Shown here piece by piece: positions 1 through 64,000 of a stretch of 64,000 bases of DNA. The DNA comes from Candidatus Methylacidithermus pantelleriae (GTDB lineage Bacteria; Verrucomicrobiota; Verrucomicrobiia; Methylacidiphilales; Methylacidiphilaceae). A model generated the notes under the pieces. That model made no database searches. It was given only the letters and a program-made list of their open reading frames with translations, and was not told where the DNA came from. A program made the translations under genes and the position numbers. Within the stretch, counting starts at the first letter, position 1. Every line of letters begins with the position of its first letter. The stretch spans positions 112,149 through 176,148 of the forward strand of contig NZ_CAJNOB010000012.1 of the NCBI RefSeq assembly GCF_905250085.1, given 5' to 3'.

Positions 1-1014
1 GAGCTTCTCGCCGAGGCAGATTTCATTACACTCCACACTCCGTTAACCGAGGAAACGACCGGGATCATCAACCGAAAGACGCTCCAGCTCTGCAAACAAG
101 GGGTGCGGATCGTCAACTGCGCCCGGGGGGGCCTCATCGTGGAAAAGGATTTGATCGAAGCGTTGCAGGAGGGCCGGGTTGCCGGTGCCGCCTTGGACGT
201 ATTTGAAACCGAACCTCTTCCGCCGGACTCTCCCTTGTGCCAGCTTCCCCAAGTTCTATTGACCCCGCACCTGGGAGCATCAACACGCGAGGCACAAGAA
301 AGTGTGGGGATAGAGATCGCAGAGGCGGTGAGTGACTATTTACTGCACGGTACTATACGCAACGCGGTCAATCTTCCCAGCATGGATCGAAAGATTGCCA
401 CTCTTCTTCAGCCGTATCTACGGCTTGCTGAAAGACTGGGTAGTTTTATGAACCGCTGGGCGGCCCCACGGCTCGAGGAACTTCGCATCACCTATAGCGG
501 GCGCATCAACCAGTATGACACAACGCCCATTAGCCGAACCCTCCTCAAGGCAGTTCTGAGAAAGGCCGGAGGAAAAGAAGTCAACGAAGTCAACGCCCCC
601 TACTTAGCTCGAGCCCTCGGAATTTCCGTGACCGAAAGCAAACGGAGCGAGGTGGAAGAGTTTGCCGATCTCGTGAGCGTGGAAGCCTACGCTAATAGCA
701 AGCGGTGGCAAGCTGCAGCGACCCTTTACGGGAGCCGCCCGCGGCTTGTTCAGTTAAACGACAATGCTCTGGAAGCCCCCTTGGAGGGAATTTTGCTTGT
801 CCTGGAGAATCGAGATCGGCCTGGCATTGTGGGCCGGATAGGAACGCTTTTGGGAGAGCACAAGGTCAATATCGCAGCCATGTCCCTGGCCCGGCCCGAG
901 CCTGGAGGCGACGCTGTAAGCGTGCTTAACCTCGACCATGAGCCTCCGGTGGAGGTCTTGCGTACCATTGCCGAGGTACCCGACGTCCGCGCGGTTACGC
1001 TCATCCACCTGTAA
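1..1014 (+). CDS. serA: D-3-phosphoglycerate dehydrogenase, 3' part
   Basis: First step of the phosphorylated serine pathway: NAD-dependent oxidation of 3-phosphoglycerate in the cytosol. The reading frame is open from base 1, so the 5' end lies outside the window; the GTG at 103 is internal. About 337 codons are present. The start of the fragment shows the C-terminal half of the NAD-binding catalytic domain (TPLTEETTGII, NCARGG, LTPHLGASTREAQ, the last carrying the catalytic His). An intervening substrate-binding domain and a C-terminal ACT domain (LENRDRPGIVGRIGTLLG) follow, as in the long SerA type that serine can regulate. A short GGAGG/CCTCC inverted repeat lies just after the stop but has no T-tract, so it is not called a terminator. 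Confidence 0.95.
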   Translation, partial: ELLAEADFITLHTPLTEETTGIINRKTLQLCKQGVRIVNCARGGLIVEKDLIEALQEGRVAGAALDVFETEPLPPDSPLCQLPQVLLTPHLGASTREAQESVGIEIAEAVSDYLLHGTIRNAVNLPSMDRKIATLLQPYLRLAERLGSFMNRWAAPRLEELRITYSGRINQYDTTPISRTLLKAVLRKAGGKEVNEVNAPYLARALGISVTESKRSEVEEFADLVSVEAYANSKRWQAAATLYGSRPRLVQLNDNALEAPLEGILLVLENRDRPGIVGRIGTLLGEHKVNIAAMSLARPEPGGDAVSVLNLDHEPPVEVLRTIAEVPDVRAVTLIHL

Positions 1015-1304
1015 TGCCAAGGGATCAAGGAGGGGATAGCCTCCCCCCTATGGACTCAAGACTCCACGTAAAAGAGGATACGAGAACGCAGAAGCCTCTT
1101 TTTGGCTTTCCGCACCCCTTCCAGGCGTAAGCGTGCCTAAGAAACCGGCGAAAGAAGCTCTCTTAGGGCCGGCCTTTTTCCCCCAGGGTAAACCGGGTAG
1201 GCACCCCCTTTCTTTGCTCCCCAAACTCTGGAACGCGGACTTTGTTCCCAACACCATCCATTTCTCTTGACCCCTCGATCCCCGGGTCTAGCTTCGTAAG
1301 TGGG

Positions 1305-1661
1305 ATGCGAGCGGTCATTATCGCAACGTTTCTTTCCCTTCTCCTGAGTCCGATTCCCCTTTTGGCGCAAGGAGGGCACCGTTTTGAGAAGCGTCCCCCG
1401 GCCAAAGCGGCTCCTCTTCCACAAAGACCTGCTCCCAGACCCTTGAAACCGATTTCTCCCCAGCCTTCCGGAATCTTGGTGGAAGTGGGTCGGCATGGTC
1501 TTTCCATGTTTTCTCCCCTGGCCCCCGAACACCTGGGAATCGGCGAAAAATTTCTCACGCCCAACGCGTACCCTCAGAATTACAACGCCAGTGACCCCAA
1601 CCGATGGGAACAGGGCCAGCGTGAGTTTGGGGGACTCCGGTTATTCGGCTTTGACTTTTAG
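1305..1661 (+). CDS. small exported protein of unknown function
   Basis: About 118 residues, not recognised as a known family. The ATG at 1305 is preferred over an in-frame upstream start at 1242 because it places a typical signal peptide at the N-terminus (MRAVIIATFLSLLLSPIPLLAQ, cleavage likely after LAQ). The mature part is rich in Pro, Arg and Lys, then contains NAYPQNYNASDPNRW and ends in aromatic and acidic residues (GLRLFGFDF), reminiscent of an envelope-associated protein. The gene is convergent with purC and the two stop codons overlap within the tetranucleotide TTAG (1658-1661). No clear Shine-Dalgarno is visible. Probably real because of the signal peptide and the tight junction with purC. 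Confidence 0.5.
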   Translation: MRAVIIATFLSLLLSPIPLLAQGGHRFEKRPPAKAAPLPQRPAPRPLKPISPQPSGILVEVGRHGLSMFSPLAPEHLGIGEKFLTPNAYPQNYNASDPNRWEQGQREFGGLRLFGFDF

Positions 1662-2578
1662 CCGGCTTTTTCCTCTTGAAAAACCCGTGCGGCTGCTTCC
1701 GGAAAGAGCCTCTCGAGCACGAAGCGGTACTTTTGAGCCGTTTGGACCACCACCTCCTCGGGGAGAGCGGGTGGAGCTCCTTCTTTTCTCCAGCCTACTG
1801 ACTTAAGAAAGTCCCGTACCACCTGTTTATCCAAACTGGGGAGCGCCTTTCCGGGAGCGTACTCCTCAAGAGCCCACAAACGGGAACTATCCGGTGTAAA
1901 AACTTCATCGATCAGAACCAGTTCTTTCTCATACCACCCAAATTCCAGTTTGGTATCGGCAATAAGAATTCCTCGCTGCCGTGCGTACTCCGATGCCGCT
2001 TGGTAAAGCTGGATCGAAAGCGTTTTCAATCGCTCAAAGAGAGCTTCTCCCAGAAATGCCCTCGCCTCATCCGGCCGCAAAAGCTCGTCATGACCCTGGG
2101 AAGCTTTGGTCGTCGGAGTAAACAAGGGTTCGGGAAGAGCCGAACCTTCCACCAGCCCCTTGGGAAGTTCCTGTCCTCCTGCTGTCCCCCATTGACGGTA
2201 CTCCTCCCACGCTGAACCCGCCAAGTACCCCCTCACGATGCACTCCACGGGAATCACCTTGCAAAAGCGGGCCCGCAGGAGTCTTCCCTCCCATTCGGGA
2301 ACCTCCCAACCTGGCGGCAATTCATAGGAAATGACGTGATTCGGGCAAATGTCTTCCAGTTGACAGAACCATTCGCGCGACATCGCCGTAAGAATCCGAC
2401 CCTTTCCCGGAATGAGAGTAGGGAGAACCACATCAAAAGCGCTTAAGCGGTCAGTGGCTACAAGCCAAAGTTCCTTTCCCCAGCGGTAAAGATCCCGAAC
2501 TTTACCCTCGCGCCACTTTGGCAAAAAAGTTCCTTTGCCTTGGGATTGCACAGGCAGAAGCTCCTCGGTTAACAACAA
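1658..2578 (-). CDS. purC: phosphoribosylaminoimidazole-succinocarboxamide synthase
   Basis: SAICAR synthetase of de novo purine synthesis: ATP-dependent joining of CAIR and aspartate. At 306 aa it belongs to the longer form of the family. Diagnostic segments are EGKVRDLYRWGKELWLVATDRLSAFDV near the N-terminus (quoted in part: KVRDLY, DRLSAFDV), VECIVRGYLAGSAW in the middle, and LIADTKLEFG with LIDEVFTPDSSR (nucleotide and metal site). The start is TTG at 2578; no ATG occurs before the conserved N-terminal motif. It stands alone among non-purine genes, overlapping its convergent neighbour by 4 bases. Confidence 0.95.
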   Translation of the reverse strand: MLLTEELLPVQSQGKGTFLPKWREGKVRDLYRWGKELWLVATDRLSAFDVVLPTLIPGKGRILTAMSREWFCQLEDICPNHVISYELPPGWEVPEWEGRLLRARFCKVIPVECIVRGYLAGSAWEEYRQWGTAGGQELPKGLVEGSALPEPLFTPTTKASQGHDELLRPDEARAFLGEALFERLKTLSIQLYQAASEYARQRGILIADTKLEFGWYEKELVLIDEVFTPDSSRLWALEEYAPGKALPSLDKQVVRDFLKSVGWRKEGAPPALPEEVVVQTAQKYRFVLERLFPEAAARVFQEEKAG

Positions 2579-2625
2579 AGCAAATGTCCCGACCTAGTAA
2601 ATAAAAATTGCCCGCAGGCGCAACG

Positions 2626-5154
2626 ATGGAACTCGCTCGCATCTACACTCAATCCAAATTTTTTTTCGAAGGAAACCGAAAGTTTTGGATCCAGGGAGTA
2701 AGCTACGGGCCATTCCAGCCGCGAGACCCGCAAGGATCACCCTTTCCAACCCCTCAAGAAGTGCAACGCGATTTTACCCTGATGCGGGAAGCAGGAATCA
2801 ACACAGTCCGGCTGTACGAGATCCCACCGTTGTGGTTTGTGGAACAAGCCAGCCAAGTTGGCTTGCGGCTTTTTCTTACTCTCCCCTGGACCCAACGAGT
2901 TCGCTTTCTTGAGGATCGACGGCTAGTCCAAGACATTCGCCGCAGGCTAGCCACCGTAGTACGAACGTTCCGCGGTCATCCCGCCGTTGCCGGTTACTTT
3001 ATCGATAACGAACTTCCGGCCGACCTCTGCCGGTGGTATGGACCGAAAAGGATCGAAGCGTTTCTTGACAGTCTTGTTCAAACGGTAAAGGAGATCGATC
3101 CGGGGGCGCTCACATCGTATGCCAATTTTCCCCCCACCGAATATCTTCTTCCCGGATCCGTCGACTTCTATAGCTACAATGTCTACCTGCACGAAAGGAA
3201 GGCTCTGGGAAACTACCTTGCCCGGCTTCAAAACCTGGTGGGTGAAAAGCCCCTCGTCCTGAGCGAATTTGGCATGGATACCCAGCGTCATTCCGAAGAG
3301 GCCCAGGCAGTCTACCTCCGGGAACAGTGGGAGGAAATTCTTTCCCGTGGACTCGCCGGAGGAATCGTCTTTTGCTGGACGGATGAGTGGTACACCGATG
3401 GGGTTGCCATTAAGGATTGGTCGTTCGGGATCGTCCGGGAAGACCGGAGCCCTAAAAAGGGTTACTCCGTTTTGCAGGAACTCTGGGCCCGCTCGCCGCA
3501 AGCCCTTTGGCAAAGGTTTCCTCTGCGTCCTTTCCCACGGGTGACGGTAGCCATCTGCACATATAACGGAGCGGCTACCCTGGCCGAGTGCCTTCGCTCG
3601 GTTTCTTGCCTTTCCTACCCAGATTATGAAGTCATCGTCGTGGACGACGGTTCCACGGACGCTACTCAGGCGATTCTGGCTCAATTCCCTTCCATCCGGA
3701 ACATCCGGCAGGCCAACCTTGGTTTGAGCGCCGCTCGAAATCGAGCCATTGGAGAGGCCTCCGGGGAAATCATCGCCTTTACCGACTCTGACTGTATGGC
3801 CGACCCAGATTGGCTTTACTACCTAGTAACCACCCTTTTACAGGGACCCTTTGCCGGAGTGGGGGGTCCCAACCTCTCGCCACCTGCAAGAACCTGGGTG
3901 GAGGCCACCGTGGGAAAAGCTCCCGGTTCACCCAGTCATGTTCTCATCTCCGACCAAGAAGCCGAACACGTTCCAGGATGCAACATGGCTTTTTTCAAAA
4001 AAGTCCTTTTGGAACTGGGAGGATGGGATCCCCAATTCCGGATCGCGGGAGACGATGTGGATTTATGCTGGAGGCTTCGAGAAAAGGGATACCGGATCGG
4101 CTTTGCCCCGGCAGCGATTGTCTGGCACCATCGTCGGTGCACCGTTGGTGCTTATCTTCGACAGCAAAAAGGCTACGGGCAAGCGGAAGCGTTGCTCCGT
4201 TTTAAGCATCTCCACTACTTTGGTCCAACCGGCAGCGCGCTCTGGAAGGGGCGTGTCTACACCCAGGTCCGGCTCTTTCCTTTATGGAAACGACCCACTA
4301 TCTATCATGGAGTCTTTGGCAGTGGTTTTTTTCAGCTGCTCTACCCACCCCAGGAATCGGGGTGGGGAAATCTTTTCGGAAGTTTTGAATGGATCTTCTT
4401 TGGCCTCGTCATTTTACTGTGTTCTACCGTCTGGCCGGAACTGCGGATCGTACCACCTTTCCTTTTTGCCCCCACCCTTCTGTGGGCCCTGGGCTATATG
4501 AGCCGGGCCGATCTAGAAGAATGCTTTGACGGAATACATTGCCGCCTGCTCCTATTTCTTTTGGTCCTTCTGCAACCGGTTGTTCGAGGTTGGGCCCGGT
4601 ACCGAACCTGGTTCCAAGGAAAAAGAACTCCCCGCTCGGTCCTGCGGGTTCACCACGAACCCAAGGACCTTGGAAAGGGCCCAACCAAAGAACTTTCTTT
4701 CTGGAGCGAGAAGGGAATCGACCGGATTACTCTCCTTTCCCATCTGGAAGATCGGCTGCGCAAAGAAGGATGGTCCTATTGCCTGGATACCGGGTGGACC
4801 CATTGGGACATTCACATATTCGCAAGCCGCTGGTGGGGATTGCGCATTCGAACCTTGACGGAAATTTATCCCCACGGAAAACGGCTGACACGCGTGGCCA
4901 ACGAGCTTGTTCCTAGCCCCCTTTGTTGGATCCTAGCTCTGGGCAGCTGTTTTGGTCTGGGAGCACTGGCCGCCAGCCAGGGAACTCTTCCCTGGCCTCT
5001 CGGCTGGGGCGTGGCCCTTGGGCTTCTTCTCTCGCTCTGGTATCTCCATGGAAATTCAGTAAGAAGTCGGGTGGCAGATTTGATCCGGCAGGCAGCCCGG
5101 GATTGTGGCCTTACTCCAGTTCAACCTCCTGTGGGCCAAACCAGGAGCCGCTAA
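2626..5154 (+). CDS. glycoside hydrolase-like domain fused to membrane GT2 glycosyltransferase
   Basis: About 842 aa from ATG 2626 (an in-frame TTG at 2608 is the alternative). Residues 1-300 look like a clan-A TIM-barrel glycoside hydrolase: YFIDNELP supplies a candidate acid/base (E129) and VLSEFGMD a candidate nucleophile (E214). Residues from about 306 form a GT-A family 2 transferase: VAICTYNGAATL, VVDDGSTD, FTDSDC (D387/D389 as the DxD motif) and AGDDVDLCWRLREKGY. Hydrophobic segments follow at about 590-680 and 765-810, implying an inner-membrane enzyme. Inferred role: making and trimming an exported or cell-surface polysaccharide. The substrate cannot be deduced. It is divergent from purC, 47 bases apart. 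Confidence 0.8.
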   Translation: MELARIYTQSKFFFEGNRKFWIQGVSYGPFQPRDPQGSPFPTPQEVQRDFTLMREAGINTVRLYEIPPLWFVEQASQVGLRLFLTLPWTQRVRFLEDRRLVQDIRRRLATVVRTFRGHPAVAGYFIDNELPADLCRWYGPKRIEAFLDSLVQTVKEIDPGALTSYANFPPTEYLLPGSVDFYSYNVYLHERKALGNYLARLQNLVGEKPLVLSEFGMDTQRHSEEAQAVYLREQWEEILSRGLAGGIVFCWTDEWYTDGVAIKDWSFGIVREDRSPKKGYSVLQELWARSPQALWQRFPLRPFPRVTVAICTYNGAATLAECLRSVSCLSYPDYEVIVVDDGSTDATQAILAQFPSIRNIRQANLGLSAARNRAIGEASGEIIAFTDSDCMADPDWLYYLVTTLLQGPFAGVGGPNLSPPARTWVEATVGKAPGSPSHVLISDQEAEHVPGCNMAFFKKVLLELGGWDPQFRIAGDDVDLCWRLREKGYRIGFAPAAIVWHHRRCTVGAYLRQQKGYGQAEALLRFKHLHYFGPTGSALWKGRVYTQVRLFPLWKRPTIYHGVFGSGFFQLLYPPQESGWGNLFGSFEWIFFGLVILLCSTVWPELRIVPPFLFAPTLLWALGYMSRADLEECFDGIHCRLLLFLLVLLQPVVRGWARYRTWFQGKRTPRSVLRVHHEPKDLGKGPTKELSFWSEKGIDRITLLSHLEDRLRKEGWSYCLDTGWTHWDIHIFASRWWGLRIRTLTEIYPHGKRLTRVANELVPSPLCWILALGSCFGLGALAASQGTLPWPLGWGVALGLLLSLWYLHGNSVRSRVADLIRQAARDCGLTPVQPPVGQTRSR

Positions 5155-6451
5155 TGGAGGTGTTTCTCAAGCAAGAGCTCATCTTGCGTTGACCGCTAAA
5201 AGTCCCCTTGTGGATGAGAATTTTTAACCTCCAAGAGACCGGTCTTGTACAATGCCCGCACACGACCCAAAAACTCCGCAAGCGTGTTTGTCTTTTTTGA
5301 AAACCCGCTTCCCCCACCTTCGACACATCCCCACACGCGAGTTTGCGTTTGGAGCTCTTACACGCCGCCTTGACTTGCCTGCCGGATGGCGGCCCGATAG
5401 GCCCCACCCGCCTGGTTCCGGCCGTAGGCATTTTTTTTTGGGGATACGGAAAACCGTTCAACCGCCGGATCGAAACGGCCATAAAGCGCCCAAGCTACGC
5501 CCAAGCCGGGCACCTCAAGTTTTTTTCCTCCTAGACCCGCCCGCGCCGGGCCCAGTTCAGGGTGGAGTTTTGGGGTCGAAGGAAGCGCCTCTCCCAGGTC
5601 GAACTAGTCTCATCCCGATCCTTGAAAGAAATCCCCCCGGTTAGGCGCCACAGGTAGAGCACGTCTCTGTCGCACCGCGTTTTTTTCCCTCCCCGCACGA
5701 CCCTCCAGCACACCACCATGCCCTTTGGCGTCTCGTGGAACCGAGCGATCCGACACAGATTCTTTTTCGTGCCACGGAATTCCCGTAGGAAAAGTTCCGG
5801 TGCCGTGCGGCCTCTAGTCTTCCACAGGTCCCCCCGTCATCCTCCCCGGTATAGCTGGCTCATTCACCCTGCGCAGGCAGAGGCTCCTCTGCCCTACGCA
5901 TATCCGCCAGGGTTCCTCAAAGACGGCAACCGACTTCCGCCGCCAGGACGAATCATCCGGACTGGCTTCCGACGGACGGCAGCGATCCGGTAAGAAGAGC
6001 TTATCCTGTTTCCTTACCATTTGGAGGCCCTTGAGAAACGACGGACGCTCAATCTTTGTCGTTACTCTTTCCGTCTCCACCCCGAACCACAGGTGATTGT
6101 GGCTCGATGTAATGGCGGGCCCTTCTCTTGTGGCCCACGTGGCCGGAAAGGCCCCCACCCCACAAGGAAGACAGCACAGAAAATCCTCGCTTCCTTGGTC
6201 AGGCGAAGCTGCCGGACCCTTTGATTCCCGAACCCTTCCGGCAGAAAACCGGGTTGGCTTCTGCCTGAGCCAGTACACCAGCCCGGATTTTTCTTAGCAG
6301 TGCGGTGTTACGGGATTGGCGAGGATTCCCGAGAACACAGGAGTCCATCTTTCGCGATGCTGGGAAATCCACCTGGATCATAAAGAGGACCCGGAGGCCA
6401 GCGGAGGAAATAGGTTGACAGGGCTTGGTTCGGTCGGATTCGATAAAACTC
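5155..6451. other. gene-poor stretch, no convincing gene
   Basis: About 1.3 kb between the fusion glycosyltransferase and the Kdo hydroxylase. Several frames are open for 100-150 codons on both strands (for example 5252-5644 plus and 5814-6278 minus), but their translations lack conserved motifs, have no good ribosome-binding sites and are rich in Arg, Pro, Ser and Cys, as expected for antisense or decayed sequence. No tRNA or terminator was recognised. It may be a degraded mobile element or gene. Confidence 0.5.
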
Positions 6452-7357
6452 ATGAGACCCTTGAGGAAACCTCAAGCTGGAAGTTACGTCATTACCTACT
6501 CCATTTCTTCTTGGGAGCCGGAGCTTTCCCCTGAGACGCGCGAAGAGCTCCTAGAGGATTTGGAAGGGGGACGGGTAATTTATTTTCCGGAACTTGCGTT
6601 TTCTTTTTCGGAAGAGGAAAAGGCTTTTTTTTCTCCCTACTGGTCAACTGAAAAAGCGAAAAATATTAGTTTTGACCCGGTGCATGGACAACTGAAAGGG
6701 ACCGAGGCTGCAGGCTCTCGCCGGGAACTTCTAGCCTCCCTTTTGGGTCGCTTTGCCAGCCAGACGCAGAGACTGATCCGCAGGCTTTTTCCCTCTTACG
6801 AAAGCGGGCTTGAGCAAGGAAGAACAAGCTTTCGACCCGTTGAAATTCAAGGCCGAGCCATGAGCGTCCGAAAGGATGATTCGCGCCTCCACGCGGATGC
6901 TTTTCCCTCCCGACCCACGCAAGGAAAAAGAATTTTGCGCGTCTTTTCTAACGTCAACCCCGAAGGAAAACCTCGGAAATGGCGTATGGGAGAACCCTTT
7001 GCTGAGTACGCGCGGCGATTGCTCCCTCGAGCTCGTCCCCCAGCATGGTTAGAACCCTGGCTGCTGGAGAAGATGGGAATTACCCGAGGCCGCCGCACAC
7101 TCTACGATCACTACATGTTGGCCTTGCACGATCTCGGCAAGGAAGACGAAGGGTATCAAAAACAAGGAACACGAGAAGCTTTTGACTTCCCTGCCGGTAC
7201 CACCTGGATCTGCTTTACCGATCAGGTGATCCATGCGGCCGATGCCGGACAGTATCTTTTGGAACAAACCTTTCTCGTTTCCCCTCAAGTCCTCCGCTAC
7301 CCTGACAATTCCCCTCTTGGGATCCTTCAAACTCTCCTTGGTAAACCGCTGGTTTGA
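6452..7357 (+). CDS. Kdo hydroxylase family protein (Fe(II)/2-oxoglutarate dioxygenase)
   Basis: Resembles KdoO, which hydroxylates C3 of the 3-deoxy-D-manno-oct-2-ulosonic acid sugar in the LPS inner core using Fe(II) and 2-oxoglutarate. Evidence: the iron-binding HxD in SRLHADAFPSRPTQGKRILR, the following VFSNVNPEGKPRKW block, and a distal His in TDQVIHAADAGQYLLEQTF. The N-terminal block EGGRVIYFPELAF also fits the family. Start choice is uncertain: ATG 6452 is used; a TTG at 6425 would add nine residues, and a GGAGGA at 6402-6407 lies too far from either. The gene stands alone on the plus strand. It implies a Kdo-containing LPS. Family assignment is from recalled motifs. Confidence 0.8.
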   Translation: MRPLRKPQAGSYVITYSISSWEPELSPETREELLEDLEGGRVIYFPELAFSFSEEEKAFFSPYWSTEKAKNISFDPVHGQLKGTEAAGSRRELLASLLGRFASQTQRLIRRLFPSYESGLEQGRTSFRPVEIQGRAMSVRKDDSRLHADAFPSRPTQGKRILRVFSNVNPEGKPRKWRMGEPFAEYARRLLPRARPPAWLEPWLLEKMGITRGRRTLYDHYMLALHDLGKEDEGYQKQGTREAFDFPAGTTWICFTDQVIHAADAGQYLLEQTFLVSPQVLRYPDNSPLGILQTLLGKPLV

Positions 7358-7867
7358 CCTTTTTCGGCCCGAAGGACGCTCGAACTACACTCGCTGAAAA
7401 AAACTTTCTGTTTTCCTCGCAGCGATCCTTTTTTCTTCTCAAAAGGCCCACATTCTGTGCAGGAATTTGCCCCGTTCTTTCTTCCCTTTGGAAAGCTTAG
7501 GACAAAAGGAGACAAGTCGATCCAACCTAAAAAGGCTCAGAGGAATAAAGGGATCGCCCTTGGAACTCGGACCTCTGTGGGGCCCTTGGGCAAGGCTGGC
7601 GCCCGGCAAAACAAACACTCTCGCGCGCGCCCGCAAAGCCCTCTTAGGCCCAGGCCGTTGACGTTGAACACAGCTTCTCTGGAAAATTTCCCCAAAAGCT
7701 ACCTCTGGAAGAGTCACCCTGCGGGAAGGCCGCGCCCGGACGGGTGCCTAGGCTGAAAAGGGGACGCACCCATCCGGGCGTAGCGACCGGATTTTTTCTC
7801 GCGAGGTCTTTCGATTAGACTAGCCAGCCAGAACCTTTTTTTCTTTACGCAAGGGGCGGCCTCCCCT
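7358..7867. other. intergenic region between convergent genes
   Basis: About 510 bases separating the Kdo hydroxylase from the 3' end of the Mn-catalase gene. It holds a small GGGTGC/GCACCC inverted repeat (7742-7771) and one copy of a 29-base sequence that recurs at 12404-12432. No gene is supported here. Confidence 0.5.
7773..7801. repeat. 29-bp dispersed repeat, copy 1
   Basis: This sequence matches 12404-12432 at about 24 of 29 positions by hand alignment, sharing the core GGGCGT-GC-ACCGGATTT. Both copies are intergenic and flank the block of Mn-catalase, oxyR and IS607 fossil A. Function unknown; it may be the end of a decayed mobile element. Confidence 0.4.
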
Positions 7868-8752
7868 TTACTTCACTCCCAACCGCTTAGCGATTTCCGC
7901 GAGCTCTTCAGGACCAATGCCCGGTGCGAATTCCGCGGGAACTGGTTCCAGTTCCGGTACTTCTCCTCCTTCGGGCGGACCGTCCACTACTCGAAGCTCC
8001 CCTCCATCGGGGTGGGTTCCTTGCCAAAGCTTGGCGATTTCCTTGTAGTCATTCTGGCTAAACCGGTAAAGGAACCGATGGTATCCCTTGTCCTCGTATT
8101 TCTTGGCGTCCAGGAACCGGGAATTGTCAATTTTCGGTATGGGAAGGAGCTTGCTTACGTTGACCCCGGTCACCGTCTCCAAAGCCTTGGCATAAGCCAG
8201 GGCATGCACACCACCACGAACCAGGAGATACCCCACCATTTCACGCGCGACCGGGTGGTCAGCCATTTCATAAACACGGATCTTCTGGGTGCGTGCCCCG
8301 CATTCCAGGAAGAAGTTGTGGAGAAGATCGAGCACAAGATTGCCACTACTAAAGACATAGTCTCCTCTCCAGGGATCTCCCATAGAGCTACCACAAAGAG
8401 CCGTGGTTGCCGTTGCAATGAAGTGATGCGTGTTGCGAGCGTTAAGTCCACTAGCCAGGGGTGTTGAGGCTGGATCTCCCTCCTTACACACCCCGGTCAT
8501 GAGGAGATTAATCGTAGCGGCTACCAGCTCGATATGCCCAATTTCCTCCGTGGCGATATTGGCAATAAGGTCATAATACGGTCGCAAAGCCGATTTGCCG
8601 CGGAAGTTAAACGACTGGTACATATAGTTCATAACCGTTGACATCTCCCCGAACCGTCCTCCGAGAAGCTCCTGCACAGCTGCCGCCGCATTCGGATTGC
8701 CTTCCTTAGGACGAGGCAGTTCAATAAGCAGACGATCGATTCGTAGAAACAT
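7868..8752 (-). CDS. manganese catalase
   Basis: Non-haem dimanganese catalase that dismutates hydrogen peroxide to water and oxygen. The five expected dimanganese ligands are visible: E36 (GRFGEMSTVMNY), E70 and H73 (ATEEIGHIE), E150 (FFLECGART) and H183 (GGVHALAYAKALE), with spacing almost identical to the Lactobacillus enzyme (E35, E66, H69, E148, H181). At 294 aa it is full length. The ATG at 8752 is supported by a strong AAAGGAGGT about 5 bases upstream. It is divergent from an OxyR gene across 171 bases that contain nested inverted repeats, so peroxide-induced expression is a natural inference. Confidence 0.95.
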   Translation of the reverse strand: MFLRIDRLLIELPRPKEGNPNAAAAVQELLGGRFGEMSTVMNYMYQSFNFRGKSALRPYYDLIANIATEEIGHIELVAATINLLMTGVCKEGDPASTPLASGLNARNTHHFIATATTALCGSSMGDPWRGDYVFSSGNLVLDLLHNFFLECGARTQKIRVYEMADHPVAREMVGYLLVRGGVHALAYAKALETVTGVNVSKLLPIPKIDNSRFLDAKKYEDKGYHRFLYRFSQNDYKEIAKLWQGTHPDGGELRVVDGPPEGGEVPELEPVPAEFAPGIGPEELAEIAKRLGVK

Positions 8753-8791
8753 TGGCGACCTCCTTTCATTGTTGGATTGAATTCCCCATAC

Positions 8792-8860
8792 GGGAGGCCC
8801 TTGAAAAAATGATCAGTCCGTATGCCCTCTCGGGGGCACAAGGGCCTCCCTGTTTTTCAA
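8792..8860. promoter_or_regulatory. nested inverted repeats in catalase-oxyR divergent region
   Basis: A perfect 12-bp inverted repeat, GGGAGGCCCTTG (8792-8803) and CAAGGGCCTCCC (8839-8850), encloses a smaller hairpin TGCCC/GGGCA (8823-8838). A second perfect 8-bp pair, TTGAAAAA (8801-8808) and TTTTTCAA (8853-8860), overlaps the outer arms. On the plus strand the hairpin is followed by TGTTTTT, so it could act as an attenuator in front of oxyR; alternatively it is an operator. Which role applies cannot be settled from sequence. Confidence 0.55.
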
Positions 8861-8923
8861 TGAGGCACCGCTTTCGAAGCTTGGCCAAATACGACTTTTC
8901 GATAGAATCCATAGGCAAAACCG

Positions 8924-9826
8924 ATGGAAATTTTTCAGCTCCGGTACTTCGTGGCGGCAGCTCGAACAGGAAGCTTTACTCGGGCCGCGCAACTTTGTCA
9001 CGTTTCCCAACCTTCGTTAAGCCAGCAAATTCTTAACCTGGAGCAAGAGCTTGGACAGCGTCTTTTCGACCGGCTAGGGAGACGGGTACTCTTGACACCG
9101 GCTGGGAAAACTCTTCTCGAACATGCCCTTGCCATCCTCCATGAGGTTGAGAGCGCCAAGCGAGAGATTACCGAAAGCCGAGCCTCGCTTAAGAGGCCAA
9201 TCACCGTCGCGGCGATTCCCACGGTGGCCCCCTACCTTCTCCCACCCGTTCTCCAGCGGATAAAAAAACAGCACCCAGAACTGGAAGTATTTCTGGAGGA
9301 AGGACTCACCCAGCAAGTGCTCAGCCTAGTTCTTTCTGGAGAAGCGGACTTTGGGGTCATCGCCCTGCCAGTGGAGGAGGATCGGGTCGGAATCGAACAA
9401 CTTGTAACCGAACCCTTTTATGTCGCGTTGTCACAAGTTGACCCGCTAGCCAAACGACCCCAATGCACCCTAGCCGAACTCAAAGGAAGGCGTTTCCTTT
9501 TGCTCGATGAGATCCACTGTCTGGGTGAACTCATTAGCCGCTTTTGCCGCACCCACGGGCTGGAACCAAAGCTTGTCTCGCGGTGTTCCCAGCTCTGCAC
9601 GATCCAACGGCTGATTGGCGCCGCGCAAGGCATTTCCCTTCTTCCCGCCATTGTTTGTCACCAGGATCGGGATACCTCCCTCCAGTACCGGCCGCTTGCT
9701 GGCGAGGCACCGAAACGAACGCTTGTAGCCATTTGGCATCGGAAAAGGGGGATCTCTCAAGGAGTAGAACGTTTGATCACAGAGCTCAAAATGGAGGCTC
9801 GCTCGATCCTCGCCTACCGTTCCTAA
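8924..9826 (+). CDS. oxyR: hydrogen peroxide-sensing LysR-family activator OxyR
   Basis: 300-aa LysR-type regulator. The N-terminal winged helix-turn-helix is clear (MEIFQLRYFVAAARTGSFTRAA, quoted in part: LRYFVAAARTGSFTRAA; then VSQPSLSQQILNLE). The redox sensor is conserved: HCLGELISRFC places cysteines at residues 199 and 208, the same numbers and spacing as the E. coli OxyR disulfide pair. It is divergent from the Mn-catalase gene, its likely target. The final codons (TAC CGT TCC TAA) coincide with the left border of the adjacent IS607 fossil, so the natural C-terminus may have been altered by that insertion. Confidence 0.9.
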   Translation: MEIFQLRYFVAAARTGSFTRAAQLCHVSQPSLSQQILNLEQELGQRLFDRLGRRVLLTPAGKTLLEHALAILHEVESAKREITESRASLKRPITVAAIPTVAPYLLPPVLQRIKKQHPELEVFLEEGLTQQVLSLVLSGEADFGVIALPVEEDRVGIEQLVTEPFYVALSQVDPLAKRPQCTLAELKGRRFLLLDEIHCLGELISRFCRTHGLEPKLVSRCSQLCTIQRLIGAAQGISLLPAIVCHQDRDTSLQYRPLAGEAPKRTLVAIWHRKRGISQGVERLITELKMEARSILAYRS

Positions 9827-9829
9827 CAC

Positions 9830-11460
9830 CATAGACAACCATTCCCCTACCAGGGAAGATCCTCCGGGATGCCAGCCGAACGGTGCGGCCGACGACTCGC
9901 GTGCCAGGGTTTCACCGGTAAAGCCCAAATAGCGCCCAGTCCCGCGTTTTCGGGGAGAGAGATGAACGAGGCAGCCAATTGCCAACCCGCCGGCTATTCC
10001 GCTGCATACGCGGCTTTGAGTCTCTTCCGAATCCCCGCCAGAGAATCGACCGCACATGCTTCGTCCGGTTGCTTGCGGGTGGAGCGAAGGTCACATAACC
10101 GCCGCCGGTGCGGGTAAAAACGATCGCCTCTCGCACCGACGGGCGTTCGGAAAGACCTACATCTATTCCGGGCGACGGCACGAAGCGCCGCCCTAGCTAG
10201 AACTCCCGCCGTGACGGCGCACGTAGTTGACCCCAGCGATCACAGACGTGTACACCGCGTCGACTTCAAGCACCTCGACTCCGGCAGCAAAATCGCCCCC
10301 CTTGGGCAATCCCGATCGCCTTGCCAGTAGGCGAAGGAAAAGAGCGAACGAGCCCGAACGGGATCCACCGACTCAAACTTAAGCTTCCTCTTCCAAAGAT
10401 CCCATCGTTCGATCACAAGCGCCTTGCCCCATTTCTGCACAACCCTGGCCAACCTCCTTGCACGCATCCCTAAAAAATCACTTTGGCTTCTTCCTCGCTC
10501 TTGCTGTGGAGATTCAGTGGGATCCAGCGGATTCTCACGAAATTGCCCAAGCAGTCCCATTTCAACCAAGGCGAGATGATCCTCGTTAATCTCGATGCCG
10601 ACCGTTCCGGCAAGGCGGCGCGTCATGAAGGAATCCGTTCCGCACCTCGACGCTCGACCAACACCTGCCATCCTTTCCCGTCCCGAACGAAGCGGTAGCT
10701 TTACCGCCATGTCTTGCGCTTCCAGACGAGTTTCCCCCCTCTTTGGTTCTCCTGGTCACCATCCGGCTTCCGGAGAGGGCCTGGAGGACCCCCTCCTGGC
10801 GGTAGGCCAAAGCACACGCCTTCAAGAACTAGGTACTGACTCGGACTTGCCCTTCTGTTCGGCAGCGGCAACCGTAGCCGATAGGCTCCCGTCCGGGGAT
10901 AGCGTGGTTTGGCAGGACTGGTTGCCGGCGGTCTTGTCCTTCAAGTCCGATTACAAAGAACTGCCTCGTCCGATCCCCCTACCCATCCCTCTTCCAGTCC
11001 GCCTGACTGGCCTACCCGCTTTTTTCCAAGCAAAACTTTTTCCGGGAAAAAAGCGGCAGGAACCGAAAGAGAGACGTACCCCCTCGGGACTTTTCTTCGG
11101 CCACGAGCGCGTCAAGCTTGGTCCAGAGGATCGTAATCCGCCGCTTTTTCTTGTGTAAAACGTTTGATCCCGGCTTCTTCTCGTCGAGCTTCCGGATCAC
11201 CCTTTGTACTCTTTTGGATGCACTCGTTAGTTTCCTCAATGAGCTCAGGCCGCCCTTGGCCGATCAAAGCGATCTTTTTTCGCGCTCCCGATCCGGAAGC
11301 CACAAAACTCTGGGGCGGCCAAGCGAAACCGCAAGAGGAAGGATCGCTTAAGGTTCTTCAACCAAACGCTCGCCCGCATCTGGCAAAAAAACTCCGCTCT
11401 TACCCGCCCGCACAGCGCCGCATAGCTCTTAACCAACGCCCCCTGTTGGATTCCTCACCC
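9830..11460 (-). pseudogene. tnpB: TnpB-related protein remnant (fossil A)
   Basis: Minus-strand fragments in several frames resemble the long TnpB-related proteins of IS607-type elements: an N-terminal basic/coiled part (11012-11303), the RuvC-I-like segment GIEINEDHLALVE, then VIERWDLWKRKLKFESVDPV and RARSLFSFAY (10240-10710), and finally GLSERPSVREAI with a lysine-rich end (9912-10181). Frameshifts and stops separate them. TnpB proteins are RNA-guided nucleases; the guide RNA in active elements overlaps the 3' end of tnpB and the element border, here adjoining oxyR. Confidence 0.7.
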
Positions 11461-11496
11461 ACAACCGCGTGTGGTGAGGAAAAAGAGGGAGCTTTT

Positions 11497-12065
11497 TCAT
11501 GCGTTCCCTGTGCGAGCGCGCCTTCTTGGCACCGTTCGGCGCGGATTTCTTCTCGTAAAGCCTGGCACACAAGCAAACCATGATCTCATGCAGAGTTCGC
11601 ACACGATATCGTCGGTCAATTCGTTGGGATCCACGACCAGGATGGATCGAGTCAGCGTGGCCAATGCCGCTTCCCGGTACTCGAAACCGAAACCCACGAG
11701 CCGGTCGCACTACTCGACCACGATGACACCGACCTCTGGATCACGGGGCAGCCGACGAGCCCTCTCCCATGGTCGCTCATCCCGGAGCCGACGTTTTTGA
11801 CGGGCTTGAGGACCCGCAACGGTTTACTGGAGAGCCAACTCAGAGAAACCAAAGCCAATGGCCCGTCTCAATCCGCTTTTGGATCGGCGCTTGCACACCC
11901 CAGCGTAAAGAGCCACGCCATTGGCCGCTGGCACCGCCGCATGCACCATTTTCGTCCCGGTCGGCAACTATTCTCTGAGGGAAGAGGCAAACATCCCTCG
12001 TTCCACATCCGCCAAGTCGTCTTGTAGCAGGCGCCCTGCCGCTTGGCCCATGCGCTAAACTTCAT
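11497..12065 (-). pseudogene. tnpA: IS607 TnpA serine recombinase remnant (fossil A)
   Basis: The N-terminal segment MKFSAWAKRQGACYKTTWRM matches the MerR-like helix-turn-helix that opens IS607 TnpA (typically MKLSEWAKRQGVSYKTAWRW). Later pieces in shifted frames include VGSGMSDHGRGLVG and FGFEYREAALATLTRSILVV, matching the resolvase-domain segment around the conserved DRLxRFGFEY block, then LHEIMVCLCARLYEKKSAPN near the C-terminus. No single frame covers the gene. Known IS607 TnpA performs site-nonspecific integration through a serine nucleophile; this copy cannot be functional. Confidence 0.7.
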
Positions 12066-12130
12066 GCTGATATTACCCCCATACACAGCCGCTATATCTC
12101 CCTATACGTTTTAGCTCTTGGCAACCTTTT

Positions 12131-12631
12131 CGGCCACGTTGCGACATCCCCGAAACACCTCCGGGAAACCACGCGCTAGCGACAGTGTCTTGCCCCCCGC
12201 GTCGCGCTAAGGTTCGTCCCACCCGCCAGACCGAGACAAAACGAAAGAAAATGTTAGTGACAAAAACGTTTCCGGCGCTCGCAGGAAACCCATCCTCTAA
12301 CGCGGTCCCGGGAATACATGAAGCTCCCCATGCCCAAAAAGGGACAAGTCTTTGCCTCAAAAGCGGGCTTGCCATAGCCCAAAACGTACCCGGTTGTAAG
12401 ACACCCGGGCGTCGCTACCGGATTTCATCTCGTTGGGCCGGTTTTTTCCCTCTCGTAGGAACTCCTTTTTTTGCGATGGGGAAAGAATTGATTCGGATGC
12501 CCGCCGTTTGGGAAAACCGCAAGCTCAACGTTCCAACCCTGCCTTTGGAGATCCAAGGGAATCCCAGTTTTTTGCGACTTCGAGCAAAAATGCATTTCAT
12601 CCGACGCGCACCCGGCTAGGATGGGCGAGCT
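12131..12631. other. intergenic region after IS607 fossil A
   Basis: About 500 bases with no recognisable gene. It contains the second copy of the 29-bp dispersed repeat (12404-12432). Reading frames on either strand lack motifs. Confidence 0.45.
12404..12432. repeat. 29-bp dispersed repeat, copy 2
   Basis: Partner of 7773-7801, about 24 of 29 bases identical by hand alignment, same orientation. It lies about 200 bases before the LysM/NlpC-P60 gene. Confidence 0.4.
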
Positions 12632-13816
12632 ATGACTATGAGAACCTCTGTTTGCGCTTTGTCGGTTTTGCTCGTTTCCATAGGGTTTTCTTTACGGGCT
12701 CAAGAGACAAGCCCGCTACCTTCCGTCCCGCCACCCCCTCCTCCCGCTCCAGTTGAGGGGACGACTCCCCCAAGCCCGCCCTCCCCGAATGTGCCATCGG
12801 AAGCTCCCACCTCTCCCCCTTCCTCGACCACCCCTCCCAAGGAAGAGACCGGTACAACCTACACGGTGCGTAGCGGTGACTCCTTATGGAAGATCGCGCG
12901 GAAATTTAAGGTTACCGTAGAAGACCTCAAAGAAGCCAACGGTTTGAAAAGCGATCTTCTCCACCCAGGAGATGTGCTGAAGATTCCGGCCAAAGCCAAG
13001 GCAACCGCGGAAAAGAAAGAAAAAAAGTCCAGCACCGCGCCTAAGGGAAAAAAACGTCAAACTCGACCCAAAACTTCCGGCCGTTCCTCCCTTCCTCGAA
13101 CCTCTCTTAGCAGGGCAAACCGCCCTAAAGAGTTTTTCCCCCTTTCCCCATCCAACGTCTCCCCGGAAGCTCCTCGCAAAAGGCATGTGTTGGAAAAATC
13201 CCCCTCCCTTGGAAACCGTATCTACTGGGAAACACGCAGGATTGCAGCGCGCGGCATTGCCTACGGAGATCGCCTGCGTGCACCCAGCGGCAAAGGCCAA
13301 TGGGTCATGGATTGTTCCAACACGGCCCGGTATCTCTACTGGAAGGTGATGGGAGTCGATCTTGGGAGGACAGCCTCGGACCAGTACGAGAGACTAAAAA
13401 CGCTAGGCCGAGCGTGGGAGGTGCCCAAAGGTGTGGCCGGTTCCTCAGGAACCCATTTCCTAGACCAGACGTTACAACCCGGGGACCTCATATTTTGGGA
13501 ACGCACCTATCGGCCGAAACGAAAGTCTCCTGTCACCCATGTCATGATCTTCCTAGCTGCTAGGAGGGATGGAAAATGGATCATGGCAGGATCCCAAACC
13601 TCCCGCGGCGGCCTATTCAATCCCCGTCACAGCGGTCCTGACGTTTACATCGTCGACCCTCGACGACCGATGGGAGCATATGGCCGATTTTTTGGCCTTT
13701 TTGGACGCGTGCGAGGTCGCCTGTTCGCATATGCAAGACCATGCGCTGGGACCTCCGAAGGCAGAGTCGCCTTGCATACCGTGAGGCATGCTTCTCCTTT
13801 TTCCCCTGATCCCTAA
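12632..13816 (+). CDS. secreted LysM / NlpC-P60 peptidoglycan hydrolase
   Basis: 394 aa. Signal peptide at residues 1-23, then a Pro/Ser/Thr-rich linker (about 25-70), one LysM peptidoglycan-binding motif at 76-119 ([26 protein letters not shown]), a basic linker, and a C-terminal NlpC/P60-type cysteine peptidase domain. The catalytic Cys is probably C228 ([14 protein letters not shown]) and the His H303 (PVTHVMIFL), with the usual GDLIFWE strand between them. Inferred role: cleaving stem peptides of periplasmic murein. The ATG at 12632 or the one two codons later may be used. It is flanked by a convergent trmFO. Confidence 0.85.
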
Positions 13817-13905
13817 AAAGCCTCTCTCCAAGATACCCAAAACCTTTTTCCGCCCGTCCAAATCGCCTTGCTCCCGAAAAAAACCTTCTTCTTTCCAGCA
13901 CCCCG

Positions 13906-15297
13906 TTAACTTCCTATCAAAGCTCCCTTCTTGGAAAGCCTAGCTACTGCTTGCTCTTCCAAAGCCATTTCCGCCGCAAACTCTCGCATCGTCTGTAAAG
14001 CCCGTTCCACTAAAGCGCGATGACGCAGCTCCCGATCCCGAAGGTTGGTTTCCAAGGGCGGCAAAAGCCCAAAATTGGCCTTCATTGGCTGGAAGGTTTC
14101 GGGACCGGCGTGCGTCACGTACCACAGCAAGGACCCAAGCATGGTTTCCCTGGGGAAAACCCGTGGCGGTATACCCCAGATGCGACGTGCCAGATTGATG
14201 GCAGCCACCAACCCCGTCCCCGCATTGCCGACATATCCTTCCACCCCAGTGATCTGGCCAGCAAAGAAAAGACCCGGTCTGCCGCGAAATTCTAACGTCG
14301 GTTCCAAAAGTTTTGGGGAGCAAAGAAAGGTGTTTCGATGCATCTGACCAAACCGAGCAAAGCGAGCTGTCTCCAGACCCGGGATCAACCGGAACACTCG
14401 GGCCTGCTCAGACCATTTCAGGTTGGTTTGAAACCCGACCATATTCAAGAGAGAACAGGCTACGTTATCCTGGCGGAGTTGCACCACCGCAAAGGGCTTT
14501 TTCCCGGTCCTCGGGTCCCGCAACCCCGCTGGCCGCATCGGCCCAAAGGCAGGAGCTAGAGGATCTCTCCGCGCCAGTTCTTCAATCGGAAGGCACCCCT
14601 CAAAGAAACGCAGCTGTTCCTTCTCCCATTCCGGTAAAGGGAAACATTCGGCCGTGCGCAAGGCCTCAATGAAACGGAAATACTCCTCTCGGGATAAAGG
14701 ACAGTTCCAATAGTCTCCCCCGGGTAGTTCCCCCTTTTGGTATCGGGAACCCCGAAAACAGACTTCCTCCCGAATCGAATCGGCTTCGACTAGAGGTGCA
14801 ATCGCATCGTAAAAAAAGAGCTGCCCCATTCCAGCTACTTCTTCCAGAGAGCGGGAAAGGGAAGGACTTGTCAAAGGACCGCTCGCGATAATCACAAAAG
14901 GGTCCGTGGGGATCTGGAGAACCTCTTCCCGGCGAATCTCGATCAAAGGCTCCCTTTGGAGATATTCCGTTACCGTGATGGCAAACATCTCCCGGTCCAC
15001 GGCCAGCGCAGTTCCAGCCGGTACTGAACAGTTGCGAGCCACTGTAAGAAGTAGCGAACCCAAGATTGCTAGTTCCTCCTGTAACAATCCACTGGCGGTG
15101 GAAAGATCTTGGGAACCCAGGGAGTTACTACATACAAGTTCTGCAAGATTTCCTGTCCTGTGTGCCCCGGTCATGACTTTCGGACGCATCTCGTACAGGA
15201 TGACCGAGATGCCCCTGCGGGCTAGCTGCCACGCCGCCTCGGCTCCGGCAAGACCCCCTCCAACAACCACAGCATACTCTTGCATGGACGGTCTCAT
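13906..15297 (-). CDS. trmFO: methylenetetrahydrofolate-dependent tRNA (uracil-54-C5) methyltransferase
   Basis: Folate- and FAD-dependent enzyme that makes ribothymidine-54 in tRNA. Family hallmarks: the N-terminal FAD-binding VVVGGGLAGAEAAWQLARRG, YEMRPKVMTGAHRTGNLAELVCSNS (in part: EMRPKVMTGAH, ELVCSNSLGS), LAVDREMFA, and YWNCPLSREEYFRF. The length (about 463 aa) is normal. The start is taken at ATG 15297; ATG 15285 is equally close to the FAD motif, and an upstream in-frame extension to 15348 lacks family similarity. Confidence 0.93.
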   Translation of the reverse strand: MRPSMQEYAVVVGGGLAGAEAAWQLARRGISVILYEMRPKVMTGAHRTGNLAELVCSNSLGSQDLSTASGLLQEELAILGSLLLTVARNCSVPAGTALAVDREMFAITVTEYLQREPLIEIRREEVLQIPTDPFVIIASGPLTSPSLSRSLEEVAGMGQLFFYDAIAPLVEADSIREEVCFRGSRYQKGELPGGDYWNCPLSREEYFRFIEALRTAECFPLPEWEKEQLRFFEGCLPIEELARRDPLAPAFGPMRPAGLRDPRTGKKPFAVVQLRQDNVACSLLNMVGFQTNLKWSEQARVFRLIPGLETARFARFGQMHRNTFLCSPKLLEPTLEFRGRPGLFFAGQITGVEGYVGNAGTGLVAAINLARRIWGIPPRVFPRETMLGSLLWYVTHAGPETFQPMKANFGLLPPLETNLRDRELRHRALVERALQTMREFAAEMALEEQAVARLSKKGALIGS

Positions 15298-15556
15298 GGT
15301 TTTTCTCGAAAAAAACCGCGCTGGCCTGGGTATCGGCACCCTTCCCAAACTAGATCAATTGACGCCCTACCCAAAAGGAAACCCGACTTGCCCGGGGCGG
15401 CAAAAGGCCTTAAAGACGCCACTCTACCCGCTCGAAAGACTTTTGCCTTTTCCATCCACCCCAAAGAGTCCCCATAGCCGCGGGTGTCGGCAGAAAAAGC
15501 CAGCTCCGAAAAATCAGGCTGGCCCTGTGAACCCTGCAAGGCTTTCTTTCTCCCTT

Positions 15557-15901
15557 ATGAACGAGATTCTTGGCGCAACGAATTGGCTCGGAATCCAATG
15601 GCACCCGATGAAGGTCGTCGGCTGGCTGGGGAATCTTCTTTTCTTTTCCCGTTTCCTCATCCAATGGATCGCCAGCGAACGAGCCAAGCGCGTCGTCGTC
15701 CCCATTGCTTTTTGGTATTGCAGCCTGCTCGGTTCTCTGCTGCTTCTAGCTTACGCCCTCTACAAAAGGGACTCTGTCTTTATTTTTGCCTACGTATTTA
15801 CCTGGATCCCGTACGGGAGGAATCTCTATTTTGCTTACCGAGACCGCACGAAGTCTCATCCCAAAAGAGCCCCTCACCCAGAGTTGCCGCCTGATTCCTA
15901 A
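15557..15901 (+). CDS. lipid A biosynthesis N-terminal domain (LAB_N) membrane protein
   Basis: 114 aa, dominated by three hydrophobic segments. The pattern WLGNLLFFSRFLIQWIASE, VVVPIAFWYCSLLGSLLLLAY and DSVFIFAYVF...YGRNLYFAYR matches the LAB_N family, which occurs as a small stand-alone inner-membrane protein or fused to LpxB/ArnT-like proteins. Its reaction is not established; its co-occurrence with lipid A and polyprenyl-glycan genes suggests envelope glycolipid work. Start ATG 15557; the frame is open far upstream but only antisense to trmFO. Followed by a terminator at 16025-16056. Confidence 0.8.
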   Translation: MNEILGATNWLGIQWHPMKVVGWLGNLLFFSRFLIQWIASERAKRVVVPIAFWYCSLLGSLLLLAYALYKRDSVFIFAYVFTWIPYGRNLYFAYRDRTKSHPKRAPHPELPPDS

Positions 15902-16024
15902 GAGAGAGGCCGATACCACTCTTCCGACAAACCTAACCCCATCCGTCGGCGCAAGGTTTGCGTTGAGAGCTGCCAGCCTCCGCAGGTGATGTCCTGAAGC
16001 AAGGATGGGGAAACGAGTTGCCCA

Positions 16025-16056
16025 CCCGCCCACCGGCGGGCTGGGGCCCTTTTTTT
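16025..16056 (+). terminator. rho-independent terminator
   Basis: The inverted repeat CCCGCC-CACC-GGCGGG (16025-16040) is followed by a GC stretch and seven Ts (16050-16056). It is oriented to end plus-strand transcription of the LAB_N gene before it meets the convergent aldo/keto reductase. Confidence 0.55.
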
Positions 16057-16063
16057 GCGATCT

Positions 16064-17119
16064 TTAGACCGCCGAACCGTCAGATCCACTCCGGCTGGAA
16101 GCTAGTTCCTCCGGAGGGTGCATGGTTCCTTTATACTCCACCTTTTCCGGTTCAACACCAAATTGGCTTTGGATAAGCGATTCAATCTTCGAAAGTTCCT
16201 CCACAGTTAAAGGAACGGCTTCGGAAGCCCCCACGAACTCTTCTAGCTGATCTTCGTTGTAGATATTGGGCAACACGCTAACGATTCGAGGATCTTCCAA
16301 TAGCCACTGAATCGCTGCTTGACCTAGGGTCCTTCCATCTCGCTCCAAAAAGCGAAGCTTATGAATCTTCACTAGACCCTTCTCCAGCCACTCTTTCGAC
16401 CGGAACCTGCGGTGATCGTTCGGCCCAAAGGTAGTTTTACTTGTATATTTCCCCTCCAACATCCCGCTGGCGTGCGGTACACGGATCAAGTAACGGGTGG
16501 GTCCAGGCCCTGCTTGATCCATAAGCTGTCGGCCCGGATAGGTCTCTAGTATGTTATAAATGTGCTGGACCACGTGAGGCTGACGACGCCGCACCACCTC
16601 AATTCCCTCGTATAACCACCCAATCGCAGGTCCTAAGGCAGCCCCGTAAGCACGGATTTTCCCTTCTTCTTGAAGCTTCCGAACCGTTTCCCAGAGCCGA
16701 TCGTCCCGCACATGCTCCATCCGGACATTGTGCAGCTGGAGAATATCAATAGTTTCCCGGCGAAGCCGCCGTAGGCACGCCTCCACCGCCTTGCAAAGAT
16801 AAGCGGGAGAAAAATTTTGCGGAAGCTCCCGATCATCCGATCGTGAACCTTCTCTTCCATAAAAATCATACCCAACCTTGGTAGCGATCACGACACCAGG
16901 GTCGCTCCCAAAAGCTTTTCCCAAAAGCTCCTCCCCTAGCCCGTACCCGTAAACATCGGCTGCATCGAAAAAAGTAATTCCGCGTTCCCTCGCGATCTTC
17001 AGGAGCCGGATCGCCTCATCTTCCGTGACGCGCCCCCACCATCCTGTGGAAATGGTCCACACCCCAAAACCGACTTCCGAAAGCCGCAGTCCCGTTCGAG
17101 GAAGTTCTCGATAGCGCAT
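16064..17119 (-). CDS. aldo/keto reductase
   Basis: 351-aa NAD(P)H-dependent oxidoreductase of the AKR superfamily. The catalytic tetrad is visible: D52 and Y57 in FFDAADVYGYG, K81 in VIATKVGYD and H130 in ILQLHN. The N-terminus RELPRTGLRLSEVGFGVWTI is typical of the YghZ/Tas-like branch. The physiological substrate is unknown. Start ATG 17119. A distinctive C-terminal extension after ESLIQSQFGVEPEKVEY ends in a serine-rich tail. It lies downstream, on the same strand, of a DUF3347-like gene about 435 bases away, so co-transcription is doubtful. Confidence 0.9.
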   Translation of the reverse strand: MRYRELPRTGLRLSEVGFGVWTISTGWWGRVTEDEAIRLLKIARERGITFFDAADVYGYGLGEELLGKAFGSDPGVVIATKVGYDFYGREGSRSDDRELPQNFSPAYLCKAVEACLRRLRRETIDILQLHNVRMEHVRDDRLWETVRKLQEEGKIRAYGAALGPAIGWLYEGIEVVRRRQPHVVQHIYNILETYPGRQLMDQAGPGPTRYLIRVPHASGMLEGKYTSKTTFGPNDHRRFRSKEWLEKGLVKIHKLRFLERDGRTLGQAAIQWLLEDPRIVSVLPNIYNEDQLEEFVGASEAVPLTVEELSKIESLIQSQFGVEPEKVEYKGTMHPPEELASSRSGSDGSAV

Positions 17120-17554
17120 AGGTCTTATAGTAGAAGCTTATCAAAACCCGCGCAGCCCAAAAACTCTTCAAAAAACGTTCATTTCTAGCCTGCCTCGCCT
17201 CGGCACCGACAAGGGAAATCCCTCCTGTCGTACTCGCAACCAAAGTTTCCGGCTCTCCAAAGCCCGGTTCCAGGCGTTTTCACTCTTCCCAAACCCGCGC
17301 CGAAAAAGCCTCCCTCTCCCCTCTGCCGGGACACCACCACTGGCAGCTCCTTTTTCTGTCCGCAAAAGCCCTGGGCCCCCTGTCAAACCCTCCCCGCTTC
17401 CTTTTGTCCCAATGAATGGCTGAAGCTCGTACTCCGTATTGCTAGTGAAGTCGCTGCAGGCAGCTTCTCGGTGGTAGCAAGCTTCCTTTCGAAAAGCTTC
17501 GCTTTCCACCTCCGCCCAGCCACCCGGTTACGGGAGCGCCACTGCCTTTTCGAA
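17120..17554. other. intergenic, no gene recognised
   Basis: About 435 bases between the aldo/keto reductase and the DUF3347-like gene. Minus-strand frames here give low-complexity Arg/Gly/Ser-rich translations without motifs. It presumably holds the reductase promoter; no clear -35/-10 pair was identified. Confidence 0.4.
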
Positions 17555-18052
17555 CTAGAGACCTCCTGTGACCTCGCCGCATTCCAGCATCTCGCTCCCA
17601 TAGTAAGGATTCCGAACGTCCTTCCCCTCTTGAATCCAGTCTGCATCCACCATGGGACAATGAGCGATGACGTAGCGCCCCGTTTTAACCCCCTTGCTTT
17701 TGAGATAGGGAATGAGTGACGTGCTTAGCTCCTTAAACGCCAGCCGGGCTGACCAGATATCCTTGGCGTTGGAAAGCTTTTCGGCAGCCTGGCAAACTGC
17801 GCTCGGAGCATCCTTCCAACTGTCACTCTTAAGGATCCTAAGGAGGGTCTGCGCCTCGGCCGGAACTGGCTGAAACTTGTCAGCCGCCAAAGCCTTTTGG
17901 ATGGCCACATACGAGGCTAACAGATCAGCCCCAACCTCCGGAGCACCTCTTAGGCTGGCGGTGAAGGTCAATAACGGAAGCAAAGCAAAAAGGACGAATG
18001 TGAAACCAAAGCACTTTGGTTGGCTTTTCTGCACGATCCTCTGACATCGCAT
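17555..18052 (-). CDS. exported DUF3347-like protein
   Basis: 165 aa with an N-terminal signal anchor or peptide (FTFVLFALLPLLTFTASLRG). The body is helical (YVAIQKALAADK, DIWSARLAFKELSTSLIPYL), and the C-terminal block IAHCPMVDADWIQ followed by NPYYGSEMLECGEV is the signature of DUF3347 proteins. These are periplasmic domains often linked to heavy-metal efflux (CusB-type) systems, with Cys and Met residues that may bind copper. No efflux pump is nearby. Role inferred only as periplasmic metal handling. Start ATG 18052. Confidence 0.75.
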   Translation of the reverse strand: MRCQRIVQKSQPKCFGFTFVLFALLPLLTFTASLRGAPEVGADLLASYVAIQKALAADKFQPVPAEAQTLLRILKSDSWKDAPSAVCQAAEKLSNAKDIWSARLAFKELSTSLIPYLKSKGVKTGRYVIAHCPMVDADWIQEGKDVRNPYYGSEMLECGEVTGGL

Positions 18053-18534
18053 GGTGCCTTACCTTCTTTCTTCTGGTAAAAATGATTCTGTGCCTCACGC
18101 GTAGCAGGCATTGGAGAACCCTACCTAGACTTTACTCCCATTGCCTGCAGGGCGTCCAACCTTTCCTATCAATTCGTGCCGGCTCGTGCACCCAACGTGA
18201 CAGAAAACCACAAGCCAGGTGAACCCTCCCCAGCGAGTTGTGGTTCCGAGATAGCTGGAACATTCCAAGGGTTTGAAGGTTGGGAAATCGAGGGAAGCCC
18301 ATTGCCCTGAGACCTTTTTCCGGTGGAGCTCAAGGAAAGAGAGCCCCTTACTGAGATAAAAGGGGAGGGAATCTCCCTAAGGAACCTCATGAACGAGCAG
18401 AATGGCTCACAAGCTCCTGGGCATGAAAACGACGGCCCCAAAGGCCTAAAAGAAACGTTCTACCTCGTCGAGCCGCGAATCTTCTTTCGCCGGACGGTTG
18501 CCTTGCTGATTGTCCTAGATCATTCTACCAACAA
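18053..18534. other. intergenic before IS200/IS605 fossil
   Basis: About 480 bases with no recognisable gene; it probably includes the promoter of the DUF3347-like gene. A frame open at 18323-18643 enters the transposase remnant but shows no family similarity before about 18538. Confidence 0.4.
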
Positions 18535-18935
18535 GCTGAACCGTACGTACCGGCATGATGCCTATTCCATCCACCTCGTTCCGCACCCCCTGATTTGGTG
18601 TCGAAAGCGTCGAAACCCGGCACAGAACCAACCCGTGGCATAGCGGCTCCGCGGAAACTGTCCCATCCGTCGCCGATGAGCAAAGCTGGACAGTCGAGCA
18701 TCCGGCCGTGATGCCCGACCATGTGCCCCTTTTTGTGCGCGGTCATCCAACGGTTGTCCCCTACCAGATAGCAGCGTTGTCCGAAGCGCTGTCAGCCCAC
18801 CACCTGTGGCGAGAGTTCCCGCGGTTGCGACGCCTGCTTGAACCTTTGGACGTGCTCCTACCTTGGTTCAACTGCCCAGAGCGTTTCCGAGGAGACGATC
18901 CAATGCTATCTCGAGAGAGAAAACAAAAGCTGACT
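18535..18935 (+). pseudogene. tnpA: IS200/IS605 TnpA (Y1 transposase) remnant
   Basis: Plus-strand pieces in two frames match the IS200 single-strand transposase: YRHDAYSIHLVPHPLIWCRKRR (in part: YRHDAYSIHLV, CRKRR) near the N-terminus, then VMPDHVPLFVRGHPTVVPYQ and HLWREFPRLRRLL, then an ETIQCYLEREN-like end. The family's HUH metal motif (normally DHVHLFV) reads HVP here, so a catalytic His is lost, and there is a stop and frameshift before the motif. The element is dead. In active copies this protein excises and inserts single-stranded DNA at hairpins. Confidence 0.6.
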
Positions 18936-18999
18936 AGGTCAGATAAGATCGCCAAGCACCCGCTGGTCGCACGGCTCGAGACGGTCATTGCGCTCCGCA

Positions 19000-19600
19000 A
19001 GACTTGGGCTCGCTTTGCCCGTGTAGGGAACGTCCTCATAGCTACCGCTCGGTAACAGTGTGCCTCTACGAACTAGAGCCTTCCGCTTTTGTCCCGCCAT
19101 GACACTCGGAAGAGCCTGGCGGTTGCGGCTACCCGTGTGAGTCGCACGATTATCTGTATCGCAATGCCTCGCAAGCGCCCAAAAAACGTGGTCCGCACGC
19201 TTCGCCCGAGTCCTTTTCCCACCAAACCCGTTTTTTTTGCGTGATTGGGCTCGATGTGGTTTCCCTTGCGACGGCGACAAGACGGGTTGAAATCGTCCTT
19301 ATCCTTCGCCACTACCCATGTGGCTGGCTGAACGGAAACAAAACCGCAGCTGGCTTGAGGTACCGTAATAGGTCCTTCTTCCTGCACCCTCTCGCCCAGA
19401 CAAAAGGCGTAGTCTCGACCAGCCGCCAAGCGGTGGGTATCGATCGTGGCCTAAAGAGTATCATCCCCTCATCCCACCCCTTGCATCCGTCGGATCGCCA
19501 GGCCCAACACAACCGGCGTGGCGATAACACACGGCGGCGGACCCTGTTAGGCCAAGAGCACGAGGGTCGCTGGGGCGCGCACTCAAAAGGATGGTGACCT
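19000..19600 (+). pseudogene. possible TnpB remnant of the IS200/IS605 fossil
   Basis: Directly downstream of the TnpA remnant. The only strong hint is AVGIDRGLKSII (about 19431-19466), which resembles the RuvC-I segment that opens the nuclease domain of TnpB (VGIDLGLKS, with the catalytic Asp), preceded by a strand-like VVSTSRQ. The rest is not alignable by eye. An alternative reading on the minus strand (19461-20015) gave no better match. Boundaries are approximate. Confidence 0.3.
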
Positions 19601-20108
19601 CCCAACCCCGGTGGGTAAAGAATCGCGAAAACCGCATGACCAGCCGGCATAGATTCGATCTTTTCAGGGCGAGTCTCAAGGTTCTGGTCTTTGACCAGAT
19701 AAGACCTATTCGCAGCCTCATCCAGGTGATAAGACTGATCCAGCTCGCCTGCGCAGCCCTGAGCGTTGGGCAAAGTGATTCGCGTTCTTGGCCTGCAAGA
19801 GAACCCAACAGGGCGTCACTGTCGTCGCGCTGCACCTCAAAGAATAGCTGTTGCAGGCCTCCCCGGTGCCGAGGCCTCTTGAAGGCAAATTGAAACGGGT
19901 TTCCATTGGTTTGTGCCTTTTGCGGATATCGCCCATCCACCGATCTCATGGCCGCTTGGCCGATCGCCATGGTCGATTCGGCGACTGATATCGGCTCTCC
20001 GTCCTGGACCCTCAAATCCTCGGGGCCTGGTACCTGCTGAGGCGCCAGGGATAAACTTGCTGCTTTTGGCTCCTAGTTCCTAACCTAGCCAGACCCAGGC
20101 ATCCTCCC
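19601..20108. other. decayed sequence, no gene recognised
   Basis: About 500 bases between the IS200/IS605 remnant and the pseudouridine synthase. It may be the tail of that element. A minus-strand frame covers most of it but shows no recognised motif and has no good start. Confidence 0.35.
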
Positions 20109-20897
20109 ATGTTGGCTTGCCCCTATCCCCTTCGGATTGTATGGGAGAACGAAGAACTTCTGGTTGTGGACAAACCTCCCTTTCTCCTTTCCCACCCCTG
20201 CGGGCACAATCGCGTTTCCAACCTGATAAGAGAGTTACGAAAGAGTCGACCCCATGGATATCTGGCTCTGATCAACCGGCTAGATCGAGAAACGAGCGGC
20301 CTGGTCGTGGTGGCCAAGCATCCGGGGGTAGCCTCCCTTCTCGGAAGGCTGTGGGAGAAAAGAGTTGTTGTTAAGGAATACCTGGCGATCGTTTGGGGCC
20401 GGATGACCCCGGGTCATCGATGGATCATCGATTCACCCCTAGGCAGGGTGGGCATTTCAGAAAAAAACCCGGTCGCCCTTCGTCAAGGCCCAGTCCCGGG
20501 AGCGGCTTGGGCCTGCACGGAGATGATCTCCCTGGCCACAACCGGAGATTTTAGCTTGGTTCGAATCCGGCCGAAAACGGGGCGGCTGCACCAGATCCGA
20601 GCCCACCTTTCCCTGTTGGGGTTTCCCATCGTTGGCGACAAGATTTACGGGCCCGATCCCAAGCTCTTCCTAGAGTTTATCGACAAAGGATGGACAGTAG
20701 AGCTTTCCCAAAAGCTCCTTTTGCCAAGGCAAGCGCTCCATGCCCACGCCTTAGGCTTTTGGTGGCGAGGCACCTGGCGCTGGTTGCAAAGTGCTTTGCC
20801 GCCCGATCTCAAAGCGTTTTGGCGCTCCCAAGCTAGGAAGGGGAGCAGCTGGAAAGAAACGCCGGGCCTTTATGGCGCTCACCCGGCTGGGCAGTGA
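20109..20897 (+). CDS. RluA/RluD-family pseudouridine synthase
   Basis: 262 aa. Isomerises uridine to pseudouridine in rRNA or tRNA. The catalytic Asp sits in LINRLDRETSGLVVVAKH; other family blocks are VDKPPFLLSHP near the N-terminus, VVKEYLAIVWG, and RLHQIRAHLSLLGFPIVGDKIYG (in part: HQIRAHLSLLGFPIVGD). It lacks an N-terminal S4 domain, so it is the short form, and the RNA target cannot be assigned. The ATG at 20109 has no strong Shine-Dalgarno. Its last ten bases overlap the 3' end of the convergent tRNA-Val gene. Confidence 0.9.
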   Translation: MLACPYPLRIVWENEELLVVDKPPFLLSHPCGHNRVSNLIRELRKSRPHGYLALINRLDRETSGLVVVAKHPGVASLLGRLWEKRVVVKEYLAIVWGRMTPGHRWIIDSPLGRVGISEKNPVALRQGPVPGAAWACTEMISLATTGDFSLVRIRPKTGRLHQIRAHLSLLGFPIVGDKIYGPDPKLFLEFIDKGWTVELSQKLLLPRQALHAHALGFWWRGTWRWLQSALPPDLKAFWRSQARKGSSWKETPGLYGAHPAGQ

Positions 20898-20959
20898 GGG
20901 ATTCGAACCCCCGACATCCTCGGTGTAAACGAGACGCTCTACCACTGAGCTAACTGCCC
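20888..20959 (-). tRNA. tRNA-Val (anticodon TAC)
   Basis: 72 nt on the minus strand. Acceptor GGGCAGT pairs with ACTGCCC, discriminator A. D-arm GCTC/GAGC, anticodon stem around loop TTTACAC (anticodon UAC, reads GUA and other Val codons), T-arm with GGTTCGAAT. CCA is not encoded. The 3' end overlaps the stop-codon region of the convergent pseudouridine synthase gene. Confidence 0.93.
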
Positions 20960-21606
20960 ACATTGGAGCCTTTCCTTTTAAGGCAAAATAATAGGAGCAA
21001 CGCGCAAAAGAAAAGCTCCAAGCTAACGAGATCATGGCCCAGAAGAGGAACATCGGTTCCCAGCATCCGGCCGTTTACCCGCCGGACTCCTGGGTCTTTC
21101 CTCTTGCCTGCTCCTAGCTTCCTCCGCAACCCGTCTGATAAAGAGGCCGCGTCACGCTTCGTCCACGAGTGTTCTCCATCTCCGGAGCAATATCGCGGCA
21201 ACACCCAGCTGCACGAAGGGAAAAAAACATAAGATTCTGGAGCCATGGAGCCGTTTGCGGGCAGCTACCCGCTGCCAATCTTGGGTACCTTTTCTTGCCC
21301 CCTTAAAAAAGGCCCTCGATCGAGGACTGAACAAATGCCGCTCGGTTGGATGAGCTTTGCCAGGATGATGCCCAGCGCGATCGGGCGGGCCGCAAGAGTG
21401 AACCTACCCCTACTTCCGCTTCAACGAGGAAGTACTGCACGCCATATCTACCGTCGGCCCCGGTCGAAACCGGACCCTTGGGTAACTCTAGCAGACCCCA
21501 GTGGGGTCATCCTTCTGGAAAGCCAATATCCATTGCGAACCCCCCAAGAAGGTAGAACTTTTGGGTTGCCCGATCTTTAGAGTAATCACTACAGTTCCAC
21601 TCGAGT
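20960..21606. other. upstream region of hppA
   Basis: About 650 bases between tRNA-Val and hppA. No convincing gene: a frame at 21245-21580 (plus) ends in LADPSGVILLESQYPLRTPQEG but matches no recalled family. Promoters for tRNA-Val (minus) and hppA (plus) must lie here; no clear boxes were found. Confidence 0.4.
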
Positions 21607-23658
21607 ATGGAAGAGTTTCTTATCCGCAATGGGTTTAGTGTTTCCCTGGCGGCTGCCCTTGGGGCCATCGCCAGTGCCCTCTTTCTTGCAGGGCGGGTTC
21701 GTGCTTGTGACGCGGGCAGTCCCCTTATGAGGGAAATCTCGGCCGCCATCCATGAAGGGGCTCAAGCCTACCTGCGACGCCAGCTACTGAGCGTTTTATC
21801 CATCGCTGCGATCCTGTTTGCGGCCATCGGCCTATTCAAGGGGTGGTGGACCGCGGTTGGCTTTGTTCTAGGAGCTATCTCGTCTTTACTGGCTGGATAC
21901 GTGGGTATGCGGGTGGCGGTCATGGCCAATGTTCGTGTCGCCCAGGCAGCAACGGTTTCGCGCAGTCGAGCCACACAACTTGCCTTTCAGGGAGGTGCTG
22001 TCACCGGGCTTTTAGTGGTTGGCATGGCTCTTGCCTCGGTGACTCTATTCTACCTGGCAACGCTGCGGTGGTTCGGAACCCAGGAAGCCCTGGGAGCTTT
22101 GGTCGGCTTGGCCTTGGGAGCCAGTCTTGTCAGCGTGTTCGCCCGGCTAGGAGGAGGTATTTATACCAAGGCCGCCGATGTAGGGGCTGACCTTGTGGGG
22201 AAAATCGAGGAGAGGCTCGAGGAAGACGATCCCAGAAATCCGGCTACCATCGCTGACAATGTGGGGGACAACGTCGGAGATTGCGCAGGAATGGCAGCCG
22301 ACGTGTTTGAAACCTATGTTGTAACTTTGATTGGAGCCATCCTGGTTGCGATCCTTCACTCGGGAGCTCAGGCTCCTTTCGTCATCTATCCGTTTTTAGT
22401 CGGAGCCATTAGCGTGGCGGGAGCCCTGGCAGGGATTATCTACGTGAGCTTTTCTGCCGCCAGCCCCGGCCGAGCGCTCACCGGGGGTGTCTTGGTTAAC
22501 GCGCTGGTTTCCGGCCTGGTTTATTACCCAGTATGCCGGAGCCTTTTTGGGAACCAGGGTCTTTCGTTTTGTATCTGCTCCTGGATCGGGCTTGCCATGA
22601 CGGCAGTCATGGTGCTGGTCACCGACTACTACACCTCCAAAAAGCGGCGTCCTGTGGTCGCGATCGCCCGCGCCAGTGAAACGGGTCATGCGACCAATAT
22701 CATTGCTGGCCTGGCCACCGGGATGGAGGCAACCGCGGCACCTGTACTTTTCATCGGGGGAGCCATCCTTTTGGCTTATAACCTGGGCCAGCTTTACGGT
22801 GTTGCCCTTGCTGTGATGAGCATGCTCAGCATGGCAGGGATTGTTATCTCGCTCGACGCTTTCGGCCCCATCACGGACAACGCGGGAGGAATCGCGGTCA
22901 TGGCCGGTCTTCCCCCACACGTGCGGGAAGTGACCGATGAGCTCGATTCCATTGGGAATACCACGAAAGCCGTAACCAAGGGATATGCGATCGGATCTGC
23001 AGGTTTAGCTGCGCTGGTCCTTTTTGGATCCTACGTGGAAGAGCTCAAGCATTACACAAGCTCGACTGTGGTAGGTGAACTTTCCTTCACGCTCCAAGAT
23101 CCAAGGGTAGCTGTCGGTCTCTTTTTGGGTGGCCTTCTTCCCTACGTATTTACCGCAAGGAGCATGAACGCGGTTGGCGTGGCCGCCGGGGCGGTGGTGC
23201 GAGAAGTGCGACGGCAGCTGGCCGAGCGACCCGGGATTCTTAAAGGGATGGAACGACCAGATTACGCTCGCTGTGTTGATATCGTCACCAAAGCCGCGTT
23301 AAAGGAGATGGTTTTTCCGGCCCTTCTTCCCGTTGGATCGGTCTTTCTGGTCGCCGCCGTTCCGGCACTTGGCCCTAAAGCACTGGGTGGAATGCTCATG
23401 GGAACCATCGTGACGGGGCTCTTTGTCGCCATCTCCATGACGTCAGCCGGAGGGGCGTGGGATAACGCCAAAAAGCTGATCGAGGAGGGCCATTTCGGGG
23501 GTAAGGGGAGTAGCGCGCACGCTGCTTCTGTGACGGGAGATACGGTAGGGGACCCTTACAAGGACACGGCGGGCCCCGCTGTTAACCCAATGATCAAAGT
23601 CGTGAATGTGCTGGCGATTCTCATTATCCCCCTCTTTGCCCGCTACTGGGGCTTGTGA
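21607..23658 (+). CDS. hppA: membrane-bound H+-translocating pyrophosphatase, K+-independent type
   Basis: 683 aa with about 16 hydrophobic segments; hydrolyses cytosolic pyrophosphate and pumps protons across the inner membrane. Substrate-site motifs are intact: [30 protein letters not shown] (in part: [15 protein letters not shown]), and a C-terminal [20 protein letters not shown]. The subclass is told by [14 protein letters not shown]: Lys454 and Thr457 occupy the positions that are Ala and Gly/Ala in K+-dependent enzymes, so a K+-independent H+ pump is expected. The energy link would be recycling PPi from biosynthesis. Start ATG 21607 without an obvious Shine-Dalgarno. Confidence 0.95.
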
Positions 23659-23981
23659 AAGCCAAAAACGAATTGCGCAGGATGTTTGGTCTCTCCTCTC
23701 CGAAAGACCTGCGATCCTGGGTTAGCCAGTAGACCCGAACTTGATCCACACGAGGCTTCCATTGCCGGGGGATTCCAGAATTGTTTCCGGCCTCCATCCC
23801 ACTAGCCTACTCCGAACCAAAGGAGGCTTTGGTTTTGAAGACCGCCCAGGGTCAGATGGCCTCCTTCCGAGCGGGCACCCCGGTCGGAAAAACGCTTGGG
23901 TCCAGCCGCCGGAAGGGGCCGGCAAAAAACCGTAAACTTTCCCTCCCCGAAACAGAAGTTTTGAGCAATTCTTATGTTGCC
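23659..23981. other. intergenic, no gene recognised
   Basis: About 320 bases after hppA; no terminator hairpin with a T-tract and no convincing gene were found. Confidence 0.4.
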
Positions 23982-24197
23982 ATGGAGAAATCTTCCGGCG
24001 GGAAAGGGAAATCCGAATCGCTCCTTTGGGCCCTTGCGATCCTTGCGCTACTCGGTTTTGCCACTCTTGGTCGCCATTATGAACATGGGCTAACCCCCAT
24101 GTCCCCTTCGGGGGAAGGTTCGCAGCGGTTGCCGGGAACAGGGAAAAAAACCTTCGAGGCGGCCGCTCGCTATCGGGTAGAGACGTCGCTGGTCTAG
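23982..24197 (+). CDS. possible small single-pass membrane protein
   Basis: 71 aa if started at ATG 23982: a basic N-terminus (MEKSSGGKGKSES), one hydrophobic segment (LLWALAILALLGFATLG) and a polar C-terminal tail. This positive-inside layout is plausible for a small membrane protein, but no family is recognised and no strong ribosome-binding site is seen. The frame is open upstream to 23781, without recognisable sequence. It could be fortuitous. Confidence 0.3.
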   Translation: MEKSSGGKGKSESLLWALAILALLGFATLGRHYEHGLTPMSPSGEGSQRLPGTGKKTFEAAARYRVETSLV

Positions 24198-24542
24198 GCT
24201 TTTGTGTTGCCGGTTTACTGCTTCGTATAAGACCGCCTCCTTGAAGCAGGAGGTCTTACTCCCCGCTAGCAGCCGATGCGCGTCTCTGAGCTTCTCCCCG
24301 GGGAACGCAGACCGCACGAATGCGGTTCCCTCTCCTGTCCTGACCCAGTAGGAAGATCATGCCCGTATGCATCCGGCAAAAGGGAAGAAGGGCCTTTCCG
24401 CTGCTCCTTTCTTCCATCCGCTCAACCGATGTTCTATCACTAACATACTCGCGCTGGACCCATCCCGAAGTCGCCTAGTTTGATCAGCATGGGAGACTCT
24501 TCTTCTCTGTCAGCCCTCTAGAAAGGGAAAAGCTCTTCGGAA
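24198..24542. other. intergenic, no gene recognised
   Basis: About 345 bases up to the border of IS607 fossil B. A partial inverted repeat GACCGCCTCCTTGAAGCAGG / AGGTC lies around 24230-24257, just after the small frame, but has no T-tract. Confidence 0.35.
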
Positions 24543-24559
24543 CCGTTCCGAAAACCATA

Positions 24560-26130
24560 GACACCCATTCCGTACCAGGGAAGATCGCCCCGAACGCCGG
24601 CCGAAGACCACTCTGGAGGATTCGCCTGCCGGAATTTCACCGACAAAACCCGGTAGCCTGCACTCCAGCACGTTCGCCAACAGAGGCGTCGGAGGCACTC
24701 GATTTCTTCCCGACCGGACATGCGCTGCCTACGCCGCTTTGAGTCTCTTCCGAACCCAGCCGCAGAAACGACCACACATACTTCGTCTGATTGCCTGCGG
24801 GCAGGGCGAAAGTGACAGGATCGCCGGTGCAGGTGGTCCACTACCGCCTCTCGCACCGACGGGCGTTCGGAGAGACCCAATCTTCTCCAGGCCGACTGCA
24901 CAGGCCGCGCCCTCCCTAGAGCTTATGCCATGACGGCGCGTGTGGTTGACCGCGCCGCTCACAGACGTGTAGGCTAGGTCGACTTCGATCACGCCGGCTC
25001 CGGCAGCAAAAAAAGGCCGACCTTGAGCAATCGGGATCGCCTTGGCATAGGCCAAGGAAGAAAGCGAGCGAACCCGAATGGGATCCACTGACTTGCGCTT
25101 GAGGTTTCTTTTGCAAAGATCCAATGGTTCGTTCACAACCGCCTTGCCCCATTTCGGCACAAGCCTGGGCGATCTTTTTGCACGCATCCCTCCAAAATGG
25201 CTTTGGCCTTCTTTTCGCTCTTGTCATAGAGATTCGATCGGATCCGACGAACATCCACCCGATTGCCAAGGCGGTCCGTTTCGGCCAAGGCGAGATGATC
25301 CTGCTTCCTATCGATGCCAACCGTTCCGGCGAAGGCGGCGTGTCACCAACGAACAGGGGTCCGCGCCTTGACGCTCGGCAAACACCCGCCACCCTTTTCG
25401 GTTGCGCGCGAAGCGGTGGTTTTACCGCGGAACTCTCCCGCTTTCGGACGAGTTTTTCGCTCTTGGTTGGCGGGGCCACCATCCGGCTCGCAGAGAGGAC
25501 CTGGAGGACCGCCTCCTGGCCGTAGCCTAAACGCAGGCTTCTAAGCACCTGCTATTCACTCGGACTTCCCTTTCCGCCAGCAGCCGCAAGTCGCCATCCG
25601 GGAATACCATGGCTTAGCAGAAGTGGTTCCCGGCGGTCTTTTCCTTGGACCCCAGCACATCGAACGGGCTGCTTTACTCCGGCTGCCACTTGCTCTTCCA
25701 GCTAGCGCGACTGGCGTATCCGTGTTCTTCCAAGGAAAGCTCGTTGCGGGATACGGGAAGAGGCGGCGGGAACCGAAATAAAGACGCACCCGCTTGTCAC
25801 TCCTGAGGAGCCCAGGGCGCGTCAAGCTTCGTCCGCAAGATGGCAAGCCACCAGTTTTTCTCCTGCAAAACGTTTGATCCGGGTTTCTTCTCCTCGAGCT
25901 TGCGGATCAGCCTTCCCGGTCTGCGGATTTCCTCCTTAGCTTCCTCTCGGAGGTAAGGTCGCCGTTGGCGCCACTCGAAGCGATCTTTCCTTGAAGCTCG
26001 GACCTGGAGCGCGCATGGAACTCCCTGGCGGTCAAGCCAAACCGCCGCAGGAAGGCTCGCTTACGTTTCTTTGAGCGAAACACAAGCCCGGATGTGGCAG
26101 AAAAAACTCCCCTTCACCCCCCGGAGAGCC
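24560..26130 (-). pseudogene. tnpB: TnpB-related protein remnant (fossil B)
   Basis: Fragments on the minus strand parallel fossil [21 protein letters not shown] with [14 protein letters not shown], then SVDPIRVRSLSSLAYAKAI, then YTSVSGAVNHTRRHGISSRE, a block characteristic of long TnpB-related proteins (usual form AYTSVIGxVNxARRHGISVHQ), then GLEKIGSLRTP and the basic end FCGWVRKRLKAA. Frameshifts separate these, and no intact frame remains. Confidence 0.7.
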
Positions 26131-26189
26131 CCGCAGAAGTGTTAAGTAACCTCTCTGTTCGATCGTCACCCCCAACCGGGTCTAGTAAA

Positions 26190-26780
26190 GGCAAAAGAGC
26201 GAGCTTCCTCATGTGATCGCTTGGAGCGCCTTCTTGGCGCGGTTCTGCGCGGATTTCTTTCTCGTAAAAGCCTAGCACACAAGGAAAGGATCTCCTCATC
26301 CAGGTCGCGCGAGGATATCCTCGATCATCTCATTGGCATCCACCACCAGGATGGATCGACTCTGCGCGGCCCATGCCGCTTCCCGGTACCCGAAGCCGAA
26401 GTGCATCAACCGGTCGCGATGCTCCCCACCAGGCTGATTCCAACCTTCGGATCACCGACCTGCCCAACGAGCGCGCTCCCATGGGCCTCCGTCCCGGAGC
26501 CGATTCCTTGACAGCCTTGACGATGCACAACGGTTTGCCTGAAGAGCCAACTGGGAGAACCCAAACCACGTGTCTCTTTCCACCCGCTTTTGATCTGCGC
26601 TTGCACACCCGCGCCTAGTGGGCGAGGCCGTCAGGCCGCTCCGGCTACGCATCCACGAGTACCGTTCCGGTCGGCAACCACCCTGGCGAAAAGGCAAACG
26701 CACCTTGTCCCGCATCCGCCAAGCCGTCTTATAGCCAGTAGGCTGCCGCTTGGCCGATGCACTCAGCTTGATTCGGATGT
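26190..26780 (-). pseudogene. tnpA: IS607 TnpA serine recombinase remnant (fossil B)
   Basis: Minus-strand fragments: IRIKLSASAKRQPTGYKTAW at the N-terminus matches the TnpA helix-turn-helix region of fossil A; ASADQKRVERDTWFG follows the SSADQKADLDRQ block that carries the start of the serine-recombinase domain; later, around 26330-26400, a frame contains residues like those of the DRLxRFGFEY segment. Frameshifts interrupt it. Non-functional. Confidence 0.65.
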
Positions 26781-27015
26781 TCTTTGATGAAAAAGCCTTA
26801 TGGGTCGCTATCTTGTTTCGCTCTTGGCAACCCTTTAGTCGAACGAGCGTCCCGTGTGCCCCAAGTTTCCCTTTTGCGTCCAAAGACGGGCTTGGAGAGC
26901 TCCTTTTGCCACCAGGATTTTTTGCCAGGGCAAGTTTTCCGCAGTCATCCGCACAACTGTCCGCATACTTCCCTTTGGGTTTCCCGAGCACAACGGTTGT
27001 TTCGAGAGCGTTTCC

Positions 27016-27984
27016 CTACCAGCCCAAGATGTAGGCAAAAAGCAAAGGCGCTACAATCGTAGCATCCGATTCAATCATAAAACGGGGGGTGTCCACGCTC
27101 AGTTTCCCCCAGCTGATCTTTTCGTTGGGCACAGCGCCAGAATAGGAACCAAAACTTGTGGTCGAATCGCTAATCTGGCAAAAATACGCCCAAAATGGCA
27201 CATCCCTTCCAAGATCCTGCCGTAACATGGGCACGACACAAATGGGGAAATCTCCCGCGATTCCACCCCCAAGTTGAAGGAAACCTAACGGTGCCCGTTG
27301 TGTGACCTCGGAATAAAACCGACCCAGCTCCATCATGTATTCGACACCTGTCTTAACTGTCAGCGGATTACGAATCCGCCCGGCAAGGCAATGGGCCGCG
27401 TACATGTTTCCGAGAGTCGAATCTTCCCAACCGGGTACGACCATAAATAGCTCCTTTTCCATGGCTGCCACAAGCCAGCTATCCTTCGGATCGACCTGGT
27501 AACTTCCCTTGAGCTTCCCCGATTGTAAAACTTTCCACAGAAATTCATGGGGAAAGAAACGCTCTCCTCGCTCGTCGGCATCCATCCATTGCTCCAGCAC
27601 AGCTCCCTCGATCCGCCGCATGGCTTCCATTTCAGGAATACACGTATCGGTCACCCGGTTGAGATGCTCTTCCCAGAGTCGTCGATCGTCCTCAGCGGTC
27701 AGTTCCCGAAAATTGGGGATCCGGCGGTAATGGTTATGGGCCACCAGATTAAAAAGATCCTCCTCCAAGTTGGCACCGGTGCACGAGATGGCATGGATTT
27801 TTTCCTGTCGGATCATCTCCGCTAGCGTCAGACCGATTTCGGCCGTACTCAGCGCGCCGGCAATGGTGACCAGCATCTTGCCCCCGCGCTCCAGATGATC
27901 CCGATAGGCACGAGCCGCTTCCCGCAGGGTAGCAGCATTAAAGTGCCGGAAATGATGCTCGATAAACGAACCGATAGGTCCCAT
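27016..27984 (-). CDS. deoxyhypusine synthase family protein
   Basis: 322 aa. Homologous to deoxyhypusine synthase, which in eukaryotes and archaea transfers an aminobutyl group from spermidine to a lysine of eIF5A using NAD. The active-site region NEKISWGKLSVD is conserved with the Lys intermediate at K294; LVTIAGALSTAEIGLTLAEMIR and ISCTGANLEEDLFNLVAH (in part: TGANLEEDLFNLVAH) are the NAD-binding blocks. Bacteria lack eIF5A, so the bacterial proteins likely act on polyamines (for example homospermidine formation) or another target; that is inference. Followed downstream, on the same strand, by the IS607 fossil B border. Start ATG 27984. Confidence 0.88.
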   Translation of the reverse strand: MGPIGSFIEHHFRHFNAATLREAARAYRDHLERGGKMLVTIAGALSTAEIGLTLAEMIRQEKIHAISCTGANLEEDLFNLVAHNHYRRIPNFRELTAEDDRRLWEEHLNRVTDTCIPEMEAMRRIEGAVLEQWMDADERGERFFPHEFLWKVLQSGKLKGSYQVDPKDSWLVAAMEKELFMVVPGWEDSTLGNMYAAHCLAGRIRNPLTVKTGVEYMMELGRFYSEVTQRAPLGFLQLGGGIAGDFPICVVPMLRQDLGRDVPFWAYFCQISDSTTSFGSYSGAVPNEKISWGKLSVDTPRFMIESDATIVAPLLFAYILGW

Positions 27985-28052
27985 GAGAGCGTTCCGTTTG
28001 CCCTAACGCTGCTCCATTTTTCCTTCTCGGACAAGAACATTCACCCTTAGTC

Positions 28053-28691
28053 CTACGGGAGAGTGCCTTGCCCGTAGCTAGACACTCCGTCCAAGATGAA
28101 CTGCACGGCCACGGCCGCAAGCAAAAGACCCATCAGGCGCGTCAAAAGCTTAAATCCAAGAGGTCCCAATAAGGGGCTTCCCTTTCGTGCTGCAATCCCA
28201 AGAACAAGGTAAGAAAACCCGGCCACCGTAAGAATCGACACGTATACAATGGCTTTTTCTACAAAATCCGCGGCTTTGTGTTCGAGCAAAATAACCGTAG
28301 AAATGGCTCCTGGACCCGCCAGCATGGGAACCCCTAGCGGAGCAATCCCCGCCTCTTCCTCCGCTTCCCCAGCAATCCGTTCCTCGAGTGTCTCCTGAAT
28401 CGCGGACCGATGAGCCCGCAGCATGTCAAACGCGATGGAAAAAAGCACGATGCCCCCGGCGATCTGGAAAGCCGGAAGACTAATTCCAAGGATCCGGAAG
28501 GCTATCCTACCAAAAAGGGCAAAAAACAGAAGGACGGCAGCGGTAACGACGGTGGCCACGCGTACGGTGCGTTCCCTTTGGGAAGGAGTAGAGTTAGAGG
28601 TCATCGAGAGCAAAGCAGGGATGGCCGCTAGAGGATCCACAATGACGAAAAGGGAAGAGAGGCAAAGGAGGGTAAACTCAAGTTTCCTCAT
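28053..28691 (-). CDS. MarC family integral membrane protein
   Basis: 212 aa with six hydrophobic segments. Family features: LCLSSLFVIVDPLAAIPALLSM at the N-terminus (in part: VDPLAAIPALLSM), ILGISLPAFQIAGGIVLFSIAFDM in the middle, and PLGVPMLAGPGAISTVILL in the second half. MarC proteins are inner-membrane proteins of unknown transport role; the older link with multiple antibiotic resistance was not upheld. It lies 68 bases upstream of the deoxyhypusine synthase homologue on the same strand, so the two may be co-transcribed. Start ATG 28691. Confidence 0.88.
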   Translation of the reverse strand: MRKLEFTLLCLSSLFVIVDPLAAIPALLSMTSNSTPSQRERTVRVATVVTAAVLLFFALFGRIAFRILGISLPAFQIAGGIVLFSIAFDMLRAHRSAIQETLEERIAGEAEEEAGIAPLGVPMLAGPGAISTVILLEHKAADFVEKAIVYVSILTVAGFSYLVLGIAARKGSPLLGPLGFKLLTRLMGLLLAAVAVQFILDGVSSYGQGTLP

Positions 28692-28845
28692 AGTGAACCG
28701 CTATCCAAACCCCCTTGCTAATAACTTGCCTTGCGTTTCTCACAAGCCGACAATGCGCCCATGCGGAGCTATTTCCGAAAGCTCCCACGAAGAGACCCCA
28801 AGCCTCCTTTTGCCTGGGCTACCAACTTAGCCCAAAGAAAAACCT

Positions 28846-31023
28846 ATGGGCGGCTACTCCGGAGAAATCTCCAGTAAAACCCTCACCCGTCGCAGTGGGT
28901 CCAACTTAGCCACGGCTCTCTATTGTCTCCCGCGCCGGCGGCAGGAAGCGATGATCATTTTTTATGGGTTTTGCCGCTGCGTGGACGATATCGCCGATAG
29001 CCCTCTTCTGAGCCGTGAAGAAAAAGAGCGGGAACTTGCGTTTTGGAAAGAGGAGATTGAGCGGCTCTATCGCAAGGAAGCGTCGTCTCCACTCGGCCAA
29101 GAGCTTCAAGAGATCGTAGAAACCTATCAGATTCCTAAGGAGTTGTTGCACGAGATCGTGGCCGGGGTTCGAATGGATCTAGACATCCAGCGGTACCCCA
29201 GTTTCAAGGAGCTCCAGCAGTACTGCTACCGGGTAGCCTGTGCCGTGGGGCTAGTGAGCATTCGGATTTTCGGGTGCAGTCACCCTCAAGCAAACGACTA
29301 TGCCCATGCTTTGGGAATGGCCTTTCAGTTGACGAATATCCTCCGGGATATCGGTAAGGACGCCGCCAGCAACCGAATCTATCTTCCCCTAGACGAATGC
29401 AAGGAATTTTCCGTTACGGAATCGCAGATTCTCAAGGGAGAGATAACCCCCGGTCTTCGAGACCTTCTTTTTCTCCAGTATTGGCGAGCACGCCACTATT
29501 TTGAGCGCTCGCTTCGTCTGATCCCAGAAGAAGAACGGCTAAACCTCATGGCGTCGGAGCTCATGCGAGGTTGTTACCAGCGACTTCTTGAAAAGCTCCG
29601 ACAGAAAGGGTTTCCGATCCGGGGTGCCAAGGTCAACCTGTCCCGAGGGGAAAAATTCTGGTGCCTAGCCAAGGCTTACTGGAGAGAAAAGCGCAAGGTC
29701 AGGCTCCCTAGGTCTCCCAAAAACGTCGTCGTGCTCGGAGCAGGAATTGCAGGACTGGTGGCGGCAGTCCGCCTCGCCCAAGCTGGTCATAAAGTGAAAG
29801 TGTTGGAATGCAAGGCCTATCCCGGTGGTCGGGCAGCCTCCTTCTGGGATCATCGTTTGCAAGTCAAACTGGATACTGGCCAGCACATTCTTTTGGGGTG
29901 CTACCGCCGGACGCGATCCCTATTGGAAGAGTTTCGACTGGAAAGGAAGATCCAGATCCTCCCGTTACGGCTCTGTCTTATGGATGGACAGCGAAAGAAA
30001 CGGATCCAAGTGGGGCGACTCCCCAGCCCCTGGCACTTGCTTGTGACGCTATCCCAACTGGGAAGTCCAAAGGATTTCCTTTTCCCCGCCCTTCGGCTTG
30101 CGTCCTCCCTTGGAGAAGGAAAAGAACCTGACCCAACCCTGACCGCCGCTGCCTGGTTGCGGGCCCAAAGGCAGCCGGAAGAATGGATCCGGGTCCTTTG
30201 GCAACCCTTTTGTCTTGCCAGTACCAACCTGGGGCTTGAAGAGTGTTCCGCAAGACTCTTTCGCCGGACCGTGTTGCGATCCTTATGGAGCTCGGAAGAG
30301 GATTGCCGGCTCCTATTGCCCAAAGTACCGCTAGGAGAGCTTTTGGCAGAACCGGTTGCGCGGTTGATCCGGTTTTGTAGCGGCGAGATTTTTTACGGAA
30401 CCAAAGTTACGCAACTGGTGGTGGCGGGTGACCACGTGAAAAACGTGGTCAGTTCCGACGGCCACGTGATCGAGGCGGATCACTTCATTTGCGCCCTTCC
30501 CTGGGACGCAGCTGCCCAGCTTTTTCCTCCGGAGAGCGAGCTTGCCTATCGTTGTCGATCCCTGGGACGATCCAGTATCCTCAACGGATACCTCTGGTTT
30601 GACCGGCCTCTCACAAAGGAGCCGGTCATCGGCTTTGTGGATTCACCGGTGCACTGGGTTTTTAATCGAACGCTTTTGCACGATCTTCCACCTACCCAAG
30701 GGTTTAGTTATGCCGTTGTGACGAGTCGAGCCGACAAGTGCCTGGCCGGTTCCCTTCCCAAATTGGAAAGGATTGTTCTTTCAGAGTTGCAGCGACATCT
30801 GCCAACCACTGGCGAGGCCAAACTTCTCCAATCCCTATGGTTCCGGTGCCGTTCGGCTACGCCGGAACTTACTCCCGAGCGAGAGGTTCTCCGTCCCCCG
30901 TGCGTGACCGGTTGGAAAAACTTCTGGCTGGCGGGGGATTGGACCAATACCGGTCTGCCTGCGACGATTGAAGGTGCTGTGACCAGTGGGGAAGAAGCTG
31001 CCATGCGAGTCGAGGAGGCATAG
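28846..31023 (+). CDS. presqualene diphosphate synthase / hydroxysqualene dehydroxylase fusion (HpnD-HpnE)
   Basis: 725 aa joining two consecutive enzymes of squalene formation. Residues 1-285 are a trans-isoprenyl synthase of the squalene/phytoene type: DDIAD (47-51) and NILRDIGKDA (around 164-173) are the two Mg-diphosphate motifs. From about residue 294 an FAD amine-oxidase-like domain begins (VVVLGAGIAGLVAAVRLAQ, then GGRAASF), with the HpnE-like GHILLGCY and a C-terminal WLAGDWTNTGLPATIEGAV-type FAD motif (in part: LAGDWTNTGLPATIEGA). The expected product is squalene for hopanoids or sterols; a phytoene synthase/desaturase pairing is the alternative. Start ATG 28846. Confidence 0.85.
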   Translation: MGGYSGEISSKTLTRRSGSNLATALYCLPRRRQEAMIIFYGFCRCVDDIADSPLLSREEKERELAFWKEEIERLYRKEASSPLGQELQEIVETYQIPKELLHEIVAGVRMDLDIQRYPSFKELQQYCYRVACAVGLVSIRIFGCSHPQANDYAHALGMAFQLTNILRDIGKDAASNRIYLPLDECKEFSVTESQILKGEITPGLRDLLFLQYWRARHYFERSLRLIPEEERLNLMASELMRGCYQRLLEKLRQKGFPIRGAKVNLSRGEKFWCLAKAYWREKRKVRLPRSPKNVVVLGAGIAGLVAAVRLAQAGHKVKVLECKAYPGGRAASFWDHRLQVKLDTGQHILLGCYRRTRSLLEEFRLERKIQILPLRLCLMDGQRKKRIQVGRLPSPWHLLVTLSQLGSPKDFLFPALRLASSLGEGKEPDPTLTAAAWLRAQRQPEEWIRVLWQPFCLASTNLGLEECSARLFRRTVLRSLWSSEEDCRLLLPKVPLGELLAEPVARLIRFCSGEIFYGTKVTQLVVAGDHVKNVVSSDGHVIEADHFICALPWDAAAQLFPPESELAYRCRSLGRSSILNGYLWFDRPLTKEPVIGFVDSPVHWVFNRTLLHDLPPTQGFSYAVVTSRADKCLAGSLPKLERIVLSELQRHLPTTGEAKLLQSLWFRCRSATPELTPEREVLRPPCVTGWKNFWLAGDWTNTGLPATIEGAVTSGEEAAMRVEEA

Positions 31024-31183
31024 CTTTAGCTGAAGAGAGAGGAAGTCCAATGGCTTTGACGAGCCTCCCTTCGCCCTTTGCTTTTCGCTCCGAAGGGAGT
31101 TGCGGCTGAGATTCCTTTTTTCCTCTCCGTTCCAGGGCTTGGTTCTTTCCGCGTCTTCGGAAAAAGAGCCATTACCCTATCTC

Positions 31184-31657
31184 TTAAATATCGAACGTGG
31201 GAACGGAAGAGGTAAGAAGGCGCAACCGGTCCTCTCGCTCGACTAGGTCTTGAAGGGAAAGACCTTCCAGAACTCCAAGGATCGCCTCGTGTACTTCTGC
31301 CATGACCGACCGCAACACACAGGAAGCTTCATCCAGGCAGTCGGCGCAAGGAGCATACGCTGTCTGGCTTACGCAGCGAACGGGAGCCAACGGGCCATCG
31401 AGGCTGCGGAGGATGGAAGCAAGGGAAACAGTCGAGGGATCTCGTTCAAGATAGTATCCCCCTCCCTTGCCCTTCCGGCTCACGAGAACACCGGTATTTT
31501 TGAGCTCCAAAAGAATGGCTTCGAGGAACTTTTTGGGAATGCGCTCCTGCGCGGCAATCTCGTGGATTAAGATTGGCCCTCGTTCTCGATGACGAGCCAG
31601 GTAAAGGAGCGCGCGCAAAGCGTATTTGCCACGTCGCGTTAGGGTCACAAAAACCAT
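31184..31657 (-). CDS. Rrf2-family transcriptional regulator
   Basis: 157 aa from ATG 31657 (the codon before, 31660, is also ATG). The N-terminal winged helix is typical: LTRRGKYALRALLYLA, IPKKFLEAILLELKNTGVL and SRKGKGGGYYL. Four cysteines (C95, C104, C107, C113) sit where Rrf2 proteins such as IscR and NsrR bind an Fe-S cluster with three Cys, so redox, iron or NO sensing is possible; CymR-type sulfur regulators belong to the same family but lack the cluster. It is divergent from an OprP-like porin across 156 bases that hold a repeated near-palindrome, its likely operator. The sulfite and APS reductase genes lie 3.5 kb further on. Confidence 0.9.
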   Translation of the reverse strand: MVFVTLTRRGKYALRALLYLARHRERGPILIHEIAAQERIPKKFLEAILLELKNTGVLVSRKGKGGGYYLERDPSTVSLASILRSLDGPLAPVRCVSQTAYAPCADCLDEASCVLRSVMAEVHEAILGVLEGLSLQDLVEREDRLRLLTSSVPTFDI

Positions 31658-31789
31658 CATAGGCAAAGTTGCCCCCGAGCACAAACCCAAGCCGGTGGGG
31701 AAGTCTTTGAAAGAATTGGGGCAACGGAGGGAGCCAGCTCGGGAGAGGGTGCGGACAGCCGTGGGAAAACGAAGAGAGTCGACAGAGAA

Positions 31790-31866
31790 ATATATCAGCG
31801 ATACGATCGTGATATGAATAGAGAAACAGGTGAGTTAACAATATATCAGCGATATAATCGTGATAC
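31790..31866. promoter_or_regulatory. two near-palindromic direct repeats between Rrf2 and porin genes
   Basis: Two 26-base copies at 31790-31815 and 31841-31866 share ATATATCAGCGATA--ATCGTGATA and are 51 bases apart. Each carries TATCA...TGATA outer arms and an inner CGAT/ATCG, as in a dimer-binding site. The second copy contains TATAAT (31853-31858). The 51-base period is a multiple of three, so the copies are also in phase with the porin reading frame: an operator pair and a coding duplication are both possible. Confidence 0.55.
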
Positions 31867-33388
31867 TTTTTTTGGCTCCTTTTTTCCTGCCCGCTTCCCT
31901 CTCGCTATCCTTCCACTTCTAATCCCACTGGCCCCTTTGGCTCTGCACGGAGAGGATCAGCTTTCCTCCACCCCCCAAACCAGCTCGTATTTCCAAGAAC
32001 CCCGCCCCTCCAGGGCCTCGAATCCTCCGGTGCAAAACTCCGAGCTAAAAGCTCTCCGGGAGGAACTCGGCAAGTTGCGTAAAAAAGTCCAGCAGCTGGA
32101 AGAGGACTACGGCCAGAAAGAAGAGAGCCCCGAAGGAAAAAAGCAAGCCTCCAAGCCTCCTCTAGTGATCGACGCCAAGGGGATTCGCCTCCAGTCCCCT
32201 GATGGAAGCTCTTGGCTTCGAATCGGCGGCCTTTTGCAGGTCGATAATCGAACCCTAACCGCGCCCGACGACGGCAGCTCCTTTGTCCTGCGACGCGTAC
32301 GGCCTGATCTGCGCGGAACCCTCTGGGATCACTACGAATTTCGGATCATGCCCGAATTTGGCCAGGTCGGCACCCTTTTTAGCGGGCGTCAAATCGCTCT
32401 CTACTACGCTTACCTCAACGTCCACTACTGGGACGAGTTCCAAGTACGTGCGGGAAAATTTAAAAGCCCCCTGGGCCTCGAACGACTGGAAGATGCCGAG
32501 TGGCGGCCGTTTGTGGATGTTGGTTTTCCCACCGAGCTTGTGCCTACACGAATTGTAGGGATCGAGGCACACGGGGAACTTGTGGACAAAATCGTTGAGT
32601 GGCGGCTCGGCGCCTACAACGGAGCAGCTGACTTTCAGGTTGGAAGCAACATTGACTTCGATACTTCTCGGGAGTTTGCCGGTCGCTTACTTGTCCATCC
32701 TCTCCAACCATTGCAGCCCCGCGGGCTAAACGACCTTGCCTTGGCTTTTGGCTTTTCCCATGGAACCGAAAAAACGGCCAATCTTTTGCCCTCCGGGTAC
32801 GTCACTCCGGCAGAGCGAATCTTTTTTCGGTACCGCTCGGATGCCTTTGCCGATGGCGATCATACACGATTTAACCCGGGAGGATATCTTTCTGCGGGGC
32901 CCTTCTTTTTCCTGTCGGAGTATGTCGTCTCCCGGCAAGCCGTTTCGCGGCCAAGCTTGCCGTTGGCAGAAGATGTCCAAAACGAAGCCTGGGGGGTCCA
33001 GGGAGTCTACACCCTTACTGGAGAGCCGTTTACCTACAAAGACGGTCTTACACCGAAGCACCCGTTTCACCCCTGGACCGCGGAAGGAGGTTGGGGAGCC
33101 TGGCAGCTGGTCGCTCGCTACGACGAGCTTTGGATTGACCCGGATGCTTTCCAAGGGGGGAAACTGTCCCTGGCGGATCCTGACACCAACGGACGATGGG
33201 CAAAAGCCTGGAGGGTGGGACTTAACTGGTACTGGGACCAAAATGTAAAAGTCATGTTCCAATTTGCCCACACTGATTTTGATCGCGATGTCCTTTTAGG
33301 GATTCCCACAGGGACCGGGACGGCAAATGCCTCTCGTAAGACCCAAACCGAAAATGCCTTTCTTATGCGTTGGCAACTCCGGTTTTGA
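31814..33388 (+). CDS. OprO/OprP-type outer-membrane porin
   Basis: 524 aa. After a long N-terminal stretch comes a signal-peptide core (FPLAILPLLIPLAPLALHG), then a coiled coil (ELKALREELGKLRKKVQQLEE) typical of the family, then a beta-barrel: WLRIGGLLQVDNRTL, RRVRPDLRGTLWDHYEFRIM (in part: RRVRPDLRGTLWDHYEF), AGKFKSPLGLERLE, and a C-terminal strand ending in Phe (AFLMRWQLRF), the usual outer-membrane insertion signal. The family takes up phosphate or polyphosphate; sulfate or other anions are possible here. The ATG at 31814 lies within the repeated motif and has no Shine-Dalgarno; no other ATG, GTG or TTG precedes the signal peptide. Confidence 0.88.
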   Translation: MNRETGELTIYQRYNRDTFFGSFFPARFPLAILPLLIPLAPLALHGEDQLSSTPQTSSYFQEPRPSRASNPPVQNSELKALREELGKLRKKVQQLEEDYGQKEESPEGKKQASKPPLVIDAKGIRLQSPDGSSWLRIGGLLQVDNRTLTAPDDGSSFVLRRVRPDLRGTLWDHYEFRIMPEFGQVGTLFSGRQIALYYAYLNVHYWDEFQVRAGKFKSPLGLERLEDAEWRPFVDVGFPTELVPTRIVGIEAHGELVDKIVEWRLGAYNGAADFQVGSNIDFDTSREFAGRLLVHPLQPLQPRGLNDLALAFGFSHGTEKTANLLPSGYVTPAERIFFRYRSDAFADGDHTRFNPGGYLSAGPFFFLSEYVVSRQAVSRPSLPLAEDVQNEAWGVQGVYTLTGEPFTYKDGLTPKHPFHPWTAEGGWGAWQLVARYDELWIDPDAFQGGKLSLADPDTNGRWAKAWRVGLNWYWDQNVKVMFQFAHTDFDRDVLLGIPTGTGTANASRKTQTENAFLMRWQLRF

Positions 33389-34576
33389 CAACCGGGCTCT
33401 AGAAACGCTGCGGCTTAACCCGTTTTTGCTTTACGCGCAAAGGCGGATGGGAGCTCGTCGGACTTCCGGTAATGAATAGCTGCCCACCTGCAAGGTCTTG
33501 CCACCTGGTGGGCTCGCAAGTCGAGGAGCAGCGAACCGATGCTGGCCATCGCGAAGCATACGACTCGGGGCAGATGGGTGCCTGGGCTCCAAGGGGGACC
33601 ACGCAAGCCCCTACAGGCTTACCATAGCTAGAGCTTTTCCGAAAAAAGAAAACGTACCCGCGGCAAAACGACGCGCTGACCAAGTACCCCAACAAAGCTG
33701 GGATCGTCCAAAGTATTCTCTTGTGGTAGGGTTTATCGAGTCCTGGAAGGAAGGACATAAAAAGGTCCTATGGGAGCCTTGCGCTTGACGGAACGCTGCG
33801 AAAAAACGAGCCGCACGGTAAGGATCACCCTTTTTTGCGCCACTTCGGAGCTATCGCCCGACCGGGCTTGCGGCTACGGCGGGTTTTGTCCCTGCGCGGC
33901 CTTTTTCTAGCTTTCTGAGGAAGGTCGACCCCAAAAATCACCCTCATCCTTATCGCCTAGGCCGCTTCGGGGTATACTCTAACGCACAGTCCCCGCGGAG
34001 AGTTGCCTGGCCTCGAATTCTCAAAGGGAATGGCCCGAGGAGCACTCCCTCGGCACGCACTGGGAGCGACTTTTGAATCGTCCAAAGTGGCCAGCCTCTT
34101 TTAGGATGAACGGGACGAGGTTTCAAACCCAGTTTTTTTAAGCTGCTCCTTCCCGATCCTCTTCTTGGTGGATGAAAAGTCGCCTATGCGTCCATTTTGG
34201 GCAGACCTTCAAGAAAGAAAAGCACCGAGGGACCCAAGCGTTTGAGCGCCGACTGCTGTCCGGCCGAGAAAGCCAAGACACCATACAAAAGAGCACGCCG
34301 AACTCCCTTTGTCCTTGGCCGGGCAACCCAACGATCCCGCCAGCAACCGAGTTAGCAGAACCCACATCGTCCCAAAGCGCTGGGCCGACTGAACTGAGGG
34401 TCCTTTTGTAGCTGGTCCTCGGGACACTACAAGTCTTGGGGGCTTGCAGGGTCGTCGCTATCCTTTGTCAGGGCCGCTCCTTGGTTCGAAACGCCTGCAA
34501 AAAGGCCCCCTTGTACGCAAAAAGATCCCCTTGTGCCAGTTTCCCCAAACGGGATAGAAAAATCCAGCGGACAGCC
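33389..34576. other. 1.2-kb gap, no gene recognised
   Basis: Between the porin and the DUF4337 gene. Open frames of 60-120 codons exist on both strands but show no motifs or ribosome-binding sites. The sequence resembles the other gene-poor gaps that hold decayed elements, yet it does not align by eye with the IS607 fossils. Confidence 0.45.
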
Positions 34577-35143
34577 ATGAACCCAACCGAACACACCCCC
34601 CTTGCGGAAGCGCCTTTTGAAGGAAAAACACAGGAAGGCCACGCCAGCCTGAACCAGTGGCTAGCCGTTTTTACAGCTATCCTCGCTTGCTGTGGTGCGA
34701 TAATCAATTACCAGGGATCGTTGGTTTTCCGCAAGGCCCTCGAAGCCAAAAATGATGCCATCTTAAAAAAGGCCCACGCTACAGATCTTTGGAACTACTA
34801 CCAGGCCGTTAGCACCAAACAGCACATTATGGAGCTTGCCATGCTAATCGCTCCCCAATCGGCTAGCGAGGGATTTAAGCAAAAACTCCAAAAGTACCAA
34901 TCCCAAAAGAAAGAACTAGAAGAAAAAGCAAGGCAGTTGGACGAAGCCTCGGAAAAAGCTAACGAGCTATCGGAAAAATTGACCCATCCTCACCGGCGTT
35001 TGGAGCAAGCTCTTACCCTGGTTGAAATCGCCATCGCGGTCACATCCGTGGCCGCGCTCACCCAGAAACGCTGGCTCCTCTGGCTCGCAGGAGCCAGTGC
35101 GGCCGGGTCCCTGGTCCTTTGGGGAATGGCCTTTTGGGTTTAG
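34577..35143 (+). CDS. DUF4337-like membrane protein
   Basis: 188 aa from ATG 34577; the frame is open upstream to 34436 but without similarity. A first hydrophobic segment (LAVFTAILACCGAIINY) is followed by SLVFRKALEAKNDAILKKAHATDLWNYYQA (in part: AKNDAILKKAHATDLWNYYQ), the signature of DUF4337, then a long charged coiled coil (about 95-135), then two C-terminal hydrophobic segments (LTLVEIAIAVTSVAAL, LLWLAGASAAGSLVLWGMAF). Function unknown. The stop is only 21 bases before the sulfite reductase start, so the two are probably co-transcribed, which hints at a link with sulfur assimilation. Confidence 0.8.
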   Translation: MNPTEHTPLAEAPFEGKTQEGHASLNQWLAVFTAILACCGAIINYQGSLVFRKALEAKNDAILKKAHATDLWNYYQAVSTKQHIMELAMLIAPQSASEGFKQKLQKYQSQKKELEEKARQLDEASEKANELSEKLTHPHRRLEQALTLVEIAIAVTSVAALTQKRWLLWLAGASAAGSLVLWGMAFWV

Positions 35144-35164
35144 GAAAATAGGAGAATATCCCGA

Positions 35165-36853
35165 TTGACGAAAGGCAAAGGAGAAGTTATCTACCTAGAC
35201 GATAGATTTACGAGATTAAACATGAGTGACACGGCTCCTCTTCGCGCACGAGGAAATCCCACCTGGGACGAAGTCCTTCGTCGCAATTCCGTGGAGCGAT
35301 ACAAGCAGCAGAAGCACGGATATGATGTCATTTACGACCTCGAACGCTACGGCACCATCCCGTACGAAGAAATCCCGGAAGAAGACATCTTGCGGATGCA
35401 ATGGTGGGGAATCTACCACGATAAGCCCAAGGTGGGCTATTTCATGCTTCGAATTAAAATTCCCAGCGGGATCTTGACTCCCCAAAAGCTGCGAGTCATC
35501 GGGGAAATCTCCCAAGAGTTTGCCAATAACACGGGGGAACTTACCACGCGGCAGGACATCCAGCTTCATTGGGTACGGCTTTCCAGCGTGCCCACCATGT
35601 TTGCCCTTCTCGAACAAAATCGGCTGACCACAGCTGGAGCCTGCGGAGATAATATGCGGAACATCACCAGCTGCCCGGTAGCTGGGATCGATCCGGAGGA
35701 GCTTTTCGATGTGCGTCCCACGGTGGAAGCTTTTGCTCGGTTTTTTTATGGAAACCGCCAGTACGGGAATCTTCCCCGCAAGCACAAGCACACGATTGCC
35801 GCGTGTCCCTACCACTGCAACGCGCCTGAAATTCATGACATTGCATGGGTGGGGACGATTCAGGATGGCCAGGAAGGATATGCTTGCTGGGTGGGAGGAG
35901 GCCTTTCGGCTACCCCTCGGATTGCCAAACCGCTTGGTGTGTTTGTCCCTAAGGACGAGGCCTTGGAGGTAGCTCGGGCCCTGATTGATCTATGGCAGGA
36001 AGATCTTCGCTATCGCGTGTCCCGGGCCAAAGCCCGATTCAAGTTTCTCATTGATGATGATGGGGTAGAAAAGACCCGTCAAAGACTCGAGGAACGATTG
36101 GGTCGAAAGTTGCCGGATCTTCGCGAAGTCCCGGTGCCCAAGGGTCGGACGGATCACATGGGGATTCATCCCCAGAAAGAGAAAGGACTTTACTACGTGG
36201 GCTTTCCCTGCTTTCCGGGTCTTATGCGAGGGGACCAGATGGTGAAAATCGCTTCTTTGCTGGAAGAATTCGGAGGAGAATTTCGCATTACCCGGGAGCA
36301 AAACTTTCTCCTAACGGGCATTCCCGAGCCACGGGTTACTGAGATTGTCGAGAGAGTCAGCCAGATCGGCTTTCCGCTCCAAACACATCCCATGCGAGCC
36401 ACAAGCATCGGGTGCACCGGGTCTCCCCATTGCAATTACGCCGTGGGCGAAACGAAAATGAAACTCATAGAAATTGTGGATCACCTCGAAAAGCGTTTTG
36501 GACCGGGTCTTGGGTCGATCCGGATCCATCTGGATGGTTGCCCACATGCTTGCGGGCAACACTGGGTGGGAGACCTAGGTTTGCAAGGGACGACGCGGAC
36601 GCTACCGGCAGGCCGGGTCCAGGCCTACGATGTCATTGTGCGAGGTGGGCTCGGGCGGGAAGCTGGAATTGGCAAGCCGATCCTTCGCCGGGTTCCTACG
36701 CAAGAAGTCAATCAGGTAGTCGAACGGCTCGTGGGAGCCTGGATCGCGCGCCGAACCGATGGCGAAAGTCTTCCAGGGTTTTTCCGCCGCCTTTCTGACG
36801 AAGAGATTCAGGCGATTGCCGCCGGCCAAGAACTTGGTTCGGGCCAAGGGTAA
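35165..36853 (+). CDS. siroheme / [4Fe-4S] sulfite (or nitrite) reductase
   Basis: 562 aa. Six-electron reduction of sulfite to sulfide (or nitrite to ammonia), ferredoxin-type single-subunit enzyme. Cluster and siroheme cysteines: C417 and C423 in CTGSPHCNYAVGETK, C459 and C463 in GCPHACGQHWVGD. Two ferredoxin-like half-domains begin at GYFMLRIKIPSG and GLYYVGFPCFPG, and TRQDIQLHWV carries the substrate-binding Arg. Assignment to sulfite rests on the adjacent APS/PAPS reductase; sequence alone does not exclude nitrite. Start TTG 35165 has AGGAG ten bases upstream; ATG 35222 is a good alternative. Downstream cysH follows after about 50 bases. Confidence 0.88.
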   Translation: MTKGKGEVIYLDDRFTRLNMSDTAPLRARGNPTWDEVLRRNSVERYKQQKHGYDVIYDLERYGTIPYEEIPEEDILRMQWWGIYHDKPKVGYFMLRIKIPSGILTPQKLRVIGEISQEFANNTGELTTRQDIQLHWVRLSSVPTMFALLEQNRLTTAGACGDNMRNITSCPVAGIDPEELFDVRPTVEAFARFFYGNRQYGNLPRKHKHTIAACPYHCNAPEIHDIAWVGTIQDGQEGYACWVGGGLSATPRIAKPLGVFVPKDEALEVARALIDLWQEDLRYRVSRAKARFKFLIDDDGVEKTRQRLEERLGRKLPDLREVPVPKGRTDHMGIHPQKEKGLYYVGFPCFPGLMRGDQMVKIASLLEEFGGEFRITREQNFLLTGIPEPRVTEIVERVSQIGFPLQTHPMRATSIGCTGSPHCNYAVGETKMKLIEIVDHLEKRFGPGLGSIRIHLDGCPHACGQHWVGDLGLQGTTRTLPAGRVQAYDVIVRGGLGREAGIGKPILRRVPTQEVNQVVERLVGAWIARRTDGESLPGFFRRLSDEEIQAIAAGQELGSGQG

Positions 36854-36904
36854 GAGGGATCGCCAGCGACTGCATAACGTTGCCTATCCCGGAGAGCCGT
36901 CACA

Positions 36905-37756
36905 ATGAATGGACTAGCGAGCCAAGGTTTTGGGGTCTTCGAGGAAGAACATCGTACGCTTTTAGATGATCTGGAAGTTGGGGAAATAGGGCTTTTCTAC
37001 GAGGATCAGGAGCCAGAAAAGCTTCTCTCGTGGGCATTTGAGCGTTTTGGAGTCGATCGAGTGGGCTTTGTTACCAGCTTTCAGCTCGAAGGGATGGTTC
37101 TTTTGGACATGGGTTGGCGGCTTAACCCTTCGCTTCGGGTCTTTACACTCGATACCGGAAGACTGCCTCCCGAAAGCTATGAAATGATCGATAAAGTGCG
37201 GGAACGATACGGAATTGCCGTGGAGGTGGTTCTTCCCGAGCGGGAGCTTGTGGAAGCTATGGTCCGCAAGCACGGAGCCAATCTTTTCCAAAAATCCGTA
37301 GTCTTGCGCTTAACCTGTTGCCATATCCGCAAAATCCTCCCTCTGAACAGGATCCTTCGAAAACTCGATGCTTGGGTTACCGGTTTGCGACGGGAGCAAT
37401 GGGCTACGCGGGCCAATATCCGAAAGATCGAGCTCGATCACGACCATGACGGTATTGTTAAGCTCAATCCCTTGGCGGACTGGTCGATCGAGATGGTGTG
37501 GGATTACATTCGTCGCTTTGACGTGCCGGTCCATCCCCTTTACGGAAAAGGCTATAGCTCCATTAGCTGCGCCCCCTGCACTCGACCCGTACCCCCCGGT
37601 GAGGATCCTCGATCCGGTCGTTGGTGGTGGGAAAAAGATGCACCGAAAGAGTGCGGTATGCATTGCTCGATCGAAACAGGGGGTTTTGAGCACGAGGTTC
37701 AGGCGATCCTGGGAGAATCTGGCTGGTTAGGTTTTTCCCATCGACCGAAAGCGTAA
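36905..37756 (+). CDS. cysH: assimilatory adenylyl-sulfate (APS) reductase, CysH family
   Basis: 283 aa. Reduces APS (or PAPS) to sulfite with thioredoxin. The [4Fe-4S] cysteines found in APS-type and some PAPS-type enzymes are present: C138-C139 (LTCCHIRK) and C222-C225 (SCAPCTRP), so the Fe-S cluster form is expected. The catalytic Cys is C250 in ECGMH (usual ECGLH). The N-terminal ATP-PPi-like fold shows VTSFQLEGMVLLDM and LDTGRLPPE. Together with the sulfite reductase just upstream it completes sulfate-to-sulfide reduction; no ATP sulfurylase gene lies in the window. A strong hairpin follows at 37902. Confidence 0.93.
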   Translation: MNGLASQGFGVFEEEHRTLLDDLEVGEIGLFYEDQEPEKLLSWAFERFGVDRVGFVTSFQLEGMVLLDMGWRLNPSLRVFTLDTGRLPPESYEMIDKVRERYGIAVEVVLPERELVEAMVRKHGANLFQKSVVLRLTCCHIRKILPLNRILRKLDAWVTGLRREQWATRANIRKIELDHDHDGIVKLNPLADWSIEMVWDYIRRFDVPVHPLYGKGYSSISCAPCTRPVPPGEDPRSGRWWWEKDAPKECGMHCSIETGGFEHEVQAILGESGWLGFSHRPKA

Positions 37757-38119
37757 GGGGAAAAAGTACTCGGGAAGAGGTGACCCGGTGAAGCGGGGGT
37801 GCTTGCTTGCTCAGGGAGGTCAAAAAACAATCCTGATCCAGGCCTGGAAAGCTTTGCGAAAAAAAAGAAAAAAGCGCTGCCTGGTATTCTTTTGTAGTTA
37901 TCACGAAGCCTCTCTTTGGGAGAGGCTTCGTGAGCCTCAGGGAATATAGCTCGATCGTCATGGAGCCGTTGCAAAGCCAGCAAAGGCGATCCCCTTCTTA
38001 GGCAGACAAAATGGGAGGATCCAGGAAAGGAGTGTTTCTTAAAAAAAAATTCTTTTTTCCGGCCGGACTCATGGATCCTCCACAAACCAAGCCCGGCGCG
38101 GCATAGGAGGTCTTTCGCA
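37757..38119. other. intergenic between cysH and a hypothetical gene
   Basis: About 360 bases holding the perfect 13-bp hairpin at 37902-37932 and two A/T-rich patches (37858-37872, 38040-38057). No gene is supported. Confidence 0.5.
37902..37932. terminator. perfect 13-bp hairpin after cysH
   Basis: CACGAAGCCTCTC and GAGAGGCTTCGTG pair perfectly around the 5-base loop TTTGG, 145 bases past the cysH stop. No T-tract follows on the plus strand, so it may be a terminator without a U-tail, an mRNA 3'-end stabiliser, or a protein-binding site. Confidence 0.5.
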
Positions 38120-38578
38120 GTGCCCATTTCTCTTTCGCCCGAAGAGCAGGAGTTTCTGAAAGAGGAGCTTACCTTCCTTTACTCCCATGTCTCCCATGAA
38201 GGCATGAAAAGCTCCTATAGAAAATTATTGGAATGGGCACACCGGGGCGAAGTTCCTGACGAATATCTGGAACCGTTGGGGAAAACTCTGGAGACAGGTC
38301 TAGAAACTGGCCGCATACGCAGGGTGTATTCGCCCGAAGGAGAAAGAATCGCTTTGGGCCTGTTTTCCCGGACTCCTCTTGGCAGGGCCTTGGAGGAAAA
38401 TCTTCGGACCGTGAACCAAGCCCTTTCGTTTCTTCAAGGGCACACAATCGAGCGCCTGACCTTTTCCCTACGCGGCCCAGGATCGTTTGTCGCAAGTCTT
38501 CAAACAGACCGGGCGCTGCTATCCCTTTCGTTTGACCGGCATGGGCCCAGGATTCAAAGCCTCGAGGTAGGAGCCTAA
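38120..38578 (+). CDS. conserved-looking protein of unknown function
   Basis: 152 aa. Start GTG 38120 is well supported by AGGAGG at 38104-38109. The N-terminal half is helical and charged (LSPEEQEFLKEELTFLYSHV, LLEWAHRGEVPDEYLEPLGK); the C-terminal half alternates strands (RLTFSLRGPGSFVASLQTDRALLSLSFD). No signal peptide or membrane segment, so probably cytosolic. I do not recognise the family. It stands alone between cysH and the third IS607 fossil. Confidence 0.65.
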   Translation: MPISLSPEEQEFLKEELTFLYSHVSHEGMKSSYRKLLEWAHRGEVPDEYLEPLGKTLETGLETGRIRRVYSPEGERIALGLFSRTPLGRALEENLRTVNQALSFLQGHTIERLTFSLRGPGSFVASLQTDRALLSLSFDRHGPRIQSLEVGA

Positions 38579-39139
38579 CTTCCCGTAGGGACAAATGGGT
38601 CGCGCCGCTCGACCCCACCATGGGTCCTCCGGGCTGAGGGGTAATGCATGGCAAGCGAAAGCACCTTGCCTTGGCAATCGTTCAAAAAGTCCAAAAGGGA
38701 AAATGCCGTAGGTGTGCAGCCAGGCCGCAAGAACAAAAGCCCGCAAAGATCGCTGTTGGAGCTGAAGTCTGCTACCGGCGGACAGTCCCCCGGCCCTGAA
38801 GTCCAGAACATTCGATGAGACGCCGGGATCGTAAGGGGTTCTTCTCGATCGAATCCAAGGGAAAAACTTTGGAGGGTAGGGAATGCTGGCCTTTTGCTTT
38901 CCTCTCCCAAAGCCCTTGCGCACCAAGCTATGCCCCGAAAGCTCCGGCTGGCAAAGGGGGCTCTTTTTTGCTAAAAAGCCCAGTCTGGACTCGACCGCTC
39001 TTCGGCTCCTTTGGGCACAACGAAGAACCAGCGAACGACTGGGCCGCGGTCATCCTTGCTCGTCCACGTGGTTAGGTTCCATCCAGCAACTAACCGCGCG
39101 AAGTCAGTTTTTTTCCTTTAGAAAAAAATTCGTCGGAAC
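38579..39139. other. intergenic, no gene recognised
   Basis: About 560 bases up to the border of IS607 fossil C. Minus-strand frames spanning 38519-38926 give Pro/Arg/Cys-rich translations with no motif. Confidence 0.4.
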
Positions 39140-40320
39140 CCGTTCCTACAATCGTCAACAACCGTTCGCCTCAACCAGAGGAAGCTTATCCGGCAACGCC
39201 CACCGAAAAGCGCTGCCAACGATTCGCGCGTGCCGCGGTTTCACCCACAACGACTCGCTAGCGCCTAGTCCCCCGTTTTCAGAGACAAAGACGTGGGAGG
39301 CAATTGATTTCCCGCCCGACCGGGCATGGACAAGCTTGCGCCGCTTTGACTCTCTTCCCAAACCCCCGCCATAGAAACGACCATACGTGCTTCGTCTCAT
39401 TGCTTGTGGCGAGAGCGAAGATGACATAACCGCCATTGCGAATAGGAACGAGTGCCCTTGACACGGGTGGGCGTTCGCAGAGACCCAATCTTTTCCGAGC
39501 GAGAGGGACGAGGCCAGGCCCTGGGTAGAAACTTGTGTCGTGACGAGACGTGTAGTTCACCGATTACAGAACGTGTACGTCGGAGTCGACTTCGATCAGC
39601 TGGACCTCGGCAGCAAACAAGCAGGTTTCGCCATCGCGATCGCGTTCGCATGGCTGAAGGAAGAGAGCCAAGCGAGCTCCAACGGGATGCACCGACTCGG
39701 AGCGTGAGCTTACTCTTGCGAAGATCCCATCGTTCGATCGCAAGCTAACCAACTTGCTTGATTCAGCACAGATCCGCGCGATCTTTTCGCCCGCATCAGC
39801 AAAAGTTGCTTTCGCCTGCCTGGCTTTTGCCATGGAGATTGAATCAGATCCCGCGGATTCTTACGAGATTGCCGAAGCGATCCTTCTCGGCCAAGGCTAA
39901 ATGATCCTCGTTCGTGTCGATGCCGGCCCCTCCGGCAAGGCGGCGTGTCACCAAGGAGACGGGTCCGCGCCCCGACGCTTGGCAAACATTCCCACCCCTT
40001 CCGGTTCCGCTCAAAGCGGTAGCTCAAGCGCAAATCCCTCCCGATTCCGGACGAGTTTTCCGGCCTTGATGGGATCGGTCACCATCCAGCTAAAAGGAAA
40101 GGGCCTTGAGGATCGCCTCCTAGCCCTGGACGAAGCTCACGCTTCGAAAAAACCAGGTATTGAGTCGGGCTCCCCCATCTGTCCGACAGGCGCGGGCTGC
40201 CGTCCGGGAATACCATGGCTTGGCAGGAGTGATTGCCGTCAATCTCATCCTTTGACCAGGGCACATAAAAGTGGCTCGTGCCCTCCGACTCCCAATGCCT
40301 CTTCCAGTCCGCAAGACGCA
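39140..40320 (-). mobile_element. tnpB: IS607-family element, decayed and truncated (fossil C)
   Basis: Aligns with the left half of fossils A and B, from the border CCGTTCC to CTTCCAGTCCGC (A 10989-11002 region), and then stops. Only the 3' two-thirds of the TnpB-related gene remains; no tnpA is present. Minus-strand fragments include GLCERPPVSRALVPIRNGGY and a VWSFLWRGFG-like end, as in the other copies, split by frameshifts. The break lies within a few bases of the stop codon of the neighbouring exported-protein gene (40324), so a deletion joined the two. Confidence 0.7.
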
Positions 40321-40323
40321 AGA

Positions 40324-41178
40324 CTACCGGCTAACAGATTCCGGAACGGGGGCTAACGGTGGGGGTGCCGGAGGAGGCGAAACCCCGGGGGGTAACGCGG
40401 AAGGAACCGCCTGGGCTTGTTGGCGTGGAACAAAATCATGCATCGTCAGAATCTGCCGGCGTCGCGATCCTCCTACTACATAGGAAAGCCGGTACTCGAT
40501 CTCCAATCGTGCCGGACCATACCAAGGGCCTATCGGCTGGGCTTCGTAGTGACAATCCAGCTGTTTCATTTGAGCCAGGATCCACGCAAGCTCAACTGGC
40601 TGAGTAAGGCTGGCCCGCGTATCTAAAACCGAATAATCCCGCATACTAACCAGAGACACCCCGCGGAGGTTATAGAGCACTTTCTGAAGCCAATTCTGAT
40701 GGGGCTCGTTTCGCTTGGGCTCAAAACCCAACGCATAGGCAGGTTGGCCCTTCCATTCGTCCGTCCCAAGAAGCTGGATGCGGAAGTGCGGGATCAACTC
40801 GCGAAGCGAAATAGCAGCTTTGATTTTCTCGCTTTCCTTGGTCGCTTTGCGTTTGGACTCATCGGTATCAGGAGGATCTTCCCCCTGCTCCTTGGGTTCG
40901 GATAAAAGCACAATTCCTTCCTTAGGATCACACAAAACTTCGAGCTCAGTGCTCCCGACCACCTTCCCCTCGTCATCAAGTTTCTCGAGTCGCACCGTCT
41001 CCGAATACCGATATTCTCCCAAAGCTTTACTGGTCTCCTCATCCCTCTGGATCACCCGGGATAGCACTTCATCAACCGGGGGCAGCTCAGGGGATGGGGA
41101 AGGAAGAGCGCTTGTCGCTCTACCCGACTGGAGTGCTACAACACCCAGCACCAAAAGAACACAAACCGATACTCGCAT
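40324..41178 (-). CDS. exported protein of unknown function
   Basis: 284 aa from ATG 41178, chosen because it gives a signal peptide (MRVSVCVLLVLGVVALQSGR). The mature part contains a helical start (VDEVLSRVIQRDEETSKALGEYRYSE, in part: VLSRVIQRDEETSKALGEYR), several beta strands (TELEVLCDPKEGIVLLSE, YALGFEPKRN), and a proline-rich tail (PPGVSPPPAPPPLAPVPE). The layout recalls periplasmic LolA-like or outer-membrane lipoprotein-sorting-like proteins but no definite match is claimed. It is the last gene of a minus-strand series after tatC (80 bases apart). Its C-terminus abuts IS607 fossil C and may be shortened. Confidence 0.6.
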   Translation of the reverse strand: MRVSVCVLLVLGVVALQSGRATSALPSPSPELPPVDEVLSRVIQRDEETSKALGEYRYSETVRLEKLDDEGKVVGSTELEVLCDPKEGIVLLSEPKEQGEDPPDTDESKRKATKESEKIKAAISLRELIPHFRIQLLGTDEWKGQPAYALGFEPKRNEPHQNWLQKVLYNLRGVSLVSMRDYSVLDTRASLTQPVELAWILAQMKQLDCHYEAQPIGPWYGPARLEIEYRLSYVVGGSRRRQILTMHDFVPRQQAQAVPSALPPGVSPPPAPPPLAPVPESVSR

Positions 41179-41258
41179 ACCCCTTTGGGTTAAACTGTAC
41201 ACATTGTTCCCACGCGGACGCTTCGTCCAAAGGAACGTCCATCCAGGTTGTCTCCGGT

Positions 41259-42053
41259 TTACAGAAGCTCGTCCCCTGATTTTTCCTCCCAGCTCCACCC
41301 CGCTTCGTCCCCCACACCAAAGTATCGTTCCCGCCACCAAGCGATCCAAATGCAAGCTTCATAGAGTAGATACATGGGTATCGAGAGCAGAGCGAGTGAA
41401 AAAGGGTCCGATCCCGGCGTCAGGCAGGCAGCCGCTACCACAACAACCACAAACGCATGGCGGCGGTAACTCCGCAACCGTTCCGCCGGAAGAATCCCGA
41501 TGGCGTTCGCCGCCAGGACCACCAAGGGGAGTTCAAACGCAAGCCCAAAGCCTAGAAGCATCTGGCAGACAAAACTTAAATAGTTGGTAAGGGTCCACTG
41601 GGTTTCGACCTGCAACCAGCGCCCGTAGTCAAAGAAAAACCGCAACGTTTGGGGAAGAAGTAAGTAGTAGCAAAAAAGCACTCCTCCCACAAAAAGGAGG
41701 CCACCTCCCACAAAGAATGGAATCATCCACCGAGCCTCCTTCGGTGTCAGAGCCGGAAGGATAAATTTGCCCACAAAATACAGCACCCAAGGGAGGGAAC
41801 AAATAATTCCGGCAAAAAGGCTTACCTCTAGCTGGATCGTAAACGGGTCGAGCACTCCCAAAACTCGTAGGAACCGCGACGGTTCTAGGCCGGCCACTCG
41901 AAGAGGAGCCAGAAACCAGGAGAGAATGGGTCGCGTCCACAGAAAACAGATTATAACCCAGGCTCCCAGGGCCCCTGCCGACTTCAGCAGAGTCCAGCGG
42001 AGCTCTTCCAAATGGTCGAGAAGAGGTTTCGGTTCGTCTTTAGGAAGGCGCAC
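41259..42053 (-). CDS. tatC: Sec-independent protein translocase TatC
   Basis: 264 aa with six hydrophobic segments. TatC is the receptor subunit that recognises twin-arginine signal peptides of folded proteins. The N-terminal DHLEELRWTLLKSA motif includes the conserved Glu of the signal-peptide site; other blocks are LTPKEARWMIPFFVGGGLLF (in part: LTPKEARWMIPF), LTNYLSFVCQMLLGFGLAFELP and LTPGSDPFSLALLSIPMYLLYE (in part: TPGSDPFSLALLSIPMYLLY). No tatA or tatB is in the window. Start GTG 42053. It follows queH by 54 bases on the same strand. Confidence 0.93.
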   Translation of the reverse strand: MRLPKDEPKPLLDHLEELRWTLLKSAGALGAWVIICFLWTRPILSWFLAPLRVAGLEPSRFLRVLGVLDPFTIQLEVSLFAGIICSLPWVLYFVGKFILPALTPKEARWMIPFFVGGGLLFVGGVLFCYYLLLPQTLRFFFDYGRWLQVETQWTLTNYLSFVCQMLLGFGLAFELPLVVLAANAIGILPAERLRSYRRHAFVVVVVAAACLTPGSDPFSLALLSIPMYLLYEACIWIAWWRERYFGVGDEAGWSWEEKSGDELL

Positions 42054-42107
42054 AAGAGTGCTTGTAGTATTCTCCTCCGAGTGTGGTTCCGGCCTTTAGC
42101 GTAAGGA

Positions 42108-42812
42108 TCATTCCCCCTTGGGATTCTCCTGTGGGAGCTTCTCGGGTACCGGTTCATTTGGAACGCCATAGTAGCGAAGACCCCATTGAATCTTGGGTCT
42201 CCCCCGCTCCCTACGCCAACGGTTGGTATCCCGCAGGGAATAGACGCATCCACAGTACTCCTGCTGATAGAATCGCTCTTCCTTGGCCAGCTCGATCATC
42301 CGTTGCGAGCCACCCTTCTTACGCCAGTTAAACGGCCAAAATTGTACCCCAGGACGGGACGCTGCCGCTCGAAGACCACTGGCATTCACTTGATCGATAT
42401 CCTTCCATCGCGAAATCCCTAGACTGGTGGCAAATACTGGATAACCCATGGCCAACGCAAAATCCGCCGTCCGTTCCATTCTCAGATCAAAACACACCGT
42501 ACACCGTTGACCCCGTTCCGGTTCCCACTCTAACCCCCGGGTTCGCTCCATCCACAGGGCCACCTCGTAATCCCCGTCCACACACGGGATACCTAGTTTC
42601 TCGGCAAAGCGCCAGTTTTCCTTTTTACGCAACTCATACTCCAGCCGGGGATGAATATTCGGGTTATAAAAGAATACACAAAGCTCAAACCCTTCTCCGG
42701 CCAAAGCCTCCAAAATCGGACCGCAGCAAGGAGCGCAACAAGAATGGAGCAGAACCTTCCGGTGGCCCCCAGGAGGATCCAACCGCCAATCTTTCCACCA
42801 TCCGTGTTTCAT
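42108..42812 (-). CDS. queH: epoxyqueuosine reductase QueH
   Basis: About 234 aa. Cobalamin-independent enzyme that reduces epoxyqueuosine to queuosine in tRNA. Family cysteines for its [4Fe-4S] cluster and adjacent metal are present: LHSCCAPCC near the N-terminus, QRCTVCFDLRM in the middle and QEYCGCVYS near the end. VFFYNPNIHPRLEYELRK and FATSLGISRWKD are further family blocks. The ATG at 42812 is preferred; a TTG at 42887 would add 25 residues overlapping pncB. Other queuosine genes are not in the window. Confidence 0.9.
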   Translation of the reverse strand: MKHGWWKDWRLDPPGGHRKVLLHSCCAPCCGPILEALAGEGFELCVFFYNPNIHPRLEYELRKKENWRFAEKLGIPCVDGDYEVALWMERTRGLEWEPERGQRCTVCFDLRMERTADFALAMGYPVFATSLGISRWKDIDQVNASGLRAAASRPGVQFWPFNWRKKGGSQRMIELAKEERFYQQEYCGCVYSLRDTNRWRRERGRPKIQWGLRYYGVPNEPVPEKLPQENPKGE

Positions 42813-42861
42813 GGGCCCAAGAGAGACGCGTTTGATTGAGACGAACCGACCTTTGGGAAAG

Positions 42862-44181
42862 CTACAGATGGGTCTGGAGAGAAGCAAGTCCAGGGGATAT
42901 TTCGACCCGGTAGGGAATGGGAGAGCTCGTTAGCTCTCGCAACCCCTCTGGCAGGCGATCCAATTGCTCAAGCACGTTGCGCCGGATTTCGTCAAGCGGC
43001 CGAGCCGCATAAAGTCGCTTTCCATCCTTCATCACCGGTCGCAGAAGGGGTTCTCCCTCTACCCTTTCTCCTGCCAGGGCCAAGATGTCCTTGGAAGCCA
43101 CTCCATCCCGCCCCCACACCCGATACACCTGTTTTCGCCCTGCCCAAGTTTCTTTCCCCTCCGACCGTTTCCGCCGGGGTTTTCCCTCGTATTCCTGAAG
43201 CTTGTAGGCGCAGTCCAAGTAAGGCGCATCGCTGGAAGTATCCATCGCCGTTCCCACACCAAAGCCGTCAATGGGCGCACTCTGGGCAACCAGCTCCCCC
43301 ACTCGATGTTCGTCGAGGTTACCACTGGCAAAGATCTCGACGTGGTGAAAACCGGCTGAATCGAGAATTTCCCGGACCCTGCGGGCGTGTTCTCCCAGGT
43401 TCCCGCTGTCCAGTCGGACACCCCGGATCCGGATGCCTTCCCGAGTAAGAAGGGGTCCGATTTTGGCCAGACTCTGCGCAGCCTTTTCCGTGTCGTAGGT
43501 GTCCAAGAGAAAAACAACTTCCGACCGGTTGGCCCGAGCAAAAGCCATAAAGGCATCCTCTTCCCGATCGTGGGCCAAGATAAAGGAATGGGCCATCGTC
43601 CCGGAAATGGGGATCCCGTAAAGACGTCCCGCCAAGACGTTGGAAGTCGCATCAAATCCGGCGGCATAACTGGCACGAGCGGCCAGAAGCGCGGCTTCTC
43701 CCCCGTGCGCTCGCCGCAAGCCAAACTCCACAAGCCGTTTCTCTTTAGCAACCAGGCGACACCGGACCGCCTTGGAAGCTACCAGGATTTGGTAATGAAG
43801 GAGATTGATCAACCGCGATTCAATGAGCTGAGCCTGCGGTAACGGAGCAACCACCTGCACCACCGGTTCCTGGGCAAAGAAGGGTGTTCCCTCGTCCATC
43901 GCGTACACGTCCCCTTGGAAACGGAAACCCCGTAAATACTCGAGCGTTTCGGAGGAAAATCGCCCTGTTTTCTCTAACCATTCCAATCCCTCTTGTTCAA
44001 AATGGATCTCCTGGAGAAAGTCCAAGACGGTCTCAAGCCCCACTGCTAAAAGAAAATTCCGGTTCGGCGGAAGATTACGACAAAAAAACTCAAAGACCGC
44101 CGTTCCTACCAACCCCGATTGAAGATAGGCCTGGACCATGAGCAGCTCGTAAAGGTCCGTTAAAAAGCCACTCTGGATCAT
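42862..44181 (-). CDS. pncB: nicotinate phosphoribosyltransferase
   Basis: 439 aa. Converts nicotinate and PRPP to nicotinate mononucleotide in NAD salvage. Recognisable blocks: GFLTDLYELLMVQAYL at the N-terminus, EFFCRNLPPNRNFLLAVGLE (in part: NRNFLLAVGLE), EFGLRRAHGGEAALLAARAS (in part: FGLRRAHGG), GTMAHSFILAHD (phosphorylated-His region), LLDTYDTEKAA, GVRLDSGNLGEHARRVREIL and GFGVGTAMDTSSDAPYLDCAYKL (in part: DGFGVGTAMDTSSDAP). Located 12 bases after pncA, so the two form an operon whose products act in sequence. Confidence 0.95.
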   Translation of the reverse strand: MIQSGFLTDLYELLMVQAYLQSGLVGTAVFEFFCRNLPPNRNFLLAVGLETVLDFLQEIHFEQEGLEWLEKTGRFSSETLEYLRGFRFQGDVYAMDEGTPFFAQEPVVQVVAPLPQAQLIESRLINLLHYQILVASKAVRCRLVAKEKRLVEFGLRRAHGGEAALLAARASYAAGFDATSNVLAGRLYGIPISGTMAHSFILAHDREEDAFMAFARANRSEVVFLLDTYDTEKAAQSLAKIGPLLTREGIRIRGVRLDSGNLGEHARRVREILDSAGFHHVEIFASGNLDEHRVGELVAQSAPIDGFGVGTAMDTSSDAPYLDCAYKLQEYEGKPRRKRSEGKETWAGRKQVYRVWGRDGVASKDILALAGERVEGEPLLRPVMKDGKRLYAARPLDEIRRNVLEQLDRLPEGLRELTSSPIPYRVEISPGLASLQTHL

Positions 44182-44193
44182 CGTGCGTCTTCT

Positions 44194-44787
44194 CTAACCT
44201 TCTCTAGTCGCTTTGTCCTTGCCGGGCCAAAGGGAAGCTCCTCGGGCCTGCATTTGCTTCAAAGCCTTCTCTCCGTCCCCAGGATGCGCGTCCAGCGAAC
44301 GCACCGCATCGGTTAGGACCACAACCTCGAACCCTCGCTCTAACCCATCCAAAACCGTCCGTGCCACGCAATATTCCGTAGCCAACCCTCCTACGAAAAG
44401 ACGCCGGACCCCCAGGGCTCGAAGCTCCTCCTCCAGAGATGTTCCTTCAAAACCCGAGTATGCCTCGCAATCCTTCCGGGTCGCTTTGGAAATGATGCAA
44501 ACGGACTCGGGCAAACGAAGACTCTCCGGGAACCTGGCCCCTTCGGTTCCCGCTACGCAATGGGATGGCCATGGACCTCCCTCCTCCTTAAAGGAACAAT
44601 GGTTCGGTGGGTGCCAATCTCGCGTAGCAATGACTGGCAGGCCCTTGCGATGAAAAAGTTCTATATACCGGTTAAGAACCGGTATAATCGCGTCTCCTCC
44701 CGGAACAGCAAGACGACCTCCGGGCAGAAAATCCTTCTGCACGTCAACAACGACCAATGCATCGCCTGGACCGATCGTCTCCTCCAT
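44194..44787 (-). CDS. pncA: nicotinamidase
   Basis: 197 aa. Hydrolyses nicotinamide to nicotinate, supplying PncB. Catalytic triad: D15 (VVVDVQKDFLPGG), K101 (ISKATRKD) and C140 (ATEYCVARTV); metal site D57, H59 and H63 (RDWHPPNHCSF). FVGGLATEYCV is the classic isochorismatase-fold block. The ATG at 44787 is followed by GGAGGAG coding for the second and third residues; the region just upstream is A/T-rich (CTATA, TTTATTAC) and probably holds the promoter of the pncA-pncB-queH-tatC series. Confidence 0.95.
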   Translation of the reverse strand: MEETIGPGDALVVVDVQKDFLPGGRLAVPGGDAIIPVLNRYIELFHRKGLPVIATRDWHPPNHCSFKEEGGPWPSHCVAGTEGARFPESLRLPESVCIISKATRKDCEAYSGFEGTSLEEELRALGVRRLFVGGLATEYCVARTVLDGLERGFEVVVLTDAVRSLDAHPGDGEKALKQMQARGASLWPGKDKATREG

Positions 44788-45090
44788 TGGTATAGAATCA
44801 ATGTAATAAACTTCTCCATGGCTAAAAGCCAGGAGGTTCCAGGGAATAACGATCTCGTTCTCCGCAGCGGCTCTTCGCTTGTGGTAGAGCCTACCGGCCT
44901 GGCTTGGAACGACAAGGGCTACCAGGGGACGGCGCCTTTCCCGTTTTTCCCCTCGATCGGCAACTGGCTCTCTCAGGGGTTCTTAACGTGCGTTGGGAAC
45001 AACCCCTTAGACTAACACCATTTTTTAACCCGGACGCCGCCTGTCGCAAAAGCGCTTTCCCAGCCGACCAAACCCTTGAACAGGCCAAAG
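44788..45090. other. upstream region of pncA
   Basis: About 300 bases. The A/T-rich 44790-44830 is a likely promoter area for pncA on the minus strand. No gene is recognised. Confidence 0.4.
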
Positions 45091-45620
45091 AAAAAAAATT
45101 TTTCTAGAAAAAATGTCGCCAGAACCCTGCTTGGAGAGATCCCGTTCTACCTCCCTGGGTACGGCCCGTCGCCGAAGACGCGCGACCCCTTGCAAGAGGA
45201 TCTTCTTCGGATACTCTCCGGCCTGAGGCTAGAACTGGATTCGTCGGGTCTTCCAGGGATCGATCGCTACAAGTCTCCCACCAGCACTGTTCGCTTCGCG
45301 ACCGATCCTCTCCACCCACACCTCCGGCAGACGTACCTTCACGCTCCGTAGGCCATTTCTCCTGAAATCTTTTCTAGCCCAGTTTCTTCTCCTCGATCGC
45401 CTCTCCGTCCTGGACGATCCCCTTTCGTAGGATTCCCGTCGTGCCAGGTCTTCCGTGCGGAAGCTAGCCCGCCCATGGGCTAGGCCCAGATCCTGCACCC
45501 AGCGCTGGTAGCCTTCAGGCGGACCCAGAGCTTTGAGACGAAGCTTTTGCCCGACACGCGGGTCATCATCTTCGGGACAGGAACAAGCACAAGATCTCTC
45601 CATGCGTTGCACGATCCGCC
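45091..45620 (-). pseudogene. possible TnpB-like transposase remnant
   Basis: A minus-strand frame (45229-45612) contains the order of segments seen late in TnpB proteins: FRTEDLARRE (like IxVEDLxVR with the catalytic Glu), then NSAGGRLVAIDPWKT (like EAGGRLVEVDPRxTS). The expected zinc-finger cysteines after this are not intact; shifted frames give only GEYPKKILL and VERDLS-like traces. No helper transposase is visible. The match is by memory of family motifs and is tentative. Confidence 0.35.
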
Positions 45621-46539
45621 GCGTGTTTTTTTCTGGATTACGTGACGTCCAAAGAGAGCCCTTTTTGGCTTGCGTCAGTGTCCCAGGGCAACGCCGTTAC
45701 CAATAGACCTACCGCACACCCAATGACAACGTCGTCTGCGGGTGCTTTCGCCTCAGCGGTAAGCGTTTTCTCCATCAATGTGCGGTATCACAGAGGTTTG
45801 TCTCCGATCGTCTGACCCACGATCCGCTCGTCCTGGGTCATGAGTCTTAAGCCTGCTCGATGTTTACCGCAGGCTTATTCTTAGGATAGTTGTAAGGAAC
45901 TAAGATAGATCCACTGCCACCAAGGGCCAAAGTGGGACTTTCGAGAGCCAGACCACAGGGGATTTTCCCGTCAGCCGGATGGAATCGGTTCGTCCGCTGG
46001 CACTTGGGTCGATCCTGAATGTCGAAAGCACGGCCTCGAAGAGATCCAAAGGCTACAAGATTTCTTTTCCAACTGTTGGGCTAGTTGGAGAAGGTTGCCG
46101 ATCAAACGAGCGTCCCGAGAAACTTCCACAACTTGGTGGAACCACCGGAAAAAAACAAAACGGGTTCCAAGTGTTGCAAAAGACTAAATCGCGTCTTATT
46201 GCGAGTGGACTTCCCACTTTGTTTGCCCGCCGATCGTACTGGGCTTTTTGCAAGCGCGCTCCTACCCCGTAGACTCTCACATCCAGGCTAGCTGGTGCCG
46301 CTGCCTCATCCCAAGCTGCGCTAGGCATCTGGCAACCAGCACGGGCGCGCCTTGGAAGGGGAGCCTCATCCTCAGACACCTATGCGCGCGGGAAACTCGG
46401 GCGAGGAAAGACGATCAGGGGCTTGCGCGGCGCTTTTTGGCCGGTCCCGATTACCCACAGCCATTGGCTTCCCGGCCGCGTCGTTTCCTGCAAGAGGCTC
46501 GTTGCGGAAAATCGTAAGTTCGTTACATTAGCTCCAGCT
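45621..46539. other. 0.9-kb gap, no gene recognised
   Basis: Between the TnpB-like remnant and htpX. The frame of htpX is open upstream to 46423 but shows no signal or membrane segment. Another plus-strand frame (45979-46272) has no motif. Probably decayed mobile-element sequence and the htpX promoter. Confidence 0.4.
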
Positions 46540-47448
46540 ATGATCAAGCGACTCTTTTTACTAGGGCTTACCAACCTTGCCGTCATAGTTCTTTTGACCC
46601 TTGTGGTTAGCCTTCTGGGGCTGGATCAGAGGCTTGGCTTTGATCCGAAGTCCCTCATGGTCTTCGCGCTGGTTCTGGGATTTTCTGGAAGTCTTTTCTC
46701 GCTCTTCATCTCCAAGTGGATGGCCAAGATGGCCTACCAGATCCGGGTGATTGAAGAACCCAGAAACGCGAGCGAGCGGTGGCTCGTTGAAACGGTGCGG
46801 GAACAAGCCCGTCGAGCAGGCATAGGCATGCCGGAGGTGGGTGTTTACGAAAGCCCTGAAGTCAACGCCTTTGCCACCGGCGCCTCAAGAAACCATGCGC
46901 TTGTGGCCGTTAGCACTGGCCTTCTGGAGCAGCTAAGTCCCCGGGAGGCTGAAGGGGTACTGGCGCACGAGATCACCCACATTAGCAATGGAGACATGGT
47001 GACCATGGCTCTACTCCAAGGAGTGCTTAACACCTTTGTCATCTTTGTCTCCTGGGTAATTGGATTTCTCTTTGATCGGCTGCTTACTCGCCGGGATGAT
47101 CGGGAAGATTGGGGTTTTGGTGGAATTGGTCTGGGCTTTTATGTGGGGCGCTTTCTTTCGGAAATGTGCCTGGGACTTCTTGCTACCCTGATCGTCATGT
47201 GGTACTCCCGCCAGAGAGAATTCCGGGCCGATGCCGGGAGCGCTCGGATTTGGGGGAAAGACGCGATTCTCTCGGCGCTGCGGCATCTCAAGGCCATTAT
47301 GGAGCATGAACCCATTCTCGATAACCGTGCGCCTTCGCTATCGGCTTTCAAGATCAACGGGCACAGCGGCGGCGGTCTCGTGGCGTTGCTCGCGAGCCAT
47401 CCACCGTTAGAGGAACGGATTGCAGCTCTGGAACGCCTCCAGATCTAG
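46540..47448 (+). CDS. htpX: membrane metalloprotease HtpX
   Basis: 302 aa. Inner-membrane M48 zinc protease that degrades misfolded membrane proteins. Two N-terminal hydrophobic segments (LFLLGLTNLAVIVLLTLVVSLLG, in part: LTNLAVIVLLTLVVSL; and SLMVFALVLGFSGSLFSLFI), the zinc motif VLAHEITHISNGD with HEITH at 143-147, two more hydrophobic segments after it, and the third ligand Glu in REFRADAGSARIWG. GMPEVGVYESPEVNAFATGAS is the usual block before the active site (in part: VYESPEVNAFATGAS). Start ATG 46540 chosen because the membrane segment begins immediately. Confidence 0.95.
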   Translation: MIKRLFLLGLTNLAVIVLLTLVVSLLGLDQRLGFDPKSLMVFALVLGFSGSLFSLFISKWMAKMAYQIRVIEEPRNASERWLVETVREQARRAGIGMPEVGVYESPEVNAFATGASRNHALVAVSTGLLEQLSPREAEGVLAHEITHISNGDMVTMALLQGVLNTFVIFVSWVIGFLFDRLLTRRDDREDWGFGGIGLGFYVGRFLSEMCLGLLATLIVMWYSRQREFRADAGSARIWGKDAILSALRHLKAIMEHEPILDNRAPSLSAFKINGHSGGGLVALLASHPPLEERIAALERLQI

Positions 47449-47507
47449 AAACAGCCTCTCGGAATGCTCGGAGGGGGGAAAAGGACCGACTTTGCGTCCC
47501 TGGTGCA

Positions 47508-48254
47508 CTAGGTTTTGCTTCCTTGGGCCGCTATTTTTTCAATGGCTTTTTGAATTTCCCAAGGATCGCCCAGATACCTCCCAGGACCCTTTGGCACACC
47601 GTCCGTTCCGAGTGAGTATACCAAGGGAAAGCCGGTCGGAATATTCAACTCGACAACTTCCTTAGGAGATAACTGTTCCAAATGCATGACCAGGGCACGG
47701 AGACTATTCCCGTGCGCAGAAACAACCACCGTGTGGTAGCGGTGCAATGCTGGAAGGATCTCCTTATCCCAATAAGGTAGAACACGCAGGAGCGTATCTC
47801 GCAGGCTCTCTGCCCTAGGAAGAAGCTCCGGCGGAACTTCCCGGTAGCGGGGATCCCATTGCGGATGCCGTGGATCCTCTAGCTCCAAGGGTGGAGGTGC
47901 CGACTCGAAGGATCTCCGCCACTTCCGGAATTGTTCCTCTCCATAGCTAGCAAGCACCTCGGCTTTTTTCAGGCCCTGGAGGGACCCATAATGTCTTTCA
48001 TTCAAACGCCACGAAAGAAATACGGGAACCCACATCCGGTCCGTACGGTCCAGCACAATCCAGAGAGTTCGTATCGCCCGCTTTAATACGGAGCTAAAGG
48101 CCACTTCGGGGTAAAAACCTGCCTGCCGGAGAAGCTCCCCGGCTCGCTCGGCCTCCCTGTACCCTTCAGGCGATAGATCTACGTCGGTCCATCCGGTAAA
48201 ACGTCCCTCTTGATTCCACAGGCTTTCCCCGTGACGCAAAAGAACCAGGATCAC
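47508..48254 (-). CDS. gpmA: 2,3-bisphosphoglycerate-dependent phosphoglycerate mutase
   Basis: 248 aa. Interconverts 3- and 2-phosphoglycerate in glycolysis and gluconeogenesis. The histidine-phosphatase motif VLLRHGESLWNQEGRFTGW (in part: LLRHGESLWNQ) supplies the phosphorylated His (residue 8); LNERHYGSLQG carries the proton donor Glu; VVSAHGNSLRALVMHLE the second active His. Start GTG 48254 is supported by AAAGGAGG upstream. It is convergent with htpX. Confidence 0.95.
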   Translation of the reverse strand: MILVLLRHGESLWNQEGRFTGWTDVDLSPEGYREAERAGELLRQAGFYPEVAFSSVLKRAIRTLWIVLDRTDRMWVPVFLSWRLNERHYGSLQGLKKAEVLASYGEEQFRKWRRSFESAPPPLELEDPRHPQWDPRYREVPPELLPRAESLRDTLLRVLPYWDKEILPALHRYHTVVVSAHGNSLRALVMHLEQLSPKEVVELNIPTGFPLVYSLGTDGVPKGPGRYLGDPWEIQKAIEKIAAQGSKT

Positions 48255-48711
48255 CTCTCTGGAACCTCCTTTTCCTTAGAAAACCCTCGCCAGGTCTCCT
48301 CTTCAACGTGAAGCACCTTGCATTCCGCCGGAAAACCACGTTCGCCCTAAGGAGGGACTAGCGTCTGCCTCTAGCGGCTCATCAAACTCTCCTTGTGGTT
48401 CTGCGTTCCTCGAACCCCAAAAGAATCTCTGGCACAATCCCAGCATCCGAAGCAACACTCTTGAGGCCCACTCCTCCATGGTTTTTTCTGCACTCTTTCC
48501 TTGGAATCCAAAACCTCCCTCATAGATTTTCTTTTGGGCGGACCAAAGGTTGGTCAAGTTCCCAAACATCCGGAGACCCCTTCGAGTTCTCCTCTTTTTT
48601 TCGAACAACAACCTTGCGCCACGCCAACCTAGCATCAAACCAAGCGGTACGCCCGAACCAAAGACGCCTCTTTCTTAGAACCACGGAGGAGTGAAGAGGC
48701 GCAAGCCCAAA
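48255..48711. other. region between gpmA and OprB-like porin
   Basis: About 455 bases including a possible small gene (48303-48638, listed separately). No other feature was found. Confidence 0.4.
48303..48638 (-). CDS. possible small protein, unrecognised
   Basis: 111 aa from ATG 48638, or about 88 aa from an internal ATG at MFGNLTNLWSAQKK. The middle is amphipathic and charged (SAEKTMEEWASRVLLRMLG), the ends are basic. The MFGNL start is reminiscent of YbaB-type proteins but nothing after it supports that. No Shine-Dalgarno. It lies between the OprB-like porin and gpmA on their strand. It may be spurious. Confidence 0.25.
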   Translation of the reverse strand: MMLGWRGARLLFEKKRRTRRGLRMFGNLTNLWSAQKKIYEGGFGFQGKSAEKTMEEWASRVLLRMLGLCQRFFWGSRNAEPQGEFDEPLEADASPSLGRTWFSGGMQGASR

Positions 48712-50178
48712 TCAATACTCGAAATGGAGACGCAGGGCAACAAGATGCACCGGTCCACGGTCCTGGTTGTAGCCAGGGTTGGCGATTCCCTGGTAATCCA
48801 CCGCAAGCTTGAGAGGCCCTGCAATATGCGCTTGATAATAAATCTCGCCACCCCCTTCCGGCCCGTGGGTAAGCGCGCCATCTCCGATCATAAATGTCAG
48901 TCCACCAAGGGCTAAGTATTCGGCGTGAATCGACGAAAGGTCATCGACAAACCCTCCGATCCCCATGGTGTCCTGGGGTCTCCCCCAAGCGGAACCGTTG
49001 AGTGAGATCCCTCCGGCTAGGCTGCGATCTGCATCCGTAAACTGCATCACCTCAGTATCCCCCGTTCTCCAACCCAGACGCAAAAAAACCCCTAGCCAGT
49101 CCGTACACTCTTGATCGAAACTAAGCGCTACACCGTACTCGTAACGGTAGGCACGCGTGAGGACGAGATCAGGCGTTGTTCCAGTAGCCACCGCCTCAGC
49201 AATAGCCTCTGCGTACTTTCCTGCGTACGATCGTTCGACCCAGCCCAGGATTCGACAGGCTCCAGGATGCCCTGCCAGCTTCCAATCCCATTCCCATTCC
49301 ACAGGAACTTGCCATGCACGAAAGATACTCCAATTCATGGCTAGCCCATTCGGTACTAAGGGAGTAATGAGATCCCCCACCCGGAATGCCCAAGTGCTAT
49401 TGCGGATTTCCATAACGATCCCGTAGGTCGAACCAATTGAGTCGGCCGCATAATCGTAGGCTAGGGTGTTGACCAACGCCCAGTTCATGAACTGGTTGCG
49501 AGGATCATTCGCATAGCGATTTTGATCAAAAAAATATCCGGCCCAAAACCTTCCGACCGCAAACGTCACATTGGGTTGGGGAAGAGTTCCTCCGAGCTGC
49601 AAAAGACTGGGTGGAATTCGGGCTCTCGGATCTCCCAGAGGAATCACCTGCTGAAAGAAAACATTGGGGAACCAGATGTACCCTGGGCTTGACCCCACCT
49701 TATAGGCTTCCCCGCTGGGAAATGCGGCAACCCCCAGGGTAGTATTCACCCCAAACCCTTGGTAATATTCCACATCGGCGTAGAACGCCGCTCCTTCCCA
49801 CAGCCGCACCCCCGCCAAAAGATCCAGATCCAAGGTTTCGCGGATTTGCCCGCCAGTCGACAAACTATTCGTCCGGGGGAAGGTATAAGCCGCTGGAAAG
49901 GGAGGATAACCCTGTGAAAGGAATGTCCCCTGGGTATGGAGGGCCCACGTTTGCGTTTTCTCCCCTTCTCCCTTCTGCGGAGGGTCTTCGCTGGGTCTTT
50001 CTTGAAGCAGGCTTGGGGAAGAAAGCGCTGAGCTCCAACCAGGCATTGAGACAGCTTCTGGCAAGCCGGTTTCTTCGTTGAAAACCCAATCGTCTTGCCC
50101 CCAAAGAGAAAACCGAGCCATGGGACAACAAAAAAGAAAAACCAAAACGATTCCCCCGTACGGTTTCATCCTATCCAT
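48712..50178 (-). CDS. carbohydrate-selective porin, OprB family
   Basis: 488 aa from ATG 50178 (ATG 50169 is three codons later). Signal peptide KPYGGIVLVFLFCCPMARFSLWG (in part: IVLVFLFCCPMARF). Barrel features match OprB-like proteins: GGQIRETLDLDLLAGVRLWE (in part: LDLDLLAGVRLWEGAAFYAD), GRFWAGYFFDQNRYANDPRN, MNWALVNTLAYDYAADS, and a C-terminal aromatic strand (VALRLHFEY). Such porins take up sugars or other small solutes across the outer membrane. A good sigma70-type promoter lies about 260 bases upstream (50444-50472). Confidence 0.85.
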   Translation of the reverse strand: MDRMKPYGGIVLVFLFCCPMARFSLWGQDDWVFNEETGLPEAVSMPGWSSALSSPSLLQERPSEDPPQKGEGEKTQTWALHTQGTFLSQGYPPFPAAYTFPRTNSLSTGGQIRETLDLDLLAGVRLWEGAAFYADVEYYQGFGVNTTLGVAAFPSGEAYKVGSSPGYIWFPNVFFQQVIPLGDPRARIPPSLLQLGGTLPQPNVTFAVGRFWAGYFFDQNRYANDPRNQFMNWALVNTLAYDYAADSIGSTYGIVMEIRNSTWAFRVGDLITPLVPNGLAMNWSIFRAWQVPVEWEWDWKLAGHPGACRILGWVERSYAGKYAEAIAEAVATGTTPDLVLTRAYRYEYGVALSFDQECTDWLGVFLRLGWRTGDTEVMQFTDADRSLAGGISLNGSAWGRPQDTMGIGGFVDDLSSIHAEYLALGGLTFMIGDGALTHGPEGGGEIYYQAHIAGPLKLAVDYQGIANPGYNQDRGPVHLVALRLHFEY

Positions 50179-50833
50179 AAGACATTCGCTCTCTCTAGAT
50201 CCAAGGATAGCTCGCTTTACCTCCGTTGGGTTACCACGCCAGAAGCCCTGTTCGTGAGCTGGCACATCCGCCCGGAAAACCCCGAGAACCCGAGAAAGTC
50301 GTGGTTGGTTGCTTTTTCTCGCGCCCGATTCGCTCCCTGCAGGTTTTCGTGCAACAACCCTCGGTTGCTCATGGACCGGCGCCAAAGCATTTCTCTTTCT
50401 GGAGATTCCCTTTCAGGAAGGAAGATTGTGGCGCCATGAGTTTGCTATATCAATCATTGTTTTAACTGACAAATCAATAGGCCTTCCCCTCCCGTATTCT
50501 CTCCCTCGGGGAAAACAATCTCTTTTGCTCGATGTTCGTCCCGGAAGTACCTCGGACTGCCGATCCCAAAGGACGAGGTGGATAGACGCAAACGAGGTTA
50601 GTCCCGACTAGAGGGTCTTGGAAAACACAGGAAAAAATGCCTCACGACCGGATAACTTCCTGGTCCCGTTGGGTTTCTCTTCTTCCTCGCAACACCTGCC
50701 GCGTTCTTTTTTCCTGTCACCCACTTGCCCCGCGGCGCGACGAGCCCCAGAAAAGGAAGCATGGGTAGGTTTTTGGAAAAGCCATCCGGTCCAAAGAAGT
50801 CCTTCGGGTCTTTTCACGCCAAAAAATCCTGGG
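50179..50833. other. upstream region of the OprB-like porin
   Basis: About 650 bases. It contains the promoter candidate at 50444-50472 and no convincing gene; plus-strand frames here lack motifs. The mRNA of the porin would have a leader of roughly 260 bases. Confidence 0.4.
50444..50472 (-). promoter_or_regulatory. sigma70-like promoter candidate for OprB-like porin
   Basis: On the minus strand TTGTCA (50472-50467), a 17-base spacer and TATAGC (50449-50444) give a near-consensus -35/-10 pair in an A/T-rich patch that stands out from GC-rich surroundings. The start site would be near 50437. Confidence 0.45.
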
Positions 50834-50907
50834 AGGCGGGGGTCGGATTCGAACCGACGAATAGGGGTTTTGCAGACCCCGGCCTTAGACCACTTGGCTA
50901 CCCCGCC
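50834..50907 (-). tRNA. tRNA-Cys (anticodon GCA)
   Basis: 74 nt on the minus strand. Acceptor GGCGGGG pairs with CCCCGCC, discriminator U as usual for Cys. The anticodon loop reads CTGCAAA (anticodon GCA), and the T-arm is GTCGG-TTCGAAT-CCGAC. CCA is not encoded. Confidence 0.93.
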
Positions 50908-50959
50908 GGGCGTTTTGGACCCAGAAACACCTTCGCTTCCGTGTCAGAAAAGTACGCGC

Positions 50960-51664
50960 CTAGTCAGCCCCTGCAAATGCCAATTGAAAGTCTTCCAGAT
51001 ACCGTGCAAATTGGCTTTCTCCATAAAACACTCGCGCTTCCTCCAGCCAGTGCCGTACCTCCTCCGTTTTTCCCTCCCGTTTCGCTCGGGCTGCTTTGGC
51101 AAAGTAATAAGCTGGCTCCGTGGGATCAAAAGCATCCAATTTTGATCCGATTCGATCCACCCTCCCGCTGTTGCCCAATAAAAGCTCGCAATAGTAAACT
51201 TTAAGGAGAATAGCCGGGTCATCCCCTGCTCTCCGTAGGTATTCCTCATAGTGCAGGCGAGCCCGTTCCAGAGATCGCTTCCCCAAATAGGCGTCTCCGA
51301 GAAATCGATGGGTCATGGCAGAATCAGGATTTTCCTTAAGCGCCTTCTCTAGCCACTGCCGAGCTTCCTCATAGTTTTTGCTAGCCAGAGCCACTCTCCC
51401 GCACAACCCAAGCACGTACGCATCGGAAGGCCAGAGCTTTTTTGCCTTTTCCGCGTTCTCCTTGGCCAACTCTAGATCTTTGCGCCCAAGGGCAACCAAG
51501 ATCGTCCGAATAAGATCCTCTCTCTCCGAGGCCTCGCGCGCGGGGTTGTGAGGGCTGCTGATGGGGGAATTCTTGGAAAACATGGGGCTTCCCCTTAAAA
51601 GAAGGAGGGACACAGGCGCTGCGAATATGACCGCCCAGAACCAACGACGATTTACTCCCAACAT
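50960..51664 (-). CDS. membrane-anchored TPR protein
   Basis: 234 aa from ATG 51664. N-terminal anchor or signal (WFWAVIFAAPVSLLLLRG), then tetratricopeptide repeats of about 34 residues: ALGRKDLELAKENAEKAKKL, VLGLCGRVALASKNYEEARQWLEKALKENPDSAMTHRFLGDAYLGK (in part: YEEARQWLEKALKENP), LERARLHYEEYLRRAGDDPA. It probably scaffolds protein-protein contacts in the periplasm or at the membrane. An upstream in-frame start (51727) would overlap pgl by 23 bases. It follows pgl on the same strand, 40 bases away. Confidence 0.75.
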   Translation of the reverse strand: MLGVNRRWFWAVIFAAPVSLLLLRGSPMFSKNSPISSPHNPAREASEREDLIRTILVALGRKDLELAKENAEKAKKLWPSDAYVLGLCGRVALASKNYEEARQWLEKALKENPDSAMTHRFLGDAYLGKRSLERARLHYEEYLRRAGDDPAILLKVYYCELLLGNSGRVDRIGSKLDAFDPTEPAYYFAKAARAKREGKTEEVRHWLEEARVFYGESQFARYLEDFQLAFAGAD

Positions 51665-51704
51665 TCCTGCGCCCGTCCTCCCATGCCCTTTCTTTTGTAT
51701 TCGG

Positions 51705-52391
51705 TTAGGTCCAGCACCATTGAACAAAGGTTCTGTTCGATAGCAAGCGACTCACCGGAAGCAAAGGATCCCCCGCAGCCAATCGATCCAGTGTTTTCCT
51801 TTTTCCTTGTCCCCGGACAAGAAGCCACAGGCAGCGTGCATGAACTAAAACGGGTAACGTAACCGTGACCCGAAGGAGACCGTCGGGAGCTCTTCTCGCG
51901 ACCCCTGTGTACTGGCGTACCTCTTCGAGCAAGGGATCTCCGGGAAAAAGAGAGGCCACATGCCCATCGACACCCATGCCTAAAAGGACCTGATCGAAAA
52001 CTGGTGGCTCCCCTGCTAGCCCCACAAGCTCTGCGGCGTAGCGCTGGCTAGCTTCTATCGGATCGCAAGCCAAGTGCCAGGAATGAAACATGGATAAAAA
52101 ACGCTTCTCTTGCCCGAGCGTTCGCCGAACCACTCTCTCATTGCTGCGCTCATCCGAAAGGTCCACCCAACGCTCGTCCCCAAGCCACCAGTGAATGTTT
52201 TCCCACGGGAGGTCGGGGCAGCCTACCAGTCTCTCATAAAGTGGGACCGGCGTCTGTCCTCCCGCAAGAAGGACCAGGCAACGGCCTTGCAGCCGTACCA
52301 CCTCTCGAACCCGAAAGGCAAACTCCTGCCCCAAACCTTCAACCCAAGCTTCCAGGCCCGGATAGAGCCTCCAATGGATGCAACTGCCCAT
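51705..52391 (-). CDS. pgl: 6-phosphogluconolactonase
   Basis: 228 aa. Hydrolyses 6-phosphogluconolactone in the oxidative pentose-phosphate pathway. The NagB/Pgl fold is seen in CLVLLAGGQTPVPLYERL, IHWWLGDERWVDLSDERSNE (in part: GDERWVDLSDERSN), FDQVLLGMGVDGHVASLFPG (active-site GxGxDGHxASLFP) and VTVTLPVLVHARCLWLLVRG (in part: VTVTLPVL). It lies 50 bases after gnd on the same strand, so the two enzymes are made together. Glucose-6-phosphate dehydrogenase is not in the window. Start ATG 52391. Confidence 0.93.
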   Translation of the reverse strand: MGSCIHWRLYPGLEAWVEGLGQEFAFRVREVVRLQGRCLVLLAGGQTPVPLYERLVGCPDLPWENIHWWLGDERWVDLSDERSNERVVRRTLGQEKRFLSMFHSWHLACDPIEASQRYAAELVGLAGEPPVFDQVLLGMGVDGHVASLFPGDPLLEEVRQYTGVARRAPDGLLRVTVTLPVLVHARCLWLLVRGQGKRKTLDRLAAGDPLLPVSRLLSNRTFVQWCWT

Positions 52392-52441
52392 TTGCCGTCT
52401 ACATCTTGTTCCTTGGGCGTTCGAGAGGTCGCTGCCTTCCT

Positions 52442-53935
52442 TTAACGTGAGCGATTTCGCATCTTCTCTTTCGCTTTCCTGGCTTCCGTAGCCCAGTCGG
52501 TGTGAAAGATTTCTTGCGGAGCCAGGTCCTGCCGCGCATACCCGTGAGCTCCAAAATAATCTCGTTGGGCCGCAATAACGTTTGCAGGAAGCTTGCTCGA
52601 ACGGTATCCGTCGTAAAAGGCGAGGACACTCGAAAGCCCTGGCACCGGCACACCCAGCCGGATGGATGTGGCCACGGCCTCCCTCAAACCTTCCTCATGT
52701 CGGCCCAGTTCGCGACGGAAATACTCGTCCAAAAGAAGACTTTCCAAAGCAGGATTGCGAAGAAACGCGCTCCGAACCCGCTCCATCACGGCGCTGCGGA
52801 TAATGCATCCCGCCCTCCACACTTGAGCTACCTTTGCGCAGTCCAGCTCCCATCCGTACCGCCTGGAAGCTTCGATCAGGAGCCGGAACCCCTGCGCGTG
52901 GGCCACAATCCGTCCCACGTAGAGAGCCTTTTCCCAATGAACAATCCCTGCCTCCAGGCACCCCACCTCAAGAATCCCTTGCGGCCCCAGTAAGACTCGG
53001 GAAGCTCTCATCCGCTCTTCCTTCCACTGGGACAAATCGCGGGCAAAGCAAGCTTCCGCCACCACCGGCAACGGAACACCCAGCTCCAACGCCGCTTCCA
53101 CTGCCCATCGCCCAGTTCCCTTTTGAGGAACGACATCCAAAATTCGATGCACCAGCGGTGTCCCATCGGCTGCCTGTACGGTCATAATGTCCCGGGTGAT
53201 CTCAATGAGATAAGACTCCAAATCCCCCCGGTTCCATTCCTCCAAAATCTCGCCCACTTCGCGAGGGCCGATTCCACAGCCAACCACAAAGAAGTGGTAG
53301 GCCTCTGCAATACACTCCATATCGGCATACTCAATCGCATTATGCACCATTTTGACAAAGTGCCCGGCACCACGGCTACCCATCCATTCGCAGCAAGGAA
53401 GACCGTCGGCTGCCTTTGCGCTTATCGCCTGCAACATCGGTTGGATTTCGGGCCACGCTTCTTTCCTGCCTCCAGGCATAAGGGAAGGCCCAGAACGAGC
53501 GCCAGCCTCCCCCCCGGAAACCCCCATCCCCACAAAAAGAATTCCCCGGGACGCAACTTCTTCGAGACGACGCTCCGTATCTTTATAGTGGGAATTCCCC
53601 CCGTCGATAAGGATATCACCCGGCTCCAACACAGGTAAGACGTCTTTGATCACCTCATCCACGGCGGGTCCGGCTTGAACCATCAGAAGGATCTTCCTTG
53701 GCCTTTTGAGGAGCGTGGCAAGTTCTGCCGGCTTGCGAGCCGAGCACAGCCGTTTGTCCGGACCCACCTTGGCCAAAAACTCCTCCGTTCGGGACCAGGT
53801 CCGATTGTAAACCGCAACCGAATATCCGTGCTCTTCAAAATTCAGCGCTAGATTCTGCCCCATGACGCCAAGCCCAACCAGGCCCACGTCACACGACGAA
53901 TCCTGGCAACGGGACTGAGAGGATCGCTTTTTCAT
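52442..53935 (-). CDS. gnd: 6-phosphogluconate dehydrogenase (decarboxylating)
   Basis: 497 aa, the long dimeric form. Converts 6-phosphogluconate to ribulose-5-phosphate with NADP reduction. N-terminal Rossmann motif VGLVGLGVMGQNLALNFEEHG (in part: GLVGLGVMGQNLALNFEE), NRTWSRTEEF, IDGGNSHYKDTERR, FVGMGVSGGEAGARSGPSLMPGG (in part: GMGVSGGEAGARSGPS), catalytic HFVKMVHNAIEYADMECIAE (in part: KMVHNAIEYADMECIAE; Lys and Glu), and IIRSAVMERV near the C-terminus. ATG 53935 is backed by AAGGAG. First gene of a gnd-pgl-TPR series. Confidence 0.96.
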   Translation of the reverse strand: MKKRSSQSRCQDSSCDVGLVGLGVMGQNLALNFEEHGYSVAVYNRTWSRTEEFLAKVGPDKRLCSARKPAELATLLKRPRKILLMVQAGPAVDEVIKDVLPVLEPGDILIDGGNSHYKDTERRLEEVASRGILFVGMGVSGGEAGARSGPSLMPGGRKEAWPEIQPMLQAISAKAADGLPCCEWMGSRGAGHFVKMVHNAIEYADMECIAEAYHFFVVGCGIGPREVGEILEEWNRGDLESYLIEITRDIMTVQAADGTPLVHRILDVVPQKGTGRWAVEAALELGVPLPVVAEACFARDLSQWKEERMRASRVLLGPQGILEVGCLEAGIVHWEKALYVGRIVAHAQGFRLLIEASRRYGWELDCAKVAQVWRAGCIIRSAVMERVRSAFLRNPALESLLLDEYFRRELGRHEEGLREAVATSIRLGVPVPGLSSVLAFYDGYRSSKLPANVIAAQRDYFGAHGYARQDLAPQEIFHTDWATEARKAKEKMRNRSR

Positions 53936-54324
53936 TCGTACACAACTCCTTTTCCTTCAAGGGTACATGCACCTATCAGTTTCATAAAGCGGCTCCGACC
54001 AATGGAGAACTCTATCGCTCAAGAAAACAGACGCTCCGAACAAGGGGAAGTCATGGTTTTTTTACTAGAACATGCGTTCCCTTAACCTTCTTATATAGGG
54101 CGGACCATCTACCCAAGGACGCTCCAATCGACGATCCCTGCCCAACCGGGGAGAGAACAGACAAAAAATGCCGGAAGCTGACCCAAAGGCGTCCCGTTGT
54201 TCCCACAGCGACCGGTCTAACCCCTGGTTTCTCTGGGCTCTCCGATAAAGCCTCCGCCTTTTTCTTAGCAAGAGCGTGCACCAAAACCCAAAAACAAGGG
54301 CCCGCGGGACCTCCAAACGGGATC
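53936..54324. other. intergenic, upstream region of gnd
   Basis: About 390 bases between the phosphoesterase stop and the gnd start. No gene or clear terminator is seen; an A/T-rich run around 54053-54070 and 54084-54098 may hold the gnd promoter. Confidence 0.4.
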
Positions 54325-55563
54325 TTACAAGGGAAGCAAACCTGGATCTTCCTCGTAGCCTTTGCTTGCGGGTTGGGTTTCCCGGATGCTCTCCGGAACC
54401 AATTCCATGATCACGATCTCCGGAGGACTCCCTAGCCGCACGGGCGGCCCCCAGCTCCCCGCACCACTGGTCACATACAGATGCGTATCTCCTACCTTTC
54501 GATACCCATAGGCGACCGGAAACATCCGCCGAACGATCCAATTGAAGGGCCAGAACTGGCCGTTGTGCGTGTGACCGCAAACTACAAGATCTACCCCGCA
54601 CTGGACGGCCTCCTCTAGCGCCAGCGGCCTGTGGTCCATAACAATGACAGGAAACGCCGGATCGAGCCCTGCCAGAATTTCTCCAAGAGGCTGTCGGGAT
54701 TTGCCACCGGGAAATCGCTCCCCGGCAAAGTCCTCTCTCCCAACAAGGACAAGCCCAGCGTCCAAAAGAGTCGCTTCCTCCCGCAACACACGAATGCCGC
54801 ATCGGGCAAGGAATTGGACTGCGCCGTCAATCCCAACAAAAAACTCGTGGTTACCGGGACACGCAAACACCCCCCAACGGGCTTGAAGCTTTCGGAACAC
54901 TTCTCCAAAACCCTCCTCCTCGAGTCTTCGGGGAGGAGCATCCAGGAGGTCTCCCGGCAAAAGGACAATGTCTGGGGCCAGCTCCTGGATTGCCTCCACA
55001 ATTCGTTGGAGCTGTTTGGGGCTCACAAGGCCGCCCGCGTGAAGATCTGACGCCACGACCAGCCGGACCCCGACGGCTGGCCCGTTCCCCCTGGATAGCT
55101 CGAGCCGAAGCCTTCGAACCTGGGGCTTTTCCCCGATCCGATAACCAAAAAACAGAAGCCCTACCAGAGCGCTGGCAAAGGAAAAAACCCCAGGCAACCC
55201 CTGCAAGGCCTTGACAAGCCATGGAGCACCCCTTGCCGTCCTGGCCAACCAGCCGATCCCTTCCCAGGCGCTCAAAAGAAGAGATCCGTAAAGAACCCCT
55301 GGCAGCCAAAACGATCCTAGCTTGGAAACTTTACTGCCCAACCTCCAAGCCCCACGCCGCCGCAACCAAAGCCCCAAGGGATACACCCACGGCAGGCAGG
55401 CAACCAGGCACGCAAGAAAAACGGCAATAACCCCAAAGGAATGGAGATGGCACCAAAGCCGCCAGGCTATGTAATAGCTTGATCCAAAGTAAAAAACCCA
55501 AAGAGTAGCCACCCATAGCCGGACCTGGTTCCTCCTCATAGGCCTCTCATGGGCCGGCGGCAT
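54325..55563 (-). CDS. membrane metallophosphoesterase (LpxG/YkuE-like)
   Basis: About 412 aa from ATG 55563 (GTG 55587 and ATG 55539 are alternatives). Three or four N-terminal hydrophobic segments (SYYIAWRLWCHLHSFGVIAVFLACLVACLPW, in part: FGVIAVFLACLVACLPWVY; VLYGSLLLSAWEGIGWL; FSFASALVGLLFFGYRIG) are followed by a calcineurin-like domain: VVASDLHAGG, LLPGDLLDA, CPGNHEFF and VCGHTHNGQFWPFN. Relatives include YkuE and the chlamydial LpxG, a UDP-2,3-diacylglucosamine hydrolase in lipid A synthesis; LpxG function is possible but unproven. It lies 27 bases after carB on the same strand. Confidence 0.85.
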   Translation of the reverse strand: MPPAHERPMRRNQVRLWVATLWVFYFGSSYYIAWRLWCHLHSFGVIAVFLACLVACLPWVYPLGLWLRRRGAWRLGSKVSKLGSFWLPGVLYGSLLLSAWEGIGWLARTARGAPWLVKALQGLPGVFSFASALVGLLFFGYRIGEKPQVRRLRLELSRGNGPAVGVRLVVASDLHAGGLVSPKQLQRIVEAIQELAPDIVLLPGDLLDAPPRRLEEEGFGEVFRKLQARWGVFACPGNHEFFVGIDGAVQFLARCGIRVLREEATLLDAGLVLVGREDFAGERFPGGKSRQPLGEILAGLDPAFPVIVMDHRPLALEEAVQCGVDLVVCGHTHNGQFWPFNWIVRRMFPVAYGYRKVGDTHLYVTSGAGSWGPPVRLGSPPEIVIMELVPESIRETQPASKGYEEDPGLLPL

Positions 55564-55590
55564 CGGAGCAAGGACGGCCGCTGCCACTGG

Positions 55591-58500
55591 CTACGTTAAC
55601 CGCTTGTGTTGGTCACCCATGCACGACCGATCCCTTAGCAAAGCATGATACTCTTGGAGCGAGCAAACCTCCAACGGACGCTTCTTTTGCCGTTCCATGG
55701 CAAGGACACTGGCCTTGGCAGCTGCCATCGTTGTAATCACGGGGATTCGCCGCAGAACCGCCGTCGTTCGAATACGGACTTCGTCCCGCCGCGCGACGCT
55801 GCCCGCTGGCGTGTTGATGACTAGCGAAATTTCCCCATTTTTCATCATGTCCAAAACGTTGGGTCTCCCCTCTGAAAGCTTAAACAACGTGGTGCAAGGA
55901 ACCCCGTTTGACCGTAGTGCATGACTGGTCCCCTCCGTGGCGTACAATTGGAAACCGAGCTCCACAAGCCTCCGACCGACTTCCACGGCAATGGGTTTGT
56001 CGGAATCCCGCACACTAAGAAAGACCTTCCCTTCTTTCGGAAGCGGAGGGGATGCTGCCAGTTGCGTCTTGGCGTAGGCCATTCCCAGATCCCTATCCAT
56101 ACCCATCACCTCACCCGTCGACTTCATCTCGGGTCCCAAGAGAATATCCACCCCCGGAAAACGAAAGAAGGGAAAGACGGCCTCCTTCACGGCATAATAG
56201 GGAGGCGAGATTTCTTTCGTAAAGCCCACCTCCGCAAGGCTTTTCCCCATAATCACCTGGGTAGCAATCTTGGCTAACGGAACACCGATCGCTTTGCTTA
56301 CAAAGGGCACGGTTCGAGAGGCGCGGGGATTTACCTCCAGCACGTAGAGGTCATTTCCCTTGACGGCAAACTGAATGTTGATCAGTCCCCGAACCTCTAG
56401 CGCTCGGGCAATAAGTCGCGTCGCTTCTCGAATCTCTCGCTGAATGGACTCCGAAAGGGTAGGAGCTGGAATAATGCACGCACTGTCTCCAGAGTGAACG
56501 CCCGCATACTCAATATGTTCCATGATCGCTCCCACAACCACATTTTGCCCATCACTTACGCAATCCACGTCTACCTCGACGGCATCTTCCAAAAAGCGGT
56601 CAACCAGGACCGGATACTGCGGCGAAACCTCCACCGCATGACGCACATAGGAACGGAGTTCCTCTTCCCCATACACGATCTTGATCGCCCGGCCCCCCAA
56701 AACAAAGGAAGGGCGGACCAGGACAGGATAGCCGATCTTGCGCGCCCCGATGACCGCTTCCTCTTCATTGGTCGCTGTGATGCTGGGCGGTTGCTTGAGA
56801 CCGAGATCGGCAATGAGCTCGGAACACAGTTTGCGGTCTTCCGCCCTCCGGATCGATTCCACGGACGTTCCTAAAACCGGAACCCCGTAAGCCGCAAGGG
56901 CCTGTGCGAAATTTAAGGGCGTCTGGCCGCCAAATTGAACGATCACTCCGTGAGGCGCCTCACGCTGGTAGATTTCAAGCACATCCTCAAGTGTAATCGG
57001 CTCAAAGTATAGTCGATCCGATGTGTCATAATCCGTCGAAACGGTCTCAGGGTTGGAGTTGACCATGATGGTTAGCCAGCCCATTTCCCGGAGGGCAAAC
57101 GCCGCATGAACACAGCAATAATCAAACTCGATTCCCTGTCCAATCCGGTTGGGTCCGGAACCTAGTATCATGACCTTCCGGCTCGACCCAGGACGAACCT
57201 CATCTTCGGTCCGATCATAGCTTGAGTAGTAGTACGGGGTGACCGCATCAAACTCCGCAGCGCACGTGTCCACAAGACGGTATGCGGGCCGGATCCCAAA
57301 GCTGCTACGCAGCTGGCGAACCTCTTGTTCGGATGTATTCCATAGCCGCGCGATCCGCCGATCCGAAAAGCCCATTTTTTTAGCCCGATCGAGCCAATCG
57401 AAGTCCCCTGGATGGGATTGGAGTTGGCTCTCTGCCTCCACAATCTCCCGAATCTGTTCCAAAAACCACGGATCCCATTTAGAAAGATCGGCGATTTCCG
57501 TGACCGTCATAGACCCGCGAAAAGCTGCAGCAATGTAATGGATCCGGTCCGGTCCAGGGGTTAGCAGTTGCCACCGGATTTCCTCCCGGGAGAACTGCCG
57601 GTCGAGCCATCCAAGGCCGTCCATGCCCGTCTCCAAGGCACGAATCGCTTTCTGAAGCGCCTCCTTAAAATTCCTACCAATGCCCATTACCTCCCCCACG
57701 CTCTTCATCGAGGTGGTTAGCACTCTTTCGGCCTCGGGAAACTTTTCAAATGTAAAACGCGGCAACTTGACCACGACGTAATCAATCGTGGGCTCAAAAC
57801 TTGCCGGGGTGTAGCGCGTAATATCGTTCGGAAGCTCGTCAAGCGTGTAACCGACCGCCAGCTTGGCCGCGATTTTTGCAATGGGAAAACCTGTTGCCTT
57901 GGAAGCAAGCGCAGAGGAACGGGAAACTCTAGGATTCATTTCGATCACGACCATGCGCCCGGTTTGAGGATGAACGGCAAACTGAATATTGGACCCACCG
58001 GTCTCCACCCCCACTTCGCGGATCACGGCAAAGGCAGCTTCCCGCATGTTCTGGTACTCTTTATCACTCAATGTCTGCGCGGGTGCGACCGTAATACTGT
58101 CCCCGGTATGAATCCCCATGGGATCCACGTTCTCGATCGAGCAAACAAGGACGCAATGATCCCTGCGATCTCTCATCACCTCCATCTCAAACTCTTTCCA
58201 CCCCAGAAGCGATTCCTCGATCAAAACCTCTCGAACCGGAGAAGCCTCCAACGCCTGTTGCACCATCTGGTCGAATTCCTCTCGATTATAGGCAATCCCC
58301 CCACCCGTCCCCCCGAGCGTAAAAGCAGGACGTAAAACGAGTGGAAAACGCCCGATGCGCATCGCGACCTCTCGGGCCTCCTCCATCGACCGTGCTGTTC
58401 CCGAAACAGGCACATCCAGCCCGATCTTGACCATTGCCTCCTTAAACAACTGGCGATCCTCCGCTTTTCGAATCGCTTCGATACTCGCCCCAATTAAACG

Positions 58501-58839
58501 TACACCGTAACGTTCCAAGACCCCCGCTTCATGGAGCGCAACCGCAGTGTTGAGCGCCGTTTGCCCGCCCAGGGTGGGAAGAAGCGCATCGGGTCGCTCC
58601 TTGGCAATAATGAGTTCGACCACTTCGGGAGCGATAGGTTCCAAGTAGGTTTGATCGGAAAACTCCGGGTCCGTCATGATGGTAGCAGGGTTGCTATTGA
58701 CGAGAATCACCCGCAATCCCTCCTCCTTAAGGGCCTTACATGCCTGTACTCCGGAATAGTCAAATTCGCATGCTTGCCCGATCACAATCGGCCCGCTCCC
58801 GATGACAAGCACACTTTGAAGATCTTTTCTTTTGGGCAT
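55591..58839 (-). CDS. carB: carbamoyl-phosphate synthase large subunit
   Basis: 1082 aa, full length. Makes carbamoyl phosphate for arginine and pyrimidines together with the glutaminase CarA (not in the window). Two homologous ATP-grasp halves are evident: [25 protein letters not shown] (in part: [17 protein letters not shown]) and the second [35 protein letters not shown] and [14 protein letters not shown]; and [20 protein letters not shown] and [20 protein letters not shown]. The C-terminal MGS-like regulatory domain ([20 protein letters not shown], later [11 protein letters not shown]) is present, so UMP or ornithine control is possible. Start ATG 58839. Confidence 0.97.
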
Positions 58840-59089
58840 AGCGATTGGCCTCTCTACAACTCAACTACTCCACGGCGAACGCCTGGGGGTTGCACCACCC
58901 CAATCGATGGAAAAGGTGTTTTTTTCTTTAACAAACGGTTTTATACGACAAAAACGCCGAACCCAAAAACGCTTCCGGGGATATTCGCAGGTGTCAAGAA
59001 AACCCTCTGGGCCCCTATTTTCTTCCCATCGGGTCTTCGTGCCGCCCCCGCTCCCACTCCCTGGCCGCCCTTGGGTTGCAAAGCCGGTT

Positions 59090-61696
59090 TCAACCCCGGT
59101 CGGCCGGCTCCGCGAGATGAACGACCCACTGCGGCTCGACTAAGTCGGGCACAATCTCCACAGAGATACGCTCTGCTACGGCTGCAAATTGGATATCCTT
59201 TACTGCCTCCTGCACCGGGTCCGGAAGAGGTTTGGGTAGGCGAACCACGAGGTCCCTCACGGGCCACTTCACCGAGCGCTTGGCCAATGCTTTCGACTTT
59301 CGAACCTCGCTTAGCCCTTGGAGAGCAAACTCATAGGAACCGGCCTCGCATGGATAGGGAAAACCTTCTAGTTCTTCTACCGTTGGCCACGGGCTGGTAT
59401 GAATGGAGCGACGCCTTCCGTGGCTTTCCGCGTAACGATAGCTCCAAAGTTCCTCACACAAATGGGGCAAGAAAGGAGCAAAGAGGCGTAGCAAGATGGA
59501 GAAGCACGTATCCAAAACCCGGAGCGCGCTTCCTCGCCCAGCCGTCCACTCTCGACTATAGACCCGTTCCTTAATGATCTCTAGATAGTTATCGCAGAAA
59601 TCCCACCAGAAGAAATTTTCGACTGCCGAGAGTGCCCGCGACCAGTCATACTGTTCAAACGCTTGCTCTGCTTCTTTCAGTACCGCTCGAAGTTTGTCCA
59701 GAAAACCTCGATCCAGCTCTCGGCACACTTCCGCCGTGTGGAGCTTGTCCCTGGGAACCTCCGACAAAATCGAAAATACAAAACGCCCCGCATTCCATAG
59801 CTTCGTCATGAGCCGCCGACCAACCCGGAACATCGACTCGTCGTAGGTGGTGTCGACACCGGCTTTGGCTCGGCCTGCCCAGTATCGCACGGCGTCCGCG
59901 GAATATTGTTCTAATAAAAAAGAGGGGACAATCACCTGCCCCTTACTCTTACTCATTTTAGCCCGGGTAGGATCCAGGACCCAACCACTAATAAGCACGT
60001 GATGCCAGGGACGCGTTCGCTGGTGCATCCAGACTAAAGCAATCGTGTAGAAGGCCCAGGTCCGGATAATTTCATGAGCCTGAGGGCGGAGGTCCATCGG
60101 GAAAATCTGTCCATGAAGAGACCCCTCTAGATCCCATCCAGAACAGAGTAACGGAGTGAGGCCACTGGTTGCCCAGGTATCCAAAACATCCGTTTCGGGA
60201 GCAAACCCATTTGGCGTTCCCCGCTGCTCCGGACGAAAACCGGGCGGGACGTCCGAAGCAGGATCGACCGGAAGCTCTTCCTTCCGGGGTAGCAAAAGCT
60301 GGTCATAGATCGGGTTGCCTTTCTCATCACAACGGTACCAGACGGGAAAGGGCACTCCAAAGTAGCGCTGGCGGCTAATGCACCAGTCCTGGCTTAACCC
60401 TTCCACCCAAGCGCGGTAGCGTTCGAGCATGTGCGGGGGATGCCATTGGATGGTTTCCGCCACGCGCAAAAGCTCCTCCTTTTTGTCCAAAAGACGAATG
60501 AACCATTGTTTGGCCGGCAAGATCTCCAGGGGTCGATCCCCTTTTTCATAGAATTTGACCGCGTGCACCAGAGGCACAGGTTCCCCGACGAGGCTTCCTT
60601 CCTCGGCCAAAAGCTGAACGATTTGATGTCGCGCCCGCTCAACATCGAGCCCGGCCAGCTTCTGCATGATCCGGTTAGCCTTGTCCGGATCCCGAGAGGG
60701 CCACCCGGAAGCACCTCCAAAATGAACCAACTGCACCGTCCCTTCGGGCGAAAGAAGCTGCCGCAAAGGCAAGCGATACTCCCGCCACCACTCAACATCG
60801 GTCGCATCACCAAAGGTGCACACCATAACAATTCCGGTCCCTTTTTCAGGCTGAACTCGCCGGTCCGCAAGAACGGGTACGGGTGCGGCAAAAAGGGGGG
60901 TGAGAGCAACCTGACCGACAAGGTGACCATGACGCGGATCGTCGGGATGAACCATTACAGCCACACAAGCCGCTAGAAGTTCCGGCCGAGTCGTTGCTAC
61001 GACAAAGAATCGGTCATCCGTCAGACCGAATCGCAGGTGATACATGAAACCAGGGCACTCCCTTTCCTCGATCTCTGCCTGTGCCACCGCCGTGCCAAAC
61101 GTGACATCCCAAAAAACCGGAAAAGTGGCCTGGTACACTTCACCTTTTTCCAGAAGTCGAAGCACGCTAAGCTGGCTAATCCGGCGAGCTTTTTCTCCAA
61201 TTGTCGAGTATTCCAAGCTCCAATCCACGCTTAGGCCCAACCTTTGCCAGAGCTCCTTGTAGCCCTGCTCATCCATCCGCGTCAAAATATGGCAAGCCTC
61301 GATAAAGTTCTTGCGGCTTACCTTTCTCCACGGGCCTGATTCTTGAGGTTCCAACACCAGATTCGGCTCATAGGGAACGGAAGGATCACAACGAATGCGG
61401 AAATGATTTTGCACGCGTCGTTCCGTCGGAAGCCCGTTATCATCCCATCCCATGGGATAAAAGACATTGCGGCCCCGCATTCGCTGATACCTGGCCACCA
61501 GATCCTGGTGCGTGTAGCTAAAAACGTGTCCCACATGCAGCGAACCGCTAACGGTGGGAGGCGGGGTATCAATCACAAAATTTTCGCTTCGAGGACGAGT
61601 GGGATCGAACCGGTAGACTCCCCACTCCTCCCACCGCTGCCTCCACTTTGCTTCGCAACCCGCAGCGTCATATTGAGAGGGGATCACTAAATCCAT
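59090..61696 (-). CDS. valS: valyl-tRNA synthetase
   Basis: 868 aa. Charges tRNA-Val. The class I signature is PPPTVSGSLHVGHVFSYTHQD (in part: SGSLHVGHVFSY), with KMSKSKGQVI for ATP binding and WCISRQRYFGVPFPVWY typical of ValS. YPMGWDDNGLPTERRVQ is characteristic of the archaeal-like ValS type found in some bacteria, and the family's editing domain is present (FFVVATTRPELLAACVAVMVHPDDPRH, in part: ATTRPELLAACVAVMVHP). ATG 61696 has GAGGAG upstream. A tRNA-Val gene lies in the window but 40 kb away. Confidence 0.95.
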   Translation of the reverse strand: MDLVIPSQYDAAGCEAKWRQRWEEWGVYRFDPTRPRSENFVIDTPPPTVSGSLHVGHVFSYTHQDLVARYQRMRGRNVFYPMGWDDNGLPTERRVQNHFRIRCDPSVPYEPNLVLEPQESGPWRKVSRKNFIEACHILTRMDEQGYKELWQRLGLSVDWSLEYSTIGEKARRISQLSVLRLLEKGEVYQATFPVFWDVTFGTAVAQAEIEERECPGFMYHLRFGLTDDRFFVVATTRPELLAACVAVMVHPDDPRHGHLVGQVALTPLFAAPVPVLADRRVQPEKGTGIVMVCTFGDATDVEWWREYRLPLRQLLSPEGTVQLVHFGGASGWPSRDPDKANRIMQKLAGLDVERARHQIVQLLAEEGSLVGEPVPLVHAVKFYEKGDRPLEILPAKQWFIRLLDKKEELLRVAETIQWHPPHMLERYRAWVEGLSQDWCISRQRYFGVPFPVWYRCDEKGNPIYDQLLLPRKEELPVDPASDVPPGFRPEQRGTPNGFAPETDVLDTWATSGLTPLLCSGWDLEGSLHGQIFPMDLRPQAHEIIRTWAFYTIALVWMHQRTRPWHHVLISGWVLDPTRAKMSKSKGQVIVPSFLLEQYSADAVRYWAGRAKAGVDTTYDESMFRVGRRLMTKLWNAGRFVFSILSEVPRDKLHTAEVCRELDRGFLDKLRAVLKEAEQAFEQYDWSRALSAVENFFWWDFCDNYLEIIKERVYSREWTAGRGSALRVLDTCFSILLRLFAPFLPHLCEELWSYRYAESHGRRRSIHTSPWPTVEELEGFPYPCEAGSYEFALQGLSEVRKSKALAKRSVKWPVRDLVVRLPKPLPDPVQEAVKDIQFAAVAERISVEIVPDLVEPQWVVHLAEPADRG

Positions 61697-61708
61697 GATG
61701 CTCCTCTT

Positions 61709-61939
61709 TTAGGCTCTTCCAGCCCCTTTCCTCCAGACCAACGACCCGGGACGCGAATCTAGCGCAGCGCGCTTGTACCCTTTTGGATCCACGCCCAAAA
61801 GTGTATCGCCACTAGCCTCTCGGCGCAAAACCAAGCCTAGAAGGTGACGCTGGAGGTGGTCAAGGAGCCTTGCTGGAAGATCGAGCTTGAAAGAGAGCTT
61901 GCAACGAAAAGCTTCTCTTAACCAGATGCGCTCACTCAA
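61709..61939 (-). CDS. possible small protein upstream of valS
   Basis: 76 aa from TTG 61939, ending 12 bases before the valS start. The sequence LREAFRCKLSFKLDLPARLLDHLQRHLLGLVLRREASGDTLLG (in part: LSFKLDLPARLLDHLQRHLLG) is helical and basic. No family is recognised. The tight spacing with valS and placement after the ZIP-oxidase gene on the same strand are the only support. Confidence 0.35.
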   Translation of the reverse strand: MSERIWLREAFRCKLSFKLDLPARLLDHLQRHLLGLVLRREASGDTLLGVDPKGYKRAALDSRPGSLVWRKGAGRA

Positions 61940-61971
61940 AATAACCCCAGGTTTTCCTGTGAACCAGCTGT

Positions 61972-63786
61972 TTACCTTCCACCAGGCCCTCGTTTCCCTC
62001 TCTCTCCCATCAAGCTTCCACTGGCACGATATTCCCGAAACACGTCTTTCTTTTCCAAGACCACCTGGACGAAGCTCACAAGACCCCCCATGAACGGATC
62101 CTGCATCCCGCGGTGCGACTGAGGATTCGGAAAAACCTTCGGGTTGGTCATATGATCCAAAATATGGCAGTGGAACATCCAGCGGCCTGGATTATTCGCG
62201 ACAAAGGCTAAGTCAGCTGTTTGCCCGGGTCCTAACAAAACCGTGTTGGCCAGAAATGGTTGGGGCAGAGGAGAACCATCCAAAGCAACAACACGAAACG
62301 TGTAGCCGTGAAGATGCATCACGTGATTTTCCCGGGCGCTGGCGTTAACGAGGCGCATCCGAACCTTAGCCCCCAGGGGAACACAAACGGCTGGAGCATC
62401 CGGAAAAGCCTTCCCGTTTAAGGTAAAGAGGTTCTCTTCCTCACTACCTCCCACCTTGAAAGAGCCAATTTCATACAAAAACTCCTCTTCCCAACCCGCT
62501 GGATCGACTGTTGACGGATCTACCACCAGAACCCCGTGTAACCCCTGATCCATTTGGAACTCATCATGGAAATGGGTGTGATAGAGATGCGTTCCGACCA
62601 TGGAAGGGGTTACGGTAAACCGATAGGTGTACACCTCCCCGGGCCGGACCGGTTCCTGGCTGATTCCAGGAACCCCATCCTCGCTTTCGGGAAGAGGAAG
62701 GCCGTGCAAGTGGAGGGTCGTCGGTTCCGGCAGCTCATTTTTTAACTGGATTTCTACCTTTTCCCCCACGCGCAGCCGCAAAAGAGGTCCAGGAACCTGT
62801 CGATTATACCCCCACGCTTCCACCACCAGCCCAGGTGCAACCTTCCAGGGAAAAACACCGGCCACTAGCTCGTACCGCCGGGTCCCATCCGGAAGTACTT
62901 GCGGAACCATGCCCCTTCCCTCCGTCACCTCCCAGACACGTTGACATTGCCGCTTTTCTTCCGAAGGAGAAAGGGAAGGGCCGGAATGAACAACCACGCG
63001 TTGCCCCTCTGTCGCTTCATAGCGATCCCCCATCGCGGTACGGCAAATCCAATGGGTGCTCCATGCCATCACAAAACCTGCCACCAGCGCCCCCATCACC
63101 AGAAGCTGCTGGGGTTCACGCCGCACACCCGCCAGGAGCTCCTTTTCGACGTAAAAGATGGTGCCACCAGCCATTGCCAGGGTCAGGATCGAAAAAAGCT
63201 GCGATTGCCACACCGAACCTACAAGCGTCCCCAAAAAGGTTGGCCCCCCTGCAATCGCCGCTAAAATGGCTAGCGTTCGCCAGGATAAAAGCTGCCCCCG
63301 AGCAATCGCCGGTCCAACGATCCCAAAACCTTCCGTTCCATTGTGAAGAGCAAACCCAACGGCCAAACTGAGCGATAGATCGGCCATCCCCTGGGCGTAC
63401 GCCTGCCCAATCGCCAAGCCCTCCGTTAGGTTATGAAGACCGATCCCAATGGCCACTAGATAGACAAGCCCCGGATAGGAACTTGCGAAAAAAAGCCACT
63501 TCTCCAGGCACACTAACCCGAGGAACCCCAGCCCAAAACCCCCACAAAAAAAGAAAAAAGCCGCCGCTCCCTCCCACGACCCTTTCCTGGCTTGTGCAAC
63601 TCGCCAGGCTTCTTCAGCCGACTCCGAGAGAACTTCCACCAAAAGAAAGGCCAAGATGCCCACAGCCGCCATGCTCAAGGCTGCCTTAAGAGAACGGTTC
63701 AAAACCGGAACTCGTCCTACCGGCATGCCCACAACAATGGTTGCCCCAGCTACAAACCCAAGGAGAAGGAGACTAGAAAAGCCCAA
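61972..63786 (-). CDS. ZIP metal transporter fused to a two-domain multicopper oxidase
   Basis: 604 aa in one frame. Residues 1-245 form a ZIP-family permease with about seven hydrophobic segments and the metal motifs HNLTEGLAIG (118-127) and HNGTEGFGIV (148-157). Residues 260-590 form a cupredoxin-type multicopper oxidase with all four copper motifs: THLHLHG-like TLHLHGL (H359, H361), THLYHTHFHDEF (H400, H403, H405, H407), NHVMHLHGYTF (H488, H491, H493) and MFHCHILDHM (H539, C540, H541, H545, M546). It is short for a three-domain oxidase. Start TTG 63786 is backed by AGGAGG at 63793-63798. Inferred role: oxidising a metal (Cu+, Fe2+, Mn2+) at the membrane and linking that to transport. Confidence 0.85.
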   Translation of the reverse strand: MGFSSLLLLGFVAGATIVVGMPVGRVPVLNRSLKAALSMAAVGILAFLLVEVLSESAEEAWRVAQARKGSWEGAAAFFFFCGGFGLGFLGLVCLEKWLFFASSYPGLVYLVAIGIGLHNLTEGLAIGQAYAQGMADLSLSLAVGFALHNGTEGFGIVGPAIARGQLLSWRTLAILAAIAGGPTFLGTLVGSVWQSQLFSILTLAMAGGTIFYVEKELLAGVRREPQQLLVMGALVAGFVMAWSTHWICRTAMGDRYEATEGQRVVVHSGPSLSPSEEKRQCQRVWEVTEGRGMVPQVLPDGTRRYELVAGVFPWKVAPGLVVEAWGYNRQVPGPLLRLRVGEKVEIQLKNELPEPTTLHLHGLPLPESEDGVPGISQEPVRPGEVYTYRFTVTPSMVGTHLYHTHFHDEFQMDQGLHGVLVVDPSTVDPAGWEEEFLYEIGSFKVGGSEEENLFTLNGKAFPDAPAVCVPLGAKVRMRLVNASARENHVMHLHGYTFRVVALDGSPLPQPFLANTVLLGPGQTADLAFVANNPGRWMFHCHILDHMTNPKVFPNPQSHRGMQDPFMGGLVSFVQVVLEKKDVFREYRASGSLMGERGKRGPGGR

Positions 63787-64000
63787 CCGTGACCTCCTCT
63801 TTCAGGATTGTCATCCTCACCCACTGGGAAAAGAACTTGGGTTAGTTGAGACTCCTTCTCAAGAATTTTCTTCGGAAAGCGTACCCAAAAGGACTAAAAC
63901 CAGCAAGGCCGCCGCATCCAGGCGTACACAAAGCACGGATGCGGCGATCCAAAAGAAGCGATATCCAAGGTCTCCAAAACCATCTAATATCCCTTGTGGG

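What the first reader, a model, noticed from the sequence alone, without database searches (positions are those of the whole stretch)
61972..63786. ZIP transporter fused in one frame to a multicopper oxidase
A complete ZIP permease (HNLTEG and HNGTEG motifs) is joined without a break to a two-domain multicopper oxidase in which every copper-binding His and the type-1 Cys/Met are intact. Separate ferroxidase-permease pairs such as Fet3-Ftr1 are established; a ZIP-oxidase fusion is not one I know. It could couple metal oxidation to uptake or efflux, or oxidise Cu(I) to protect the cell. The oxidase follows the last membrane segment, so its side of the membrane is set by the permease topology.
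Basis: partly seen in the sequence, partly recalled or inferred. Interest (0 to 1): 0.85.

Follow-up and report, generated by a model that had tools for sequence, protein, structure and literature searches.

The report
Metal importer fused to copper oxidase
One gene in a bacterium that likely eats methane joins a ZIP-type metal transporter to a copper-type oxidase, and the same two parts recur joined in both orders, or as neighbouring genes, in other bacteria; the oxidase is predicted to sit outside the cell membrane and would likely change the charge of a metal ion, probably copper, just before it is taken up.

Summary
[quoted passage not shown] It is no assembly error: of the 120 listed database hits, 82 (the window's own protein included) have the same ZIP-MCO order, 15 the reverse order MCO-ZIP, and 23 the oxidase alone. 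The reversed form spans both halves in 65 of 149 genomes of one phylum. In four opened plasmids (Rhodococcus, Rubrobacter, Deinococcus, Gloeocapsa) the parts are neighbouring genes, with a different oxidase type. Charge bias and signal-like N-termini put the oxidase outside the membrane in both fused orders. Function is inferred: most likely Cu(I) is oxidised to Cu(II) at the transporter's mouth, as proposed for the adjacent MCO1-ZIP genes of ammonia-oxidising archaea; iron/manganese handling and simple anchoring are serious rivals. My literature searches showed no description of the fusion. A structural puzzle follows: BbZIP dimerises, type B oxidases trimerise.

The parts
61972..63786 (-). 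whole gene, 604 aa, TTG start, ZIP-MCO fusion
63793..63800 (-). likely ribosome-binding site (AGAGGAGG on the coding strand)
   Evidence: read; function inferred
63034..63786 (-). ZIP half, eight transmembrane helices (residues 1-251)
63418..63435 (-). HNLTEG, residues 118-123, helix 4 metal-site motif
   Evidence: aligned to BbZIP H177 N178 E181
63328..63345 (-). HNGTEG, residues 148-153, helix 5 metal-site motif
   Evidence: aligned to BbZIP Q207 D208 E211
62890..63033 (-). linker, residues 252-299, predicted extracytoplasmic, partly disordered (256-265 pLDDT under 50)
   Evidence: side of membrane
62473..62889 (-). cupredoxin domain 1 (about residues 300-438): HLHG and HTH copper motifs, no type-1 Cys
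62701..62712 (-). HLHG, residues 359-362
   Evidence: both His 94 of 94
62572..62580 (-). HTH, residues 403-405
   Evidence: both His 94 of 94
62053..62448 (-). cupredoxin domain 2 (about residues 447-578), holds the type-1 copper motif
62305..62325 (-). HVMHLHG, residues 488-494
   Evidence: all three His 94 of 94
62152..62172 (-). HCHILDH, residues 539-545 (type-1 Cys540 and His545)
   Evidence: C540, H541, H545 94 of 94; H539 82 of 94
62089..62091 (-). Met566, conserved MGGL motif, likely axial type-1 ligand
   Evidence: 73 of 74 rows; role inferred

Best explanation
This protein joins, in one reading frame, a half with a predicted ZIP metal-transporter fold to a half with the motifs of a type B two-domain multicopper oxidase; the oxidase is predicted to lie on the outer face of the cytoplasmic membrane, where it likely oxidises Cu(I) to Cu(II) with oxygen at the transporter's mouth, so that the ZIP half would import copper in the divalent form. 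Shown: one frame, conserved ligand residues, recurrence in both orders. Predicted: both folds, topology, copper loading. Inferred: that the oxidase forms a trimer as other type B enzymes do (so three ZIP units would hang under one oxidase ring), that the metal is copper, and that product is handed to the ZIP half. Reason for copper: of the metal couples that multicopper oxidases act on, Cu(I)/Cu(II) is the one whose product is a divalent ion, the kind ZIPs carry, whereas oxidised iron or manganese is not (recalled chemistry, not tested here); the host carries a methane-monooxygenase-family gene and would need copper for it.
Against: No metal or activity data. A DtxR-type iron/manganese regulator adjoins MCO-ZIP in L024, L157 and L158, and a 'metal-dependent transcriptional regulator' lies near two split pairs. 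In L085 the nearest genes are a cation diffusion facilitator, another ZIP transporter and an ArsR regulator, a general metal island. 23 of 120 listed hits have the oxidase without a ZIP, and 8 of the 10 sampled nest among ZIP-MCO rows, so the oxidase can do without the transporter; 7 of 18 sampled stand-alone ZIPs nest there too, though some may be broken fusions. Three fused relatives (P0069, P0072, P0081) have lost ZIP ligands but keep the oxidase's. The archaeal MCO1 response conflicts between two species (PMC7785015), and a ZIP gene next to MCO1 was reported in one metagenome genome in PMC7819960. Most hosts named are not known copper-monooxygenase users (recalled). The own genome also has a CopD-family place, a candidate copper importer. 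The helix-6 Glu of the BbZIP metal centre aligns to Thr183. The query is the most deviant of 66 at conserved columns in both halves (23 of 110; 23 of 148).
Confidence: 0.37

Rival explanations
1. Iron or manganese importer with a ferroxidase gate: the ZIP half takes up Fe(II) or Mn(II), and the outer oxidase oxidises Fe(II), either to feed another ferric carrier or to keep competing or excess Fe(II) away from the pore.
For: DtxR-type regulator with FeoA domain directly upstream of MCO-ZIP in L024 and L157, and in L158 by my own profile; regulators annotated near split pairs in Rubrobacter and Deinococcus QL22, the first also with an Nramp transporter within 4 kb. No FeoB_C place in the own genome (0 of 1), so another iron importer may be needed. 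A type B two-domain oxidase oxidised Fe2+ in vitro (PMC13151041, passages).
Against: The regulator profile hit 2 of 20 fetched MCO-ZIP stretches plus L024, not L069, and none of the seven ZIP-MCO loci tested (L001, L005, L006, L007, L008/L159, L011, L085; some with short flanks). Fe(III) is not a usual ZIP substrate (recalled), so product cannot simply be handed on.
Confidence: 0.25
2. Anchored detoxifier: the oxidase protects the envelope by oxidising Cu(I) (CueO-like) and the ZIP half is mainly a membrane anchor or an independent zinc importer with no metal passed between them.
For: 20 of 23 oxidase-only relatives have a hydrophobic N-terminal stretch (19-residue hydropathy above 1.6) and 8 of 10 sampled nest inside the ZIP-MCO clade; three fused members have degenerate ZIP sites; ZIP-MCO sits near P-type ATPases, a two-component system or metal-efflux genes in L007 and L085.
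Against: The metal-site residues of the ZIP half are kept in 76-79 of 79 members, and joining or pairing of the two parts recurs in both orders and with a second oxidase type, more than an anchor would need.
Confidence: 0.28
3. Artefact: two separate genes joined by an assembly or sequencing error.
For: The gene lies 214 bases from a contig end in a draft assembly.
Against: 82 of 120 listed hits, its own included, share the order, most of them aligning over 90% or more of the query at 41-74% identity.
Confidence: 0.01

Closest known systems
MCO1 plus adjacent ZIP permease of ammonia-oxidising archaea (PMC7785015 and PMC7819960, passages; both cite Kerou 2016, which I did not see)
   Same: A two-domain multicopper oxidase paired with a ZIP-family permease, proposed for copper acquisition in organisms with a copper monooxygenase.
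   Different: Two genes, not one protein; sequence relation of archaeal MCO1 to this oxidase not tested here; N. viennensis MCO1 has Leu at the axial position according to PMC7785015.
Type B two-domain multicopper oxidases (SLAC, CjMCO; PMC13151041, abstract and passages)
   Same: Two cupredoxin domains, type-1 copper only in the second; trimer expected.
   Different: CjMCO is a soluble exported enzyme with a Tat signal; here the N-terminus is an eight-helix transporter.
BbZIP (5tsa, 7z6n, 8j1m) and ZupT-type ZIPs
   Same: Eight-helix fold; metal-site motifs in helices 4 and 5.
   Different: No oxidase; BbZIP helix-6 Glu240 aligns to Thr183 here; BbZIP forms dimers (PMC9873690, passages).
Fet3-Ftr1 ferroxidase-permease of fungi (PMC4585334, passages)
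   Same: Surface multicopper oxidase working with a metal permease.
   Different: Permease is of another family, the proteins are separate, and the metal is iron.
MCO / metal transporter gene clusters on Rhodococcus, Rubrobacter, Deinococcus and Gloeocapsa plasmids
   Same: Oxidase and ZIP-like transporter encoded together; a Rieske gene near in three of the four.
   Different: Separate genes, overlapping in three of four; type-1 copper motif in the first domain (type C); transporter has an extra N-terminal part.

Membership tests
ZIP (SLC39, PF02535) transporter | Eight-helix ZIP fold | tested here: met
ZIP (SLC39, PF02535) transporter | Metal-site motifs in helices 4 and 5 (HNxxEG) | tested here: met
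   H118 N119 E122, H148 N149 E152 present; kept in 76-79 of 79 relatives
ZIP (SLC39, PF02535) transporter | Pfam curated score | tested here: inconclusive
   33.0 bits against 35.1; 35.2 in the genome search
BbZIP-type binuclear metal centre | Glu in helix 6 (E240) as a ligand of the centre | tested here: not met
   aligned position is Thr183 in the phmmer alignment; Thr in 76 of 79 relatives; E240 as a centre residue from PMC9873690 (passages)
ZIP transporter | Transports a divalent metal | not testable with these tools
   needs an assay
Type B two-domain multicopper oxidase | Two cupredoxin domains | tested here: met
Type B two-domain multicopper oxidase | Type-1 copper ligands in the C-terminal domain only | tested here: met
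   HCH with Cys540 in domain 2; HTH without Cys in domain 1; definition from PMC13151041. The structural matches 2zwn and 3g5w carry HCH in domain 1 instead, so the fold match does not itself show type B
Type B two-domain multicopper oxidase | Homotrimer with trinuclear site between subunits | not testable with these tools
   only single-chain models available
CopA / CueO copper-resistance oxidases (TIGR01480, NF008205) | NCBIfam curated score | tested here: not met
   140.3 against 478.95 and 96.1 against 525
Fet3-Ftr1 type ferroxidase-permease | Permease of the FTR1 family | tested here: not met
   the membrane half is Zip by Pfam and ZIP by fold; no FTR1 hit among the four families listed
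Archaeal MCO1-ZIP pair | Oxidase and permease as neighbouring genes | tested here: not met
   one gene here
Archaeal MCO1-ZIP pair | Oxidase of MCO1 lineage | not tested
   no archaeal MCO1 sequence was in hand

The most novel reading that the evidence does not exclude
A one-chain 'oxidise-then-import' machine: a trimeric copper oxidase ring built directly onto ZIP elevators, whose central tunnel makes Cu(II) from Cu(I) and feeds it to the pores beneath, a ZIP-based copper importer that also solves copper supply for a verrucomicrobial methane monooxygenase, and that forces normally dimeric ZIPs into three-fold symmetry.
Probability: 0.17. Interest if true: 0.87.

Novelty: new variant of a known kind. 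Interest (0 to 1): 0.6.

Why it matters
The archaeal proposal that an oxidase and a ZIP permease cooperate in copper uptake rests on gene neighbourhood and expression. A covalent fusion, conserved in two opposite orders, makes that cooperation directly testable: one protein, two mutable sites, one uptake assay. It also sets a symmetry puzzle (dimeric transporter, trimeric oxidase) that a structure would settle, and flags a family that sources now name by one half or the other ('zinc transporter ZupT', 'manganese oxidase', 'multicopper oxidase').

Tried and rejected
Assembly error: rejected. Chance resemblance of motifs: rejected by fold models. Axial ligand M546, beside the HCH motif: rejected as a family feature, since that column is Thr in 50 and Met in 13 of 94 rows.

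One fused ancestor versus two fusions: a clade of exactly N-type plus C-type rows is rejected for oxidase and ZIP halves (p-AU 2.2e-6; 2.5e-4), but that clade excludes the nested solo rows; with them included it is not rejected (p-AU 0.65 and 0.41). So permutation of one fusion and two separate fusions both stand. The rows were samples: 20 of the 82 ZIP-MCO hits, 16 MCO-ZIP rows (10 of the 15 hits, six loci), 26 oxidase-only rows, and 18 hits as stand-alone ZIPs; the oxidase tree is a 'quick' one. Three further stand-alone ZIPs (L085, L087, L088) were dropped because my profile did not reach them.

Neighbourhood: one search showed little shared around the 20 MCO-ZIP stretches; the clearest was a divergent FAD-oxidoreductase frame in about five of them, besides the DtxR gene in two. 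L006 lies by rhodanese, TusA and DUF302 genes and a second oxidase, L005 by ribonucleotide reductase; neighbours of L011 were not scanned. Gene calls there are longest-ORF guesses. No common theme.

Literature: (open-licence PMC only) showed no description of the fusion; some returned no paper, 19, 67, 84 and 93 were listed whole (9, 9, 1 and 6 papers), 12 and 87 in part (20 of 22,155; 12 of 33). Titles and starts of abstracts were seen, and passages of nine papers. Paracoccidioides (PMC4585334, passages) gave only a loose analogy.

53 barely tested the ZIP half, hence the separate model.

Full report
What is there. Window 61972-63786, minus strand, is a single open frame of 604 codons in a genome of 2,459,655 bases in 71 contigs. 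That genome holds a PF02461 (AMO/pMMO subunit A family) gene. The published metagenome genome of 'Ca. Methylacidithermus pantelleriae' PQ17 has 71 contigs and 2,466,655 bp and is a verrucomicrobial methanotroph (PMC8170126, abstract and passages), so the window very probably comes from it; this identification is inference. The gene is 214 bases from the contig end. Next to it on the same strand are a frame that looks like valyl-tRNA synthetase (named from recall; not scanned) and a carbamoyl-phosphate synthase large chain, with no metal theme.

Topology. Over 66 of 74 aligned rows (those with a ZIP half), the loops that would be cytoplasmic average 3.05, 3.38, 2.56 and 2.29 Lys+Arg; the outer loops 1.05, 0.39 and 0.03; the tail after helix 8 is acidic (3.86 Asp+Glu against 1.55 Lys+Arg). 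Both termini are therefore predicted outside, and the oxidase with them. In the permuted proteins the oxidase comes first, and most of the 15 N-termini printed look like export signals by eye, which again puts it outside. No topology program was run.

Distribution. Of the 120 listed hits (783 reported), 82 are ZIP-MCO, 15 MCO-ZIP and 23 MCO only. Names for fused forms include Alicyclobacillus, Kyrpidia, Aneurinibacillus, Deinococcus, Actinoallomurus, a Dactylosporangium and an alphaproteobacterial metagenome genome. ZIP-MCO is sporadic: only the own genome of 288 sampled in its phylum has a match spanning both halves; seven others match in the oxidase half (one from residue 222), and none of five others in its family matches at E 1e-40. 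At stricter limits, 2 of 59 in the order of an Alicyclobacillus genome span both halves (four more match the oxidase half), and 1 of 111 and 1 of 396 (E 1e-100, three candidates scored per genome) in two other phyla, the one being each time the genome the search was centred on. This looks like lateral spread, an inference. MCO-ZIP is common in one phylum: 75 of 149 genomes match, 65 of them over both halves and 10 in part; all 20 stretches fetched hold it in one frame.

Separate genes. In 29 of 30 listed plasmid records (4159 matched) the query matches two annotated genes, transporter and oxidase. In the four that I opened the oxidase comes first; the genes overlap in three and lie 20 bases apart in the fourth, and a Rieske gene is near in three. 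There the Cys sits in domain 1, type C. So two kinds of two-domain oxidase have been paired with ZIP-type transporters.

Trees. Eight of ten sampled oxidase-only hits and seven of 18 sampled stand-alone ZIPs nest among the ZIP-MCO rows, so either half can be lost or gained; some stand-alone ZIPs end like broken fusions. Whether the two fused orders share one fused ancestor is open: p-AU 0.65 for the oxidase and 0.41 for the ZIP half when nested rows are included.

Function. The steps shown are the fusion, its recurrence and the ligand residues; folds and outer position are predicted; the rest is inferred. Copper import is favoured because Cu(II) is the divalent product of a multicopper oxidase, because the host must supply a copper monooxygenase, and because archaeal MCO1 and its neighbouring ZIP gene rise under copper limitation in N. 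viennensis (PMC7785015, passages, which also call the MCO1 response in N. maritimus conflicting). Iron/manganese is a serious rival because a DtxR-type regulator adjoins MCO-ZIP in three loci and the own genome has no FeoB_C place; the regulator was not found at seven ZIP-MCO loci. Anchoring is a serious rival because the oxidase persists without the ZIP half. I put these at 0.37, 0.25 and 0.28.

A puzzle worth a structure. BbZIP forms dimers, if unstable ones (PMC9873690, passages), while type B oxidases form trimers whose type-1 sites face a central tunnel (PMC13151041, abstract and passages). One chain cannot easily satisfy both; a trimer of ZIPs, a hexamer, or a monomeric ZIP would each be worth seeing. 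No multimer model was run.

Novelty. My searches of open-licence PMC showed no paper on the fusion; two of these lists were seen in part only, and subscription journals and preprints were not covered. The paired-gene idea is in print for archaea, so I rate this a new variant of a known kind.

Noticed in passing
window 28846-31023 (+): A 725-aa frame joins squalene/phytoene synthase (PF00494) to a flavin amine oxidoreductase (PF01593), another in-frame fusion, possibly of hopanoid or carotenoid synthesis.
   Followed up: no
window 27016-27984 (-): A 322-aa deoxyhypusine-synthase-family protein (PF01916) in a bacterial genome.
   Followed up: no
G293 / L024: Record titled Proteobacteria bacterium (Centralia_MAG_155), yet its class sample overlaps the phylum sample of the Eremiobacterota genome G294, with the same 75 matching genomes; the title looks wrong.
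   Followed up: partly
L086 6831-8093, L087 6771-7961, L088 6837-7991, L089 6879-8066: The ZIP-like transporters of the split pairs carry an extra N-terminal part ahead of the ZIP helices, and a Rieske gene is near in three of four clusters.
   Followed up: partly
P0107 (Alicyclobacillus acidoterrestris): An oxidase-only relative that lacks the HxH copper motif of domain 1 (GTHAYFSDTD in the alignment), so it may not be catalytic.
   Followed up: no
window protein 61972-63786: The query is the most deviant of 66 family members at conserved columns in both halves and, with its nearest relative P0002, sits on a long ZIP-tree branch (0.99): fast evolution in this host lineage.
   Followed up: partly
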